Assembly (NCBI RefSeq): GCF_029227915.1
Contig: NC_079875.1
Location: 26,794,001 to 26,858,000 of the forward strand
Length of the DNA: 64,000 nt
Direction: 5' to 3'
From: Hydractinia symbiolongicarpus
Lineage: Eukaryota; Cnidaria; Hydrozoa; Anthoathecata; Hydractiniidae
The notes beneath the pieces are model-generated. The model had not been told where the DNA came from, made no database searches, and saw nothing but the letters and a program-made list of their open reading frames with translations. Of this stretch, positions 1 through 64,000 are shown one piece after another (positions within the stretch are counted from its first letter, which is position 1; each line of letters begins with the position of its first letter). Position numbers and translations under genes: made by a program.

Positions 1-365
1 CGATATGATATGGGTTTGTGCGAGAACGTATATGGTGTTTCGCAACATCACACAGAGTATCTGGCTCTCTTTTTCTTGCCCTTCTCCGAACAGTCTAAAA
101 TTATGTGTAACCACAAAGAATATTAACGAGGATCGGATAAGTATTTAGCAGACGGCAAGTAAATTGTCTTAAGTCATACTTAAATAGTATATGCTGACAA
201 ATTATTACTTTAATGTATGGATGTGAAGATGAATATCTTTGACCACTGAAATATGAGTTTAAGAATAATTGTGACAAGGCACTTGAAGGTCTTTCTGAAA
301 TTTGGTAAAATTAGAATTGAAATGTTATTTTTAACAATCTGCCTAAGAAACGACTTCGGTCATAA
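1..365. other. AT-rich flank, no gene seen
   Basis: No convincing coding frame, RNA gene or repeat was recognised here. The stretch ends where the left inverted end of the hAT-like element begins. Confidence 0.5.
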
Positions 366-379
366 AATCATGGTGACCA

Positions 380-474
380 CTGTCCTGGAATGTCCTGGAA
401 TTTAGTTTTTGTCCTGGAATGTCCTGGACTTTCCTTTTTTAGAGATTGTCCTGGAATGTCCTGGAATTTAGTTT
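380..474. repeat. left TGTCCTGGAAT subterminal repeats
   Basis: Six copies of TGTCCTGGA, arranged as three close pairs separated by T-rich spacers. The same motif in the same direction recurs inside the right end (2702-2815). Clustered subterminal motifs in DNA transposons are commonly transposase-binding sites; that role is inferred here. Confidence 0.65.
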
Positions 475-681
475 GAAGGCTGCATATTTAATTTTTAAGG
501 ATCATCAAATTCTTTTTTTCAGGCTTTCTTGCTTGATTTCTAGTTTTATCATTGGTTTAGTATCTACCATGGTATATCTATGTTATATTTCACTTGACCT
601 TACCTAACAATTAAGTTTCTTATAGTTTACTTTTTATTTCTGTTTAGAACTAGACTAAAAGAGATTACTAATGATATAATA

Positions 682-2545
682 ATGCCAAGGAAATCAAATT
701 TTTTAGACGACTGACTAAAAGATCCGAATTACAAGAGCTGGTTTTCCAAAAAAAATGAAGGCTTTGAAAGATGTAAATACTGCTCGAAAGATATTTGCGT
801 CACAAATATGGGCGAAGCAGCTATCAAAAGTCATAAAAAAAGTAAAAAACACACTGAAAGAGAACCTGTTAATTCTTCTGTTCTCCCTTTTGTTACCGGT
901 AACCAAAATGTAACAGATTCTTCCAAGCTAACGTACTCTTCTGAGCCAACATCCTCTGGTAAACCAAGATCCTCAACTAAACCCTGTCAAGGTACTTTAG
1001 ATTCCATGTTTGAGAGAGATCAAATATTATTTGCAGAAATCCGCTGGGCTATGAAGGTGGTCCAGGCTAACTTTTCCCAACGCTCTTGTGATGGACTCAG
1101 TGAACTATTTCATGTGATGTTTCCTGACAGCCAAATAGCAGAAATATTTTCTTGCGGAAGAACCAAATGTGGCTATCTCATTAACCATGGTCTTGCTCCA
1201 TATTTCTTAGAAGTCTTGATGGAAGAAGTCAAGAAATCACCTACATATTCGTTATCCTTTGATGAAAGTTTAAACAAAAAACTACAAAAAGGACAAATGG
1301 ATATTTTGGTCAGATATTGGGATAATGAGAATGATATTTCCATAACAAGGTACATGAACTCTGAATTCATGGGTGGTGCAAATGCAGAGCAAATACTCGA
1401 AACTTTTTTGAATGGGTCCAAATCTCTTGATCCAAAAAGTCTTATGCAAATATCTTCAGATGGACCAAATGTCAACCTAAAGTTTCTTACTTTATTTTCT
1501 GAAAAACGTGATCTTGATGAACTAGCTGGTCTAGTGAATATCGGAACATGTGGCCTGCATACTGTACATGGAAGCTTGAAAAATGGCATCAAGAAGTCTG
1601 GTTGGGAAATGGGAAAGATGCTGAAAGCTATGTCAAAGTTGTTAGATGAATCACCTGCCAGAAGGGATCTGTACGAAAAGTTGACAGAAACAAATATTTA
1701 TCCACTGCCTTATTGTGGTCACAGGTGGTGTGAGAATGAAAACTGTGCAAATCGAGCAGACACCATATGGCCTGAATTTGTGAAGTTCATCAAACATCTA
1801 GATCGTCTTATAAAGTCCAGACAGCCACAGGGGAAATCATTTGCAGTTCTTCAAAAAGCAGTTAAAGATCCCTTGATGCCTACAAAACTCAAGTTGGTTC
1901 TCAAAGCTCATTGATGATGTTGTACCTGAACACCAGGAAAAGTTTCTCTAATTTGAAAAGTTTGATCAAAGGCTAGATACATTCTTTGCCCAGTTTCTAA
2001 AAACAAAAGGTTTTGAGTCTTTATGGAGTATTTTTAAGCTCGTATTCTGGCTGAGTCACGGACAATCTGCTATTGAACGAGGCTTCAAAGCAAATAAAGA
2101 ATTCATTAAAGAGAACCAGTCAGAATGTTCGCTGAAATCATTAAGAGTTCTGCACAATCACATGATTGCAAAAGAAGTGCGAGCACACAACATTCCAATT
2201 ACAAGGGAATTAGTTAAGTCTGTCAAGTGTGCAAGATCGCGTTATGTTGAAATTAATAATGAAAAGAAGAAGTTAAAAGTGGATTCTGGAAAAGCATTGA
2301 AACGAAAGGTTATTTCAACTGAAATTGAAGAAGTGCAAAGGAAAAAACAATTCCTCCACACCAGTATAAACACTCTCATTAAAGATGCTGATGAATTGGC
2401 ATTGAAAGCACACACAAATGCTGACTTTCAAATCCTTATACGATCAAACGATTTACGAATGTTAGCCAACACCAAGAAGGAACAATTTGACGAGTTGGTT
2501 CAGATGGAGCAAGCATTAACACTTCGAAAGGATTCCATTGTTTGA
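682..2545 (+). pseudogene. hAT-like transposase, broken
   Basis: The frame opens at ATG 682 and meets an in-frame TGA at 712. It resumes with a BED-like finger (CKYC then HKKSKKH), followed by an RNase-H-like region with SFDESLNKK, SDGPNVN and the CxxH-type CGLHTVHGSL, then a GHRWCEN block, to a stop at 1914. A frame change and a TAA near 1950 follow. The hAT C-terminal dimerisation signature (SHGQSAIERGF, about 2058) and a lysine-rich helical tail end at 2545. Compared with the relic at 7951-9128, roughly 150-200 residues between the RW block and the C-terminal signature are missing, which indicates an internal deletion. hAT superfamily membership rests on the CxxH and ERGF blocks; the finer family is not assigned. 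Confidence 0.7.
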
Positions 2546-2701
2546 TTTGAAAAGTATTTTGTAGTCTTACGTTGCTATTTTGTTATTGGGGTTAATTTTT
2601 GTTTGGCTAGCTAGTGTTTATTATAGTTCAGAGATTGAATTCTTATGTTGTTACAGCTTTTAGTTTTAAGCTCAAAGAAATACATGACTTTACTTTATTT
2701 G

Positions 2702-2815
2702 TTGTCCTGGATTGTTCTGGAATTTTTTATTTTTTTTCAATTTTGTCCTGAAATGTCCTGGATTTTAATTTAAAATGTCCTGGAAAAAAAGGTAAAATGT
2801 CCTGGAATTTGAAAG
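2702..2815. repeat. right TGTCCTGGAAT subterminal repeats
   Basis: Five or six imperfect copies of TGTCCTGGA or TGTCCTGAA between the transposase stop and the right inverted end, in the same orientation as the left cluster. Confidence 0.6.
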
Positions 2816-2957
2816 TTTTTTTTGAGTAGTCACCATGAAAATCTATGCTCAGTGTAGCAAATCTACTTAATTTTTATTTCGAAATTATGTCTCTTTTGCA
2901 AAACATGTACCGTGTTTCAAGTACGATAAAATTTTTTTTGATTGAAAAGAATGTGTT

Positions 2958-3646
2958 TTAAATTTCATTACTTACCACAACAGAATCTTCAACCTTACTT
3001 TGAAACACTTCTAGAGCTTGTGTTGCATTTGGTTTATCTGAATTGTGAGACCAGCAATTTGAAAGTAAGCAATTAATTTGATTTGCTTCTTCACCATATA
3101 GCTCCTTTAAGTCATTAAGGTTAGGTGTTTGCCCCGGTCCCATGGTGAGTTTAACTTACTTTTACAACTTCGAACAATGTTATGCCTAGGGCGTAAATAT
3201 AAGAATTTGTTGATGCCTCATTACCGCCTTTGATTAGCTCTGGTGAAATATATGCCAATGTTGTGCCTGAAACAGAGATTACACAAAAGTTAATATTAAA
3301 ATTTCAAAATATTTTAATATTTTTATTTTACTTTACGCACCAAGTAATGGGTTTTTCGTTAAAGTAGTAAGTACCGTATCCTTGAAAACGGCAACTTCAC
3401 TAAAATCGTGTTTTATCTTTAATGAGGCATTAGCTGCTTTTAAAATTGCTTTTTTTTTGAGAGCATCTGGAACATTTTTACAGCAGCAGTCTTTTCTCGC
3501 AATGTGTGTTTAAACACTACTGCCGACGACCCTTTTCCAATTATGCCACCAGAAGCGTTCAGTGGTGTGTCAAAAACCTGTTTTATTTGCTCTGTACATG
3601 AAAGGTCAATTTTTTTAAAACTAAATCCGGCCATAATTTTACGCAA
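2958..3646 (-). pseudogene. protein kinase-like gene, internally deleted
   Basis: Read on the minus strand, the first part has a glycine-rich loop (GIIGKGSSAVVF) and the subdomain II lysine (AAVKMFQ). After a one-base frame change in an A run near 3465 it reads ILKAANASLKIKHDFS, resembling the catalytic-loop to DFG region with DFS in place of DFG. A donor (gtgcgt) follows 3341. An acceptor before 3266 opens the exon GTTLAYISPELI, the activation-loop end and APE-type motif. The C-lobe ends with CWSHNSDKPNATQALE (2970-3143), a subdomain XI-like block, but the join needs another frame change. Subdomains III to VIb, including the HRD loop, are absent. It looks like a dead RIPK- or TKL-type kinase fragment rather than a working enzyme. 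Confidence 0.55.
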
Positions 3647-3802
3647 CCATATCTAAAAAAAATAATTCACTATTAGTTAGAACTTACTCATCTTGAGTGG
3701 TAACACTTTTGTCTTATTCCATCCAACATTGAAAGCTTCTCGCGGACAACGAACGCAATCGGTCTTTACGTTTGTGGGGTTACGAAGTTTTGGTCTCAGT
3801 AA

Positions 3803-4321
3803 ATCAAGACAAAATCGCAGTCTAATATTAGCACCTCTGAGCAAGTAAGTCCATTTCTTCAACTGTCCTTGACATCGACTGTACAATCTTTAATAGATAA
3901 CTTTTTGGAGAGCGAAGAATTGTCAGTTGTCAACTCGTACTTCTGTCACTACTGCAATATTTACCAAACTGCAACAGTTAAAGAAGAGGTCGCAGAGTTC
4001 AGTTCAATTTTGGTTCTGCAATTAAAATGCTTTGCCTATAACAAAGGTCTTGTGTCTAAGGTTAGTTCTCCTGTCACAACTTACCCGAGCACTGTTTCTA
4101 TACCTATCACCATAGACAGTGAAGTCTCTTGTCGCAAGCACTACAACTTAAGGGTTGCAATTAACCACTCAGGAAATTTGAACAATGGCCACTATACACT
4201 GTTGCTTATAACCAAATGCATGATAAGTGGTTTTATTGCAACGACAGAGCAGTGGTCTCTTGCAAACAAGGCTTGCTAAGTGGTGTACAACCTTACATCC
4301 TTTTCCTTGAAAAGCTTAGGT
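3803..4321 (+). pseudogene. USP (C19 deubiquitinase) domain, C-terminal part
   Basis: The frame from about 3803 gives SPFLQLSL, a CHYC zinc-ribbon half, LQLKCFAYN, and the His box GNLNNGHYT (His near 4190). A frame change follows; the other frame continues through CNDRAVV to a YILFLEKLR end at about 4321. It aligns with the longer copy at 24,262-25,127. The catalytic Cys part is missing, so this copy cannot encode an active enzyme. The start is not natural: homology simply begins at the truncation point. Confidence 0.7.
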
Positions 4322-4350
4322 AAATTGCAATCAACATCACAACTTCCGGT

Positions 4351-4850
4351 TTATGTCAGCAAGGGGGTTTGACTATTCTACTCGACTTATTACCCTAGTC
4401 AAAAACAAAAAAAAAATAAACAAACAAAGCACAGTCTTATATTTGGAGAGTGACGACTCCACTTCTTACCCCAGTCACACAAGATTGTCCAGAGTAGGAC
4501 AGATGAAAAGGTATGGATGAAAGAAATGTCTAGTTCCTGCTGAAGACTGTTTGCAGACCTCTTTTGTGGTGACTCAACTAGACATTTGGGTACCTTGGTT
4601 CAGGAATATGAGTCGAAACCTTTGTACCCTTTACAGAAGTCCTGTCCTACTCTCTCTGTCTGTTTGTTTGTTCAGTTTTTGTGCTAATCATCTCCTTGGA
4701 AAAAGAAAGAATTGTGTTCTTTTATATGAGCATATTCTTTTGAGGAAACAAAAGAATTTAAGTGTGAAGACTTAACTGGTCGAGTTTATCATTGTGCGCG
4801 CCCTTTGTAATTTTCATTCTTCTCATAAGTAATTCGGCAAAACTCTTACC
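4351..4850 (+). repeat. USP-LINE 3' UTR, copy 1
   Basis: Non-coding LINE tail with a 12-bp perfect inverted repeat, AAATGTCTAGTT / AACTAGACATTT, at 4524-4535 and 4576-4587. Similar tails occur at 25,146-25,690 and 49,252-49,570, and end fragments at 45,238-45,345 and 46,760-46,905. Confidence 0.7.
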
Positions 4851-4920
4851 AGTTGTAGTGTAAGGAGTTATTCGGTATGTGAACAAAAAATCGATTCAGT
4901 TTAACGTTAAGGAGACTTTA

Positions 4921-5060
4921 GACCAATCCATTTGTTGCGGGATGATATGATGCTGACAAAATCTGTCTGGTTCCATTCATTCGAAGAAATTCCTTGAATT
5001 CTTTACTAATAAATGCCGGACGGACCCTTATCTGAAAGACAAATTTCCGGTAATCCATGG
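4921..5060 (-). pseudogene. Ty3/Gypsy integrase core fragment
   Basis: The minus strand encodes FISKEFKEFLRMNGTRQIL followed by SASYHPATNGLV. This matches the end of a retroviral-type integrase core, where EF..F....G......YHP.TNG is conserved. No other domain is joined to it. Two more integrase pieces on the same strand lie at 5568-5874 and 6155-6256, but their order is not collinear, so they are rearranged or come from different copies. Confidence 0.65.
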
Positions 5061-5169
5061 CTAGGAAACACGGAAGAAAATTTACCATTTTAAATATTTT
5101 GAATTGCACCTAACAATGATGTCGATGTTAGTTTTCTGGATTTGCAATAAATTTTTTACACTGAATCTT

Positions 5170-5337
5170 CAGCCACAATTTACTTGCAAAATATTAGCAG
5201 GTTACCTGCAGGTAGTACAAAAGGTTTGCTCAATTAACACAAAAATGTTCAATAAATCAAACTCTACAGTTGAGAACCCCTTCTGTTTGAAAGGATTAAG
5301 TTGATTTAACTATTACTTTTATTCACATGATCAGGAC
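5170..5337. repeat. ~165-bp dispersed repeat, copy A
   Basis: Nearly identical to 7708-7873 in direct orientation. Similarity starts around TGAATCTTCAGCCA and ends at ATCAGGACTT. No coding content, TIR or polyA tail was recognised. Confidence 0.75.
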
Positions 5338-5567
5338 TTTGTCTCAAAATTTTGTAACATTATTGACAAGGTCACTATATTTCGGCTTTCAAGGTTGAAA
5401 CGAAAGACATCAGCTGGCTTTCCGTTACTACTATCTAAAAAAAGCCTTTAGTTCTTTATTGCTAGTTCTATAGCCTCATACATTACATAACTTTATAGTG
5501 GTGGTCCTACGCCATTCTCGCTACTCCCTTTCTTCTTGAGAAATGATTTTCTCGTCATTTTCCACAT

Positions 5568-5874
5568 CTACAGCTTGTCTGTCGTCTTTAATAGCTTTTC
5601 GACTATTTTAACAGGTTGATGGTTGTAACAAGCAATTGCAATGACTTTCTCATCACTTGATTTATCTTCTAAATCTTGTGGTTCGGCGGTGGTTTGTTGT
5701 TTTGGTTGCATAGTTGTTTTCATCGGCGTTGGACAAAAGTCGTTGCATTTCTTTAACAGTTTACAGTGCAGTCTTTTTACTTTTGGTCCATCTCGAATAG
5801 TGAATACCGACACATTAGCATCGATATTTTTTAGTTGTGGAGCTTCTTGCTGCCTGATTGTGCAGGTTACGTAG
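5568..5874 (-). pseudogene. Ty3/Gypsy integrase C-terminal-like fragment
   Basis: An open minus-strand frame runs from about 5874 to 5568. It contains SVFTIRDGPKVKRLHCKLL, resembling the small C-terminal integrase domain of Gypsy elements, where a G..+.LHRN.L motif ends the domain. An unrecognised charged tail (QPKQQTTAEPQDLEDKSSDE) follows. It is plausible as the end of a pol frame that has lost its remainder. Confidence 0.45.
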
Positions 5875-6154
5875 AATAATCTAACACCACTATTTATGTT
5901 GTGAACTCAACCTTTTTGTCATATATTTACTGTTGTATTTGTTATTTCTGACGATTTTATCATTTCCAAGTTCAAAAGCTTGATTCATCAATTGCTTTCA
6001 TTACTCAACAATCTTGTTTCCTATGTTACAAAGAAATCTGCACTTCTGCTCACATTCTTGGTGCTTGTAAAACTGCTTTTTCCCAGGGAAGATATACCTT
6101 CAGACACCATTCTGTACTTACCCACTTAGTAGAAACTTTGAAAAAGTTGATTTT

Positions 6155-6256
6155 TAAACTTCCTTCTGAACCTTCTAAAAAATGCCACAAAATAACCTTC
6201 GAATATGCGTCCACAATTACTAGGAGCATCTTTCCCAAGAAAGGTCTCTCTCCCAC
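6155..6256 (-). pseudogene. Ty3/Gypsy integrase core N-side fragment
   Basis: The minus-strand reading RPFLGKMLLVIVDAYSK matches the start of the integrase catalytic core, including the first catalytic Asp in VDAYSK. The homology fades after about 30 residues. Confidence 0.6.
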
Positions 6257-6259
6257 GAA

Positions 6260-7430
6260 TGGATCAGCGCACGGTTTGTCTAAAACAAAATGTTTTGCAA
6301 TAGTATTTTAAGAATAATTACACTTTCAAAATTCCATGCATGAATATTTTGTTCCGTTTAGAAAAATGGAAAATTTAACTAACAGTCTGGAATAATAAAA
6401 TAGCTATAGATATACCAACATTATATGACATGCTCATGAAGACATTCTTGATATCCATCTTGACATTTTGGGGATCTGTATCGTAAAACCCATCTTGGCT
6501 TCTCATGTTTGTAAAAAGATTGTATGTATCTCCGCATACCTTGATTTATTTCTCACCTTGCTCTTTACCGATAAAATGCATGACTTTCATGCTCAATTAT
6601 GGGTCCACCTCATCTCAGTAAGGGTGTCATCTCTTAGACATTCTCATCCTTGACTGATGACTGTATTCCTTAAATCTGCGAAAGACGTTGTTCGCCAAGT
6701 CTCTTTGCTTACTGTATTAAAATTTTTACACCTATTGATTATGCGTGCAATCGAACCCACCCGCAAACAAATTAAATAAGGATTTTTGATGATCCATATA
6801 GTTTAAGACAAAAATTCAGGAATTGATGCTCTGAAGATGGAGTTTACTTCTATATTAAGAATTTTTTTAAAATATTAACTCATTTTTCATTATACAAGCA
6901 GTATTTATGAAGATTAGTATTGATGAGGGGTCATGAAGATTAGTATTGATGAGGAGTCACGACAAGATTTCTCACTAAAAAGAACAAGTGCAATAATTTA
7001 TGTACTAATATAAGATGAATAACCATATGAATTGCACAATTACTCGTCGCTGATTCTTGCGATGGAGCCGAGAGCAAAAATGATAGAAAGTGTAAATTAA
7101 AAACCAAGTTTGCAGCTAAATTTTAAGTGGATTATTATTAATTCATAATTAGAAAATTCAAAACTTTTCAAGCTATAAAGCGAAATTCCCCTTCAGACAG
7201 TAGCTTCCCATCAAGGTCAGAATAGAAGAAACCAAGTAAAAGTTAGCAACGTGCTAGAATTATTGTCCTAGGACTCAATTAAATTTTCTGTTTTTTACTG
7301 ATAACTCGCAAATTATAATGTAACTGCACTCATATTCATGTGATTACTACTACAAAAAATTTCTATGATCAACTCTGCATTCTTTTTTGACAATAGACTC
7401 TCTCATTTCAAGGGATAATTTTAACCTGTT
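6260..7430. other. AT-rich stretch without recognised genes
   Basis: Nothing coding was recognised. A 27-bp unit (ATGAAGATTAGTATTGATGAGG) is tandemly doubled at 6908-6960. The rest is unique-looking AT-rich sequence. Confidence 0.5.
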
Positions 7431-7431
7431 A

Positions 7432-7588
7432 GATACAAAAAGAATTATTGTTCAGGAACTTTTCACTTCCCCCAGCAGGATAAATGCTAAACTCTTCATC
7501 AATTACAAATTTTATTGGATATTCCTTGACTTGGTGATTATCAAGTTTTGAGGTGCCTGCAATAAGGTCATTTTCAATATCAAAATTG
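7432..7588 (-). other. possible coding exon, unrecognised
   Basis: On the minus strand an AG acceptor (aatcacgcag, near 7589) is followed by about 50 open codons, including KEYPIKFVIDEEFSIYPAGG, to a stop. The composition looks coding, but no family was recognised and no partner exon was found. It may be a transposon relic. Confidence 0.25.
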
Positions 7589-7707
7589 CTGCGTGATTTT
7601 TGTTTTCATATCATTGATCTAATACATGTTTATAGATACCGTAGACTTTTGTAAGTAATACTTCGTAAAAGTTTTTTTGAAAAAAGTCTAATAGGGTGAA
7701 TCTTTAG

Positions 7708-7873
7708 CCATAATTTACTTGCAAAATATTAGCAGGTTACCTGCAGGTAGTACAAAAGGTTTGCTCAATTAACAACAAAATGTTCAATAAATCAAACTCT
7801 ACAGTTGAGAACCCCTTCTGTTTGAAAGGATTAAGTTGATTTAACTATTACTTTTATTCACATCATCAGGACT
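7708..7873. repeat. ~165-bp dispersed repeat, copy B
   Basis: Direct copy of 5170-5337 with only a few differences. It directly precedes the second hAT-like relic. Confidence 0.75.
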
Positions 7874-7950
7874 TACAGATTTAACAGACATGAAAACCTT
7901 TGGTTTCATAGTAACTGCCACAGTTCAACAGACTCAACAACAACAACAAT

Positions 7951-9128
7951 TTGGTAATATTTGATTTAATTCACAGATTTTGCGCCACAAGATGGATTGA
8001 GGACGAGGAAGTAGCAGCAAGAGCAATTGAATTGTGGGACAATGTTGTCAAAGTTATGTCTTATTGGGAGAGTCTTAGCAAAAGCAAACGGCCAAAGTGC
8101 AAATCCTATGATGTTCTACTTATGGTCGCAAAGTTTACCTTTTTCAAGAATGTTGCAACGACCCTGAAATGTTACTTGGTTGCTTTCCAATCAGATAATC
8201 CAATGGTTCCTTTCTTGAGTGATGTACTTGAGGGAATGACTAGAAAAATCATGAACCTTTTTATTTGTAAGGAGGTTATGACTGAAGCGAATACTCCTCG
8301 TAAACTTATTAACATTGATGTTGAAGACGTCCAGAATCGATTGCCAGTTGACATGGTGAACACAGGCACAGCTGTAAAGGCTATCTTGCGGTCAAAAGAC
8401 ATAACAGATAAGGCAATACATCAGTTCCGAAAAGATTGTGTAGCTGATATTGAAGCTACAAGAGAGAAGAACCTTGAAGTATCTTATCGTTCGATGCTCC
8501 TCCTCATTATCACCAGTCAATATGGTACATCATGTGTTGCCTTCTGTGGCAGATTCGGCAAAAGAAGAGGTTGAGAAATTCTTGTCATCGCTCTACGCAA
8601 CCAAGAGTGGATGAATTCCTAAGGCCGTCTTTCAAAGATCAAAAAGCGTTATGGGCCATCTGTAAAGTGATCTTTACATTATCACACAGCCAATCTGCTG
8701 TTGAACGGGGATTTAGTATCAATAAAGAAATGTTGATTGAGAATCTTCAAGAGAAATCTATTGTTAGCGAAAGAGTTGTATATGACCACCTACAATCATC
8801 CAATGTGGATATGCATGAGTATCACTTGAGTAATGGTCTGTTGAAAAGTTGTAAAGCTGCCAGACAAAGATGCGGAACACATCTGGAAGACCAAAAAAGA
8901 AAAGAAATCAACAATGTTAAAAACCATAAGAAAAGATTAATCTCATCCATCAATGCACCGAACACGGATATTGAAAAACTCTGCTACCAAGCTGAGGAAT
9001 CTGAGAACATGGACTTTTTAGTTCATGCAAATGCTTTAAGAAGGAAGGTCACCGAAAAGAAAGCTAACATAGCCGAACTAGATAAAGCTGTGGAGAAGCT
9101 AACTAAGGATCTTCAAAAAGAAAAGTAA
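7951..9128 (+). pseudogene. hAT-like transposase relic, copy 2
   Basis: The frame enters at the RW block (CATRWIEDE, about 7982) and runs through the region deleted from copy 1 (WESLSKSKRPKCKSYDVL and following, up to about 8530). After a +1 frame change it continues with PRVDEFLRPSFKDQKALWAI, the C-terminal SHSQSAVERGFSIN block (about 8680) and a basic coiled tail to 9128. The zinc finger and the first half of the catalytic domain are absent. It is similar to, but clearly diverged from, the transposase at 682-2545, so it is a different family member rather than a duplicate. Confidence 0.7.
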
Positions 9129-9280
9129 CGTCAATGCTCACAGACTCCATATAGGATATTAGTTGATATTTGTTGTTTTTCTAGTCTATTTTTTTCTAAA
9201 GTTCTGATTTTATATGAATATTCTGTATGAATATATATGTTCTTTAAATTTTGACACGATTTTGTTGTTTTTCATCATGT

Positions 9281-9315
9281 AGAAAAAAGTCATGGAAAAG
9301 TCATGGAATTTCTTT
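9281..9315. repeat. GTCATGGAA pair next to hAT relic
   Basis: AAAAGTCATGGAAAAGTCATGGAATTT follows the second relic at a position like that of the TGTCCTGGAA cluster after copy 1. It is probably the remaining right-end subterminal repeat of this element. Confidence 0.5.
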
Positions 9316-9349
9316 TACCAAATTCTGTGGATGGTAGACAATTTTGCCG

Positions 9350-9962
9350 GAAAATTACGTAATTGTCACGTGACTTTTTCGCCCCGAGAATGGGAAAACC
9401 AGATTGCAATGTCATCCGCAAATTGTGTCTGGATCACTTATGTTGTTGGGATAGGGAGGTAATTAACAAATAATCTATATAAGATAGGGCTCAAACGGCT
9501 TCCTTGGGGAACTCCAAAGTTGAGATGGAATGCCATACCCCATCAACTACTATCCTGATTCCTCTATTTGTTAGGAAACTTTTTATCCAAAACAGAGTTT
9601 TTTTTTGTTGATATTCATTTTTTGAAGGTTCCAGATGAGTCCGCTATGCCACACTCTGTCAAAGGCTTTCTCTACATCCAAAAAGATGTCCGTGGTGGTT
9701 CTGTTTCTATTAAAACTTTCTGTTACAAATTGACTAAGTCTGAATATCTGATAATGTCATTTATCATGTTTACTATTTCCTTGCGGGAAATGTTTTCTTC
9801 CCTGTTTCTGCATAAAAGATTGGTGATTTGCTTCAACCAAAAAATTAAAACCCTGAAGTAGACCAAAAGCCCTGGAGTATTTTCAGCGTTCCTGCGAGTC
9901 AGCACCCTCGTTAACCAAATTTTAAATCCGAAATAGAAGTTTGCATGAATTAAAGTTACCAT
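9350..9962 (-). pseudogene. Jockey/CR1-like non-LTR RT fragment
   Basis: Minus-strand reading with several frame changes gives REENISRKEIVNMINDI, then DVEKAFDRVWHSGLIWNL (RT motif 3/A, about 9650-9700), then GVPQGSRLSPILYRLF (motif 4/B, about 9500), then QFADDIAIWFSH (motif C catalytic FADD, about 9405). The order and spacing are those of an APE-class LINE reverse transcriptase. Both ends are lost and it cannot be functional. Confidence 0.7.
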
Positions 9963-9964
9963 TT

Positions 9965-11095
9965 AAGGTTCTAGCCATGGCTGATGATTTTTCTCAAAAT
10001 TTAGGCTAGCCCGGCTTTAGGATAGCACTCTTTCGACTAATGTATACCACGGAATGTCCCAGCATCCAAGTTTTCCTTTTCCCAAGATTTTTTAATATCA
10101 GTTTTATTTCTTTTTTTTTGGTTTCGCTTTCCTTCTCCTTCAATTTTGAATTTGATATTTTAGTCAGAACTTTTGTGAATGGCGTGTCATAAATTTTATC
10201 CCACTCAATGGTCTATACTTCTTGAAATAGACTTGGCGGCCACTTTCATGCGAGGAAGTGCTTTGTTCAATTTTGGAGTTGTATTTGTCACATTTTGTAA
10301 TCGTGTTTTTATTGTATTATTTATATTGAAAACTGGGGTAGTTTTTGGAGTAGTAGTATTTGGAGTATTGTGAACAGCTTGTTGTGGTGTAATACATTCT
10401 TTATCAACAAAATGTCTTTTCTTTCTATGTCAAGACATTGATGGAGTGTATGTTTTCTTTGTAAGGAGTTATCCCCCTAAATTTTCAACAAATTTCAAAA
10501 ATTGGAAAAAACATTTTAAGGTACGGTTAATCCCTCCTCAATCGTTTTCTGCTCTTAGAAAGTCATAACAATGGTAAGTAATATTATTATTAATTACCTG
10601 AAGATGTAAAGTTTTATTTACGAAAAGCTTCGTGTATTTTATTGTAAATTTTATATGTTCTTTTATAAAATAATCCTTTTATGGCGAAGAAAACAATTTT
10701 AAACATAACAATGGGTAATAACATGTTCATTTAGCAACGCCTTAGCAACGGACTTTTGCCTATAAATCCCAAGAACTTTTCATATTCCTCTGGATGTTTT
10801 TGGCAAAAAACGCTAGATTTGGGTACGAGGTTGTCCAACGATCTAAATTTTCCTAAAAAGGTGGACTGTTGAGGGTAAAAATATGATTGAACGAGCCAAT
10901 AAACATGAGATTATCAATTTTCCTCTTCTACAGTTTATGCAACCATGGGAGAACTTGTAGAAAGAAATATAGAACAAAAACCTTCAAAAAAAGAAAAGGA
11001 TTTCATGGGCGTGTATAAATATTGTATATACAGATAATAATAGTATAAATTGGATGGGAATGTGAATGTTATAACGACACTTTGAATACGACTGT
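9965..11095. other. no gene recognised
   Basis: Roughly 1.1 kb of AT-rich DNA with scattered stops in all frames. Short open frames here lack motifs or splice context. Confidence 0.45.
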
Positions 11096-11104
11096 CTCCC
11101 CAGA

Positions 11105-11452
11105 AAAAGGTTGTTGATTTAGATGCTCGTAATACAAAGGAAGATATAATTACTGGTTACAGATTTGTGGACATAGGGATCATGTTTTCTTTGTTTAAAG
11201 TTCTAACTTGTCCAAGTTTTCTAGTGTTTAGCACGTGCCTGGCACTCCACCTATTAGAGGATGTACATAAGAAATAAAGGTTGTGACTTTGAGTATGGAT
11301 GTTACACTTCTACAAGAAGCAGCTACGTTTTTGACATAAATGTTGAATCAGCATACAGTATGAGAGCTTGTGGACAGGAGGAATATAACGGCTTAGAAAG
11401 GTTTGCTACCTTGATGAATCACGAGGGTGACGATAAACCGCATACGCAGTAA
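11105..11452 (+). pseudogene. Mutator-like transposase-domain fragment
   Basis: The reading begins around GYRFVDIGIMFSLFKVL (about 11,150). After a break it continues SSYVFDINVESAYSMRACGQ and LERFATLMNH (to about 11,430). The spacing of these blocks resembles the Mutator-like transposase domain found in many invertebrate repeat proteins, in which a GYR...D block is followed by a C-rich segment and N.R...A.R..G. The C-rich segment is eroded. It is a fragment only. Confidence 0.4.
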
Positions 11453-11525
11453 AAAATGCGGGCGTTTTCGGGCAAGTTCGGCGTTTTGAAAAAAATTTAA
11501 ATATTCGCCCGAAAACACCGCATAT
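11453..11525. repeat. GC-rich imperfect inverted repeat
   Basis: AATGCGGGCGTTTTCGGGC is mirrored about 35 bp later by CGCCCGAAAACACCGCAT. A related GC-rich sequence lies at 11,640-11,705. It sits just beyond the 3' end of the minus-strand family X copy and could be a small hairpin or a MITE end. Confidence 0.5.
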
Positions 11526-11710
11526 AAAAATTAAAATAAACTTACTATGTGGTAGATAAACTTTATTAACTCCTTTCTCTTCAAGTGCCTTCTTCCCAAC
11601 TATCGTCCGCTTGGCATGTTACAAGGAATTGCATTTCGTGAAAGCGCGGGCGGTTTCGGTGGACAGCCGTCAATTTTATTCGAAAAGTCGCCCGAACTCG
11701 CCCTTGCGGC

Positions 11711-12504
11711 TTAACCGCACCCTCCTTCGTTCTTTTTTTTTGACTCTTCCTCCGGCTGTTTAACTGCTGCAACGCTGTCCTCCTCGTCTTTGTCATTAAG
11801 CATGGCCAATAAAGACCTTTTTGTTGCGGAGGAAGATGAAGCAGACGTGCTTGGTGACTTGTCAATGCACAAATCATAATAATTCTTCAAGGTTGTTTCC
11901 TGCTCCACCCTGCCCCGCAACAAAGGGTAAATTGCTATGGACGAATCGAGCGCATTTTAGGTGAAGTGCTGTGGAGAACAGCGCTGCACCAGTCTTCAGC
12001 GCAAGATCTAAGTACTTATCGAATATCTAAATATGAAAAGAGAATTATAGCACATTGTGACATTAGTGCATTGTTTTAGTGAATAAGTGTTTGAAATGAG
12101 TTACTTCTTCACCCTTTTCGGGCAGCGCAGCCCCTGTTACCGCCAAAGTTACTTTTCAATTTTGACTATGACGGTTTGTTTTCTTCACATTCTCTATGAA
12201 ATGGTTGCAACGATTCTTTGACTTTAGATATGCGCCCTTTCACAATGTTATTTAACTTTTTATCCGCCAGCAACGGCAAGTTTTCATCAATCGTCTCAGA
12301 GTTTGTTTCAACAGTTTCGACGAATTCTGACAACGCTACGTTAGGACGATTCAGCCATTCGCATGTGAAGGACCTTAATTTTTTGCGAAAATCACCATCA
12401 GAACCCGTTTCTTCTTTCGTTGCAGGACCATAACCGCGTATAAAATCTTTCGCTAACTGGTCCAAGAAGTTCACAGCTGTTTTAGAGGTTTTTTTATTAG
12501 ACAT
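11711..12504 (-). pseudogene. family X gene, minus-strand copy with frame breaks
   Basis: The copy starts at ATG 12,504 (MSNKKTSKTAVNFLDQ). Homology to the intact gene at 14,256-15,291 is clear: KDFIRGYG against KDFICPYG, and RPNVALSEF against RPSVALSES. After a frame change near 12,160 it reads VTLAVTGAALPEKGEE, then a donor (gtaact) and an acceptor before about 12,023 lead to GAALFSTALHLKCARFV. A second frame change precedes a serine- and lysine-rich tail ending at 11,711. A likely 5' UTR intron (12,507-12,602) precedes the ATG, with donor gtgagt and acceptor ttag. The function is unknown. Two frame breaks argue for a pseudogene, although unrecognised splicing could explain one of them. Confidence 0.55.
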
Positions 12505-12603
12505 TTCTAAATGAGGGAAAACATACCGATAATTATAAGAAAAAAATAATCATTTTACGTAAAAAAATATTGAAGAATAAAGCGTAACAATAAAACACTC
12601 ACC

Positions 12604-12930
12604 GATGTGCAATATGAAGCACTGTCAGATTTGGCGGCTAAATGTAGAATGCAAATGCAGTTGCTCCCATCAGTATTCATACCTTTTTTTCCATACCAAA
12701 TAAAATGACATTTGACCCCAAGAATTATTAGCCAAATCTCATTGGTTGAACGTCTATCTCACCACTTTGCAACGCTCATTAATATTTTTTGCGTTGTGTA
12801 ATTGGCTGAGATTGCAACATTCCATTTTATTCCATCCAATGAATGATTTTTTCAACATTAATATGATTGGATAAAAATAATCACACCTTTTTACTCTGTA
12901 GTTCATGTCCGAAATTGTTGCAGGTGCAAC
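12604..12930 (-). promoter_or_regulatory. possible promoter region of minus family X copy
   Basis: Non-coding sequence upstream of the putative 5' UTR exon ending at 12,603. It contains CCAAT-type boxes in both directions (CTCATTGGTTGAAC at about 12,740, TAATTGGCTGAG at about 12,800). No TATA box is clearly placed. The role is inferred from position only. Confidence 0.25.
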
Positions 12931-12944
12931 CCCTGTTAAAGATT

Positions 12945-14195
12945 AAATGGGAATCCTCTTTACCTCAAATCTCATACACAGGCTGATTTTTATGGCTCTC
13001 AGACGCTATGGTGTACCAGAATCCTGGATAGGGCTCATACAGCTATACTACGACAGCCTGTGGAGTAAGTCTTTTTCGGCTTCTGCTCCATCCAGTTGGC
13101 ATCAACACTGTAGGGGGATTTTTATCGGCTGTACACTTTCCATTATACTATTTCTTGCAGCTATACACGTTATTATTGAATATGTTTTTGTTACTCCCAC
13201 CCTTATTGATACTGAAGGTAATAAAACAAAATCCCAGACCAACCCTCAATAAAAGCTTTTATGGATGATATATTCGTAATGTCCACGTCAATTCCAAGTA
13301 CTCAAAATTTATTAAACAGGTGTACAACAGCTCTTGATTGGGTAGGCATGTCGTTTAGGCCTTCTACATCACACAGCATTGTTATTGATAAGGTAAAAGT
13401 CGTCCAAAGTTCACCGTTTTACAGTTGGCAGCGAAAAAATTCCATCCATTCATTCTAATCCAATTAGGTTTTTAGGCAGAACAATAAACTCATCCTTGTC
13501 TGATTCTGCTGCAATACAAGAATTTCTAAATGATGCCGAAGACAAACTTATAGCTATAGAAAGGTGCTTTCATAAAGGGGTCCATAAGGTTTGGTTTTTA
13601 CACCATCTGTTAATTCCCAGAATCCGCTGGCCATTATTAATCTATGAAGTTTCTCTATCTACTATCACAAAACTAGAGCAAAGATTTTCTGTTGTCATTA
13701 GGAAATGGTTAAAACTACATCATTCAATTTCCAACATTTCCTTATATTCCTCGACATCGCCTTGTCCTCTTCCCCTGAAAAGTCTTGCATCTGTTGTCAG
13801 ATCTGCCAAAATCAGTGGACATCTGTTACAAAGAGATTCTGTCGACCCTTGTGTGTCAAAGTGCGTACCAGAAGCTGGAAATTGGAAAGTTAGTGATGCA
13901 GTTCTTTTGGCGGATAGTCAACTCTATTTCAAAAGGATTTTAGATTTGCATCAGACTGGTCGAGCTGGCTAAGGGCTACTAGACCACAAAAATATACCAC
14001 CAAAAGGCACTTATGCTTACCGAAAGCTTGTTTTCAATATTATTGAAGAAAATGAAGAAGATATTTACCATGCCAGAGCTTTACAGTTGCATTTGCAAGG
14101 CAATTGGACAAAATGGTGCTCTTTTGTGAAAAATGATTTATCTTGGAGAACAATTCCTTCACTGCCACAATGTCTAACTTCCTTTTGTAGATTAT
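12945..14195 (+). pseudogene. R2-like LINE reverse transcriptase (left half of split element)
   Basis: Frames broken by several shifts read LIHRLIFMALRRYGVPESW, the RGIFIGCTLSIILFL block (RT motif 4), the catalytic AFMDDIFVMST (about 13,255-13,285), RFLGRTI (about 13,465), and a long thumb region with LLIPRIRWPLLIYEVS and SAKISGHLL. It ends in LPQCLTSFC near 14,195. Related cnidarian LINE proteins continue at this point into a short linker and a CxxC-H-C knuckle. Here that knuckle lies 9.2 kb downstream at 23,423 on the same strand. The left end is 5'-truncated just before the KAF motif. Confidence 0.7.
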
Positions 14196-14255
14196 GCGGT
14201 ATAGTTACGTGTGTCATTGCTGGCAAAAACACATTTGTTTCAATTTTGTTCAAAG

Positions 14256-15291
14256 ATGTCTTCGAAAAAGAACAGTGCGTCAGGGTAAGTGTTTTTATGT
14301 ACATGATGTAATATTATAAAACTATGTAATATCATACGCTCCGTCTTTCAAACACGGTCCGACGAAAAATAAAGAGAATCTGGCCGTAGGGTAAGTTGTG
14401 ATTATAATAACGTTGTATGTTGCTTTTATGCATTGGAATGATTAAATACATTTTATTATTATATATTTTAGATATCATAAACAGTTCCTGAAGGACTTCA
14501 TTTGTCCTTACGGAAAGGCGTATGACGAGAACTTCCTCTCGGACGACATTTTCAAAGCCCGATTGAAAACTCAATCATGTGAATTTTTGTGTAGACCAAG
14601 CGTGGCATTGTCGGAATCAGCGTCATCCCTGCACAACAACATAACCGCTTTTGGCGATTTGCGACAAAAGTTAAAGACGAAGTATATAAAACCTTTTGCG
14701 CGATACCTGGACACAGTGCAAGATGCCTTAAAAACTGTTGATGCAAAACATAAAGGTGCAAAAATAGATGTGCGGGATGCAATAACGCAGTTGGGGAAAT
14801 TCTTTACTACCAAAGATGCTTATGTGGTTGAGTATGCAAAGGTGTTGGGGAAGCTGGGTGCTTGTCTTTACAGTCTAAGCACCCATTACAGCGTAGCAAG
14901 GTTTGTGTTTACCCACCCTCAATGGGTAAAGGCAAACATGCTACAATGTATTCCCGAATTCGGGAGATTTTATGAGAATCCGACCACAGATAGTTACCTT
15001 GAGGGGCTGTGTTTGCAGTTTGCTTCCTGTTCTTTGAGGGATGTACCACAGGATTCTAATTCTATGGATTTAGACACGTTGTTGGAAGAATCATTTTACA
15101 ATGATTCTCCCGATGCCGTGTTTAATACCATAGAGTTAGAGGACTGTGGAACCCCCTCTACAGGTAGTAAACGCAAGCACGAGTCCCAAGAGGATGATTT
15201 CACTGTGGAGGGTTCTTGTAGAACTCCTGAACGGGAGCTTTCCCCAACACCTCCAACTAAAAAAATAAAGAAAACAAAAACAAAAAATTAG
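14256..15291 (+). CDS. family X protein, intact two-exon gene, function unknown
   Basis: Exon 1 (14,256-14,284) encodes MSSKKNSAS and ends at a gtaagt donor. The 187-bp intron ends with tattttag, and exon 2 runs from 14,472 to the TAG at 15,291. The phases join correctly (GG|A), giving about 282 residues. This start was chosen because the paralogue at 12,504 begins with the same MSxKKxS. The body is mostly helical-looking and has no signal peptide or membrane segment. The last 70 residues are acidic and then basic, with SKRKHES and KKIKKTKTKN (nuclear-localisation-like) and SP/TP sites. No enzyme motif was recognised. The start lies only about 60 bp inside the presumed left border of the inserted element. 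Paralogues are at 11,711-12,504 and 56,421-56,826. Confidence 0.65.
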
Positions 15292-15349
15292 AATAATATG
15301 TTGTATATTTACAAAGATAGATTTAGTTTATTACAATAAATCTTTGAAC

Positions 15350-16790
15350 AATGTATTTTGTATTTATTCCCAGACTAATGTTTTAATGATAATGATGAAT
15401 GCGCTGCGTTAATATTATTTTTATTTTATATTGCTGGAATGTTTTGACTTATTTTCGATATTGCGAATTCAAAAGTCTAGTTATAATATCTTATTAAGTT
15501 ATAGTGCCGTTAAGTGAGATTCGTTGCTAAATGCGCATTTAAGGAATATAATAAATACAAAAAAATTGCTGGACGAATGGCTTTGTATTTTTTATTCCCA
15601 TATTAACATTTTCTTAATGATCTTGCATAATACGCCGCGATAATATTATTTCCAATATATATTACTGAAACGCTTTTACTTAATTTCGATATCGCAATAT
15701 GTACTTCTTCTTTTAATTTCCATGCTAATGTTTTCTTAGTAATCATGGTTAATGCACGGCGCCAATATTATTTCAATAAATATTACTGAAATGTTTTTGT
15801 TTATTTTCGATATTACGAAAAAAAAAATCTACTTTATATTATGTTAATAACTTATAGTGCCGTTAATTGCGATTCGTTGTTGAATGCGCACTTAATCAAT
15901 ATAATAAATACAAACTATTGCTGGAACAAAGTACTATGCATTTTTAATTCCTATACTAATACTTTCCTACTGATCTTGCATAATGCGCCGCGATAATGTT
16001 ATTTCCAATATAGAAATTGCTGATGTGTATTAAATGTAAACAAACTAGAAAGTGTACTTTACAATATCTTAATGGATTATAAGTACAGTTAAGTGTGATT
16101 CGTTGTTAAATGCGCGTTTAAGGAAAATAATAAATACAAAAAAATAATTGGAACAAAGTACTTTGTATTTTGATTCCCATAATAATAATTTGTAAATGAT
16201 CATGGTTAATGTGCGGCATCAGTATTAATTTACATATACAAATGAATTGCTTTTATTTATTTTCGATATTGCGAATTAAAAAGTCTACTTTATAACAACG
16301 TAATAACTTATAGTGCCGATAAGTGCGATTCCTTAAGTTATAATGCCCTTAAGTGTGATTTTTTGTCATGTGCGCGTTTAAAAAATGTATTACCGGCTAA
16401 TTTTTGTTTGGAGACATCTTAGAAAATTTTTTACAGTGGAACAATACGCAACGGATGTAGTTAATTAAAACAAAAAATTTTAGCGCCATACTAATGTTTT
16501 GTTACTGATCATAGATAAAGCGCTGGGCCAATATCATTTTAAATATGAATTGCTGGAATGCTTTTATTTATTTTTGATATTACTAATAAAAAGTCCACCT
16601 TAAAAAGAGGATTTTGTTTTACAAAGGTACAGTGCACGGGGACATTAATAGATCTCGGTTAGGTTGTAGTTAATTACAATGAAATTGTTTGAACAATGTA
16701 CTCTGTACTATTTTATTGCTATACCAATATTTCGTTAATGATCGTAGAAGACGCGCGTACATTTAATACAAACAAAATTTAATTTTTCAA
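15350..16790. repeat. ~228-bp imperfect tandem repeats, about seven units
   Basis: A block like TATTTTNATTCCCATACTAA followed by a GATCATG...GCGCCG...AATATTATTT block recurs at about 15,355, 15,579, 15,704, 15,932, 16,160, 16,470 and 16,700. Each unit also carries TTATAGTGCCGTTAAGTG and TTGCTGGAA. The spacing is 224-230 bp apart from one short (125) and one long (310) unit. It lies between the convergent 3' ends of the family X and Rep/helicase genes, and has no coding content. Confidence 0.75.
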
Positions 16791-16878
16791 ACAAACAGTA
16801 GGCGTAGGTGTGGGTAGTGGGAAAAAGTAAAAAATGAATTATGTTCTGTAAACATTGTTACTGATTTATTTACAATTG

Positions 16879-19800
16879 TCATGACTGCAATATCGTCATA
16901 GGCGTTATGTGTTTTGCTGTTAATACTGTCGCAAATTCTACGTTTCGTGCTTCACGAACTCGTGATAACACAACGTAGCCAATGCCGGGACCAATTGTGT
17001 CTCTGTCGATGGCCCAGGTAATATGTGGGAGTGTTTGTCCTAAAAAAACGGAAATTATTAGGATCAAAGTGCGAAGGAAGTGATGGCGCGTTAAAGTATT
17101 TCACTAACCTTGACATTTTAAAGCCGTTTGACAATATGCAGGTATGATTGGATAATAATAGGTTCTGTGGCTGTCATATATCGGATAAACGTAAACTGTC
17201 GTTCTTGCGGTTTCTACAGCAATGATGGTTGATTGCACATTGATTATTTTACCTAGTAGACACATGTATTTTCAATGATGTAAAATACAGTGAAATTTAT
17301 TAAAAACGTTTCTTACCTATGACGCCATTCATAAAAGAACCCATTTGATCGCGATTTTCCGTCAACATACCTATTGAACCGACGAAATACACTTGACGTT
17401 TTCTTGAGCTATCGATTACCTAAGAAAAGCAGAATAGAAATGTAAATGTTTATTTGGATATAAAGTTGATATTCGTTGTTGGAGTAATGGTGAAATTACT
17501 GTAGGTTGAAATACTTGCCTCAATGTCGGGTTCTTCGTCGCGGAAAAGGTAATTCATCACAGTTTTGTTAATGAAATCTTTTGTCTTGTGGGAAGATGCT
17601 ATATATATGGTATTTGGATTCTCTGTAATTATGGCTAAAATCCTTTCGCCGGTGACTTTGTTGGTACTTGGTATTTTTGTATGCTCAAAAATACGTTTTA
17701 TTTCGTCAAATGTAATACTAAAAAATAAATAAAATGTCTTAACAAAATTAAAATAGAAGTATAAAAAGGTATACTGCGGGAAGAAACCATACTTAAAACT
17801 TCTGATTTTGTCCAGAAACTCTTTATACAAAGTTGTGCTACGATGTGAGGTATGTAGTTCAATTTTTTTAAATAAACGAGTCATCAAACTTGAGAAAAAG
17901 CTTGAATCAAAGTTTGTTTTTTCTTGAACCGTAATTAGTGGTAAACTTTGATGCGCATCTCCCAGAAAAATTATAATAGGATTCGATGGAAGTGCATCAA
18001 AGGTTTTCATTATATGCTTGATTATGTGAGAATTGACTTGACCAATCTAAGTGTAATAGAAAAATAAGTGAATTTAATTTAATTGTATAGTTATATTTAA
18101 CAGCAGTTGTTTCTATTAACAAGTTACCTCATCCACTACAATAAGCTGGAACCAACTAATATGCCAATTTATTTCCCATGGTGAATCTTCAACTGGTATT
18201 AAAAAGGCAGAATGTATTGTTTTGCAAGTGATCGTTGAAAAACATTGTCTGTAGCTATCGGCGAGTAGTGCCGTTGGTGTAGCGTCATATTTGTTTTCTA
18301 TCGCGAATGCTATTATGGTTTTTACCAAATGCGATTTTCCTGTTTTAAAAAAGTTAATAAAAAGTAAGTACTAATATTGTATTCGTTATTTCTAAGAAGT
18401 AAAGTTGCTTGCACCTGTTCCTGGGTTGCCACAAAGTAAAATTTTGCGATTTAAAGGAGATTCGCTATCAACATCTGGTTCGACGATACTATCTTCCGAT
18501 TCATTGTAGTTATTAATATCAATACTTTGAACACAATCGCTGTCGTCATCAATGAAGCTTGAATCCATTGACTGTTCGTCGAGGGAAACATTGTCGATAT
18601 CAGAATTAGCTTGTGGATTTGTCTGTGTACGGAAAATAAGATTGTTAACAAAATGCTGGTAAGATACAGTTTTATATGCAAGATGAAGAAAGATTTACAT
18701 TTTTTCTGCGATCCATTGACAATAAGATTGATTTAACATAGTAAAATACTATCTTTTGATCTACAGTTAGATCTTCTATAGAAAATTCGGTATCCTCAGC
18801 GTTATTTCTCCTAAATGAGGAATTGTATAAAAATTGTTATATCAATATTGCTGATGGGTCAAAATTCTTTTAATATTCATGAAAATATGAACTTACCAGA
18901 TTGGTATGCCAATATCTTTAAACGTAGCGACTTAAGGTACACTAGAAACGTGTCAATATAATAACGCTTGTGAACAGATGGATCCAAATGATTGCGTATT
19001 TTCTGATTATCGTTCCAAAATGTCGGATTGATTATCAAGGCATTATGAAAATATGCAATTGATTCGGGTAAGTCCTCCGATTCTGGGTTCACAATTTCTG
19101 ACGTGTTTCGAAATGGCATTGACATTAACGTATGTTGCCAAAAGTAAACGGGGTTAAATATTAAGGCGTATATTGTTGCCACCAATCTTGGTTTTTGATC
19201 CCTATATGGTGGGGGTGGCTAAAAATAAAGAAGTATTACAAAAATTCGCAAAAAAAAGCAATAACTGATATTAATGCGTATAGAGATATTACATTTTTTG
19301 CTGTATCAAAATTGCGAATATAGTTCTGCAGTGACATTTCTGTGCAATATTGCGGCCTTTGGAGATACTTTCACCGTATTTTCATTGGTATTCAACGGTT
19401 TTGGTATAACAAACGTCTTTGTTTTAGTAGGTGTCCAAGCAACCTTAAAATAAACATAGTTGCAAAGATTTTGAATGTTGCAAAGACATTGAATATTACA
19501 ATAGACAATAAAATAAACTGGGTAAACTGACTTTAATGTTTGCGAAATGAGCTGTCATCTCAGGCGCCGTTAATTGCAGTTGCATCAGATACTGACACAC
19601 CAAAGTAAAACCGGGAACGTTGCGAGCATTTTCTCCTATTAAGAAGTGTAAGTATGTTTGATGAAAGAAAAAATATTTTAGTGTTTGTAATTATTTCAGT
19701 AGTTACCTGTTAATTGAAAGGAATCTTTAAATTTGGCAACATAGCCTGTCACATATTTAATAACGGTTTTTGGGTAGTGATTCACATACGAATAATAATT

Positions 19801-21929
19801 ACCTGCACATCCATACGACACATTAATGTTCCTAGAATGGTATCTATATATGCTCTGAGTTTGTTTGCAAAAGCAAGAACGTCGTGCTCCAAATGAATTA
19901 CCCCACTGTCATCAGTGTGGCTCTTGCAATTTGACACTCGCGATTGGAAAACACGTTGATCTGACTTTTGCAGCTTTTGTACCTAATAATGAAAATTCAA
20001 AAGTGATGGAATAAAAAGTAAGAAAGAACTAATAAAAGCATTAAATTGGAGAAAATAAAGAATGAGTTATTGGAATAAAGAAATTTTAAAACATACGTGT
20101 AGCCTATGGATGGATTCTTTGATTCCATGGTCCATTTAATCCGATCCAATGCTAAATCTTTAGTGTTTTGAATCCAAACAAGTAGATGCAAGTGGATCGT
20201 TCCCTCTTTTTTGACATTCAAAACGGTAGAAATACGTGTTGACATTGTTATTCTTTTTTCTAGTTGTACCCACGTATTAGTTGTTCAAGAATGTGCATGA
20301 TATGCATATTATGGACAGCACCACAATCAAGGTTGCTACTTGCTTTTAATGCAAAGCGTTTGAGTAATTCTTTCATCTAAAATAAAAAAGCAAGGCAAAT
20401 AGTTCATGGACAGTCATAAAAATATTACCTGCGGAAACGTCCATTCGTAAGGACTTATAGTGATAAAAAGGTTAGGGAAACCAAATTGTTTAACAGCGTC
20501 TATCAAAAAGAAATGCTGTTTCTTCCAGAAAGATGAGCTAAACCATTTTTGCTCTAATGATTTTCCTGGATTTAGGTTAAATCTTTTGCCAACGTTGACA
20601 GCACCTTTATGGGAATTAAAATGCATTATAAATTCTTGCACAACTGTGTTAGTAATAGAAAAGAGTAGCTTTTGGAGAATTGTGGCAATACTTACCGGAA
20701 ACAGTTTTAAAGATCCATCTGTCAAATTGGTACTGCAACAGCAAGAAGTCATTTCCGTAGTCCACAATAGACGAGAGAAGTTTTAGCCTGAATGAAATTT
20801 TGCATGACTTTCTGTTCGCCCCGCCTTAATAAATGTAATAAGGATAATGCATTACAAGGTTTTCAAATTAAGAGATAATAAATCGACTTTAACGTAATGA
20901 ATTTACCATCAATGTGACTTTCGCATCAATTTTTGCTAAAGTATAAGAGAGGCCACAATGCACATTCCAAGTATTTTTCTTGGTAGACGTACGCCAACTG
21001 ACGGCGTTTCTCTCTGTCTTGGGATTCTTCAACGAAGTGACTAAAAGCAGAAGATACTAATTATTTGTGTTGTTAACGTGTAAGTCTGTTGGTCAATTTG
21101 TTAAAGCAAATATAAATACCGGTACATGGATATATCAGAATCCATGAGTAACGAATAAACACGCAAGAGACGCCGCTTTCTTTGTGTGTCCTGAATTAAA
21201 TTAATCCTTTCTAAAACTGTTTCTGTACGATTCTAAATAATACAATGAATTAATTGGTTATGTCTTTGCAAGGGAAATACCTTTAAACTGAGAGGAGAAG
21301 AGCGTTGTCCGTATTGATGACGTACATATGTACCAGCGTCAATATTAAAAACGCGTAGCAGTAGCTCATCTTCTTTGCTGCAAGTTTTAATAATGTTTGG
21401 GAAGTCATCAATATGTGGGATGATGTACCTCCCGCTGCATCCGTCGCATGTTTGTATTCTTTTCAACCGTGATGTTGCATATGACGGAGTCATCTTTTGT
21501 TTCACCAGAGACTGGCAACTATGATGACATAATAAATTTAAGAAATACTGTATTTACAGTTATGTTTTGTATATATTGAATGAATTATACCTTTCGCACA
21601 TATTCCAACTCTTCTTTTCTATCCATATTGTCAAATCATTTACGATTTTTGCACATTTTCTTGAATCTAAATACAAAATTGTTGCAAATAATGTTGTATG
21701 CAATGCAAATGAGTGTCTTTATTAAAAGAAACTTACCAGCTGTATGTTCACAATTCATTATATCATTATATCGCTCCTTATTTACAAATACTTCACCTCG
21801 CTTTTGGCTTAATTTTTCGATGTTTTCATTAACGTCAACGTCTGTAGCATAAATACTGTAGCAAGGATAACCGTGGTTTGAAGCCATAACTGTTGTGTTT
21901 ACTATGGTACAAAGAATATTGAAATGCAC
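16879..21929 (-). pseudogene. Helitron-like Rep/PIF1 helicase, many exons, lightly damaged
   Basis: On the minus strand at least fifteen short exons with GT-AG (one GC-AG) introns read in order. An N-terminal region (from 21,929) is followed by GNDFLLLQYQFDRW (about 20,740), FGFPNLFITISPYEW (about 20,450), and the HUH motif GTIHLHLLVW (about 20,190). A YVTGYVAK stretch, likely the catalytic tyrosines, lies at about 19,760. The SF1 helicase follows: LTVDQKIVF, Walker A GNPGTG|KSH split by an intron (18,415/18,335), Walker B LIVVDEV (about 18,125), IIIFLGDAHQSLPL (17,965), HTSHRSTTLY, and finally YVVLSRVREARN (about 16,965) to a stop at 16,879. An in-frame TAG (20,260-20,262), a frame change in an A run near 20,210 and another near 19,800 suggest recent inactivation. 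Rolling-circle Rep-helicase identity is well supported; Helitron versus Helentron is not resolved. Confidence 0.75.
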
Positions 21930-22119
21930 AATTTAATAACTTTAACAACAAAAATGATTACTTACAAAATATATACCACATGATTTAATTTCAGTTATTT
22001 TTTTAAGTTTTTTTATACAATTTTTCAAACAAATATGCACGCCTAAATTTACTCTTGAGTAAATTTAACCATAACAAATGATTAGTTAGGGAAATATAAT
22101 CAAGCGTTTAAATTTTGCT

Positions 22120-22740
22120 TTTGAGTAATATCAGGAGTGCAGTAAAAATTAATTACAAAAGAAGTACTTATTCATTGTTAATAAGAAAGAATATTTTATT
22201 AAAGGAAAGCGGAACATTTTTAAAAATGATGTAAAGCCAAAATTTTTAAATCAATAAAATTGGTTGACAAAAATTTTTACCACAAATTGCTATTATAGAA
22301 CAAACGATAAATAGAAACCTATAAATCTGTTTCCATATTCTAAAGTAAAAAATAATTACTTAGCTAGAATATAATTACACCGTTAAATGTACTGATAAGT
22401 GATATTACCAGGGAAGTAAATGTTTAATTACAAAAATAAGTACTTCTTTTTTGTTAAAGAGAAAAAAGTGGTTTAATAAATGTACGGTGGAAAATTTTTC
22501 AAAAAATATAAAACCAAAATTTTTGAAATTTTTTAAACCGCAAGATTATTAAATAAATAAAATTGATTGAAAAAGCATTTGTTACGCGTATTAGTATTAT
22601 ATTCCTCCTCCACACTTAAATGATAGTAGAAGTTTTCTTCTAAGTAATACTAACCGTGAAGTGAAAAATAAACACAAATTACAGTAATAGGTACACATTT
22701 TTTGTTGAATGGAACAATAATTTAAGTACAGTTAAAAGTT
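22120..22740. repeat. diverged tandem repeats upstream of Rep/helicase
   Basis: A block of the form AGTAAAnnTTAATTACAAAAnAAGTAC followed by TTGTTaA recurs at about 22,130, 22,405 and 22,655, a spacing of roughly 245-280 bp. It is AT-rich, strongly diverged and non-coding. Together with the array at 15,350-16,790 it flanks the helicase gene on both sides. Confidence 0.5.
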
Positions 22741-22784
22741 TACATACAACAGGTGACACTTAGTACTTCGCTGATTGTAATACA

Positions 22785-22905
22785 ACACCGTGCTGTGACA
22801 AAAAACAAGAAGTTACAGACCATCGCAGTTGCAAACTTTCCTAATACCGTGCTGTGATAAAAAAGAAGTAACAGACCATCGTACTTGTAGATTTTCCTAC
22901 AGTAA
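22785..22905. repeat. ~60-bp doubled unit
   Basis: ACCGTGCTGTGACAAAAAAC...TTTCCTA at 22,788 is repeated with small changes at 22,846. It is followed by a 17-bp palindrome, TGACACACTGTGTGTCA (about 22,911). Confidence 0.6.
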
Positions 22906-22972
22906 CAGCTGACACACTGTGTGTCACCAGCTGCCACACAATACCGACGGGTTTCCCGTGGATCACACACAG

Positions 22973-23378
22973 TTACAATGTATCAGACAGTAACAGCCCA
23001 CGCAACGTGTGTCAGCAGCCGTGCCACAATACCGTATGGTGTCACGTCGCGTCAGTGACATGCTTACCTTCACTGACAGCTGACGCTTACATCTGTCTTG
23101 CGTCGAAAGCTGTTACAAGGTCACCCAAAGTAACAGGTGCCGCCTGTCACCATGTAGCTGCCCGTCGTTTCGCAGTTACAATGTATCAGACAGTAACAGC
23201 CCACGCAACGTGTGTCAGCAGCCGTGCCACAATACCGTATGGTGTCACGTCGCATCAGTGACATGCTTACCTTCACTGACAGCTGACGCTTACATCTGTC
23301 TTGCGTCGAAAGCTGTTACAAGGTCACCCAAAGTAACAGGTGCCGCCTATCACCATGTAGCTGCCCGTCGTTTCGCAG
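22973..23378. repeat. 203-bp tandem duplication, near-identical
   Basis: Two head-to-tail copies (22,973-23,175 and 23,176-23,378) differ at only about two positions, so the duplication is recent. Open frames inside it are by-products, since 203 is not a multiple of three and no motif is present. Diverged pieces of the same satellite occur at 56,690-57,110, next to a family X relic. The second copy ends right where LINE homology resumes. Confidence 0.85.
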
Positions 23379-23385
23379 TCAAGCC

Positions 23386-25128
23386 TGGGGCGGGTCTGGC
23401 GGGGTACGGTCGCGATGGAAGTTGCATTCTGTGCAAGAAACCATCCTCAAATGTCTCTCACATATTGGGTGCCTGTAGGACCTCTCTTTTGCAGGGTAGA
23501 TACACATACCGGCATGACTCGGTTTTAACAGTTTTGGTTAAGATATTAAAAGAGTTTTTGGTATCATATGAACCTCTTAGGGTTTCCAAGTGCAACAAAA
23601 TTAATTTCATTCCGGCCGGTCAATCACCATCTAAGAAGAGGCATACAAAGTGTCCAGGCCTTCTTCACCTTGCTTCCGATTAGAAAATACTGTCAGATTT
23701 AGATTCCGTTTTAGTTGTTCAACCTTACACTGCAATAACGCAACTACGCCCAGACGTGTTATTAATATCCAGTTTTTCCAAAACTGTAATTATGGTAGAA
23801 CTGACTTGTCCATGGGAAGAGAACACGGAATATTGGCACAAACGAAATCTTAAAAAATATTCTTTACTTTGTTATGCTATGAAAAACAATGGATGGATCG
23901 TGCATTTCTTTGCCATTGAAGTGGGTACAAAGGGTTTCTGTTCAGAATCAGTAAGGACCTGTTTTCGTCGCTTTGGTTTCCCTAACAAGCCTTTACGTTC
24001 CCTATTAAAATTCCTAACTTTTACCTCCATGAGTGCCTCTTTTTACATCTGGATGTCTCGAAATTCTACCACTTGGGTTGAGCCTGAAAAGGCCCCAATC
24101 ATTCCTGTAGTTTCTGTCACAAATATGGAATGTAAGAAATCAAAAGACCCTGAGAAATCTTCCGCAAGTCACACAAAATCGTGTAAAATCAAAAAACTTG
24201 AAAAACGTGCTACAAGGTCTCCCAAAACAACAGTCGCATTGCCATCTAACCCTGATTTTAGGAATAGCGGTCTAAAAATCTGGGGAAACACATGTTATGC
24301 AAACTCAATCTTACAATGTTTTTATAACCTTCCAAAAGTTAAAGAAGCTATTTCTGTCAGCAAAACAACCTCAAAGTTAGGCGAAGCATTTGTAGGTGTT
24401 CTTCAAAGTTTGGCTATTTCCAGAAGTCCAGTTGATCCCTCCCATTTTTTGCGTGCTATGAAACATCATATCTCAGCTGCGAAGGGAAGTGCATTTAATA
24501 TCTTTGCTCAGCACGACATCCCCGAGGTTCTTGAATATCTCCTACCTGGTCTGTCATTAGACTTTCCATTTCTTGGAAGTCTTTTTAGTATTGGCATCAA
24601 GACATCTACCACTTGCAATTCATGTCATATTACGAGCTCCTCAGAAGTTATAGCACCATGCATCCAAATTTCTCTGCACCCTACGCTACAATCTTCCTTA
24701 GATAATTTCTTTGAAAGCGAGGAGTTGTCAGACACCAATGCCTACTTCTGCCATGTTTGCAACGCTCAACAAACTGCTCTAGTTGAAAAAGAGTTAATGT
24801 CGTGCGGTTCCCATTTCATTTTACCGCTAAAACGTTTTGCCAGTGCCAACGGCCTTGTGTCAAAATTGCCTTTCGTATTACTGCTTACCCTGGTACCCTT
24901 TCCATACCTTTTACCGTAGATGGAGAAGTGAAATTTCGTAAAAATTTTCAATTAAGGGCTATTATCAACCATTGCGGCAACTTAAATGATGGTCACTACA
25001 CAACCACAGCCTTCGATCAAATGGTTCACAGGTGGATACATTGCAATGATAGAGCAGTAATTTTCTATGATGACCGCCTTATTAACAGTCACGAGTCATA
25101 TGTTTTCTTTTTAGAAGAGCTGAGATAA
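23386..25128 (+). pseudogene. LINE ORF: CCHC - RLE endonuclease - USP deubiquitinase
   Basis: One reading frame holds all parts up to a single late shift. The knuckle C-x2-C-x8-H-x4-C starts at CILCKK (23,423), and QGRYTYRHDSVL follows. An in-frame TAG sits at 23,681, probably a changed Trp codon. Next comes an R2-type PD-(D/E)XK endonuclease: RPD (23,747), VELTCPWE (Glu near 23,798), a K-rich KRNLKKY helix, FFAIEVG and IWMSRN. A basic linker of about 60 residues leads to the USP core: Cys box IWGNTCYANS (Cys at 24,293), the HDIPEVLEYLL block, zinc-ribbon CNSC...CHVC, FILPLKRFA, a frame change near 24,870, then the His box NDGHYT (His 24,994), WIHCNDRAV (Asn/Asp 25,045-25,050) and SYVFFLEELR to the stop. 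The USP core is compact, near 290 residues. The fused order is unusual for this LINE class. Confidence 0.72.
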
Positions 25129-25129
25129 G

Positions 25130-25690
25130 AATATTTTAACCAGAATGAGTCAGCAAGGGGGCTTGACTACACTCAGTCTTGTCTTTGGAGAGTGGCGACT
25201 CCACTTATTACCCCAGTCAAAAATAAAACAAAATCAAATAAAAATTAAGTTAGCAAGGGGTTTGATCACACATGATCTTGTCTTTGGAGGGTAAGAGTAG
25301 CACGGTTGAACAGAAAGTGGTCAAAGTTTACTTTAGGAAGATAGGGATGTCTAGTTTCTGCTGATGACCGTCCGCGGACCTCTTCGAGGTGACCCAGCTA
25401 GACATCCAAGGTACTTAGGTTCAGAAATATGGGTCGAAACCTACCTGGCCTGGGTTTAAGTTCTCTTCATCTTTTTAAATGTGTTGTGTCCTTTTAATTT
25501 TTTTACATATTTTTTAATTAATTCCTTGCAAAAAGGGAGAATTGTGTTTTTAGAGGCATTTTCTCTAGAGGAGTACAACCTCTAGCTTATTTCCAAAGAC
25601 CTAACAGATTGAGTTCATCATTGCGGTGGCTTGCCACCTCTTTGTAAATTATTTTCTTAACATTTTATTGTTCTCAAAATGTTGTTAGAA
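25130..25690 (+). repeat. USP-LINE 3' UTR, copy 2
   Basis: Non-coding tail with a partial internal doubling (AGCAAGGGG...GATCTTGTCTTTGGAG) and the conserved stem GATGTCTAG / CTAGACATC enclosing a second short hairpin, ACCTC-TTC-GAGGT. It ends near 25,690, with no polyA tail visible. Confidence 0.65.
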
Positions 25691-25699
25691 ATAAATCCT

Positions 25700-26195
25700 G
25701 GCATAGTACGCCATCCTACATTTTTAATGTTAAAAAATACTGTCATACAAAGTCGTTAGCAATTAAAAAGTCCTGTTTGGGATAGGAGAGCGTGATATAA
25801 AGAACATAATGACCATTTCAAAAAAAAGTATGTGAAACAACTTCTTTAGAAGACAACTCTGTTAATGCTGGTAAAAATATAATGGTACGCAACGCTTCAT
25901 TTATATTTAAAAAAAGAAATTGTGCGCAAAGTAAATGACAATATGACATGTCAATGAAACCTTCTTAAGTCATTCAAAAATTGGCAGGTGCACTAAAAAG
26001 AATAGAAAAAAGAAATTGCAGCTTAAAGGAGATGACGATGGTGACCACTTTACAATTCTAATCACACAGATACCATCACAATGATCGTGTAGTAATAAGT
26101 CATGATGAAGCCTCTCTAAAAATTAAGTAAATTCGCATTGTTCGTCGTACCATGCTTACCCTGCACATTTTGTTTGTATTATGACTGCTTTTCCA
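25700..26195. other. no gene recognised
   Basis: AT-rich sequence without motifs. It may contain the intron preceding the exon at 26,201. Confidence 0.4.
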
Positions 26196-26200
26196 TTTAG

Positions 26201-26404
26201 AAGGAGCCAGAATTGACATGGGAAAATTTTAAAGAGAGTGTGTTATTGTCGAAGGATAAGGGTGGCTACGCTTACCGCGAGAACTTTGAGTTGTGGCGTG
26301 CTGCTGGGGGGAAAGGCCTTTTCACCCAGGAGGACGCCATAAATGCCCAGAAGCGTAGGCACCCATATTCTTCGGCAAGTCGAGCCACAAAAGGAGATAA
26401 TTGA
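26201..26404 (+). other. possible terminal exon, unknown protein
   Basis: A pyrimidine tract and ttccatttag acceptor precede an open frame, KEPELTWENFKESVLLSKD onward, that ends at 26,404. It is GC-richer than its surroundings and lacks low-complexity sequence, which favours real coding. The 67 residues are hydrophilic with no recognised domain. The upstream exons were not found; they may lie before the LINE at 23.4 kb or be lost. Confidence 0.35.
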
Positions 26405-26796
26405 ATCTTCTAAAAAATTACTTACTTATCTTTTTTCTTTAATTTGGCTGGTCTACCGAAAATTTAGATTTTTATTTCATTGTCCTATTTTTACAATCTG
26501 CTTTAACAAAAAAATCGAGACGGAAATTTATCTCCTATGTGGTCAATTCCAATTAAATTTATTACCAAGAATAACTCTCAAATATTTTGTTGATTTGACT
26601 CTCAATAAACACCACTGGCATTGCGACGACTAATGAGTCACAAAACTTCCACTTCGACGGCACGTGGCATGGCGTATGCGTCAGCAGCTGTCAAATATGG
26701 CAAAGTAACACATTTATTTGGTCCCCATTTTCTTTTACCCTGGACTGGATATTGTTAAAGTGTATTGGAAGTATCAGTGTCACGTACATTAGCAGC

Positions 26797-27879
26797 ATGG
26801 AAAATTTAACTAATACACCAATTGTAGAATTCATTGATACACCACTTCGTAAAATTAGCTCGACTTCAGATATTCCTATAATTCTTGAAAGAAATGGAGT
26901 TAAAGAAAGTGATGAATCGTTTATAGACCGCATGTATTCAAACATCAACTTACAAAAAATGAAAGGTGAGCTAATACACGATCTTAAAAACTACCTTGAT
27001 GAATGTGTTAAAAATGTTGCTCTGTCAAACCGTCACGTTTCTACCGAATGGGATAGTAATAAAATGTTTAGTGTGTTGGAGGAAAGGATTTTATTTTTGG
27101 AAAAGGAAGTAAATGCCAAAAATGAAATGATACAAATGTTATTAGCGACGAAATCATCAACGCGTGACGACATACTACATAACTCTCATAGCTTCAACAA
27201 ATTAAAATCTTGCGAAACAAACGAGAATTTTACAATTCCCAAGGACACCGTTAAGGCAAAAATCATTAAACAGAGTTCCTTTATTCACGCAAATCGCTTT
27301 GAAAACTTGCCCATTGAAGAAATAATGGATGATGTAAATAGTGTTGCCAACGAAGTGCCGCATAAAACGCCGCGAAGGAGATCTGACAAAAAATCTAAAG
27401 TTACGCAAATAATTGGAGACTCGATTGTAAAAGAAGTGAAGGGCTGGAAACTTTCTTCAAACGAGAACAAGATTATAGTGAAATCCTTCTCTGGAGCCAC
27501 GACTAAATGCATGGAAAGTTACGCAATACCAACTACGAACATGTCTCCCGATAACATTATTATTCATTGTGGCACTAACGATCTTAATAGAATCGAAACC
27601 GATCAAATTGCTCAAAACATAGTAAAATGGGCTATTAAATTGAAATCTGGTGAAAATAATGTAATGATATCGGGCATAATTCAACGAAAAGACAGACTAA
27701 ATAAAAAGGTGATGGCAGTCAACAAATCTCTCGCTCATCTTTGCGAACAAAGAAACATCGGCTTTATCAATAATGATAATATAAACCCCGACTTGCATTT
27801 GAATAGAAGTCGCCTTCACCTAAATATGAAAGGGACTTCAATATTGTCTCGGAACTTTCTACAGGTGATTGAGGATTGA
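26797..27879 (+). CDS. CR1-type LINE ORF1 with SGNH esterase domain
   Basis: About 360 residues from MENLTNTP; an in-frame ATG also exists at 26,752. The first 200 residues are charged and partly coiled-coil-like (EERILFLEKEVNAKNEM). The second half is an SGNH/GDSL hydrolase: IIGDSIV (nucleophile Ser block), SFSGATT, IIIHCGTNDL (Asn block) and a C-terminal DLHLNRSRLHLN with the Asp/His pair. CR1 and L2 ORF1 proteins are known to carry such an esterase and to bind nucleic acid; its role in retrotransposition is unclear. The frame is intact and ends 99 nt before ORF2. Confidence 0.82.
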   Translation: MENLTNTPIVEFIDTPLRKISSTSDIPIILERNGVKESDESFIDRMYSNINLQKMKGELIHDLKNYLDECVKNVALSNRHVSTEWDSNKMFSVLEERILFLEKEVNAKNEMIQMLLATKSSTRDDILHNSHSFNKLKSCETNENFTIPKDTVKAKIIKQSSFIHANRFENLPIEEIMDDVNSVANEVPHKTPRRRSDKKSKVTQIIGDSIVKEVKGWKLSSNENKIIVKSFSGATTKCMESYAIPTTNMSPDNIIIHCGTNDLNRIETDQIAQNIVKWAIKLKSGENNVMISGIIQRKDRLNKKVMAVNKSLAHLCEQRNIGFINNDNINPDLHLNRSRLHLNMKGTSILSRNFLQVIED

Positions 27880-27978
27880 CACAAAAAACCTGTCGAAATT
27901 TACGACACAGATCCACCGAACACTGCCTCAGATACTTTTGATTCAACATATGATATTTTCACTCTACGTCGCAGTAAC

Positions 27979-30829
27979 ATGTGTAACTTGATAGTCGGTC
28001 ATTTGAACGTAAACTCGTTGCGAAACAAGTTCGAAGCAATTGATTTAACTTTCAAGCACAATATTGATGTTCTGCTTCTAACTGAAACGAAAATAGATGA
28101 ATCGTTCACTGATGCTCAATTTAAGTTAGATAATTACGCAATTCTGAGGAAAGATAGAAATGGACATGGTGGCGGTATTTTACTCTATATAAATGAAAAT
28201 ATTCCCTTCAAAGTGTTGCGAAAATATACTTTACCGGATGATATCGAAGTTTTAGTTGTCGAAATAAATCTTCGAAAACGCAAATGGCTTTTAATCGGTG
28301 CATATAAACCACCGTTACAAAAAAATTACTACTTTTTAACTCAAATCGCAAATGTATTGATTTCACATCTCAACTATCACGAAAACATCATAATTATGGG
28401 TGATTTAAACATGGAAATAAGTGACACAGATTTCGATAACTTCATTTCAACATACAACCTCCATAGACTAATCAAATCACCAACCTGCTTTAAGTCAAGT
28501 ACTTCGCCTTCTTGCATTGATCACATATTAACAAATCAACCAAATTTCTTTAAAAATAGTGTAACAATCGAAACTGGCATATCAGATTGGCATTTATTTG
28601 TTGGAAGTGTGATGAGAATGAACGTGATTAAAGGCGACCCAATTGTGAAACACTACAGAAATTACAACAAAATTGACTACTTTGATTTTGAAAGAACATT
28701 ATCAATGAACTTTTTGAAATTACTTGAGAACAATTACGACTTTAACCAATCCAATTTATGCATCACGTCTACGCTAAACCATTTTGCACCATTGAAAAAG
28801 AAAATACTAAGATTCAATAACGCACCTTTTATCACCAAGGAGCTTCGCAAAGCTATTATGCACAGATCCAAACTTCGTCGCATATATAACAAATCACGAT
28901 CAAAAGAAAATTGGTCCAACTTCACTAGACAGAGAAACTACTGTGTTTCCTTATTACGAAAAACCAGACGTTCGTATTTCAAGGGTTTACGTATGACAAG
29001 CATTACTGATAATAAAAAGTTCTGGAAGTCTGTCAAGCCATTGTTTTCAAACGTTAGTTATAACACCAACAAAATTATCTTAATCGAGAAAGAAAAGATA
29101 GTCACCGACGAACAAAAATTATGCAAAATCTTCAATGAATATTACACCAACATCACGAAAAATTTACCAATCAAACCAAACGATGATACACATACAGCAA
29201 CCATTCACGATGCAATCCACTCGTATACTAATCACATCAGTATTTTGAAAATTCGTGAAAATGTGGGTTATGATGAAAAGTTCTATTTTTCGCTGGTTGA
29301 ACAGCCTGATGTTCTCAAAGTCATCAAAGACATGGATGCAAAGAAATCTTCTGTTAGTGGTGATTTTCCAGTTTTTATGTTGAAAAAGTTTATTCATATC
29401 TTTGTTCCTATCCTCACTAATATTATAAATTTTTGTTTACAGTCTAATATTTTTCCTGATGATTTAAAACTTGCAGAGGTTATACCTGTTTTTAAGAAGG
29501 ATGACTGTAATGATAAGGAGAACTATAGACCTGTTAGCTTGCTTCCCTGTTTATCAAAGGTTTTTGAAAGAATTATTCTTAATCAAATGCACACTTTTAT
29601 GCATGACAAACTCAGCCCTCATCTATCAGGCTTCAGAAAGGGTTATAATACACAATATGCTCTCATTCGAATGATTGAACAATGGAAAAGCACACTTGAT
29701 AATAAGGGTGTAGTTGGAGCAGTGCTAATGGACCTTTCAAAAGCTTTTGATACTATCAACCATGATTTGCTTATTGCAAAGCTGCATGCCTATGGTTTTT
29801 CTGAATCTTCTTTATTATTTATTCACTCATACTTGAAAAATCGTTTTCAGAGAACCAGAATAAATTCTTCTTTTAGCGAATGGCTTCCTCTTCAAGTTGG
29901 AGTTCCACAAGGATCAATCTTAGGACCTCCTTTCTTCAATTATTCTATAAACGATTTATTCTGGTTCATTATTCAATCATCCCTTTGTAACTTTGCAGAT
30001 GATAACACCTTATATGCTTGTGAAAATTCATTAGAAGATGTAAAACAAACACTGCTTACTAATTTGGTCATAGTTAATAATTGGTTTTATGAAAATTACT
30101 TAGCAATAAATTTGAAAAAGTATCAATATATTGTATTAGGTCATCACGATGAAAGTTTGATATTTAACCATTTGAAAATTGCGTGTAAATCGTCTAGTGC
30201 TTCTTGGTGTTACGATTGACTCGAGACTAAACTTTCATTCGCATGTCAAAAACATCTGTAATAAGGCTAGTAGGAAACTCAACGTGCTTCAAAGGATATC
30301 TTCCTTTTTGACACCCAAGATGAAGCGTTTTCTCTTCAATTCATTTATTTTGTCTCAGTTTTCTTACTGTCCCTTAGTATGGATGTTTTGTGGAAAAGTT
30401 GCGAATAATCGAATCAATCGTATTCATGAACGTTGTCTAAGAATCATACAGGACGATATAAATGGCAGTTACGATGAACTTTTATCTTTATGTAATGTTA
30501 AAAATATTCACATCATCAATTTACAGAATTTAATGAAAGAGGTTTACAAATTTTTAAATGGATTGTCACCTCTATATATGAACGAGATATTTTCTGTTAG
30601 GGAAAACAAGTACAACCTTCGTTGCTTTAATTTGATCAGGCGACCAACTTGTCGGACAACGTACTATGGCTTAAATACTTTATCAAATATTGCAGGGAAG
30701 CTATGGATATCTGTGCCTGACGCTACAAAGAATGCTCCTTCTCTCGAAGCCTTCCGTAGCTCAATAAAATTTTGGGAAGGTGATGTTTGCACCTGTAAAA
30801 TATGCATGGATATACCATACATATTTTAA
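27979..30829 (+). pseudogene. CR1-type LINE ORF2 (APE endonuclease + RT), one frameshift
   Basis: The N-terminal AP-endonuclease-like domain shows NVNSLRNKF, LLLTETKID, DRNGHGGGILLYI, IIMGDLNMEI, CIDHIL and ISDWH. The RT follows: NYRPVSLLPCLSKVFERII, VLMDLSKAFDTINHDLL, GVPQGSILGPPFFNY, and catalytic NFADDNTLYA (Asp pair at 29,998-30,003). A frame change between about 30,170 and 30,195 moves the reading into the frame ending at 30,829, which carries LLGVTIDSRLNFHSHV and the C-terminal NRIHERCLR and CKICMD blocks. The total is about 945 residues, normal for the family. The first 746 residues are open, so only the shift prevents full translation. Confidence 0.85.
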
Positions 30830-30969
30830 CTTTACTTATTTATTTATTTATTTTTCTTATTTTTTATCGCTGTTTGCCTTGTTTTACGTTTTGTTGTCGA
30901 TTTAAATTAGTTATTTAAATACTATTGTATCTATCGACGTTAAATAAAGAGAAAATCAAAAAAAAAGTA

Positions 30970-32020
30970 CAGGACTAAAAGAGTGACTTTTTAATGACCT
31001 CTTTGACCTTAGGAGGGAGTAGACAATAACAGAATATCAAACATGAACACTGTATAAAATATGCCGTGCATTTTGCTTACTTTGCTTCCATTCATTCTGT
31101 TGATCAAAATTAATATTTAGTTAGAATGGAAATGGTCAATGCTAATTTAGTGACAAATGTGCCAATCAAAACACAAAGAAGCTTTATGCGTGTGCAGTTA
31201 AAAATGCAGATTTAGTAGCATAAGTCAACCGTCTGAAGGCAGTCACCCCAGGTTGGTCCAAAATCTCGGTGGTTTTAGTCATGTATTGTTTAAAGAGCTA
31301 TTTAAATGTGGTAAAATTTGACTATCCAGTCATCAAATAGTTTTGATTTCAGTGTTTCTTCAGAATAAACACCTCTTATCCTAACGTAATACACCATTCT
31401 TGGTGCAATACTGTCCATTGTAATTTACGACCACATTCTTTTCTGTTTCACCACTGAATGCAAATACCCAGTATTTATTTCCTCACACAATGATCATCGG
31501 GCCAGAAAACAACACCAGTCCTTCCGTCCCACTGACCATCAACCGGCACAAACTAAAATTAAGAACTAATTAAAAACTCTTGCATTAAAAACGACACTTT
31601 GTATTGTACCCCCGCTTTCATCTGTTTTTGTAACGACGTTTCATTGAACCTACTACTTTCTCCAGCCAAATGTATAATACGTGCTAGATATAGCTAGCTA
31701 GGATTTTTACTATGCCCAAACGCTGACCTGGTCAATTTAACAGTTTTTGTTTTTCCGTTCGCACATTAAAACAAAGCATCATATATGCTGAAACAAAACA
31801 AAATATATGATGAAACAAAACAAAACATCATATATCCCAAGTTTTAATGTGGCTGAGAATGGTTGTTGGGTCTTGCAAACAACAGTTTCTTTAGAATTTA
31901 AAAGGCGTCTAAAGATGGGTCTAACACGGTCTCCAGCCCAATCTTGTTACGCCGACCAGTCTTAAGACTGGGCATTTTTATGTCCAAAGATTGGGCAGCG
32001 TCTAAGATTGGGCAGAACAG
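30970..32020. other. no gene; short palindromes and simple repeats
   Basis: Non-coding. It contains a tandem CATCATATATG / AAACAAAACAAAA segment at 31,770-31,830, a perfect 16-bp palindrome CCAGTCTTAAGACTGG (31,956-31,971), and AGATTGGGCA repeated nearby (31,985 and 32,001). Confidence 0.5.
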
Positions 32021-32024
32021 CGCT

Positions 32025-32113
32025 ATACTTTAGCAATCGTTTTGCTACACGATTTTGTGTATTGTCCACAATTTTACGAATCTAATAAAAGCGCCAGCAG
32101 TACCCTCAAGGCG
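32025..32113. repeat. ~88-bp direct repeat, left copy
   Basis: Identical by eye to 33,281-33,368 (TACTTTAGCAATCGTTTTGC ... CCTCAAGGCGG). The two copies bracket the tandem Helitron. Confidence 0.85.
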
Positions 32114-32142
32114 GTTGACACTTTATCACATTACAACAATAA

Positions 32143-33268
32143 TCTCTATAATAATACGCTAGGTGTGTCTGTGTGTCTGTGACAGGCAAAGTGAATGTCT
32201 TCATTTTCCTTTGATGTTGCCGAAAAATGAATGTCTAATATGTTAAAATTTCTGACGTTACGACGCGACGAAAATAACACTACTTAAACGTCAATATCCT
32301 ATAATAAATTAATGAAGCCATTACAGTGCACCTAAAACTTTGGGGCCAAATAACTTGGAAACGAGGTGGTGACGTCAATGATTTTTTGCCGCGTGGGTAA
32401 CTAGGGACCAACTAGGACCAATTTGGGTAATTTTCCCAAACCTGGGTCCCCGAATCCGTTTCGGAATGGACGGGTTGATGACGTCATCGAAAAACCTTCA
32501 AATCCTAATATCTCTGCAACCGTTTTTCAAAAATACGCGATCCTATACATTTTCTTGATAAGCGTTTCAAGACCTATACAATGAAGGCAGCAGGTATACA
32601 AATTTCTAAAAAAAATCTCTATAATAATACGCTAGGTGTCTCTGTGTGTCTGTGACAGGCAAAGTGGATGTCTTCATTTTCCTTTGATGTTGCCGAAAAG
32701 TGCATGTCTAATATGTTAAATTTTCTGACGTTACGACGCGACGAAAAACACACTACTTTAACGTCAATATCCTATATTAAATAAATGAAGCTATTACAGT
32801 GCACCTAAAACTTTGGGGCCAAATAACTTGGAAACGAGGTGGTGACGTCAATGATTTTTCACCGCGTGGGTAACTAGGGACCAACTAGGACCAATTTGGG
32901 TAATTTTCCCAAACCTGGGTCCCCGAATCCGTTTCGGAAAGGACGGGTTGATGACGTCATCGAAAAACCTTCAAATCCTAATATCTCTGCAACCGTTTGT
33001 GAAAAATACGCGATCTTATACATTTACTTGCTGACATCAGCAAAATGTTAAAACCCTTATGTCTCATTAACTGCTTATCAAAAAGATATGATCATATACA
33101 TTTTCCTGGTCAGCGTTTTAACATCTGCATAGTACAGGCAACGTATAAACTAAATTTCGCCAAATATTTTTGTGATTGCACTGCTGACGTCAGCAAAAAA
33201 TCTAAAACAACCTACTTTTCCATTGTCCTTCTGCCTAAGTGGATTTTTCCACGGGCCTTATCGACTAG
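32143..33268 (+). mobile_element. non-autonomous Helitron, tandem copy with two 5' ends
   Basis: It begins TCTCTATAATAATACGC after an A, and ends CTAG before a T (33,265-33,268), preceded by the hairpin GTGGATTTTTCCAC. This is the Helitron pattern of a 5' TC, a 3' hairpin then CTRR, and insertion between A and T. A second 5' end lies at 32,616. The first unit (32,143-32,615) and the second (32,616-33,268) are about 90 percent alike over 400 bp, but only the second has the 3' hairpin. It has no coding capacity. Inverted, diverged relatives are at 55,445-55,650, 58,118-58,345 and 61,175-61,330. Confidence 0.75.
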
Positions 33269-33280
33269 TAATAATAATAA

Positions 33281-33368
33281 TACTTTAGCAATCGTTTTGC
33301 TACACGATTTTGTGTATTGTCCACAATTTTACGAATCTAATAAAAGCGCCAGCAGTACCCTCAAGGCG
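33281..33368. repeat. ~88-bp direct repeat, right copy
   Basis: Exact-looking copy of 32,025-32,113, lying between the end of the Helitron and the GATA-type microsatellite. Confidence 0.85.
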
Positions 33369-33488
33369 GAGATAGATAGAGAGATAGAGAGAGATAGAGC
33401 GATAGAGAGATAGAGCGATAGAGAGATAGAGAGATAGAGATAGATAGAGAGATAGAGAGATAGAGAGATAGATAGAGATAGAGATAGA

Positions 33489-33520
<32 letters not shown>

Positions 33521-33536
33521 TAGAGATAGATAGGGA
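33369..33536. repeat. GATA/GAGATA microsatellite
   Basis: About 165 bp of GATAGA and GAGA units. Open frames across it are simple-sequence artefacts. Confidence 0.95.
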
Positions 33537-33720
33537 GATTCACGGGGAGATTAGTTACGGAACTTTGGGGGAGATTCGTTACATTTAGGGGAGATTCGTT
33601 ACATTTAGGGGAGATTCGTTACGCCGGCCGTAGGGGAGATTTGTTACGTGGATTTTTTAGGGGAGATTAGTTACGAATTAGGGGAGATTAGTTACGGGAT
33701 CGGGGAGATTTGTTACGCGC
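33533..33720 (+). repeat. array of GGGGAGATTAGTTACG motifs
   Basis: Nine copies of GGGGAGATT followed in most by (A/C/T)GTTAC, at irregular 16-28-bp spacing. The same motif reappears singly, in both orientations, at about 41,806, 41,990, 42,391 and 42,558, on the other side of the tyrosine recombinase gene. It could be a protein-binding array or a local satellite. Confidence 0.8.
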
Positions 33721-35900
33721 GTGCGCATTTCATACTTTTTATTGTCTATTCAAGATGAATGGACGAAAGGTTTGTTGATCCGTTGGCTTTATTTATTATT
33801 AAGTTTATGGGTATTTATGTGGCTTATTTTTTTAATTTGTAACAATCTTTACCTTTTATAAAGCTCCCCAATCTTTATTCTTTTAGCTATTTAACTAAAT
33901 AGCTTCACAAAGAATGAATTTTGGTTTTGCTTTACATAGCTACCTACTAGCTAGGTTAGGTCTTCTTACCATAGTATCAATAATTGTAGCTAGCTATGGC
34001 TAAGTAGCAAGCTAATCTAGAGAGCTGCAGCTAGCAATGGCTAGCTAGCTAGCTAGCTAGCTAATTGTACTTTTAATGTAGTTACAGTAGTGTTTATAAT
34101 CTTAATAAGCTAGCTAGAGGAACAACTTTAAAATTTCCCCTTTTTGAATTACTCTTTTACCATCTTGATGGCTTCCCAGCTTTGTGGCGGCTCTACATCT
34201 TTTATGGATTAACGCCTTTATGGCCTAATGGAAATGTAATGTTTTCATTTAAGGAATGAAAAATAAGTAAACAAAGTTGGGTTGATCTACAAAGATACAA
34301 AACCAGTGGTATGAGCCAGTCACCCCCTTATATCTGTGTTTTATTGGTAATTAGCCTCACTAATTACAGGCACATACCCTGTTAATTCTTTCCAGGAGGG
34401 ACCACAAAAGTTGTTTATATAGTGTTTAAAGATCCCATTTGAGCTACAGAAATTTTTGTACAACTAGACAACAACCTTTATGTTAAGATCAAATCCATTA
34501 ACTTTTCGACATAAGTCACATGCTCCGTTGATTAAGCAAATATTACTGGGTTGGTGACTTGTATCAATTTTTGATTTTTTTAACGTCATTTGTACACTAA
34601 CTTGCGGGTTGTTAGGACGCTAAGAGGGGTGTGTAGGTCATTTTCTTAGTGTAAAAATGACACTTAAAAATCAATATGTGAGTGAGTGAGCGACTTCTTG
34701 ATTTGCATTCAGGAATTCTTACATCTACGGATTGAATTGTGACATAACTTTTTCTACATGGTAAACTATATACTTAGTACATTCACACCCACAATTGGGT
34801 CATATAAACTAAATATTTGTATAAAATACTATCCTAGACAAAAGGGCAGTCAAATAAAATCACGATTTTACCATCCCTGTACGACAAGGGCGTAGACGGA
34901 TATTTGTTTGTTTATTCAAGGTTGGACAGGCTCTTAAATTTTTTTAGTGGCACAAATAAATTAACAAGTATTTTTTAACATACGTACAGTTTTTAAATTC
35001 TTAGATAATTTTTCTAATTAACTTTTTTGTGCTCCTATCAGTGTGTATTTTTAGGTCTTATTAGTGATTAGATTTTACTTTTGTTACACGAATAGTTCTT
35101 GAATTTTTAAGAATAAAGCCTTTCAGAACTTTCAAAGCATCAATTTTCATTTAAACTCTGTTTTATATATTTTTGAATATTCAGACAACATTTGTTGTAT
35201 GCCATGTGGTGCATGTTTTTAGGGTAATAAATATACAACTTTTTTACTACATGTGTTGACTTTGACATCTAATGAATAACATTTCCTTACAAGCTAGTTA
35301 ATGCTAATATGCAAAGTGTTGATACAACACTTCGGAGAAGAAGACTCTAGAATAAAATTTAAAGCTATCCTTGTTATCTTGAAGAATTTTTTTTTATCAT
35401 ACCACATGTTCAAGGTGTATTTTTGTAATTTACATTACTGGTGTGCAAAATTAATTCTGTAGAACAAAACTGTGTTAAGCTGTTTCCCATTATAAATCAT
35501 TATAATTTAGTTTTGATAGTAAAGATATTTTTTAAATTCTTTATTTTAAAATTCCAATTTTTTAAAAAGTGTAACGTGTTAGCAATGCAGGAAAGTAACG
35601 TATCGTGTAAAAAAATTAAATTAGAAAGGCTGCCATATTATTTATTTTATTAAAATATATATATACCAGGTTTAAGCCAAATTTTTAAAATATATTAGTT
35701 AAGTATTGCAGTTACAAGACAGGCAACAATCCAAATTGGCAAAAAGTTTAACTGTAGCATATGGGTTGCTTTAGATCAATTTGAGAAATAATTTTGTATT
35801 GACAAAGTATTTATACATCCTTTTTTTTAAATTTAAAGTATATATGTATTTATTTCTTAGGGTTGGAAATATTTCCATTTAAGACATTAAGTATTGTGCA
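33721..35900. other. AT-rich stretch, no gene; SINE relic inside
   Basis: No coding region was recognised. It contains an AGCT microsatellite (34,040-34,062) and a diverged 3' SINE fragment (34,345-34,470). The remaining short open frames are lysine- or phenylalanine-rich and lack splice context. Confidence 0.5.
34345..34470 (-). repeat. diverged SINE 3' fragment
   Basis: TAGCCTCACTAATTACAGGC, TCTTTCCAGGAGGGACCAC and TTTGAGCTAC match, in order, the 3' half of the tRNA-derived SINE at 42,586-43,071. The tRNA-like head is missing. Confidence 0.55.
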
Positions 35901-35907
35901 TCAACAA

Positions 35908-36659
35908 CAGTCTTGGTCATGAATGGAGTGCGATCGCACCCGCACGCCTCCGTTCTACTTCAAACACACGCCAAGCAGAACTGAGCTATTTTAGAGTAAT
36001 CCCTTACCCAAACTTTACCCAATACATAATTGTTCTTCCGCGTTAAAATGTATCTCTAAAATGTATTTCTATTAAATACCCACCTTCATTAAAATGTGAG
36101 ATTAAAACGTGAGATACATTTCAAATGTTTTGCCTCGGCATTGCGTCGACAATATTTTTTTTGTTTTTCAGCTGGCAAAAAATTTCTTCATTACCCTTGT
36201 ATTGATCTCCTTAAGACGATGACAAATGGAAATGCTATTTACGAACCGAAGGTCAGGGCATTATTAAGTTGAATATCGCAGAAGTCGCCGGTGACATGCT
36301 TCAAAAATACTTGTCACAGGCACAGTTTAATGCAAAGCGGAACTGTACAGGAAAGTCAATTGAGAGTCTTCGCAGATTAAAGTTGGTTATTCATTTTTCA
36401 CATGCTTCATTCAATATGGCAGCTTGTTGTGAACATGGTTTGTAAACATTTTGTTGCTAAAATAAATAAGTCAACAAACGAAAAAGAAGCAAATAAAAAG
36501 TAAAAAACAATGCTTCAAAAACTCTGCGCTGCCGCTCTCCTGAATGTAATAATTGCACGCCAAAATCATAAGCTAGGCGTGCGATACTGATTGCACACCT
36601 GTATTAGTGTAGGCGTACGTACAACCGCACGCGGGTGCAAATATTCATGACCAAGACTG
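35908..36659. mobile_element. 752-bp TIR element with CAACAA target duplication
   Basis: The left end CAGTCTTGGTCATGAAT is mirrored by ATTCATGACCAAGACTG at the right end. The similarity extends inward through CGCACCCGCACGC / GCACGCGGGTGC. Both sides are flanked by CAACAA (35,902-35,907 and 36,660-36,665). Inside, a broken frame (GDMLQKYLSQAQFNAKRN, about 36,290) may be transposase relic or captured sequence; no DDE motif is visible. It is a MITE-like cut-and-paste element whose superfamily is not assigned. Confidence 0.75.
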
Positions 36660-36770
36660 CAACAATGTATTCTACTAATCCAGAATATTATGAAATACTT
36701 GTTTTATATATATAATTATTCTTTAGATTATATCATATCAATTATATATATCAATAAAATAAATAAAAAC

Positions 36771-39700
36771 ATGTCTGTTATAAGCATTGCAGTTGGTGAT
36801 GCATTAAAATCATTGAAGTATTGGATTGATCAGGATGCTGATGAATTTTCTGGTAAGCTTTACTTTATCTCATTCCATTTCTGGAAATCTGTTTGAATAT
36901 TATCTTTTTATATATACATTAATTCTCGGTAAAATTAAAAAAAAACATCATCCACCAACTTGAAATTTTTTTTTCTGATTATGTTAAAAAATTGTGCGAC
37001 ATCATTAAATTTTCATTTTGTAATCTTTCTTGCTAAATTGTGAATTTTACAGGTTTACAAAAAAATTGAAAATTTCAGGATGCATCAGTTCTTGTTTGCC
37101 AAGTAGAGATAGTTACTTATTATTCACCTTTGAGTGAAGGTTTCACATCGCAACAGGCATATTTTTTTCTGTTCCCATATATGGTAGTAGCTCTAATTTT
37201 CTATATTGCTATTTGTGTAGTACCTTTAAAAAATTTTATTATCCCTTATTTTCATTGATTGATTTCAGTTGAAAAGGTTGACGAATCTATGTTGACTAAA
37301 ATGGATGATATTATTAACGAGATACAAGACAAATCCATAACACAATTTGCAGAGTTGTGTGATAAATATATCCACCAAGTGCTGCTGGGGAAAAGACCAA
37401 ATTATCGCCTTGATGTCTTCAAACACAAAGTAGTTGAAATTGATGGACAGAGATTGATGCCACACCATTTGATGTACCATAATGTTGAAAGTGGTTATGG
37501 TAATTTTAAAGACACCCAATTAGATTCTATGAAGGTGGTCCTTAACAAATTTGTGGACTGCGATAACCAAGAGAGACTTGTTGTGGATGTTTTGCAGTAC
37601 ATAGTGGTGTTGTGGACTACTATTGGTTTTTGCAAAGTTAGCCCTGCAGTGGCACGTTTTTACCTGGCTGAGGGAGGTAAAGATAGAGGCAAAGAAGCTT
37701 ATGACATGCTCGAGCGGAGATGTAAGAAAACTTGTTGGTTTCAGTACCCTGTTGTGACTAATATCTCGAACCAAAATAGAAATTTACCCATGTCTTTTAT
37801 GAGTTTGATAATCACTTGTTTGTAGTAGTGTCTGTTTTGAAATTATCTCCACTGAAAAATTGTGAGGATTGCTATTACCTAGAAAAAGTGTCAACGATGT
37901 TTGAGGGAATTGTACTTCTCAGAACAATTTTCGTTTTGTGAATTTGGGATTCTTTCTTTAATCGCTTATCACAGTTTTCTTTGTTGATTTAATACTTGGT
38001 AGTGTTTGCTGTCATTTATCATTCTTTTTATTAGAAAAAGCCTGCCAAGACTATTACTGTGAAAATTTATATTTACTTAATGAAATTCTTTTATAGTTAT
38101 GAAACGATCAAGTATAATAGCAACGGAAGTAAAGAAAAGGGAGAAGGGAAATGACGAGAAAATTGCAGAACAAGAGGGATCTATTAAAACAAATGTTGAG
38201 GTGGTAAGAACTTTAATTATTTAGCTCCCTTACTATCGTGACGGACGAAAATTGTAAATAACTTGTATGATGATATGTAATCATAAAGTTCTCAGCTTGC
38301 TGTGTAATAGCATCTTTAAATATAGATCTATCTATAAAATCCGTACACTTTGTTATTTTTACTCTTAGGGCCAAAAGAGGACGTACAAAAAGGAGAAGAA
38401 GATCTGTCCAGAATGTGGGGAAAGTAAATTTAATTTGCCTCGTCACGTGGAAGATTAACACAAATGGACAAAAGCAAAGTCTAAACAGATAGTGATAAGC
38501 CATAGTCTGAGAAAGCCCTACAATTGGCACCTTGAAACACCCAGTAGGAAAAAAGGAGGCGCAGATAAAAAAACTTATCCAGACTATCATGTTCCTCGCA
38601 TATGTCCGTTGCCAACATGTTTGAGAGTGGTAAAAAAAATGTCAGAGCATCTCCAACTCTACCATAAATTGGAGACTAATGAAGAGTATTATGCGTTATT
38701 ACGTTCCTCCCGTCCCGTTTCCAAAAGCAACGAAGCTCCTCGGGAAGAATCAAGTGTAGATTTTGAGACGAACTTCAACAATCCGGTTACTGAAGCAGAA
38801 CGCAACGACTGCGAAAGCAGCACAAGCTTTGACAATAATGGCACAATGCAACAGTTTCTGGCGTACCTGATGTCCCCAGATGGTGGGCAACGTGAAAGGA
38901 AAAGTTCCTTGCAAGCTGTTAGCGAAGTACGCACAGTGGTAAATGTTTTGGGGGGCCAGCTTATTAATCTATTTAAGAAGAATAAGATCAGAGACGATTT
39001 TTTTGTCAATTACTTAGACAAGAAAAGCAAGCCGGCAACCTCCAAGCACTACATGTCTTCGCTAATTTCATTCATGGAATTTGCAGTCAGTGAAGGTTTG
39101 GAGTTGCCTGAACTTTGTGTGGATGATTTTATAACCGCGAAATTACGCCTACATAAATGGCGTAAAACTTATAATAAAGTCATCGATGAGCAACGTTGGG
39201 ACAGAGAAGAAGCTCAAATGGAGCTTTTAGTCAGTCCAGACCAATGGGCAACATTTGAATGCAGCGAATTGGCCAGAAATGCGGTAAAACTGTTAGGGAC
39301 AGCATCAGAAAGCGAAGTTTTCACCATGTTGGAATACACCAACGTGCGTGATTACTTGATGACTGTTATCGCTTTGCAAAATGCACACAGAGCGGGTGTA
39401 GCATCCAATTTAACTTTGGAGGAATTTGGAAAGCGCAAGTTAGATGACAGCGGTCATAATATTCTCATTAAGGTAAAGTACCACAAAACAAAAAGTACGC
39501 ATGGCCCAGCGGTAATTTGCATCCCTGTCCAAAAAGCAAGATTATTGGAATTATTTGTTAAATACCTAAGGCCACAGGTACCTGGACAGGCCAATCAGGT
39601 GTTTGTTTCTTGGAATGGAAAACCGTTGGAATCTGGCAGTGTCAGTAAACAAATACACTCCATTTGGACACGCTCTGGAGTTTACGATGGTTTTGAAATG

Positions 39701-40474
39701 CCAAAAGGGAACATAAACACTACGATAATACGCAAATCCATCACAACTCGCGTCCATGATCAGCAACCAGATAACGCACAGCCTGTAGCTGATTTGCTTG
39801 CACATTCATTGTCCACTGCTAAGAAAGTGTATCGCCTTAGAGAGCGCGAAAAGCAAGCCGTTGCAGGAATAAACGTTATAAATTCTGTCTTTGAAAGACC
39901 AAGACCAAATTCAACACCATCCAAACCAAACAAGTGGAGCAAAGACGAGGAGGCAAAAGTGTTGCAATACTTTGAAAAAGAAATTGCTGCGCAATACATA
40001 AATATTTCGATGATCAGGGAAAAATTGCCATTACTAGACATCTCTAAATCTGAGAAACAGATTTACGACAAAATTCGTTCCTATTTTATTTACGATGCAG
40101 GTACAAGTAGCAACGTTGAAGATCAAGTAAAAGTAAAAGAAAATGCAGCTCTTGAACTTTGTCCTCCCGTTGATCCATCATTTTATCAGCAATCTGAGCA
40201 TGACGACTGTTCGTCTATCGCGACTGACGTAATACCACCAACAACATCGTCTAATCTTTCCGGTCAGCAGAAATTGTTTGATTCTATTGAAACCAATGAA
40301 ATCAAAAGTCTTTGTTTTGACATCATAAAAGGTGGTCCAATTTCTGCTGAACGCATACTGGAAAAATTGAGTAAATCAGAAATTGGTAGAGAAATTCTGC
40401 AAAAGTATAAAATTATGCAAGTCCAGACCAGGCTGAAATACGAACGCCGAATGTACAGAATGAAAAAACGATAA
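36771..40474 (+). pseudogene. Crypton-like tyrosine recombinase, four exons, one stop
   Basis: Proposed exons are 36,771-36,852, 37,269-37,721, 38,097-38,203 and 38,369-40,474. All have GT-AG borders and the phases match at each joint, giving about 915 residues. Exons 1-2 encode an unrecognised domain of about 178 residues. Exon 4 starts with a C2H2 finger (ICPECGESKFNLPRH, then an in-frame TAA at 38,456, then HKW) and a second finger, CPLPTCLRVVKKMSEHLQ. The recombinase core (about 38,970-39,880) shows the first Arg in NAHRAGVASNL (about 39,390), a Lys in YHKTKS, Arg in TTIIRKSITTR, His in LLAHSLSTAKK and the Tyr nucleophile in KKVYRL (39,830). A Myb/SANT-like segment, NKWSKDEEAKVLQYFEKEI, follows. 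Only the one stop was found. Exons 1-2 could instead be a separate gene ending at 37,825. Confidence 0.65.
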
Positions 40475-40674
40475 AACATTTAAGTAATGGGAAACGATAT
40501 CTTTTTCTTTCTTTTTTCTTTGTTTGTTTTTGTTTTTTGAGCACATAGTTTCTGTGATCGCTACGAAAATTATGTTATCTGTTTTTGATGATAGGAGAAA
40601 ACGTTAAGAAATGTCTAACAATTACCTAAAGTTTGAAAGGTTTTATTGAAATTAGTTCCGTATTTTGTATTAAT

Positions 40675-40825
40675 AAAAAGATAACGAGTGCTTATTTTAT
40701 ATAAAATTACAACGAGTCTATATTTGATAAAACGATAGTGAGTCTTTATTTGATACAACAACAAGGACTCATATTTTATTAAACAATAACGAGTTTTTTA
40801 TTTTTGAAAACGATAAGTTTTTATT
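40675..40825. repeat. ~33-bp imperfect tandem repeat
   Basis: Units of the form AAACGATAACGAGTCTTTATTTGAT recur about five times downstream of the recombinase stop. No coding content. Confidence 0.6.
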
Positions 40826-40829
40826 ACAT

Positions 40830-42585
40830 GTTTTTGAGCCGCTTTTATGTATATTTTTTATGATGCCATGCAAATTTATTAAGTTGAGTCTTTTATTTGT
40901 ATACCCCATTCTAATAATTATTTGGAGAAACAATCTTGTTAAGTTTACTTGTCGCAATACGTAAATGAAACGCCCAAGAGCTTATACAACCAAAAAAAAA
41001 AAATTCCCATCGTTTCTAGTATGTGCAATTTTGCGAATAGTGTCAGGATTGCGCGAAAATAAGGTGAACTGTCAGTCAAAGTTTTTCGCCTCATTACTTG
41101 CAGCTAAAGTTCCAGCTTGAATGTTATCGTTCCAACATCCAATGGCTTTGACGTACAGTTTCTTGGGTTCCAGTTATAAAATTTCAAATAAATGTTAAAG
41201 CGGTAACTCGAGAGAATTAGGTCACTGGAGATTTACTTCCGGGCCTTGTGTTACGGTAGTTATACTGTTTATTAAAATCACGGTTGACTTCATGATTTTC
41301 CTAACCCTTATCTTAGCTTTCCAGGTTGTTGCGCCGTTTAGAATGCTTATAGCCTACCAATGTAATTACAGTCTATGTTAAGATAACTATTATTGCCAAG
41401 ATTGATACCTTTTCAATCTATACAACTGTTTTATATATGCTGTAATGCTTAAAATGAATTAGTAATAATGATAATAAATCTCCCTATGTACGTTTCGCCC
41501 ACGCGTTGTGTGTTTGGAAGAACACGGATCTTACGTCAACAGGACTTATATGGAAACAACATTTAGCACCTATATTTTCGTTGACCGCATTCAATTAAAC
41601 TACCAGTTTATTATTCGTTTTTGTGCCTTAACAACAAGGCTGTAAATGCCCACCTGCTGTGCTGGCGGCAAAATTCTTTTTATTTTTAACTAACGCCAAA
41701 CTATTATGAACTCGACAGTCCCAAGTTTAATGTGTGTTAATCAAAACAAGTTTGCAATATTGACAAAAAACGCATGGTTATGGCCTTTTTGCGAAATAAT
41801 TTTTCGTAACTAATCTCCCCTAAAAGATACAAAATTTATATTGCAATTCTGCGGTCTAAATGACTGTCACAGGTGCTAATTTGTGGTTTTAGTATTGCAG
41901 AGTGCTTTGATCTTCCTTCTCAGTGGGTTTTTAATCTTTTTTATTAAAAGCGCAGCAACATAATTAATATCCATGGATCTCCTAAAATTGAGGGAGATTA
42001 GTTACGTCAACAGCAAATTTGGGGTACTGTCACTAAACCTTAAATTTTATCCGTTTTGAAAATCCCACTGACATGAATTTTTGCATGATAGTTGCTGAAT
42101 GATATATCTATACACATACCTAATTTTAAGTTAATTCATCAACAAATAAGGCCGCAAAACACATTTTCAGAAATTAACGATGTCGCGTTTCGTTCCTCCA
42201 ACGAACTCCTTTCCAAGGTTGCGTTTAGTTACACGAACCCCACTTGACTGTCGTATTCAAAACATAACTCCAAATTAAAAGCAAAGGGATTTTAGTGGAT
42301 AGTATATTTCTATGCTATTGAGGTGTCTCAACACGACTAAAAATTTTTTTAACTCATTTGGGCCTTATTTAGGCCCAATTTCCGATATAGGGGAGATTAG
42401 TTACATTGACAACTTTAAATCGTTATTGCGAAAATTTGAAAGGGATCTTAGGAAAACAATTATTTGGGTTGCAGAAAGCATTGAACAAATTTTTAAAAAA
42501 ATTAATTAAACTTGCATTTGCGCGGACATATATAGGAAAGATACAGCCTTAATTTACGCGTAGAAAATCTCCCCTAGATGAATCT
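40830..42585. other. no gene; scattered GGGGAGATTAGTTAC motifs
   Basis: Non-coding. The motif of the 33.5-33.7 kb array occurs at about 41,806-41,823 (reverse), 41,990-42,006 (forward), 42,391-42,406 (forward) and 42,557-42,567 (reverse, partial). An open frame at 42,312-42,509 has no recognised features. Confidence 0.5.
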
Positions 42586-43071
42586 ACAGATAGATAGATA
42601 GATATAGATAGATATAGATAGATATAGATAGATATAGATATAGATATAGATATAGATAGATATAGATATAGATATAGATATAGATATAGATATAGATAGA
42701 TAGATAGATAGATAGATGTGCATATTTTACATGGCTAGCCTCACAAATATCGAGGGATATACCCTGTCTATTATTTCCAGGAGGGGCCATGGCGTAGATG
42801 GAGAGTCCTAGAGTATTTAATGCTCATTTTGAGCTACGCAGACCCATTTTGAGCTACGCAGACCCAATTAGAGCCCGCGCTCTACTAGACAACTCCCGGC
42901 AACATCCAACGGCCCACACAGTGTGCCATCTTCCCAATTTCCCTCACATGGCTTGGGTTAACCCGGGGCTATAGTAACATTCACTCGCCCATGTTGAATC
43001 GCCGTCATGAGGAATCGAACCCCGGTCTCCCGCACAGAGTACGAGAGCTATAACCACTAATCTACGGCGCC
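42586..43071 (-). mobile_element. tRNA-derived SINE with (ATCT)n tail
   Basis: On the minus strand it begins GGCGCCGTAGATTAGTGG, with a pol III A box around TAGATTAGTGGTTATAGC and a perfect B box GGTTCGATTCC (complement of 43,011-43,021). It continues into a non-tRNA body and ends in a long ATCT/ATATCT tail (complement of 42,586-42,715). A 21-bp stretch (TTTGAGCTACGCAGACCCA) is doubled near 42,825. A second copy is at 52,087-52,422. The anticodon region is eroded, so the tRNA parent is not assigned. Confidence 0.85.
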
Positions 43072-43201
43072 TTAATCTATCCGTCTATCCGGTCGGGCAG
43101 GAACTTTTATAAAAAAACACTAAAAAAACGTGGATATGAAGTTGCTAGACAGTCTATGATAAGCAAAGATATGTCCCAAAATTATCAGTTTAAGAACGAA
43201 C

Positions 43202-43516
43202 ATGTCTTGGTGCTCAGCGTTCGGTTTCAGCAATAATAGTAAACGCGACAAATAAAAAAGTTTTTTTCGTCTACCAGGAGATCCAAATGTACAAAATGCC
43301 TGGGTAAAAGCTATAAACAGAACAGAATTGCCGAAAAAAGTTCTCTTATGTTCTGATCACTTTACGGAGAACTGTTTCGATAAAACCTGGAGCCTTCAAA
43401 ATGAATTGTTTTTTACCGAGAGAACGGCAAAAAATTCTGAGCAACAAATATTTTATAGTCCGTCGTCTCTTTTATATATGGTACACTTAACGGTTATATT
43501 TCAGAACAAAATTTAA
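43202..43516 (+). pseudogene. THAP zinc-finger domain relic
   Basis: From ATG 43,202 the frame reads MSWCSAFGFSNNSKRDK, then a TAA (about 43,253), then KSFFRLPGD, NAWVKAINR, LLCSDHFTENCFD and ELFFTERTAK to a stop at 43,516. The C-x4-C-x(n)-CxxH THAP layout is recognisable, but the second Cys is Phe (AFGFSN) and the stop cuts the domain. THAP domains occur in P-element-like transposases and in host DNA-binding proteins; nothing of either follows here. It ends tail-to-tail with the next gene, overlapping it by a few bases. Confidence 0.65.
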
Positions 43517-44311
43517 TTGTCTCCACTCCAAGAAAAGTCCACCTCTGAGACTCCTGTCTCTTCACAAAAACCCACGTACTTTCCATCAGGGCTCGGGTAT
43601 TCTTGACGAATCCTCGTTACTACACAAGCTGGGATCACTCGACGTACACTTCTTCCTAATCTGGTGTGGATAAACCAACAAAACTGCCGATAAGCAGCGT
43701 ATCTATAAGATCTAAACATAAAAGCAAACAGTCATCTACTCCAGTTACGGTCATCGCATAAATACATGTTGTAATATTAATACCTGTTGAAAACATTATT
43801 CCTGCTTGATAAACCACGACTTTCTCTATCGTGCAAGCCCACTAACGCCGTCCAAAGGTTGTTTTTCAATAGCACGACTGGTTCAAAGTCCGGATGGTCA
43901 AGTATGCAATGTTTGTCTATAATAAAATATAGGAACGTCGATTATTATAAAAACATATATACTAGTCATGCGTTTCCAGTGTCTCTGCCGTCCCCTCCTT
44001 AGAGACAAAAAAGTAGGCTCTATCTATCTATAAACGAGATGTAAGTAACTGTTCTTACCGTTCAGATGGGCGTACTTTATCTCGTTAATTTCATGACAAC
44101 AAGTGCATTCTTGCTGCGATGGCATAACCTCGCAGTTTTTACATAAGCACCATTTGTCCTTATTCAAGGTACTTCTTGGAGGTTTCGCACTTTCTTCATC
44201 CTCGTCAGACGAGTCATTAAATTCGGGCATTTCATTTGCGCCAGGCGCTCTCTGGGGCTCATACTGAAACCCTATAACGTTCGGTTTATTGGATAGTCTA
44301 GATTGCGCCAT
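43513..44311 (-). CDS. P2X7 ballast-domain-like protein, three exons
   Basis: Minus-strand exons are 44,311-44,059, 43,916-43,784 and 43,711-43,513. All have GT-AG borders and matching phases (G|AC, AG|A), giving about 195 residues without a stop. The N-terminal part is acidic (FNDSSDEDEESAK). The zinc-coordinating block follows: KWCLCKNCEVMPSQQECTCC, CILDHPDFEPV, then AYRQFCWFIHTRLGRSVR and RVIPACVVTRIRQEYPSPDG. This is the C-terminal ballast domain of P2X7 receptors, which also occurs as stand-alone proteins expanded in cnidarians and some other animals. No membrane segments are present, so it is not an ion channel. It is the best candidate for an intact non-transposon gene in the window, though such families can be multicopy. 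Function unknown. Confidence 0.72.
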
Positions 44312-44329
44312 TATTTAAAATTAAAACCG

Positions 44330-45230
44330 CCTAGTTTTAAAGACGTATAAATGATTTGAAAAATTATTTTTATACTTTCTCCCACCTGAAAGAAAAAAGA
44401 AAAAGGAAAAGTTTTTATTTTCAGGGGGGCTTGTCACATTTGTCGCGTTTTCGCATGTTCGGTCTTTCAAATCAACCAACCACTGACGTCAAATGCATAA
44501 TTACGCATAATAATTATTTTTACCAGGCCTTTTTTCGCGCATGTTATTCGGAACGTCTCTAGCTGTGCTTCGACATGGCCAAGTAAAAAAGTTTTGTTTA
44601 TATGTATTTCCAGAGATTAATAAAAAAAAGGTATGTGATTTCTTTATTTGTATATCTATATCAGTTAATATAAAAGTTTTTATTTTGTGGCAGACACTAC
44701 CTTTAACACCTTTTTAAATAAACATCAGGAAAATTGGGTTCGTTCCTAATTCTGTGCAGTCTGGCTTGCTTGCATCCAAGTAATCGCAGATTTTGAGTGT
44801 TCAAAATCTTTTTAAATAAAAATTACCATCATTTCAGACCAATTTAAGTTCACTGAAATATATTATGGGGCTATTATTTATCTCCCACACACTTAAAACA
44901 GGATAAAAAGTTAATTTTAGATCATTCTCAATTATAATTTCAGTGAAATAATTTCAGTTTAGCATGTTTCGTGGTTTTGTTGTCTTTTTATTACAAATAC
45001 ACTATCATACAAAAACAAATATATCCATTGATTTGCATTAATAGTGATAATTATTTGCTCTTCTAAAGCTAACATAAACTTTTTCCGTACTTAGCCACCG
45101 GATTTTTCTGTTTACATAGACAAATACCCATCCCGTTTGACCGGGATCCAGGATCACTTGCCCGGGATCTCAGTTGACCGAGTTTCCCGTTGTAGCCGGG
45201 CCGGGACGAATATGCACCATATAAACACGA
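44330..45230. other. no gene recognised
   Basis: AT-rich DNA upstream of the P2X7-like gene. It may hold that gene's promoter, but no element is clear. Confidence 0.4.
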
Positions 45231-45237
45231 TTTAAAA

Positions 45238-45345
45238 AGTGAGAATTGTGCTTTTAGAGGCATATTCTCTAGAAAAAAAGGGAGAATTGTACTTTTAGAG
45301 GCATTTTTTTTAGAGGAGTACAACCTCTAGTTTGATTCTAAAGAC
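45238..45345 (+). repeat. USP-LINE 3' UTR end fragment, doubled
   Basis: GAATTGT(G/A)CTTTTAGAGGCA appears twice (45,243 and 45,287), followed by GAGGAGTACAACCTCTAG. It matches the last part of the tail after the USP LINE (25,534-25,590). Confidence 0.6.
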
Positions 45346-46274
45346 CATGACAAAGATTATGACATCCCATAATGAATACTTTGCACGATTCCAAAGCAAA
45401 AGGAAGAGCGAAGGCCTCACCCTCGATTGTTGCATATCGTCTCTCTGCGGAGGTTGTAAATCGGGATCCAGCATAACATATCTTCCAATGTCCTTCGCCA
45501 CATTGTGGGTCGACAGATGGACATTCCCAATTTTATGGAACAATGTGAACCCTATTCCATTCTTGCTCCAGTGTGTATTATTGCACGCTTGTCGGTTGAC
45601 TTGAAATGTGTGTACACCGTTTCAAATGCTATCTAAGATTTCTGATTTAGAGGACTGATTTAATTGTTCAAGATTATAGTCCCAATAAACTTTTCCATCA
45701 TGTTTTAGCAGAACAATCGAAATGTGGACAATATAGTGGCCTAAGCGAATAAATATGACGTTTGATTCACAAGTCGGAACAAGGATGTAAGGACCTGTAA
45801 TATACTTTGGAGATGGAAAATTTCTGATAGGATCCATAAGTTTAAGATTAGGTTGGTATCCTTCCTGGGAGATGTCAAATCTAGCAAAACCGTATCTTTG
45901 GCAAATTCGAACTTCTTTGGGTTGAAAACTACACCATTATCTGCACACAATTTGATATAGCGAATTGTGTGCCAAAAAGCGGAAGCGATATCCTTGTCCC
46001 ATAGAAGAGAATCATCGACGATTTGTTTTACTCTAGAGATGTCCTTAGTAATGTCATCGAACCCCTTTGTGTAGCCATCATTGGATGCCTTGAATCCCTG
46101 AGGAGCAGGAAGGTAGCGGTACCTCCCCCATTCTGTGATGTACGTGGTAGCGTCGTGTGCACTGTTGTTGATATTGTGGGTTGGTTTTGAGCAGCGACCG
46201 GTTGCATTGGGTACAGCAGGTGATTTAGCGATGAGCTTAGACATTAGCCGTGCCATCTGTTCCTGCTTTGCCAT
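45310..46274 (-). pseudogene. Ty3/Gypsy RT and RNase H fragments
   Basis: On the minus strand, TTYITEWGRYRYLPAPQGF, SNDGYTKGFDDITKDI, the catalytic QIVDDSLLWD (about 46,020) and NGVVFNPKKFEFAKDTV form the palm of a Gypsy reverse transcriptase (46,160-45,880). After breaks, HWSKNGIGFTLFHKIG (about 45,560) and DIGRYVMLDPDLQP resemble the RNase H entry of the same polyprotein. Protease, upstream RT and integrase are absent, and no LTR was recognised. The direction matches the integrase pieces near 5-6 kb. Confidence 0.65.
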
Positions 46275-46759
46275 TTTTCGTGAATGTGTTTGCTGAAAAT
46301 GTTTGTAAATTGTTGCTTTACCTTTCTGGACTTGGTTCGTCTGTATCCTGCGTCGTAAAGGTAATAAATAGTTTTAAGAAATAACACACTCGTAGCGCCA
46401 TGTGCAAAGTATAAAGATAACACGTGTGTCGTTCGTTAAGTATCTTCGTGAATAACAAATGTCCTTGACCGTAAGGGCTAGAATAACAATAATGGCGGAC
46501 GAGCCGCGAAGCCCTGATTATTGCTGTTTGTGCTATTCTGGCAAATTTTCAAGACCCCATAATTGCAACAAGGAAAGGGACTGAATAGAACAAAACGTTT
46601 TTATCTTATACAGAAGCAATATTTGCATCCAGATATTAACAAAATTTATATTTGTAATTGTGTTTGAAATATAAATTTCCCCGTCATCATGTCGAATTCT
46701 CTCTATTTGTGTTTTGTGTTGTTTGTTTTTTTGTGTGTGTTTTTTTTTCACTGATATTG

Positions 46760-46905
46760 CGTATCCTACGAAAAGGAAGTTTAACTGTCTTTTTGGCAGT
46801 AACTTTGGAGGAACAAAACCTCTATGATTTAACCTTAAAACTTAACAGGTTGAGTATTTCATTGTGCCTTGCTGCAATGTTCAAAATTATCTTCCCTTCT
46901 TAGTG
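46760..46905 (+). repeat. diverged USP-LINE 3' UTR end fragment
   Basis: GGAGGAACAAAACCTCTATG, CTTAACAGGTTGAGTATTTC and ATTGTGCCTTGCTGC match, in order, the tail end of the copies at 4.8 kb and 25.6 kb. Confidence 0.45.
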
Positions 46906-46909
46906 TACA

Positions 46910-47395
46910 ACTTGAAATCGCACCAACTTTTCGTTGTTAATACAAGATGCATCTGTACTTGGTCGTTATAGGAATGATTTTAGTTTAATTTTATCTGAAT
47001 TACTACAAGTTCTAAGCAAGGGGTTCCATATGTAAAACACATATGTTGTGGATTATTGTCCTCTGAGCATTTAATTTCTAAAATTCCATAAGCAGGGTCT
47101 TCTGTGTGGTCGAATACTTTACCAAGTTTTAGTTGATTGTTTCCAGAAGCTGTGAGTCTATATTTCCGGAATTCAAACCAGGCAGGATCGTTTAGATTTT
47201 GTACTGTTATTGTTGTACATGTTCCACATCAGTGTGTAAACAATTGTAATTTCAGAATTGGTGTCCCATCGACTTACTTATATTTTACGAGGCATCGGCA
47301 TATATGTTATGCACGAAAAAAACAGGATACTTGTTTGTTATTGAGTAAGATATTTTCGATTTGCAATCTCTTACCCCAAATCAATTATTTCAATA
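46910..47395. other. no gene recognised
   Basis: An open + frame (47,137-47,535) lacks motifs and runs into the duplicated segment, so it is not supported. Confidence 0.4.
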
Positions 47396-47399
47396 ATTG

Positions 47400-48980
47400 C
47401 CGACTCTGCGTAATCATAACGGAACTCCGCATTTTTCTTAGGTTCTCATTGGCACATAGAGCAAGATGTGAAACTCTGCCAATTTTCATCACACTATTTT
47501 TGTTTTCGAAATCATGGACAAAACTTCGTAGCTGATTGGAGTGAGCGCCATCGATGTTTAAATTATGAAATAGTATTCATTATATTCGCAGCTTATTACG
47601 AAGCTTTCCACTAGACAAAAACAAATGTTAAGCTGATGAGCCTGCTAAATGTGTTTGCTTTGGTGATGAATTAAAAGAAGTTAAATGCTCTTCCTTGTTT
47701 TCTATACTTTTATCCCTTCTTTTACCTTCTTTCACATCTGTAGGATTTTTCCAAAAAATAGTTTCCTGTATTGAAACTCCTTAAAGTGACGACACCTTAG
47801 CCTAAATATTTAATGTAAAAGCATTAACCAGCCCATTTCAACAACCGCCTAGTTCTATAAACTTTTGCCTCATTTCTTTCCCTAGGTGTCAGATCTAACT
47901 AATGGTGGATTCGCATTAAGCCTTGGTCTGCATAATGCTGCGCGACAGCTTTAATATGACACTAATGCCAAACTGCCAAAAGTGTTGGCACTTATAGCAT
48001 ACCTTACAATTAAGATAGAAACTTATGAAAGAGAACAAAAACTCGTGATAAAGATATGTATATTGTATTTTAAATAGATATTATTTTATTTGTTATTCAT
48101 TACATACCCAAATTAATGATCAACCTATCTAAAAGATTTAAGTGGTGGTGTATTAGCCATGTGTGACCGTACTGTAACTGCAACACCATCAAATTCATCA
48201 CCATGTGATGCACCATCCACGAACGGTGGGCAAACCTCCAAAGACTTTCCGACTCTCCGTAATCATAACAGGGCTCCACACTTTTCTTTAGGTTCTCATT
48301 GGCACATAGAACAGAATGTGAAACTCTGTCAATGAGACTTTTTTCATCACCCAATTTCGGTTTTCGGAATCGTTGACAAAACTTCGTAGCTGATTGGAGT
48401 TAGTGCCATTGATGTTTAAATTAGGAAATAGCATTCATTTATATTTGTTGCTTGATACGAAGCTTTCCACTAGACAAACAAAAAATGTTAAGCTGATGAA
48501 CCTAATAAAGGTGTTTCCTGTTGTGTGTGAAATAAAATAATAACATCCTTTTCTTTGTTCTCTGTATGTTCTCTTTATGCCTCATTTCCTTTGGTAGTTG
48601 TCAACTAATGGAGCATTCGCATTAAGCCTTGGCCTGAATAATGTTATGCGACAGTTTTTATACGAGACTATGTAACGCCAAGCCGCCAAAAATGTAGTCA
48701 CTTATAGCATACCTTACAGCTAAAGATAGAAACTTAAGAAAGAGAACAAAAACTGATGATAAACACATTTATATATTATTTACAGTATATTATATATACA
48801 TATTATTTATATATTATTTACAATACAGATCCCAATGTAAGTTGTCATATTTAATGATCAACCTATCTAAAAGTTTTACGTGGTTGTGTATTAACCATGC
48901 ATGACCCTGCTGTAAATACAACAGCGTCAAATTCATCACCATGTGATGCACCGTCCACGAACGCTGGGCAAACCCTCGTT
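47400..48980. repeat. ~850-bp direct tandem duplication, diverged
   Basis: Segments from about 47,400 and 48,247 align in direct orientation over most of their length: TAATCATAAC, GGTTCTCATTGGCACATAGA, ACAAAACTTCGTAGCTGATT, CGAAGCTTTCCACTAGACAA, TTCGCATTAAGCCTTGG, CACTTATAGCATACCTTACA, CACCATGTGATGCACC. Visible differences suggest an old event. The minus strand carries a short open region (VDGASHGDEFD in both units) that could be exon relic. Confidence 0.7.
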
Positions 48981-49029
48981 GCTTCACTAGTCGTCAAGGT
49001 ATGGGGTAACTATTCCTTAAGGAGAAATC

Positions 49030-49220
49030 GTTTTGTTGTTACTTAATACACGCAGTCATTGCTCCTCACTAGGTATTCCTGCCATTTTCAGCCATGATTT
49101 GAACTCTTTCTTTAGTCCCTCCAACATGGCATATCCGCCTGAGCATTTCCCAATTGTCATTGTTTTTGAGCCAGATACAAACATTTCTAAAACGTCACGT
49201 AACTTCTGTGACATTTGGAA
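49030..49220 (-). other. possible coding remnant
   Basis: A minus-strand frame reads QKLRDVLEMFVSGSKTMTIG, then GGYAMLEGLKKEFKSWLKMA. The composition is protein-like, but no family was recognised with confidence. It is bounded by the LINE tail at 49,250. Confidence 0.25.
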
Positions 49221-49249
49221 CGGAAAAACAAAAAACAAAACAAAAATTA

Positions 49250-49570
49250 TGTCAGCAAGGGGTTTGACTGCAATGGTCTTACATTTGGAGAGTGACGACT
49301 CCACTTCTTACCCCAGTCACACAACAGTCAAACAAGGTTGTACGGAGTAGGACAGATAAAAAGTTATGGATGAAAGAAATGTCTAGTTCCTGCTGAAGAC
49401 TGTTCGCAGACCTCTTTTGAGGTGACTTAGCTAGACATTTTGGCTACCTTGGTTCAGGAATATGAGTCGTAAACCTTGTGCCCTTTCAGAAGCCCTCTCT
49501 CAGCCTGTTCGTATGTTCAATTTTGTGTCAATTGGAAAAAGGAAGAATTGTGTTCCTTTATATGAGCATA
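49250..49570 (+). repeat. USP-LINE 3' UTR, copy 3
   Basis: It begins GTCAGCAAGGGGTTTGACTG, has GAGAGTGACGACTCCACTTC, and carries the hairpin AAATGTCTAG (49,377) / CTAGACATTT (49,431-49,440). It stops matching at 49,570, where a Helitron-like 5' end begins. No USP coding remains. Confidence 0.7.
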
Positions 49571-49990
49571 TCCTTGATGTTACTATCCGCCCTCGCACAT
49601 TGCGTAATAACCTGACGAAAAGAAAAAAGTATGACCACCTTTTTATGATTTGCTACATTTAAAAATAAAAAAAAACAAATACATTATCAAATATGATTGA
49701 TAACGGTGGAATCGAAAGTGTGTTTTGATAAGGAGTAAAAACTACATGGATTTCGTGTAACTCAATAAAGTCAAAATTCAGTGCTCTTTTGTAGCCCCTA
49801 ATTTATATACAGAATCGGTTTTTGGTAACTATTGTTTTCATCATAAAACAAAACAGAAGTATAAGTTGCATCTTTAATTATGCGTTGTTCGTTGGGTATA
49901 ATACTTGGATACGTCTGTCTGTCTGTCACGCAAAATGGTAGCTAAGCTGCGACAGGCGAACCCGTGGATTTTCCACGGGCTAACGACTAG
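49571..49990 (+). mobile_element. short Helitron-like element with clear 3' end
   Basis: The 3' end CCCGTGGATTTTCCACGGG is an 8-bp-stem hairpin, followed by CTAACGA and CTAG, then a T. The proposed 5' end is TCCTTGATGTTAC after an A, at the point where the LINE tail stops matching. The 3' end is close to that of the Helitron ending at 33,268; the 5' end is inferred. Confidence 0.5.
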
Positions 49991-50014
49991 TTTTACTATA
50001 ATTTCCAAACTCAA

Positions 50015-51175
50015 TCAACCCATTTTCTGCACAAAGTTATTGCTTGGGGATCCTGACTTACATTTCTTCTTAAATAGAGGCTTATAAATTAATTCCTTAG
50101 AAGTAAATAAAAGTGGCACATAGTGATTATGTTTAAAAGTAAGATCTGAAATGAGATAACCTTCATAACAAAACAAAATATGGAAGCAAGTTTCATCAAC
50201 CTTTGGCACACGTGGAAAAACATTTTTATTGAATATTTCTTTGTATTTGAGAGGACCACAATCAGGATAATAACACATAATATTTCTGCGAATTATAGAA
50301 GACAATGACAAAACAAAGAGAAAACCAGACCACTGGTTCATGTTTCAAACAAAAAGCAAACAAAAAGTAGCCTCAGCTTTGACAAGTTCAGCAGCCTTAA
50401 AATTAGTATCAACAGCAGCATGAGATACTGACATTGCTAAAATATTTGATGGACTTAAAGATGGATATTTGTCAACAAATAAATTGGGGTGAGAACTATT
50501 ATACTCAGAATTGACAAAAAGTTCAATGCAAGCAAGTAGCCTTAACTGTTGCGTCAAACTATTATCACCTACCAGACATAAGGATATGGAGCTAAACAAG
50601 CAATTTCCAGATGATTCGGACCTAAACAGTGAAAAATAAATAAATATTTCTTAGAGAAATTAAAGAGAATGCACTCCTCAGAGCAAAGACACTAAGTTTT
50701 AACATTTTGAGAAGAATCAAAACCATTATTAATTCCACACACACATGCCAGCTAGCTACCATAGATATGGTTGCTAGCTCTCCAAGAGTAATAATCAAAA
50801 CAAAAACCACGAATACATGTAGCTAGCTAGCTAGCCATAAGTAGTTCATGGTGATGACATGGTGATGTACACTTAATTACTATGGTAACAAATGGTCAGC
50901 AATAATCAGAAATGGAAATTACAGAAAATAAAATCTTACCTCAATGCAACACAATTCTTGAAAGAAACTAATGCAGGAAGATATTTCAAAGCATCTTCAT
51001 TCACACCAATTTCTCCACAAGAAAGTACAGCATAAAGCTGTTCTGTGTTTAAAAACACATTTTTATTTCAATTTATCCATTTCTCAGAATAAATATTAAA
51101 TATTTCAATCAATTTCTGCAAATCTTTGTCTTGAAATAATTTCAAAACATCTTCTCTCACTGAACTAAACGCCAT
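50015..51175 (-). pseudogene. OTU-like cysteine protease gene with in-frame TGA
   Basis: Minus-strand reading: MAFSSVREDVLKLFQ (51,175), then an exon with TEQLYAVLSCGEIGVNED and donor gtaaga (about 50,938). An acceptor (gtttag, about 50,625) then opens SESSGNCLFSSISLCLVGD, the OTU Cys block. LLACIELFVNSEY follows, a TGA at 50,345, then NMNQWSGFLFVLSLSSIIR, CYYPDCGPL and FKHNHYVPLLF, the His block, ending at 50,015. Order and spacing fit the OTU-domain proteins common in transposon-rich invertebrate genomes. The single stop and an unclear joint after 51,068 mark it as a probable recent pseudogene. Whether it belongs to a mobile element is not visible. Confidence 0.55.
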
Positions 51176-51453
51176 GTTGAGCAATGATGTTGAGGAAGAT
51201 ATGAAGATGAAGACTAGCGTGAGCATTTTGACTTTTGTATTGATTTTTAGCCAATCACAACTTAAGAAAACTTCTGTAATGACCAATCATATCCTGCCGG
51301 TGTTCTTCTCCTGCAAACCCGGCACTCTAGACCAATAAGAGTTAAGAATAACCTCATTGCTCCGTCAAAAACCTACAGAACAAAGTCTATATTTTTCTAT
51401 CCACCATTAAAGATTAGGTCTAGCCATCTTTGCGCCCTGTCTTCGCAACGAAA

Positions 51454-51602
51454 ATGAAGCTAATGCCATCACGCGCGCCACCGCCACCACCGCGCGACAA
51501 TACACACGGCAGCAGCAGCGGCGGCAATATTATTAATTTTTATATTGATGAGCGCTCAAATGAATACATTATTACACGCCCCAAATATTACTGGTTAGTA
51601 CT
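51454..51602 (+). other. possible first exon, proline/serine-rich start
   Basis: From ATG 51,454 the frame reads MKLMPSRAPPPPPRDNTHG and continues open for about 47 codons, reaching a potential donor (TACTGGTTAGT, about 51,594). It is locally GC-rich and lies head-to-head with the OTU-like gene. No partner exon was found. Confidence 0.25.
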
Positions 51603-51802
51603 AAATATTTGAAAATTAGATAAACTATACTTGTTATTTTTAAACCCCGTTCTTTGACCCATTTGACGGGGTTTGGATCCGCCCCTGGTTATGCCTTTTC
51701 AAGAAGGATGCAACCACAGGCCTGGCTAAAATATAAAAAACATTGGGCTTGCATTTTCTTACATGATAAACCGAACATAAGAAAGCATAGTGTTTTACTT
51801 AC

Positions 51803-51930
51803 CAGGTAAAGGATTTGTTGATTTCCGATAAATGTACATAAAAAACTCGTCAAAAAGTGCTTTTTTGTATTCTCTTGTCCATTGCGAATATGTTCGTCCT
51901 AAAATTTGAAATTTGGAACATTCTCCAAAC
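51803..51930 (-). other. internal exon of unknown minus-strand gene
   Basis: A 128-bp open segment has a good acceptor (ttactttcag) at its start and a good donor (gtaagtaa) at its end on the minus strand. It encodes FGECSKFQILGRTYSQWTRE followed by a lysine- and phenylalanine-rich part. No domain was recognised. Neighbouring exons were not identified. Confidence 0.4.
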
Positions 51931-52086
51931 CTGAAAGTAAAGTAAGTAAGTAAAACTTGTGTTGTTCGAACGTGCGTCACAAGATGTGCATAAAGAAAAT
52001 TTTACAGTCAAACCGACGGGAAATTGTCGAGATAAGAAATTATGAGGTTATTGTTTATAAATACATTCATCTCGTAAGATTTTACC

Positions 52087-52422
52087 CATAGATAGATACA
52101 TAGATGGCTGTGCATATTTTACATGGCTAGCCTCACAACTATTATTTCCAGGAAGGGCCATGGCTTAGATGAAGAGTCCTAGAGTATTTAATGCTCATTT
52201 CGAGCTACGCAGACCCAATTAGGGCCCGCGCCCTACTAGACAACTCCCAGCGACATCCAACGGCCCGCACAGTGTGCCATCTCCCCAATTTCCCTCACAT
52301 GGCTTGGGTTAACCCGGGGCTATGGTCACATTTATTCGCCCATGTTGAATTGCCTTCAAGAGGAATCGAACCCCTGTCTCCCGCACAGAGTACGAGAGCT
52401 ATAACCACCAATCTACGGCGCC
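52087..52422 (-). mobile_element. tRNA-derived SINE, second copy
   Basis: Aligns with 42,586-43,071. On the minus strand it starts GGCGCCGTAGATTGGTGG and has a perfect B box GGTTCGATTCC (complement of 52,362-52,372). The same body follows, and it ends in a short ATCTATGTATCTATC tail. Confidence 0.85.
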
Positions 52423-52424
52423 AA

Positions 52425-53035
52425 ATTGCAGCTATCGCCTTTTGCTTTTGTCGACAGTCAAACACTAACCATTATAAAATAGATTTATATTTTTCTTACT
52501 TTCTTTTCTCTGAGTAGAATTGATCTCCTCATCTTCACTACTCGTATAAACATCTAAAATATTAATTTCTGATAGCAAACAGTAACTTATAATTAGGTAC
52601 TTCTAAATCTAACAGAGTTAACTTATGTAGTTGTAAAAAAAAAAGTTATGCCTACATTTTTTTAGTCAATTACAAAAAAAAATACTGAAATTACAGATTT
52701 AAAGCCTGTATTTTGGCTTATACATTCAAATGACTTGAATTGACATTCAACCTGAAAAAAAGCTTGGTATCGTTTGCATAATAAAATTAATAATAATTGA
52801 ATTGTGCAAGTAGCTTTACACCAAAATTAAAATTAATTGCAAGCTTTTCATGATGAGATTTTCTTATTTAATTTATTAAATACATCTACCAGTAATACAT
52901 CTGTCCGCAGTATAGCTCAGACTATTGTTAAAAACTGTTGGCATGGTTGATACGTTAGGATCTGCTGCTGATTTCATTAACACTAGATCAAAATTATACC
53001 ATTGCTCTAAAAAATTCAAAGGAATCGGATTGAGT
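52425..53035. other. no gene recognised
   Basis: AT-rich DNA between the SINE and the helicase relic, with no coding signal. Confidence 0.45.
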
Positions 53036-53039
53036 GGTT

Positions 53040-54720
53040 ATTGAACTTTAAAAATGCAGAACGATTTTAGTGGTACTGTCACAAATTCCACACATTTGGA
53101 CAAATTTTGTGGAGATGACAGGCGTCAAAATTTCCTTCCGATTACACTTTATGATTGGGCGAAGATTTGTGATTGTCCTAAAAGTACAAGCTCTGGACAA
53201 GACCATGTTCCTGTTTACTGGATTACCTATATATCCCAATTAGCCAGTTGAGCAGGATTATGCAAAAGCCCAGTTAATGATATTTTCAAAAGGTACATGG
53301 AGAAACACAAACGACTTACAAAGAAAAAAAGTATAAAATTATTCGAAAGTTACAGGTATTGTAAGATTCAGATTATCCCAAAGTCAATCGCAGTCAATGT
53401 CGTCACAGCAGTCACAATCTCAATATTTGGGTTATGCATTACTTCGTGACATTTTAAGAGATCAGTGAGCCCATGCAATTAACCCAGAAATTGATGATGT
53501 AGTTCTGCCAGATGGAGGTACATCGTATAACTGGCATGAGCAAGCCATACAAAAATTACCCCATTCAATAGATATTGAGGAGGCTAAAACGCGGTTGAAG
53601 AACATGTTAAAAACTTCTGAAAAGAGAGAAATGGAACACGATTCTCACTGCAATCTTCCTGATGTAAATGTAGGGTTGGTGAATGATTTAAACACTTACT
53701 ATCTGTTGCTGGTAATACAAATTTCAAAACTGTTCCTCTGCGAGTCATTGTTCTGGGAAGTGCTGGTACAGAAAAAAGTCAAATAATAAAAATTTTAGTG
53801 CGCAGAGTATTTATATAGATCGGTTTTAATCACTTGCATGATTATCCGTTGTCTGATTTGCAATTTAGAAAATTAGTTAAAATGTATGCAATGACGATAA
53901 TAATCTTTCTTTGATGTGTGTCAATGTTGATGAACGATGTATGATTGGTCAAAATCTTACTGCATGGTGTAGTCAAAGATTTTTTAAAGTTACTGCAAAA
54001 GTAGACCATGCCAAGCAAGTACAAAATAGCTTTAGGTGTATTCCATCCTTAACCTTATTTGGTGATTTATTTCAACTAGGAGCAATAGGGGAAAATGACC
54101 TTCATAAATCTCCATTGCCAAGCTCCTCTCCAGTAGTACATGCAGGTTATGCCATATATAGACCTTTTACACAAGTGGTGGTTTTAGATCAAGTGATGAG
54201 ACAAAAAGCAGATTAAATTAAGTTGCTAGACAAATTAAAACGGGGAAAATAACACAATTAGACTGGCAAGATATTAACAGTAGAACTTTTGATTCTCTAC
54301 CAAGTAGTGAGAAGTTTTTTTTTTCTTAAGTGAAAATGCAATTTGGCTGACAGAGACATGGAAAGAAGCTCACAAACATATTAACAGTGTTCTTTCAAAA
54401 CTAGGTGTCCCTGTTGCAGTTATACCTTCCACTGGTCGAGAAAGACGTCATAGTCAGGACAAGCAAATTGGTCAAATACAAACTAATACCAGCTAAATGT
54501 ATAATATAATTAAAATGTATAAAGAATCAGATAGGTTTGACTGGTTTAGGATTAAATAATGGAGCAATGGGTACTGTAGTTGTGATTGTTTATAGTGAAT
54601 GCTCAAGACCTCCTTAATTTCCAGAAATTATAGTTGTTGATTTTCGAAGATACAAGGGGCCTGTTTGGCTACACTCGCATCTAACTTGGGTACCATTACC
54701 TATTAATAAAGGCAGATGAG
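53040..54720 (+). pseudogene. Helitron/PIF1-like helicase relic
   Basis: Broken frames in one direction read LPITLYDWAKIC (about 53,140), LPDGGTSYNWHEQAI (about 53,505), then VDERCMIGQNLTAW, FGDLFQLGAIG (motif III-like, about 54,060) and FTQVVVLDQVMRQK. The C-terminal part reads IGLTGLGLNNGAMGTVV (about 54,535) and FRRYKGPVW. Their order is that of the PIF1-type helicase half of Helitron proteins. Many stops and shifts are present. The family is different from the Rep/helicase at 16.9-21.9 kb, to judge by motif wording. Confidence 0.6.
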
Positions 54721-55440
54721 ATGACAATTGTTGCTCCAGGAGTGGCTTTATGAAGCTGGTGGATGAAGAGACGAACATGATCTCAGATTGGGAGTCGATC
54801 AAGAATCAGCTCAGGAAGTCGAAACATGCCTGCTTTTCTACGTGAGATTGGAACACCCTTCGACCTGGAAAATTTGGGAGTGACGCGGACATCAGTTGTA
54901 TACTGTGCCTATATTGAGCTCACATCAGAGAGGCTAGGCCCAAGTAAGGAAACCTATAAGTAGAGGCACAATAGGCAGTGCAGGCTGGTTGGTTGTAACA
55001 AAGAAATGTGTGTTAAGAAAGTATAGATGACAAGATCAATCACCATAAGAGTTAATGAACAGCACATTTTATCAACAGTTATCTCTTCTCACCTTAAAAA
55101 CTCTTTTAAAAATGTGAAGCATCCATGAACTGAAAACCAATCTGTCTAATGTGTTTAAAACAAAAACAAGACGCGCGGACTGCATTTCAAAAAAAGTTTC
55201 GTATATGTTATGTACCAAGAAAACTTTCAAAACAATTACTTGGATGACAGGAAAACACAATAAAAACAGACATGGACCAAACTTCGCATTTATTCGATTC
55301 TGTATGATTTCTGACAACTGTAGAACTTCATTTGTCATCCATTTGTTATTGTTGAATATCTGTGCCTAATATTTTTCGAGATAAAGATTTGAATGCTGCT
55401 CATATACAGATTTTTTTTAAATACCCGATTCTTTTGTTAA
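54721..55440. other. no gene recognised
   Basis: No coding motif was seen; the short open frames lack support. Confidence 0.4.
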
Positions 55441-55444
55441 AACG

Positions 55445-55650
55445 CTGATTAAGAAATGTATAGGATCATGTCTTTTAAACAGACGGTTACAGAGATTTGT
55501 CTATTTGTCTTTTTATTTGTTAACTGAGTTATGAAATATTAATTTAAGTTGTTACATCCATTCGTTTCCATGTTGTTCAGCCTGAAACGTAAAAGTGGAA
55601 TGCAATGACTTTACTTTTTTAGTAATTAGACGTCAATATTTTGTACTACA
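55445..55650 (-). repeat. diverged inverted Helitron fragment
   Basis: ATGTATAGGATCATG, ACGGTTACAGAGATTTG, CGTTTCCATGTTGTTCAGCC and GACGTCAATATT match, in order, the reverse complement of the non-autonomous Helitron at 32.2-32.6 kb, with the middle part missing. Confidence 0.5.
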
Positions 55651-55659
55651 TTTCGTAGT

Positions 55660-56415
55660 AATTTCAAAGATTTACGTTGCGAATTAGCGTCAAAAGAGCT
55701 AATATCTAATTTAGAAGTTAAAATATAGTTTTGACAAATCCCATACCTATGGTTATTACTCGAAACTACCCCGTAAGTTGCTAAAAACATATTTTATCAG
55801 GAAAATATGACAATCGTCTTTGGAATTAGAAACCAACCATCAGTGAATTATTCTTTAAAATTTGGACACGTGATTTACTTTTACTGAAACAATTATTATC
55901 CAATCAAATAAAAACATGTTTTTTTGCACGCCTCTTCAGCCCATCAGAAAAAAACATAAAAGCTGTTTGAAGTATAGATTTAGAGAATTTTACTCAAATA
56001 TCTCGTCTAGATTTAACCAATCAAAATGAGAGAAGAACTCATTCATGATAACTGAATGATACTGTACGCAGTTGAACTTTTAAAAATATTCTTTTAACAA
56101 AGTAATACATTTTAGTCGTTTTAGAGAGTTGATGGAAGAAGCAATGCAGAACAAATGCCTTCACATTTCATATCAACAAGTTTTTTATAAAGTTTGTATC
56201 GTATTTGGTGCTATAGAATCTGGCATATTGAAAAGCATGCTGTACCGAAATTCGGTCACTCTTTGTTATCTATTATCATTTCTGCGTCACTATGTAACTA
56301 TGTCTCTCTAAAAGAATACTAACTATTAAGTAAGTCGGGTGTTGGAAACCCTCGTTTTCAACTCAGTGAGGCATGTTGAAATCTATGAAAAATGGAATAA
56401 TTTCATATAAAAAAC
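55660..56415. other. no gene recognised
   Basis: AT-rich sequence upstream of the family X relic. The first third of that gene is not recognisable in it. Confidence 0.4.
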
Positions 56416-56420
56416 ATTTT

Positions 56421-56826
56421 TTTCGCAACGCAATTTAGAAGTTAGGTGATTATTTTACAACGAAAGAGGTCGTAGAATACGCAAAATTATTGAAAAAGCT
56501 TGCTTAAGCACCCATTGCACTGTGACAGGATTTGCTTTTACCCAGTGTATTTCTGTGTATGGGAAGTGTTATGACAACACAACAACTAGAGAACTGTGCG
56601 TCGTGCTCGTTAAAGAATGTTTCAGAGACTAATACGTCTCTGGATTTGGACGCATTGTTGGAGTTATAGCTGATGCTGCGTGCGACGCCTTTTGTAACAC
56701 AATACCGTAATGTCACAGAAGGACAACCGCAAAACCAAAGAATCCATAGAACTCCGCAATAACAAGTTGACAACGGTGACACAATAACATTTCTCAAAAC
56801 CGCTTCAAAAAAACTGCGGGTAAAGC
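56421..56826 (+). pseudogene. family X relic, C-terminal part
   Basis: With three stops and no start, the reading LGDYFTTKEVVEYAKLLKKL aligns with LGKFFTTKDAYVVEYAKVLGKL of the intact gene. CASCSLKNVSETNTSLDLDALLE then aligns with the later CSLRDVPQDSNSMDLDTLLE region. A stretch between these has been lost. It runs into fragments of the satellite seen at 22.8-23.4 kb. Confidence 0.6.
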
Positions 56827-57110
56827 GCGTTTATGGCATATGACGTCATCAAAATTTTTCACAAAAGTTGAATTCTGCTTTTTACTATCCATATAATGAT
56901 ATGATGACCAATAAATTATGCAACAATCTTTATAACTTGAGATATTGAAAATGACCCTGAAATAAAAAAGGACTGGCCTTAAGTAGCCCGAGTTGGTTTC
57001 CCGTCGCATACACAGACCCAAGCTTACCAGCCCACGCACCGTACGTGGAGACAGAAGTTACAAGGTAACCTTCTGTGTCCATATAGCTGTACGTGGTTTA
57101 GAAGTCAATT
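56690..57110. repeat. fragments of the 22.8-23.4 kb satellite
   Basis: ACACAATACCGTAATGTCAC, GGTTTCCCGTCGCATACAC, CCAGCCCACGCACCGTACG, GTTACAAGGTAACC and CATATAGCTGTACGTGGTTT resemble, in order, blocks of the satellite and 203-bp duplication upstream of the LINE half at 23.4 kb. Confidence 0.45.
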
Positions 57111-57111
57111 T

Positions 57112-58115
57112 AAAATGCCTCGTTTATCAATTCTACGGCTAATATAAATAGAACCTGAGACGAGGTTGTTGTCCTTAAATGACAGTTATCCTGTATCAGT
57201 ATGAAAATCGTGAATATAAAACACTCGTCACTTTAAAATGCCTCCTTTATTAATTTTACGACAAAAATGTATAGAACCTAAGACGACGTTGTCGTCCCTG
57301 AATGACAATTATCTTGTATCAATACGAAAAGTCGCAAATATATAACACTCGTCTCGTTTAAATGCCTGCTTTATCAATTTTACTGCTGAAATATATAGAA
57401 CATGATATGTTGTCGTCCCTAAATGACAATTATCTTGCATCAATACCAAAAATCGCAAATATATGAGACTCTCATCTCTTTTAAATGCCCCCTTTATCAA
57501 TTTTACGAATAAAATATATAGAACCTGAGACGGGGTTATCGTTCCAAAATGACAATTATCTTGTATCAAAATGAAAAATCGTGAATATATAACACTCGTC
57601 TCTCTTAAAAGCCTCGTCTATCAATTTTACGGTTGAAATATATAGAACCTGGGACGAGGTTGTCGTCCCTAAAGTACAATTATCCTGTAATAATACTAAA
57701 TATCGCAAATATATGAGTCACTCGTCACTTTGGAATGCCTCGTTTATGAATTTTACGGCTATAATATATAAAACCTGAGACGAGGTTGTCGTCCCTAAAT
57801 GACAACTATCCTGTATCAATACGAAAAATCGTAAATACATGACACTAGTCTCTTTTAAATGCCTCGTTTATCCATTTTACGGCTAAGATATGAAAACCTG
57901 AGACGAAGTTGTTGACCCTAAATTACAATTATCCTGTATTAATACAAAAAATCGCAAATATATGAGACACTCGTCCCTTTTAAATACCTCGTTTATCAAT
58001 TCCACGGCTAAGATATAAAAACCTGAGACGAAGTTGTTGACCCTAAATTACCATTATACTGTATTAATACAAAAAAATCGCAAATATATGAGACACTCGT
58101 TGCTTCAAGGGTTTA
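57112..58115. repeat. ~123-bp tandem satellite, about eight units
   Basis: Units beginning ATGCCTCGTTTATCAATTTT recur every 123-126 bp (57,115; 57,238; 57,362; 57,486; 57,610; 57,736; 57,859; 57,984), each with ACCTGAGACGAGGTTGTCGT and TCGCAAATATATGAGACACT. The same satellite appears at 63,105-63,452. Confidence 0.9.
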
Positions 58116-58117
58116 AA

Positions 58118-58345
58118 AATTTTGCTGATGTCAGCAATTGCCCCATCAAGACCGAAAATTTTTTTTTATAAATTTGTATACCTGTTGCCTTCATCGTATA
58201 GATGAAGAAAATGCATAGGAATATGTACTTTTGACAAACGGTTGCAGAGATATCAAGGTTTAAAGGTGTTTTGATGACGTCGTCAACCCGTCCATTCCCA
58301 AACGGATTCGGGGACCCTGGTTTTAAAACTTACCCAAATTCGTCC
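58118..58345 (-). repeat. inverted Helitron, left remnant
   Basis: Matches the reverse complement of about 32,400-32,620, for example ACGGTTGCAGAGATATCAAG, GATGACGTCGTCAACCCGTC and ACGGATTCGGGGACCCTGG. The match stops where the LINE at 58,346 begins and resumes at 61,175. Confidence 0.7.
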
Positions 58346-61173
58346 CAGGTACTCCGCGCTATTAAACATAAAAAAATTGCACCCCACAAAATTATTGATC
58401 GGACATCTAAATATAAATTTACTCAGAAGCAAAGTACTATCCTTACAGGAGGTTGTCAAGGATCATTTGGACATTCTGCTGATATCTGAATCAAAACTTG
58501 ATCAATCGTTTACCGATGCTTCAATTGCCTTAAATGGTTTCAAACGTCCCTATCGAAGAGACCGAAACAAAAATGGCGGGGGATTGGTTTTGTATGTTAA
58601 TTGCGAAATAATTAGTAATGCTATAAAACTCCCTTCTTTACCTGAAGATATCGAAATAGTTGGGATCGAAGTTATCCTTCGTGCACAAAAATGGCCCGTA
58701 CTGGGCATTTACTCACTCACTCACTGTGACTGTTATAAAAGCGGCGATGCCAAAAAAGAAACCCCGCATTATAAAGTACAGGTCTAAAAAAAACTTCAAT
58801 AAATCCGAATTCCAAAAAGACCTTACTAAGTCAATGGAGTTACAGGAAGTGAATTTCGCAAACCTCGATACAGCTTTTAAGAACGTAATTGAAAAACATA
58901 TGCCAGTGAAGCAAAAGATGGTTAGAAACAATCATGCACCATTTATTACGAAGAGAGTACGCAAAGAAATTATGATTAGAAGTAGAAAAAGAAACGTATA
59001 TAATTCGAATCCAACTGCTGAAAATTGGAACTCTTTTTGAATTCAAAGGAATAACTGTGCAAAGATTGTCAGAGATGCAAGAAAGAATTATTACAGAAAA
59101 CTTGACGTGTCGAAAGTTCGAGACAACAAAGCATTTTGGAAAATCGTGATACCAAATTTCTCCGAGAAAGCAATCAAGGAAAATATAACTTCATTAGTCG
59201 AAGATGATGCTGTTTTACGAAATAAAGTTGAAATTGCAAACGTCATGAATGATTATTTCGTAAATATCACAAGATCACTGAATGTAAACAACATCCCTGA
59301 AAACAATCCAGGAACAGCTGATGATTGCTCTCGTACCGAGGTTGATGCATTATTTCAAGTTTCAAAGAACATCCGAGCATAAAAAATATCAAATCAAAAT
59401 TCTCCAAAGGTGCTGACATGGACGAAATGAAATTCTGTCATGTTTCTGTTGAAAAATTAAAACTTTATATTGGTTCTTTAAAAAGTGGCAAGGCTTGTCC
59501 AGAGGGAGACATACCTGCAGATCTTCTCAAAGCTCACGCAAATGTTTTTGTTAAGCAGTTGAGTCACTGTTTTAATGACTCAGTAGATAGTTGCATCTTT
59601 CCTGAGTCTTTGAAATTTGCGGATGTGTCTCCACTCTACAAAGCAAAGTCTAGGGTCTGCAAAGAAAATTATCGACCAGTTAGTAAACTGCCAAACATGG
59701 CTAAGGTGTTTGAAAAAATCTTATTTGAACAGATAAGTGAGTTCATGGAGGGGAAAATGTCCCCTATCTTGTCTGGATTCAGGAAAGGATACAGTAGCCA
59801 ACATGCTCTTTTAAATCTAATGTGCTTTCTTCAAAAAAAGTTAGACTCTAAAAAGTGTGTTGCTGCCTTGCTCATGGATCTAAGCAAGGCTTTTGACTGT
59901 ATTAACCACAAGCTACTTATTGCTAAGCTTCATGCTTATGGATTTTCTTCTAGTGCATTATCTTTTATTTGGAACTATTTAAAGAAGCGCTTTCAGAGAG
60001 TAGGTATTGATGGGGTTTTTGGTTGTTGGAAGGAAATCTTTTCTGGTATACCACAGGGGTCAATTTTGGGGCCGTTACTGTTTAACATATTTTTAAATGA
60101 TTTTCTTTTTCAATATGACGTGAATATGCCGCCCTGCTCTGATATTCTAGTGTGTAACTGTGCTGACGATAATACGTTTTGTGCATCAGCTGAAACCTTT
60201 CACGAAGTAAAATATATGTTAGAACAACTTTTTAGGTCAGCAGCTTTATGGTTTTCCGATAATGGCTTGCAATTAAACGCAAGCAAATGCGATTTTATAA
60301 TATTCGGAAAGCCAGAAAGTCCACAAATCCGGCATTTAAATTTAAATGGAGCAATTTTATCTGCATCCAAATTTGTAAAGCTTCTTGGTATTAAATTTGA
60401 CAGTCAACTTACTTTTGCAGATCATATAAACACACTGTGCAAAAGAGCTAGCTGTAAATCTAATGCCCTGAAGAGAATTTCCTGGATTGTTGATAATAAA
60501 CAGAAAAGTTTATTATATGCAACATTCATAGCATCTGAGTTCAATTATTGTCCTTTAGTCTGGGGATTTAATAGCAGGAAATCTATTTCAAAGGTGGAAT
60601 CCATTTCTTCTACGAAAAGAATTCATATGCAACATTGTAGACAATTACTAAAAGAGGTCTACAAGACGAAATGGAAATTGAATCCTTCCTACATGGAAGG
60701 TGTGTTTCAGTTTAGAAATGATACTGGATATAATTTAAGGTCATTAAGTGCTTTAGTTAGACCTAGAATAAAATCTTCAAAATATGGGCTGCAAACATTT
60801 GGATATATAGCCTCCCAATTATGGAATTCTCTTCCTGATGAAATCAAATCTGCAGAGTCTTTGGTTAAATTCTGTAGAGCTATGGGCGAATTTTCTTCTT
60901 TCCAATGCAAATGTCGGATCTGTGCAGAATACATAATTAATTTAGGAATTATTTAATTTTTCGTTTAAACAGTCGATTTTAATTAGTCTTGATAGACTAA
61001 CCATCTTCTCCAGTAGAGTCTTTCATGTTTTTCAGCCAAAAAGCTTCCGGATTGATTCTACTAGAGAAATGGTATTTTATTATTATATATTATTAGTTTT
61101 TTTTATTAGTATATTTTATTAGTATATTTTAAATCTTTTGTACATTATCGACTATAAATAAAGCAATCTATCT
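58346..61173 (+). mobile_element. CR1-type LINE inserted into a Helitron, 5'-truncated
   Basis: It starts within the first codons of ORF2 (LLIGHLNINLLRSK) and ends with TATAAATAAAGCAATCTATC just before Helitron sequence resumes. ORF1 is absent. It is related to, but distinct from, the LINE at 26.6-31 kb. Confidence 0.7.
58377..60956 (+). pseudogene. CR1-type LINE ORF2 relic
   Basis: An AP-endonuclease start (IGHLNINLLRSKV, LLISESKLDQSFTDA, RNKNGGGLVLYVN) is cut off near 58,710 by an internal deletion of the rest of the domain. Frames broken at 59,038 and 59,380 then lead to a 512-residue open RT: NYRPVSKLPNMAKVFEKIL, LLMDLSKAFDCINHKLL, GIPQGSILGPLLFN, a catalytic block NCADDNTFC (about 60,158) with Cys where Phe or Tyr is usual, LLGIKFDSQLTFADHI, and the C-terminal QCKCRICAEY knuckle. 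The RT half is the best-kept part. Confidence 0.75.
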
Positions 61174-61174
61174 A

Positions 61175-61330
61175 GTTACCCACGCAGGAGATGACGTGAG
61201 CTATTTCCACCCGTTTCCATGTTATTTAGCCTTAAATTTAAAAGTGCAATGCAATGCCTTCACTTATCTCAATATACTTTCCTTTGACGTCAATATTGCT
61301 CTAACGTCAAACTTTGCTAATTTACAGAAC
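61175..61330 (-). repeat. inverted Helitron, right remnant
   Basis: TAGTTACCCACGC, CCGTTTCCATGTTATTTAGCC and TTGACGTCAATATTG match the reverse complement of 32,270-32,400. It continues the left remnant after the LINE. Confidence 0.6.
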
Positions 61331-61339
61331 ATATTTATA

Positions 61340-63100
61340 GGCGATGTTTAATAGACTTTATCAAATAAATTTTATCCACTTTGCAAAAGCCCTCTCCCGC
61401 AAAATATGCACAAGATGTAAAAAAAGCGTAAACAGTCATAACAATAATAATAATGTCAGAAACATTAAAAGTTCTACCAGTGTGCCACAATATGTGAGAA
61501 AAGCCGAATACTTTCGTAAATTATAATTAATGTGCGCGGTATATTATTTTTCAGGAGCCTCGTGAAAATTAGAATAAGCGTAACTATAAAACCTGCAAGG
61601 AGCGCGCAATACTTAAATCTGTCCAAAAGGCTTGGTGCGGGAAAATAAATACGCGGGAAAAATGTATAAAATATACATACGCGAAACGTTCGCAAATTAA
61701 AGTGTAAGAGCATAGAACTTTTATATATATTGCAGTTTTTATATATTGCAGTTTGTCGTACAGGTTAATTGCACACGGTACGCAATATAATAAAAATATG
61801 TTAAAAAGTAAAAAATCACATACAGCGACCCACTATCCTCGATTCTAACTCTACTGGGCTCTTAACATTGCTCTTTCCATCTGAAACCAAACTAAAAAAG
61901 TGATACAGCAAGTTATGCCGTAGAAAGATTGGAAGACTGTTCAAATTTTAAAAAATCGACAAATTTAAAAAAAAATCAACTTACCATGGTTCAGTCTGAC
62001 GTATTTTCTTTTCTTTCTTCTGAATTTTCTTTTGTCATTCTATAAATAAATTAAAAACAGATGCAGCGTTCTTTGGATCAGGTAAATGTAAAAATAGATG
62101 ATAAATCAGTAAAAACGCAACTTACCATCGGCTACTGCAATTTTCTTCCCAACCACTGTTAGTTTCATTTTTATTCTTTTCTCGTCTTCAAAAACTCTTC
62201 TCCCTCGCTCAACGCGGCTAATTTCGACAAAGCACAGAATTGAATCGTTTTGGTTAATGAATTTCTATTCTAAAAATGTCGTGGGATATCAGTAACCGTG
62301 GTATGAATAACATAATAAATGACATAGACAAGATACAATGTCATTATTAATTCCTTACTGGGTAGTTATAATAAACACAAAAAACAATTAAACTAAAAAC
62401 CTACGCTTGGGGAATATGTTTTACAAAAAAGTTAAAGAATATTAGTTCCCAAATACTGTACTTAGTCTATTATTTCCGCTTTGATTTGGTGTCAGTTATA
62501 TTTAATTCGGGTGTTAACACCTTTCTTAGAAATTGTAAACATTGGATCTAAAGAATATCCGAAAATAACATAACTAATGAAGACTAGGTTGCTGTAAAAA
62601 GTTCTACACGTGTTTAAAAGTGTGAGGTATGAGACATGAATTATGAGGTGCGGTGTCCAGTCAACCATCGCGACCCAGGTTTAAGTCAATTGTTGACTGA
62701 AAAAAGAAAGATATTTCCAGGCTGTATTAGTCAGTTTTCTGAAATTATGCAAATCTTTCTTTTTTCTAATATAAACATTACTTAATCACGCTTAAAATTT
62801 GTTTTTAGAAAATAATGTATTGTATGTCCAAAATATACTAGTGTACCTCGGTTATTGTTCTAACGATGAATTTCTAAATGCTTAGTTTTTAATTATTTTT
62901 TTTAATCGATGTCTAAAAGTAAATTTGAAATATATCATGGAAAGCAAGCCTGTGTGTCAGTAGTACAAATGGGGTTAATCACAGTTCCAAAACATTTTTT
63001 TCGACTTGAAATTGTTTTTATACTAAATATGTTTTTGTGTAATATCACGTTGTTTCGAATAATTTTTTCCTTCAAAATTTGCATTTTTAAAATCTTAGAC
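61340..63100. other. no firm gene; one possible small first exon
   Basis: On the minus strand ATG at about 62,171 opens MKLTVVGKKIAVAD, followed by a good donor (gtaagtt, about 62,128) and preceded by a GC-richer leader. The next plausible exon (about 62,036-61,985) does not join in phase. The rest shows no coding signal. Confidence 0.3.
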
Positions 63101-63104
63101 TTAA

Positions 63105-63452
63105 CGTTTTTCAATCCAACGGCTAAAATATATAGAACCTGATACGAGGCTGGACCCTAAAATCCAATTATCCCCTATCAATACGAAAAATCGCAAATAT
63201 ATGAGACACTCATCTCTTTTAAATATCCCTCTTATATAGCTATAGAACCTGGGACGAAGTTGTTGAACCTAAAGTACAATTATCTTGTTTAAATACGAAA
63301 AAATGCAAATATTTGAGACTCGTCACTTTGAAATGCCTCGTTTATCAATTCTACGTCTAAAATATATAGAACCTAATACGAGGTTGTCGTCCCTAAATGA
63401 CCATTATCTTCTATCAATACGAAAAAATCGCAAATATTTAACATTGTCTGAT
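63105..63452. repeat. ~123-bp satellite, about three units
   Basis: Same family as 57,112-58,115: TATATAGAACCTGATACGAG, ATAGAACCTGGGACGAAGTT and TATATAGAACCTAATACGAG mark three units, one shortened. Confidence 0.85.
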
Positions 63453-63704
63453 AGATTATTAAGATTATTAAGTTTCACGCATGCGCTTTGTAATTTTTTG
63501 TTTTTTGTTTTTGTACAGTTTACGCATGCCCTTTATGTTTTAGTTGTCCTCTAGTAGGAAAACGTATTTCTCGTGGTTTTATTTCTTGTTCAAAAACTTA
63601 GTAAGAGGAAAACAGATTTCACAAAGTCTCTTTTTTTGAATGTCTCTATCTTAATAAAATCAACTGAGAATTAACCAACCATTATTATATCTACTTCCTG
63701 TTAT

Positions 63705-64000
63705 TTATTTATTTGTCATTTTGCTAAGCAAAACTTTAACATGGACTGTTTCATTGTTACTAGTGGTTTCACCAACCTTCTCTGCTGACGCAGGTAAAGC
63801 GCACTCCTCGTATTCATGATTTTCTTCCTTATTTTCTTGCTTCCCTTCAAAGTAGTGGTGTTCTTTTCCCGAATCATTTACGACATATCTATTTGAACTA
63901 TCATTGACCTGCGGTATTTTTTTATAACTTTTCCTTCTGTCCTTTATTTCATTGCTGCTTTTATTTAAGACGTCGACTTTTTTATAACACTGGCGAAGAG
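63705..64000 (-). CDS. last exon of unknown gene, cut by window edge
   Basis: One minus-strand frame stays open from the right edge to a TAA at 63,705 (98 codons) while the other two are full of stops. This is notable in DNA this AT-rich. The reading enters as RQCYKKVDVLNKSSNEIKD, is hydrophilic and charged (EGKQENKEENHEYEECALPA), and ends VLLSKMTNK. There is no membrane segment or domain. It could be a cytoplasmic tail or a disordered C-terminus. No start is expected, because this is a partial gene. Confidence 0.5.
   Translation of the reverse strand, partial: LRQCYKKVDVLNKSSNEIKDRRKSYKKIPQVNDSSNRYVVNDSGKEHHYFEGKQENKEENHEYEECALPASAEKVGETTSNNETVHVKVLLSKMTNK

Follow-up and report, generated by a model that had tools for sequence, protein, structure and literature searches.

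The window analysed here, a 64,000-nucleotide stretch of the Hydractinia symbiolongicarpus genome, contains a decayed copy of a non-LTR retrotransposon that encodes a restriction-like endonuclease (RLE). The element has a single ORF with the order N-terminal part, reverse transcriptase (RT), CCHC knuckle, RLE, linker and USP (peptidase C19). The window's main copy is dead and 5'-truncated, and young intact copies are present in the same genome. That the fusion is real and functional we take to be nearly certain; going by its sequence, the USP is very probably an active deubiquitinase. For the account as a whole, in which an RLE LINE carries a C-terminal USP that protects the element in cis, our estimate is close to an even chance (∼0.48).

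The copy in the window

The main copy is made up of the following parts, of which the last is a predicted RNA structure.

23411..23683, + strand: CCHC zinc knuckle, then the RLE, first part, through the in-frame TAG
23684..24076 (end approximate), + strand: RLE (RPD...E.T...K), second part
24077..24265 (limits approximate), + strand: RLE-USP linker, in frame
24266..24868, + strand: USP, first part (Asn, catalytic Cys, zinc ribbon)
24877..25128, + strand: USP, second part, downstream of the frame change (His, Asp, stop TAA 25126-25128)
25129..25661, + strand: 3'UTR; its end is set where the match to sister copy L056 (92% identical over 23419-25661) breaks off
25345..25407, + strand: predicted three-way-junction hairpin in the 3'UTR RNA

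A sequence-only reading of the window had described these pieces as an R2-like LINE ORF fused to a USP, in one frame broken by a TAG and a late shift. Both lesions could be placed (TAG at 23681-23683, frame change near 24866-24877), and the residues it had named are all there: the CCHC at 23423/23432/23459/23474, P23750, D23753, E23798 and K23855 of the RLE, Asn 24287 and catalytic Cys 24293 of the USP Cys box, the zinc-ribbon Cys at 24614/24623/24749/24758, and His 24994 and Asp 25048. The RLE signature positions are invariant or almost so among aligned relatives. Pfam UCH (PF00443) matched both halves of the broken frame, the one before the shift at 23684-24916 (E=1.1e-13) and the one past it at 24877-25125 (E=8e-9), and also a second copy at 3803-4276 (E=1.8e-8). 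The proposed start at 23386 was not borne out; homology to relatives begins at 23402-23414, according to the relative. Immediately upstream of the truncated element are two 203-bp tandem copies (22970-23379, 99% identical). RT is absent from the main copy, and the family's RT piece in the window lies elsewhere, among the following further fragments.

3830..4320, + strand: copy A, 3' part of the USP, with two zinc-ribbon Cys, His 4190 and Asp 4243; one frame change near 4202
4324..4860 (end approximate), + strand: copy A, 3'UTR
6003..6284, + strand: further RLE fragment of the family (tblastn)
12968..14188, + strand: RT palm/thumb fragment of the family, broken (tblastn: 55% to P0055, 43% to P0009)
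45234..45346, + strand: 3'UTR fragment of the family, 89-92% identical to 25530-25601 and 25530-25569
49245..49590, + strand: copy C, 3'UTR only

As had been claimed, the second USP copy has the same 3'UTR. Copy A and the main copy are 65% identical over 373 columns of USP coding DNA and 76-91% in 3'UTR blocks, making these blocks the better conserved part; blocks of the main copy's 3'UTR are shared with copy C as well. For copies A and B of the window, pN/pS over 151 USP codons is 0.33 (0.25-0.44). The hairpin sequence is common to three window copies (25345-25407, 4524-4587 and 49377-49440) and present in L056 too. Two of its pairs are changed on both sides among the window copies, a level of covariation no higher than that of shuffles (66/500). 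The predicted hairpin is a possible recognition structure for RT.

The window holds other mobile-element sequence. A LINE copy at 26599-30829 has an ORF1 matching GDSL esterase below the Pfam cut-off and an APE-RT ORF2, and another LINE copy lies at 58278-60956, with RT found in 59346-60953, the part scanned. A 671-aa open frame at 38459-40474, without a Pfam match, is reminiscent of tyrosine-recombinase (Crypton-like) elements.

RLE and USP in the Hydractinia genome

We searched the genome itself (480,894,487 bases, 76 contigs) and obtained at least 150 matches to PF00443, from which 34 different retroelement-like USP loci were read. These comprise 20 loci picked for long frames (L038-L057), ten spread over weaker matches (L058-L067), and L032 and L034-L036. 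L033 is the same DNA as L048 and L037 the same as L053, each being counted once; L030 and L031, which resemble cellular USP genes with split matches, were left out. RLE and USP are not apart in most copies: RLE similarity lies just upstream of the USP in 31/34 loci. With stops read through as X, a full RLE match is found directly upstream, in the USP's frame, in 20/20 of the long-frame loci. RLE similarity directly upstream is found in 3/4 of L032 and L034-L036 (L032 has none) and in 8/10 of the weaker matches (none in L060 and L062), some of the latter being partial or in another frame. L032, whose open frame is 299 aa, L060 and L062 may be 5'-truncated copies or candidate stand-alone (domesticated) USPs.

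An unbroken RT-CCHC-RLE-USP frame exists in six copies (L038-L043). Each has a single ORF of 1421 aa, with RT at 287-825, RLE at 845-1083 and USP at 1130-1420; the ORFs differ by 1-10 residues, and the DNA is 99.3-99.75% identical over 5.6-6.1 kb. The same domain order is found in the ORFs of L046 (1418 aa), L045 (1408), L047 (1236) and L044 (1157). The longest ATG-started ORF covers RLE and USP, wholly or partly, in 18/20 loci read, and in L048 and L057 it ends too early to reach the USP or to give a match to it. Several copies carry stops or frame changes. Among the three subfamilies, I (L038 and kin), II (L044, L045, L048, L053, L054) and III (the window's), each has an uninterrupted RLE-USP frame (L038, L045 and, with 667 residues, L056). 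There is thus no conserved stop between RLE and USP, given the six unbroken copies and 103 related proteins in which the two are joined.

Between subfamilies I and II, pN/pS is ∼0.27 for RT, ∼0.35 for RLE and ∼0.48 for USP, and it is ∼0.6 for the USP against subfamily III, with synonymous sites saturated in these comparisons. Close copies within a subfamily have too few changes, and their ratios scatter from 0 to >1.

Copies A, B and C and the copies from the rest of the genome include 5'-truncated ones with a common 3' end and have no LTR; a partial repeat of the 3' end at the 5' side does exist. Among the subfamily-I loci read, eight have a 5' end that is complete (L038-L043, L046, L057), and in 8/8 the element's own 3' end is copied directly upstream, with an identical junction throughout. 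The visible length of the upstream piece was measured in seven loci: the shortest is 116 bp and the longest at least 970 bp, and in L040 and L042 it extends to the edge of the stretch read. L039 and L057 adjoin as one head-to-tail pair, L039 running straight into the next copy past its 3' end. The L043 unit is ∼5.37 kb (5'UTR 348, ORF 4266, 3'UTR 754) and has no poly(A). This head-to-tail layout, with a 3' end upstream, suggests that subfamily-I transcripts may start in the 3' end of the upstream copy. Partial dimers are known for Penelope-like elements and a 3'-end promoter for HeT-A; HeT-A/TART and Penelope-like elements are likewise arranged head to tail behind a partial 3' end, although they belong to other clades and have no USP.

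No common target was seen, the DNA past the 3' end differing in all eight loci compared (L038, L040-L043, L046, L047, L057). These differing flanks do not fit insertion at one fixed 28S rDNA site, as in the R2 clade, and no rRNA family reached the gathering score in the window. The sequence to the right of L056 looks like the start of a further USP, and the right flank of L046 is similar to the RT piece at window 13950-14020; from such sequences, some copies seem to be nested in other copies.

The fusion among related proteins

A search with the window frame returned 39 proteins, of which 33 have a precomputed PF00443 and 13 have PF00078 (RT) and PF00443 together. With the RT-RLE part of P0009 as the query, 227 proteins were matched, 120 of them listed. 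We collected 143 proteins in all and classed them by HMMs built from the first alignment; 116 have RLE and at least 400 RT positions. A complete USP, defined as at least 200 profile positions, is found in 71 of the 116, a partial one in 7, and in one (P0121) a long tail consists of a Q/N-rich stretch followed by a USP start. Thirty others end within 40 residues past the RLE and 7 are cut inside it. In the 103 related proteins with RLE and USP joined, the linker is 30-452 aa long and appears unconserved in the alignment consensus.

The USP body is divergent, with a mean identity across the family of ∼28%. Its key residues are nearly fixed: Asn in 101/102, Cys in 103/103, His in 90/91 and Asp in 91/91, with Cys, His and Asp all present in 90/91 stretches covering the three positions. 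The single exception, P0020 (a cluster of 118 member sequences), has Tyr at the catalytic His. The zinc ribbon (C-x2-C ... C-x2-C) is present in the window copy and its relatives, and the predicted model has the finger-palm-thumb fold of a USP. The RT catalytic Asp pair (D564/D565) is found in 23/23, and on the C-terminal side of RT the residues of a CCHC and then of a PD-(D/E)XK-type nuclease are present. R2 in the PDB was matched by profile (E=8.7e-41). The label 'R2-like' agrees with the overall fold of the whole RT-RLE model aligned to R2, the match of the RLE to R2 in sequence being weak. Neither Ulp1 (PF02902), which belongs to a different peptidase family from USP, nor OTU (PF02338) was found in five long proteins, in the window frames or in the precomputed Pfam of the matches listed in both protein searches. 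Three Hydractinia proteins named ubiquitin carboxyl-terminal hydrolase 2-like, 50 and 51-like (P0171, P0180, P0255) resemble RLE-USP or USP fragments of the LINE.

In an RT+RLE tree (116 sequences, 791 columns, FastTree, midpoint rooted), all USP carriers (71+7+1) fall within one clade of 95 with support 1.0. The other members of this clade are 7 proteins cut in the RLE and 9 ending past it, 6 of the 9 in one subclade. Outside the clade, 21/21 proteins end past the RLE, including named ones of Branchiostoma (P0140) and Mizuhopecten (P0143). Since 9/95 clade members end within 40 residues past the RLE without a USP (ends as recorded), the domain may be dispensable. The clade splits into 34 and 61, Hydractinia being in the 61; with supports of 0.85 and 0.39, this split is not firm. 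Many members of the 34 bear putative C2H2 fingers in the N-terminal part, and the same pattern was not found in those of the 61 with a complete N-terminus. A USP tree with outgroups L001-L029 (USP-like proteins from IMG/VR contigs and from MAGs labelled Dependentiae, Holosporales, Chlamydiae and others) does not unite the USPs from the clade's two halves; its deep supports are weak.

What the USP may do

The proteins of LINEs work in cis, on the RNA that encodes them, and every RNP would accordingly have one deubiquitinase on board. A USP fused to RT would travel with each RNP and, because it is placed behind the endonuclease in one polypeptide, would go where RT goes. There it would strip ubiquitin, in cis, off the protein that the element encodes or off that protein's binding partners. 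This would delay degradation by the host proteasome, and the delay would favour target-primed reverse transcription. The simplest benefit would be deubiquitination of the RNP itself, with the long single-ORF protein living longer under host quality control or restriction. An accessory role fits the data: the domain evolves fast around a frozen active site, the linker is variable and the USP has apparently been lost in places. That cis-protection is the main role of the domain we put at somewhat under even odds.

The same facts are compatible with a USP that works on chromatin or repair proteins where the DNA is cut. Here, the USP would deubiquitinate proteins at the insertion site (e.g. histone H2A/H2B or PCNA). 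This would make it easier to cleave the target, to synthesize the second strand or to evade repair signalling. Its position behind the endonuclease would deliver it to the cut, and among the solved USPs that match best are USP21, USP46/12 and USP1, which have chromatin or repair substrates. However, USP2, USP8 and others score similarly, and the fold does not tell the substrate; the wide range of linker lengths also speaks against this possibility, which we consider less likely than not. A repair role has been proposed for Ulp1/OTU in DNA transposons (PMC2836005).

Still smaller is the chance that the USP serves as a polyprotein protease, cleaving a ubiquitin-like junction in the ORF protein to free RT or RLE. 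Some retroelements are processed by encoded proteases, but a Pfam scan of five long proteins gave no match to a ubiquitin-like domain, and the linker is widely variable and seemingly unconserved. A very small chance is left for a catalytically dead module that binds ubiquitin or is structural: P0020 with its Tyr could be read in this way, but at ∼28% identity the triad is otherwise kept throughout. The window copy by itself, broken and truncated, might pass for a LINE fragment adjoining a host USP gene or pseudogene. Such a local accident is refuted by the copies that keep one intact frame elsewhere in this genome, and the order recurs in dozens of distant relatives, leaving it a negligible probability; the fusion was propagated with the LINE, as the sequence-only reading had held, and is not a chance neighbour.

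Taking cis-protection as the working model, we tentatively propose the following history, which has a sizeable though minority chance of being right in full. A deep clade of RLE LINEs would have taken up a USP, in one capture or possibly two, to serve in cis as a counter-restriction enzyme, enabling RNPs to escape ubiquitin-dependent silencing; the USP body would diverge fast under conflict with the host while the active site stays frozen, and the youngest Hydractinia subfamily would also multiply as partial dimers with transcripts from the upstream 3' end. That many related elements share the layout suggests that they, too, use the host ubiquitin system to their own advantage.

We know of no explanation so far for the benefit that a ubiquitin-pathway protease brings to a retrotransposon. 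The enzyme here is a full USP, from a deubiquitinase family that has been studied in depth and for which inhibitors, activity probes and solved complexes with ubiquitin exist. Given these tools and the nearly identical intact copies in H. symbiolongicarpus, a colonial cnidarian used as a laboratory animal, ubiquitin restriction of LINEs and its counter-action in cis become directly testable. For annotation, some Hydractinia genes recorded as USP2-, USP50- or USP51-like look like retrotransposon pieces.

Comparison with known systems

Dualen/RandI are LINEs with an OTU-like protease and dual endonucleases; they share with the present element a deubiquitinase-type domain in a LINE, but differ in the OTU fold and in having two endonucleases. 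Compared with R2 and other RLE LINEs, the USP lies behind the RLE, and the copies read have no common insertion site. LINE-1 comes nearly as close (structural Z 31-33) as R2Bm does (33-34).

LINEs and transposons with Ulp1 or OTU are already described (PMC4640811, PMC2836005). The former lists CRE, R2, R4, NeSL and HERO as RLE-encoding LINE clades, and reports an N-terminal Ulp1-like protease in NeSL and Utopia-1_TSP, from nematode families. These are, like ours, RLE LINEs that encode a ubiquitin/SUMO-pathway cysteine protease, but the protease is an Ulp1 at the N-terminus rather than a USP at the C-terminus. Ginger1 DNA transposons, including those of Hydra, have a C-terminal OTU or Ulp1 (PMC2836005); there too a ubiquitin/SUMO protease sits at the C-terminal end of a mobile-element enzyme, but this is a DNA transposase with OTU or Ulp1, not a LINE with a USP. 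Another case mentioned is Trichomonas XP_001314237.1, which combines transposase_11 with peptidase C19 (PMC2836005). It likewise attaches a USP-family domain to a transposition enzyme, but is a protist DNA transposase and the single protein named. Our literature search turned up no LINE described as carrying a USP, and on this basis we count the USP form as new among protease-bearing RLE LINEs: what is added to these systems is a protease that is a true USP, found across a large clade whose young copies include intact ones.
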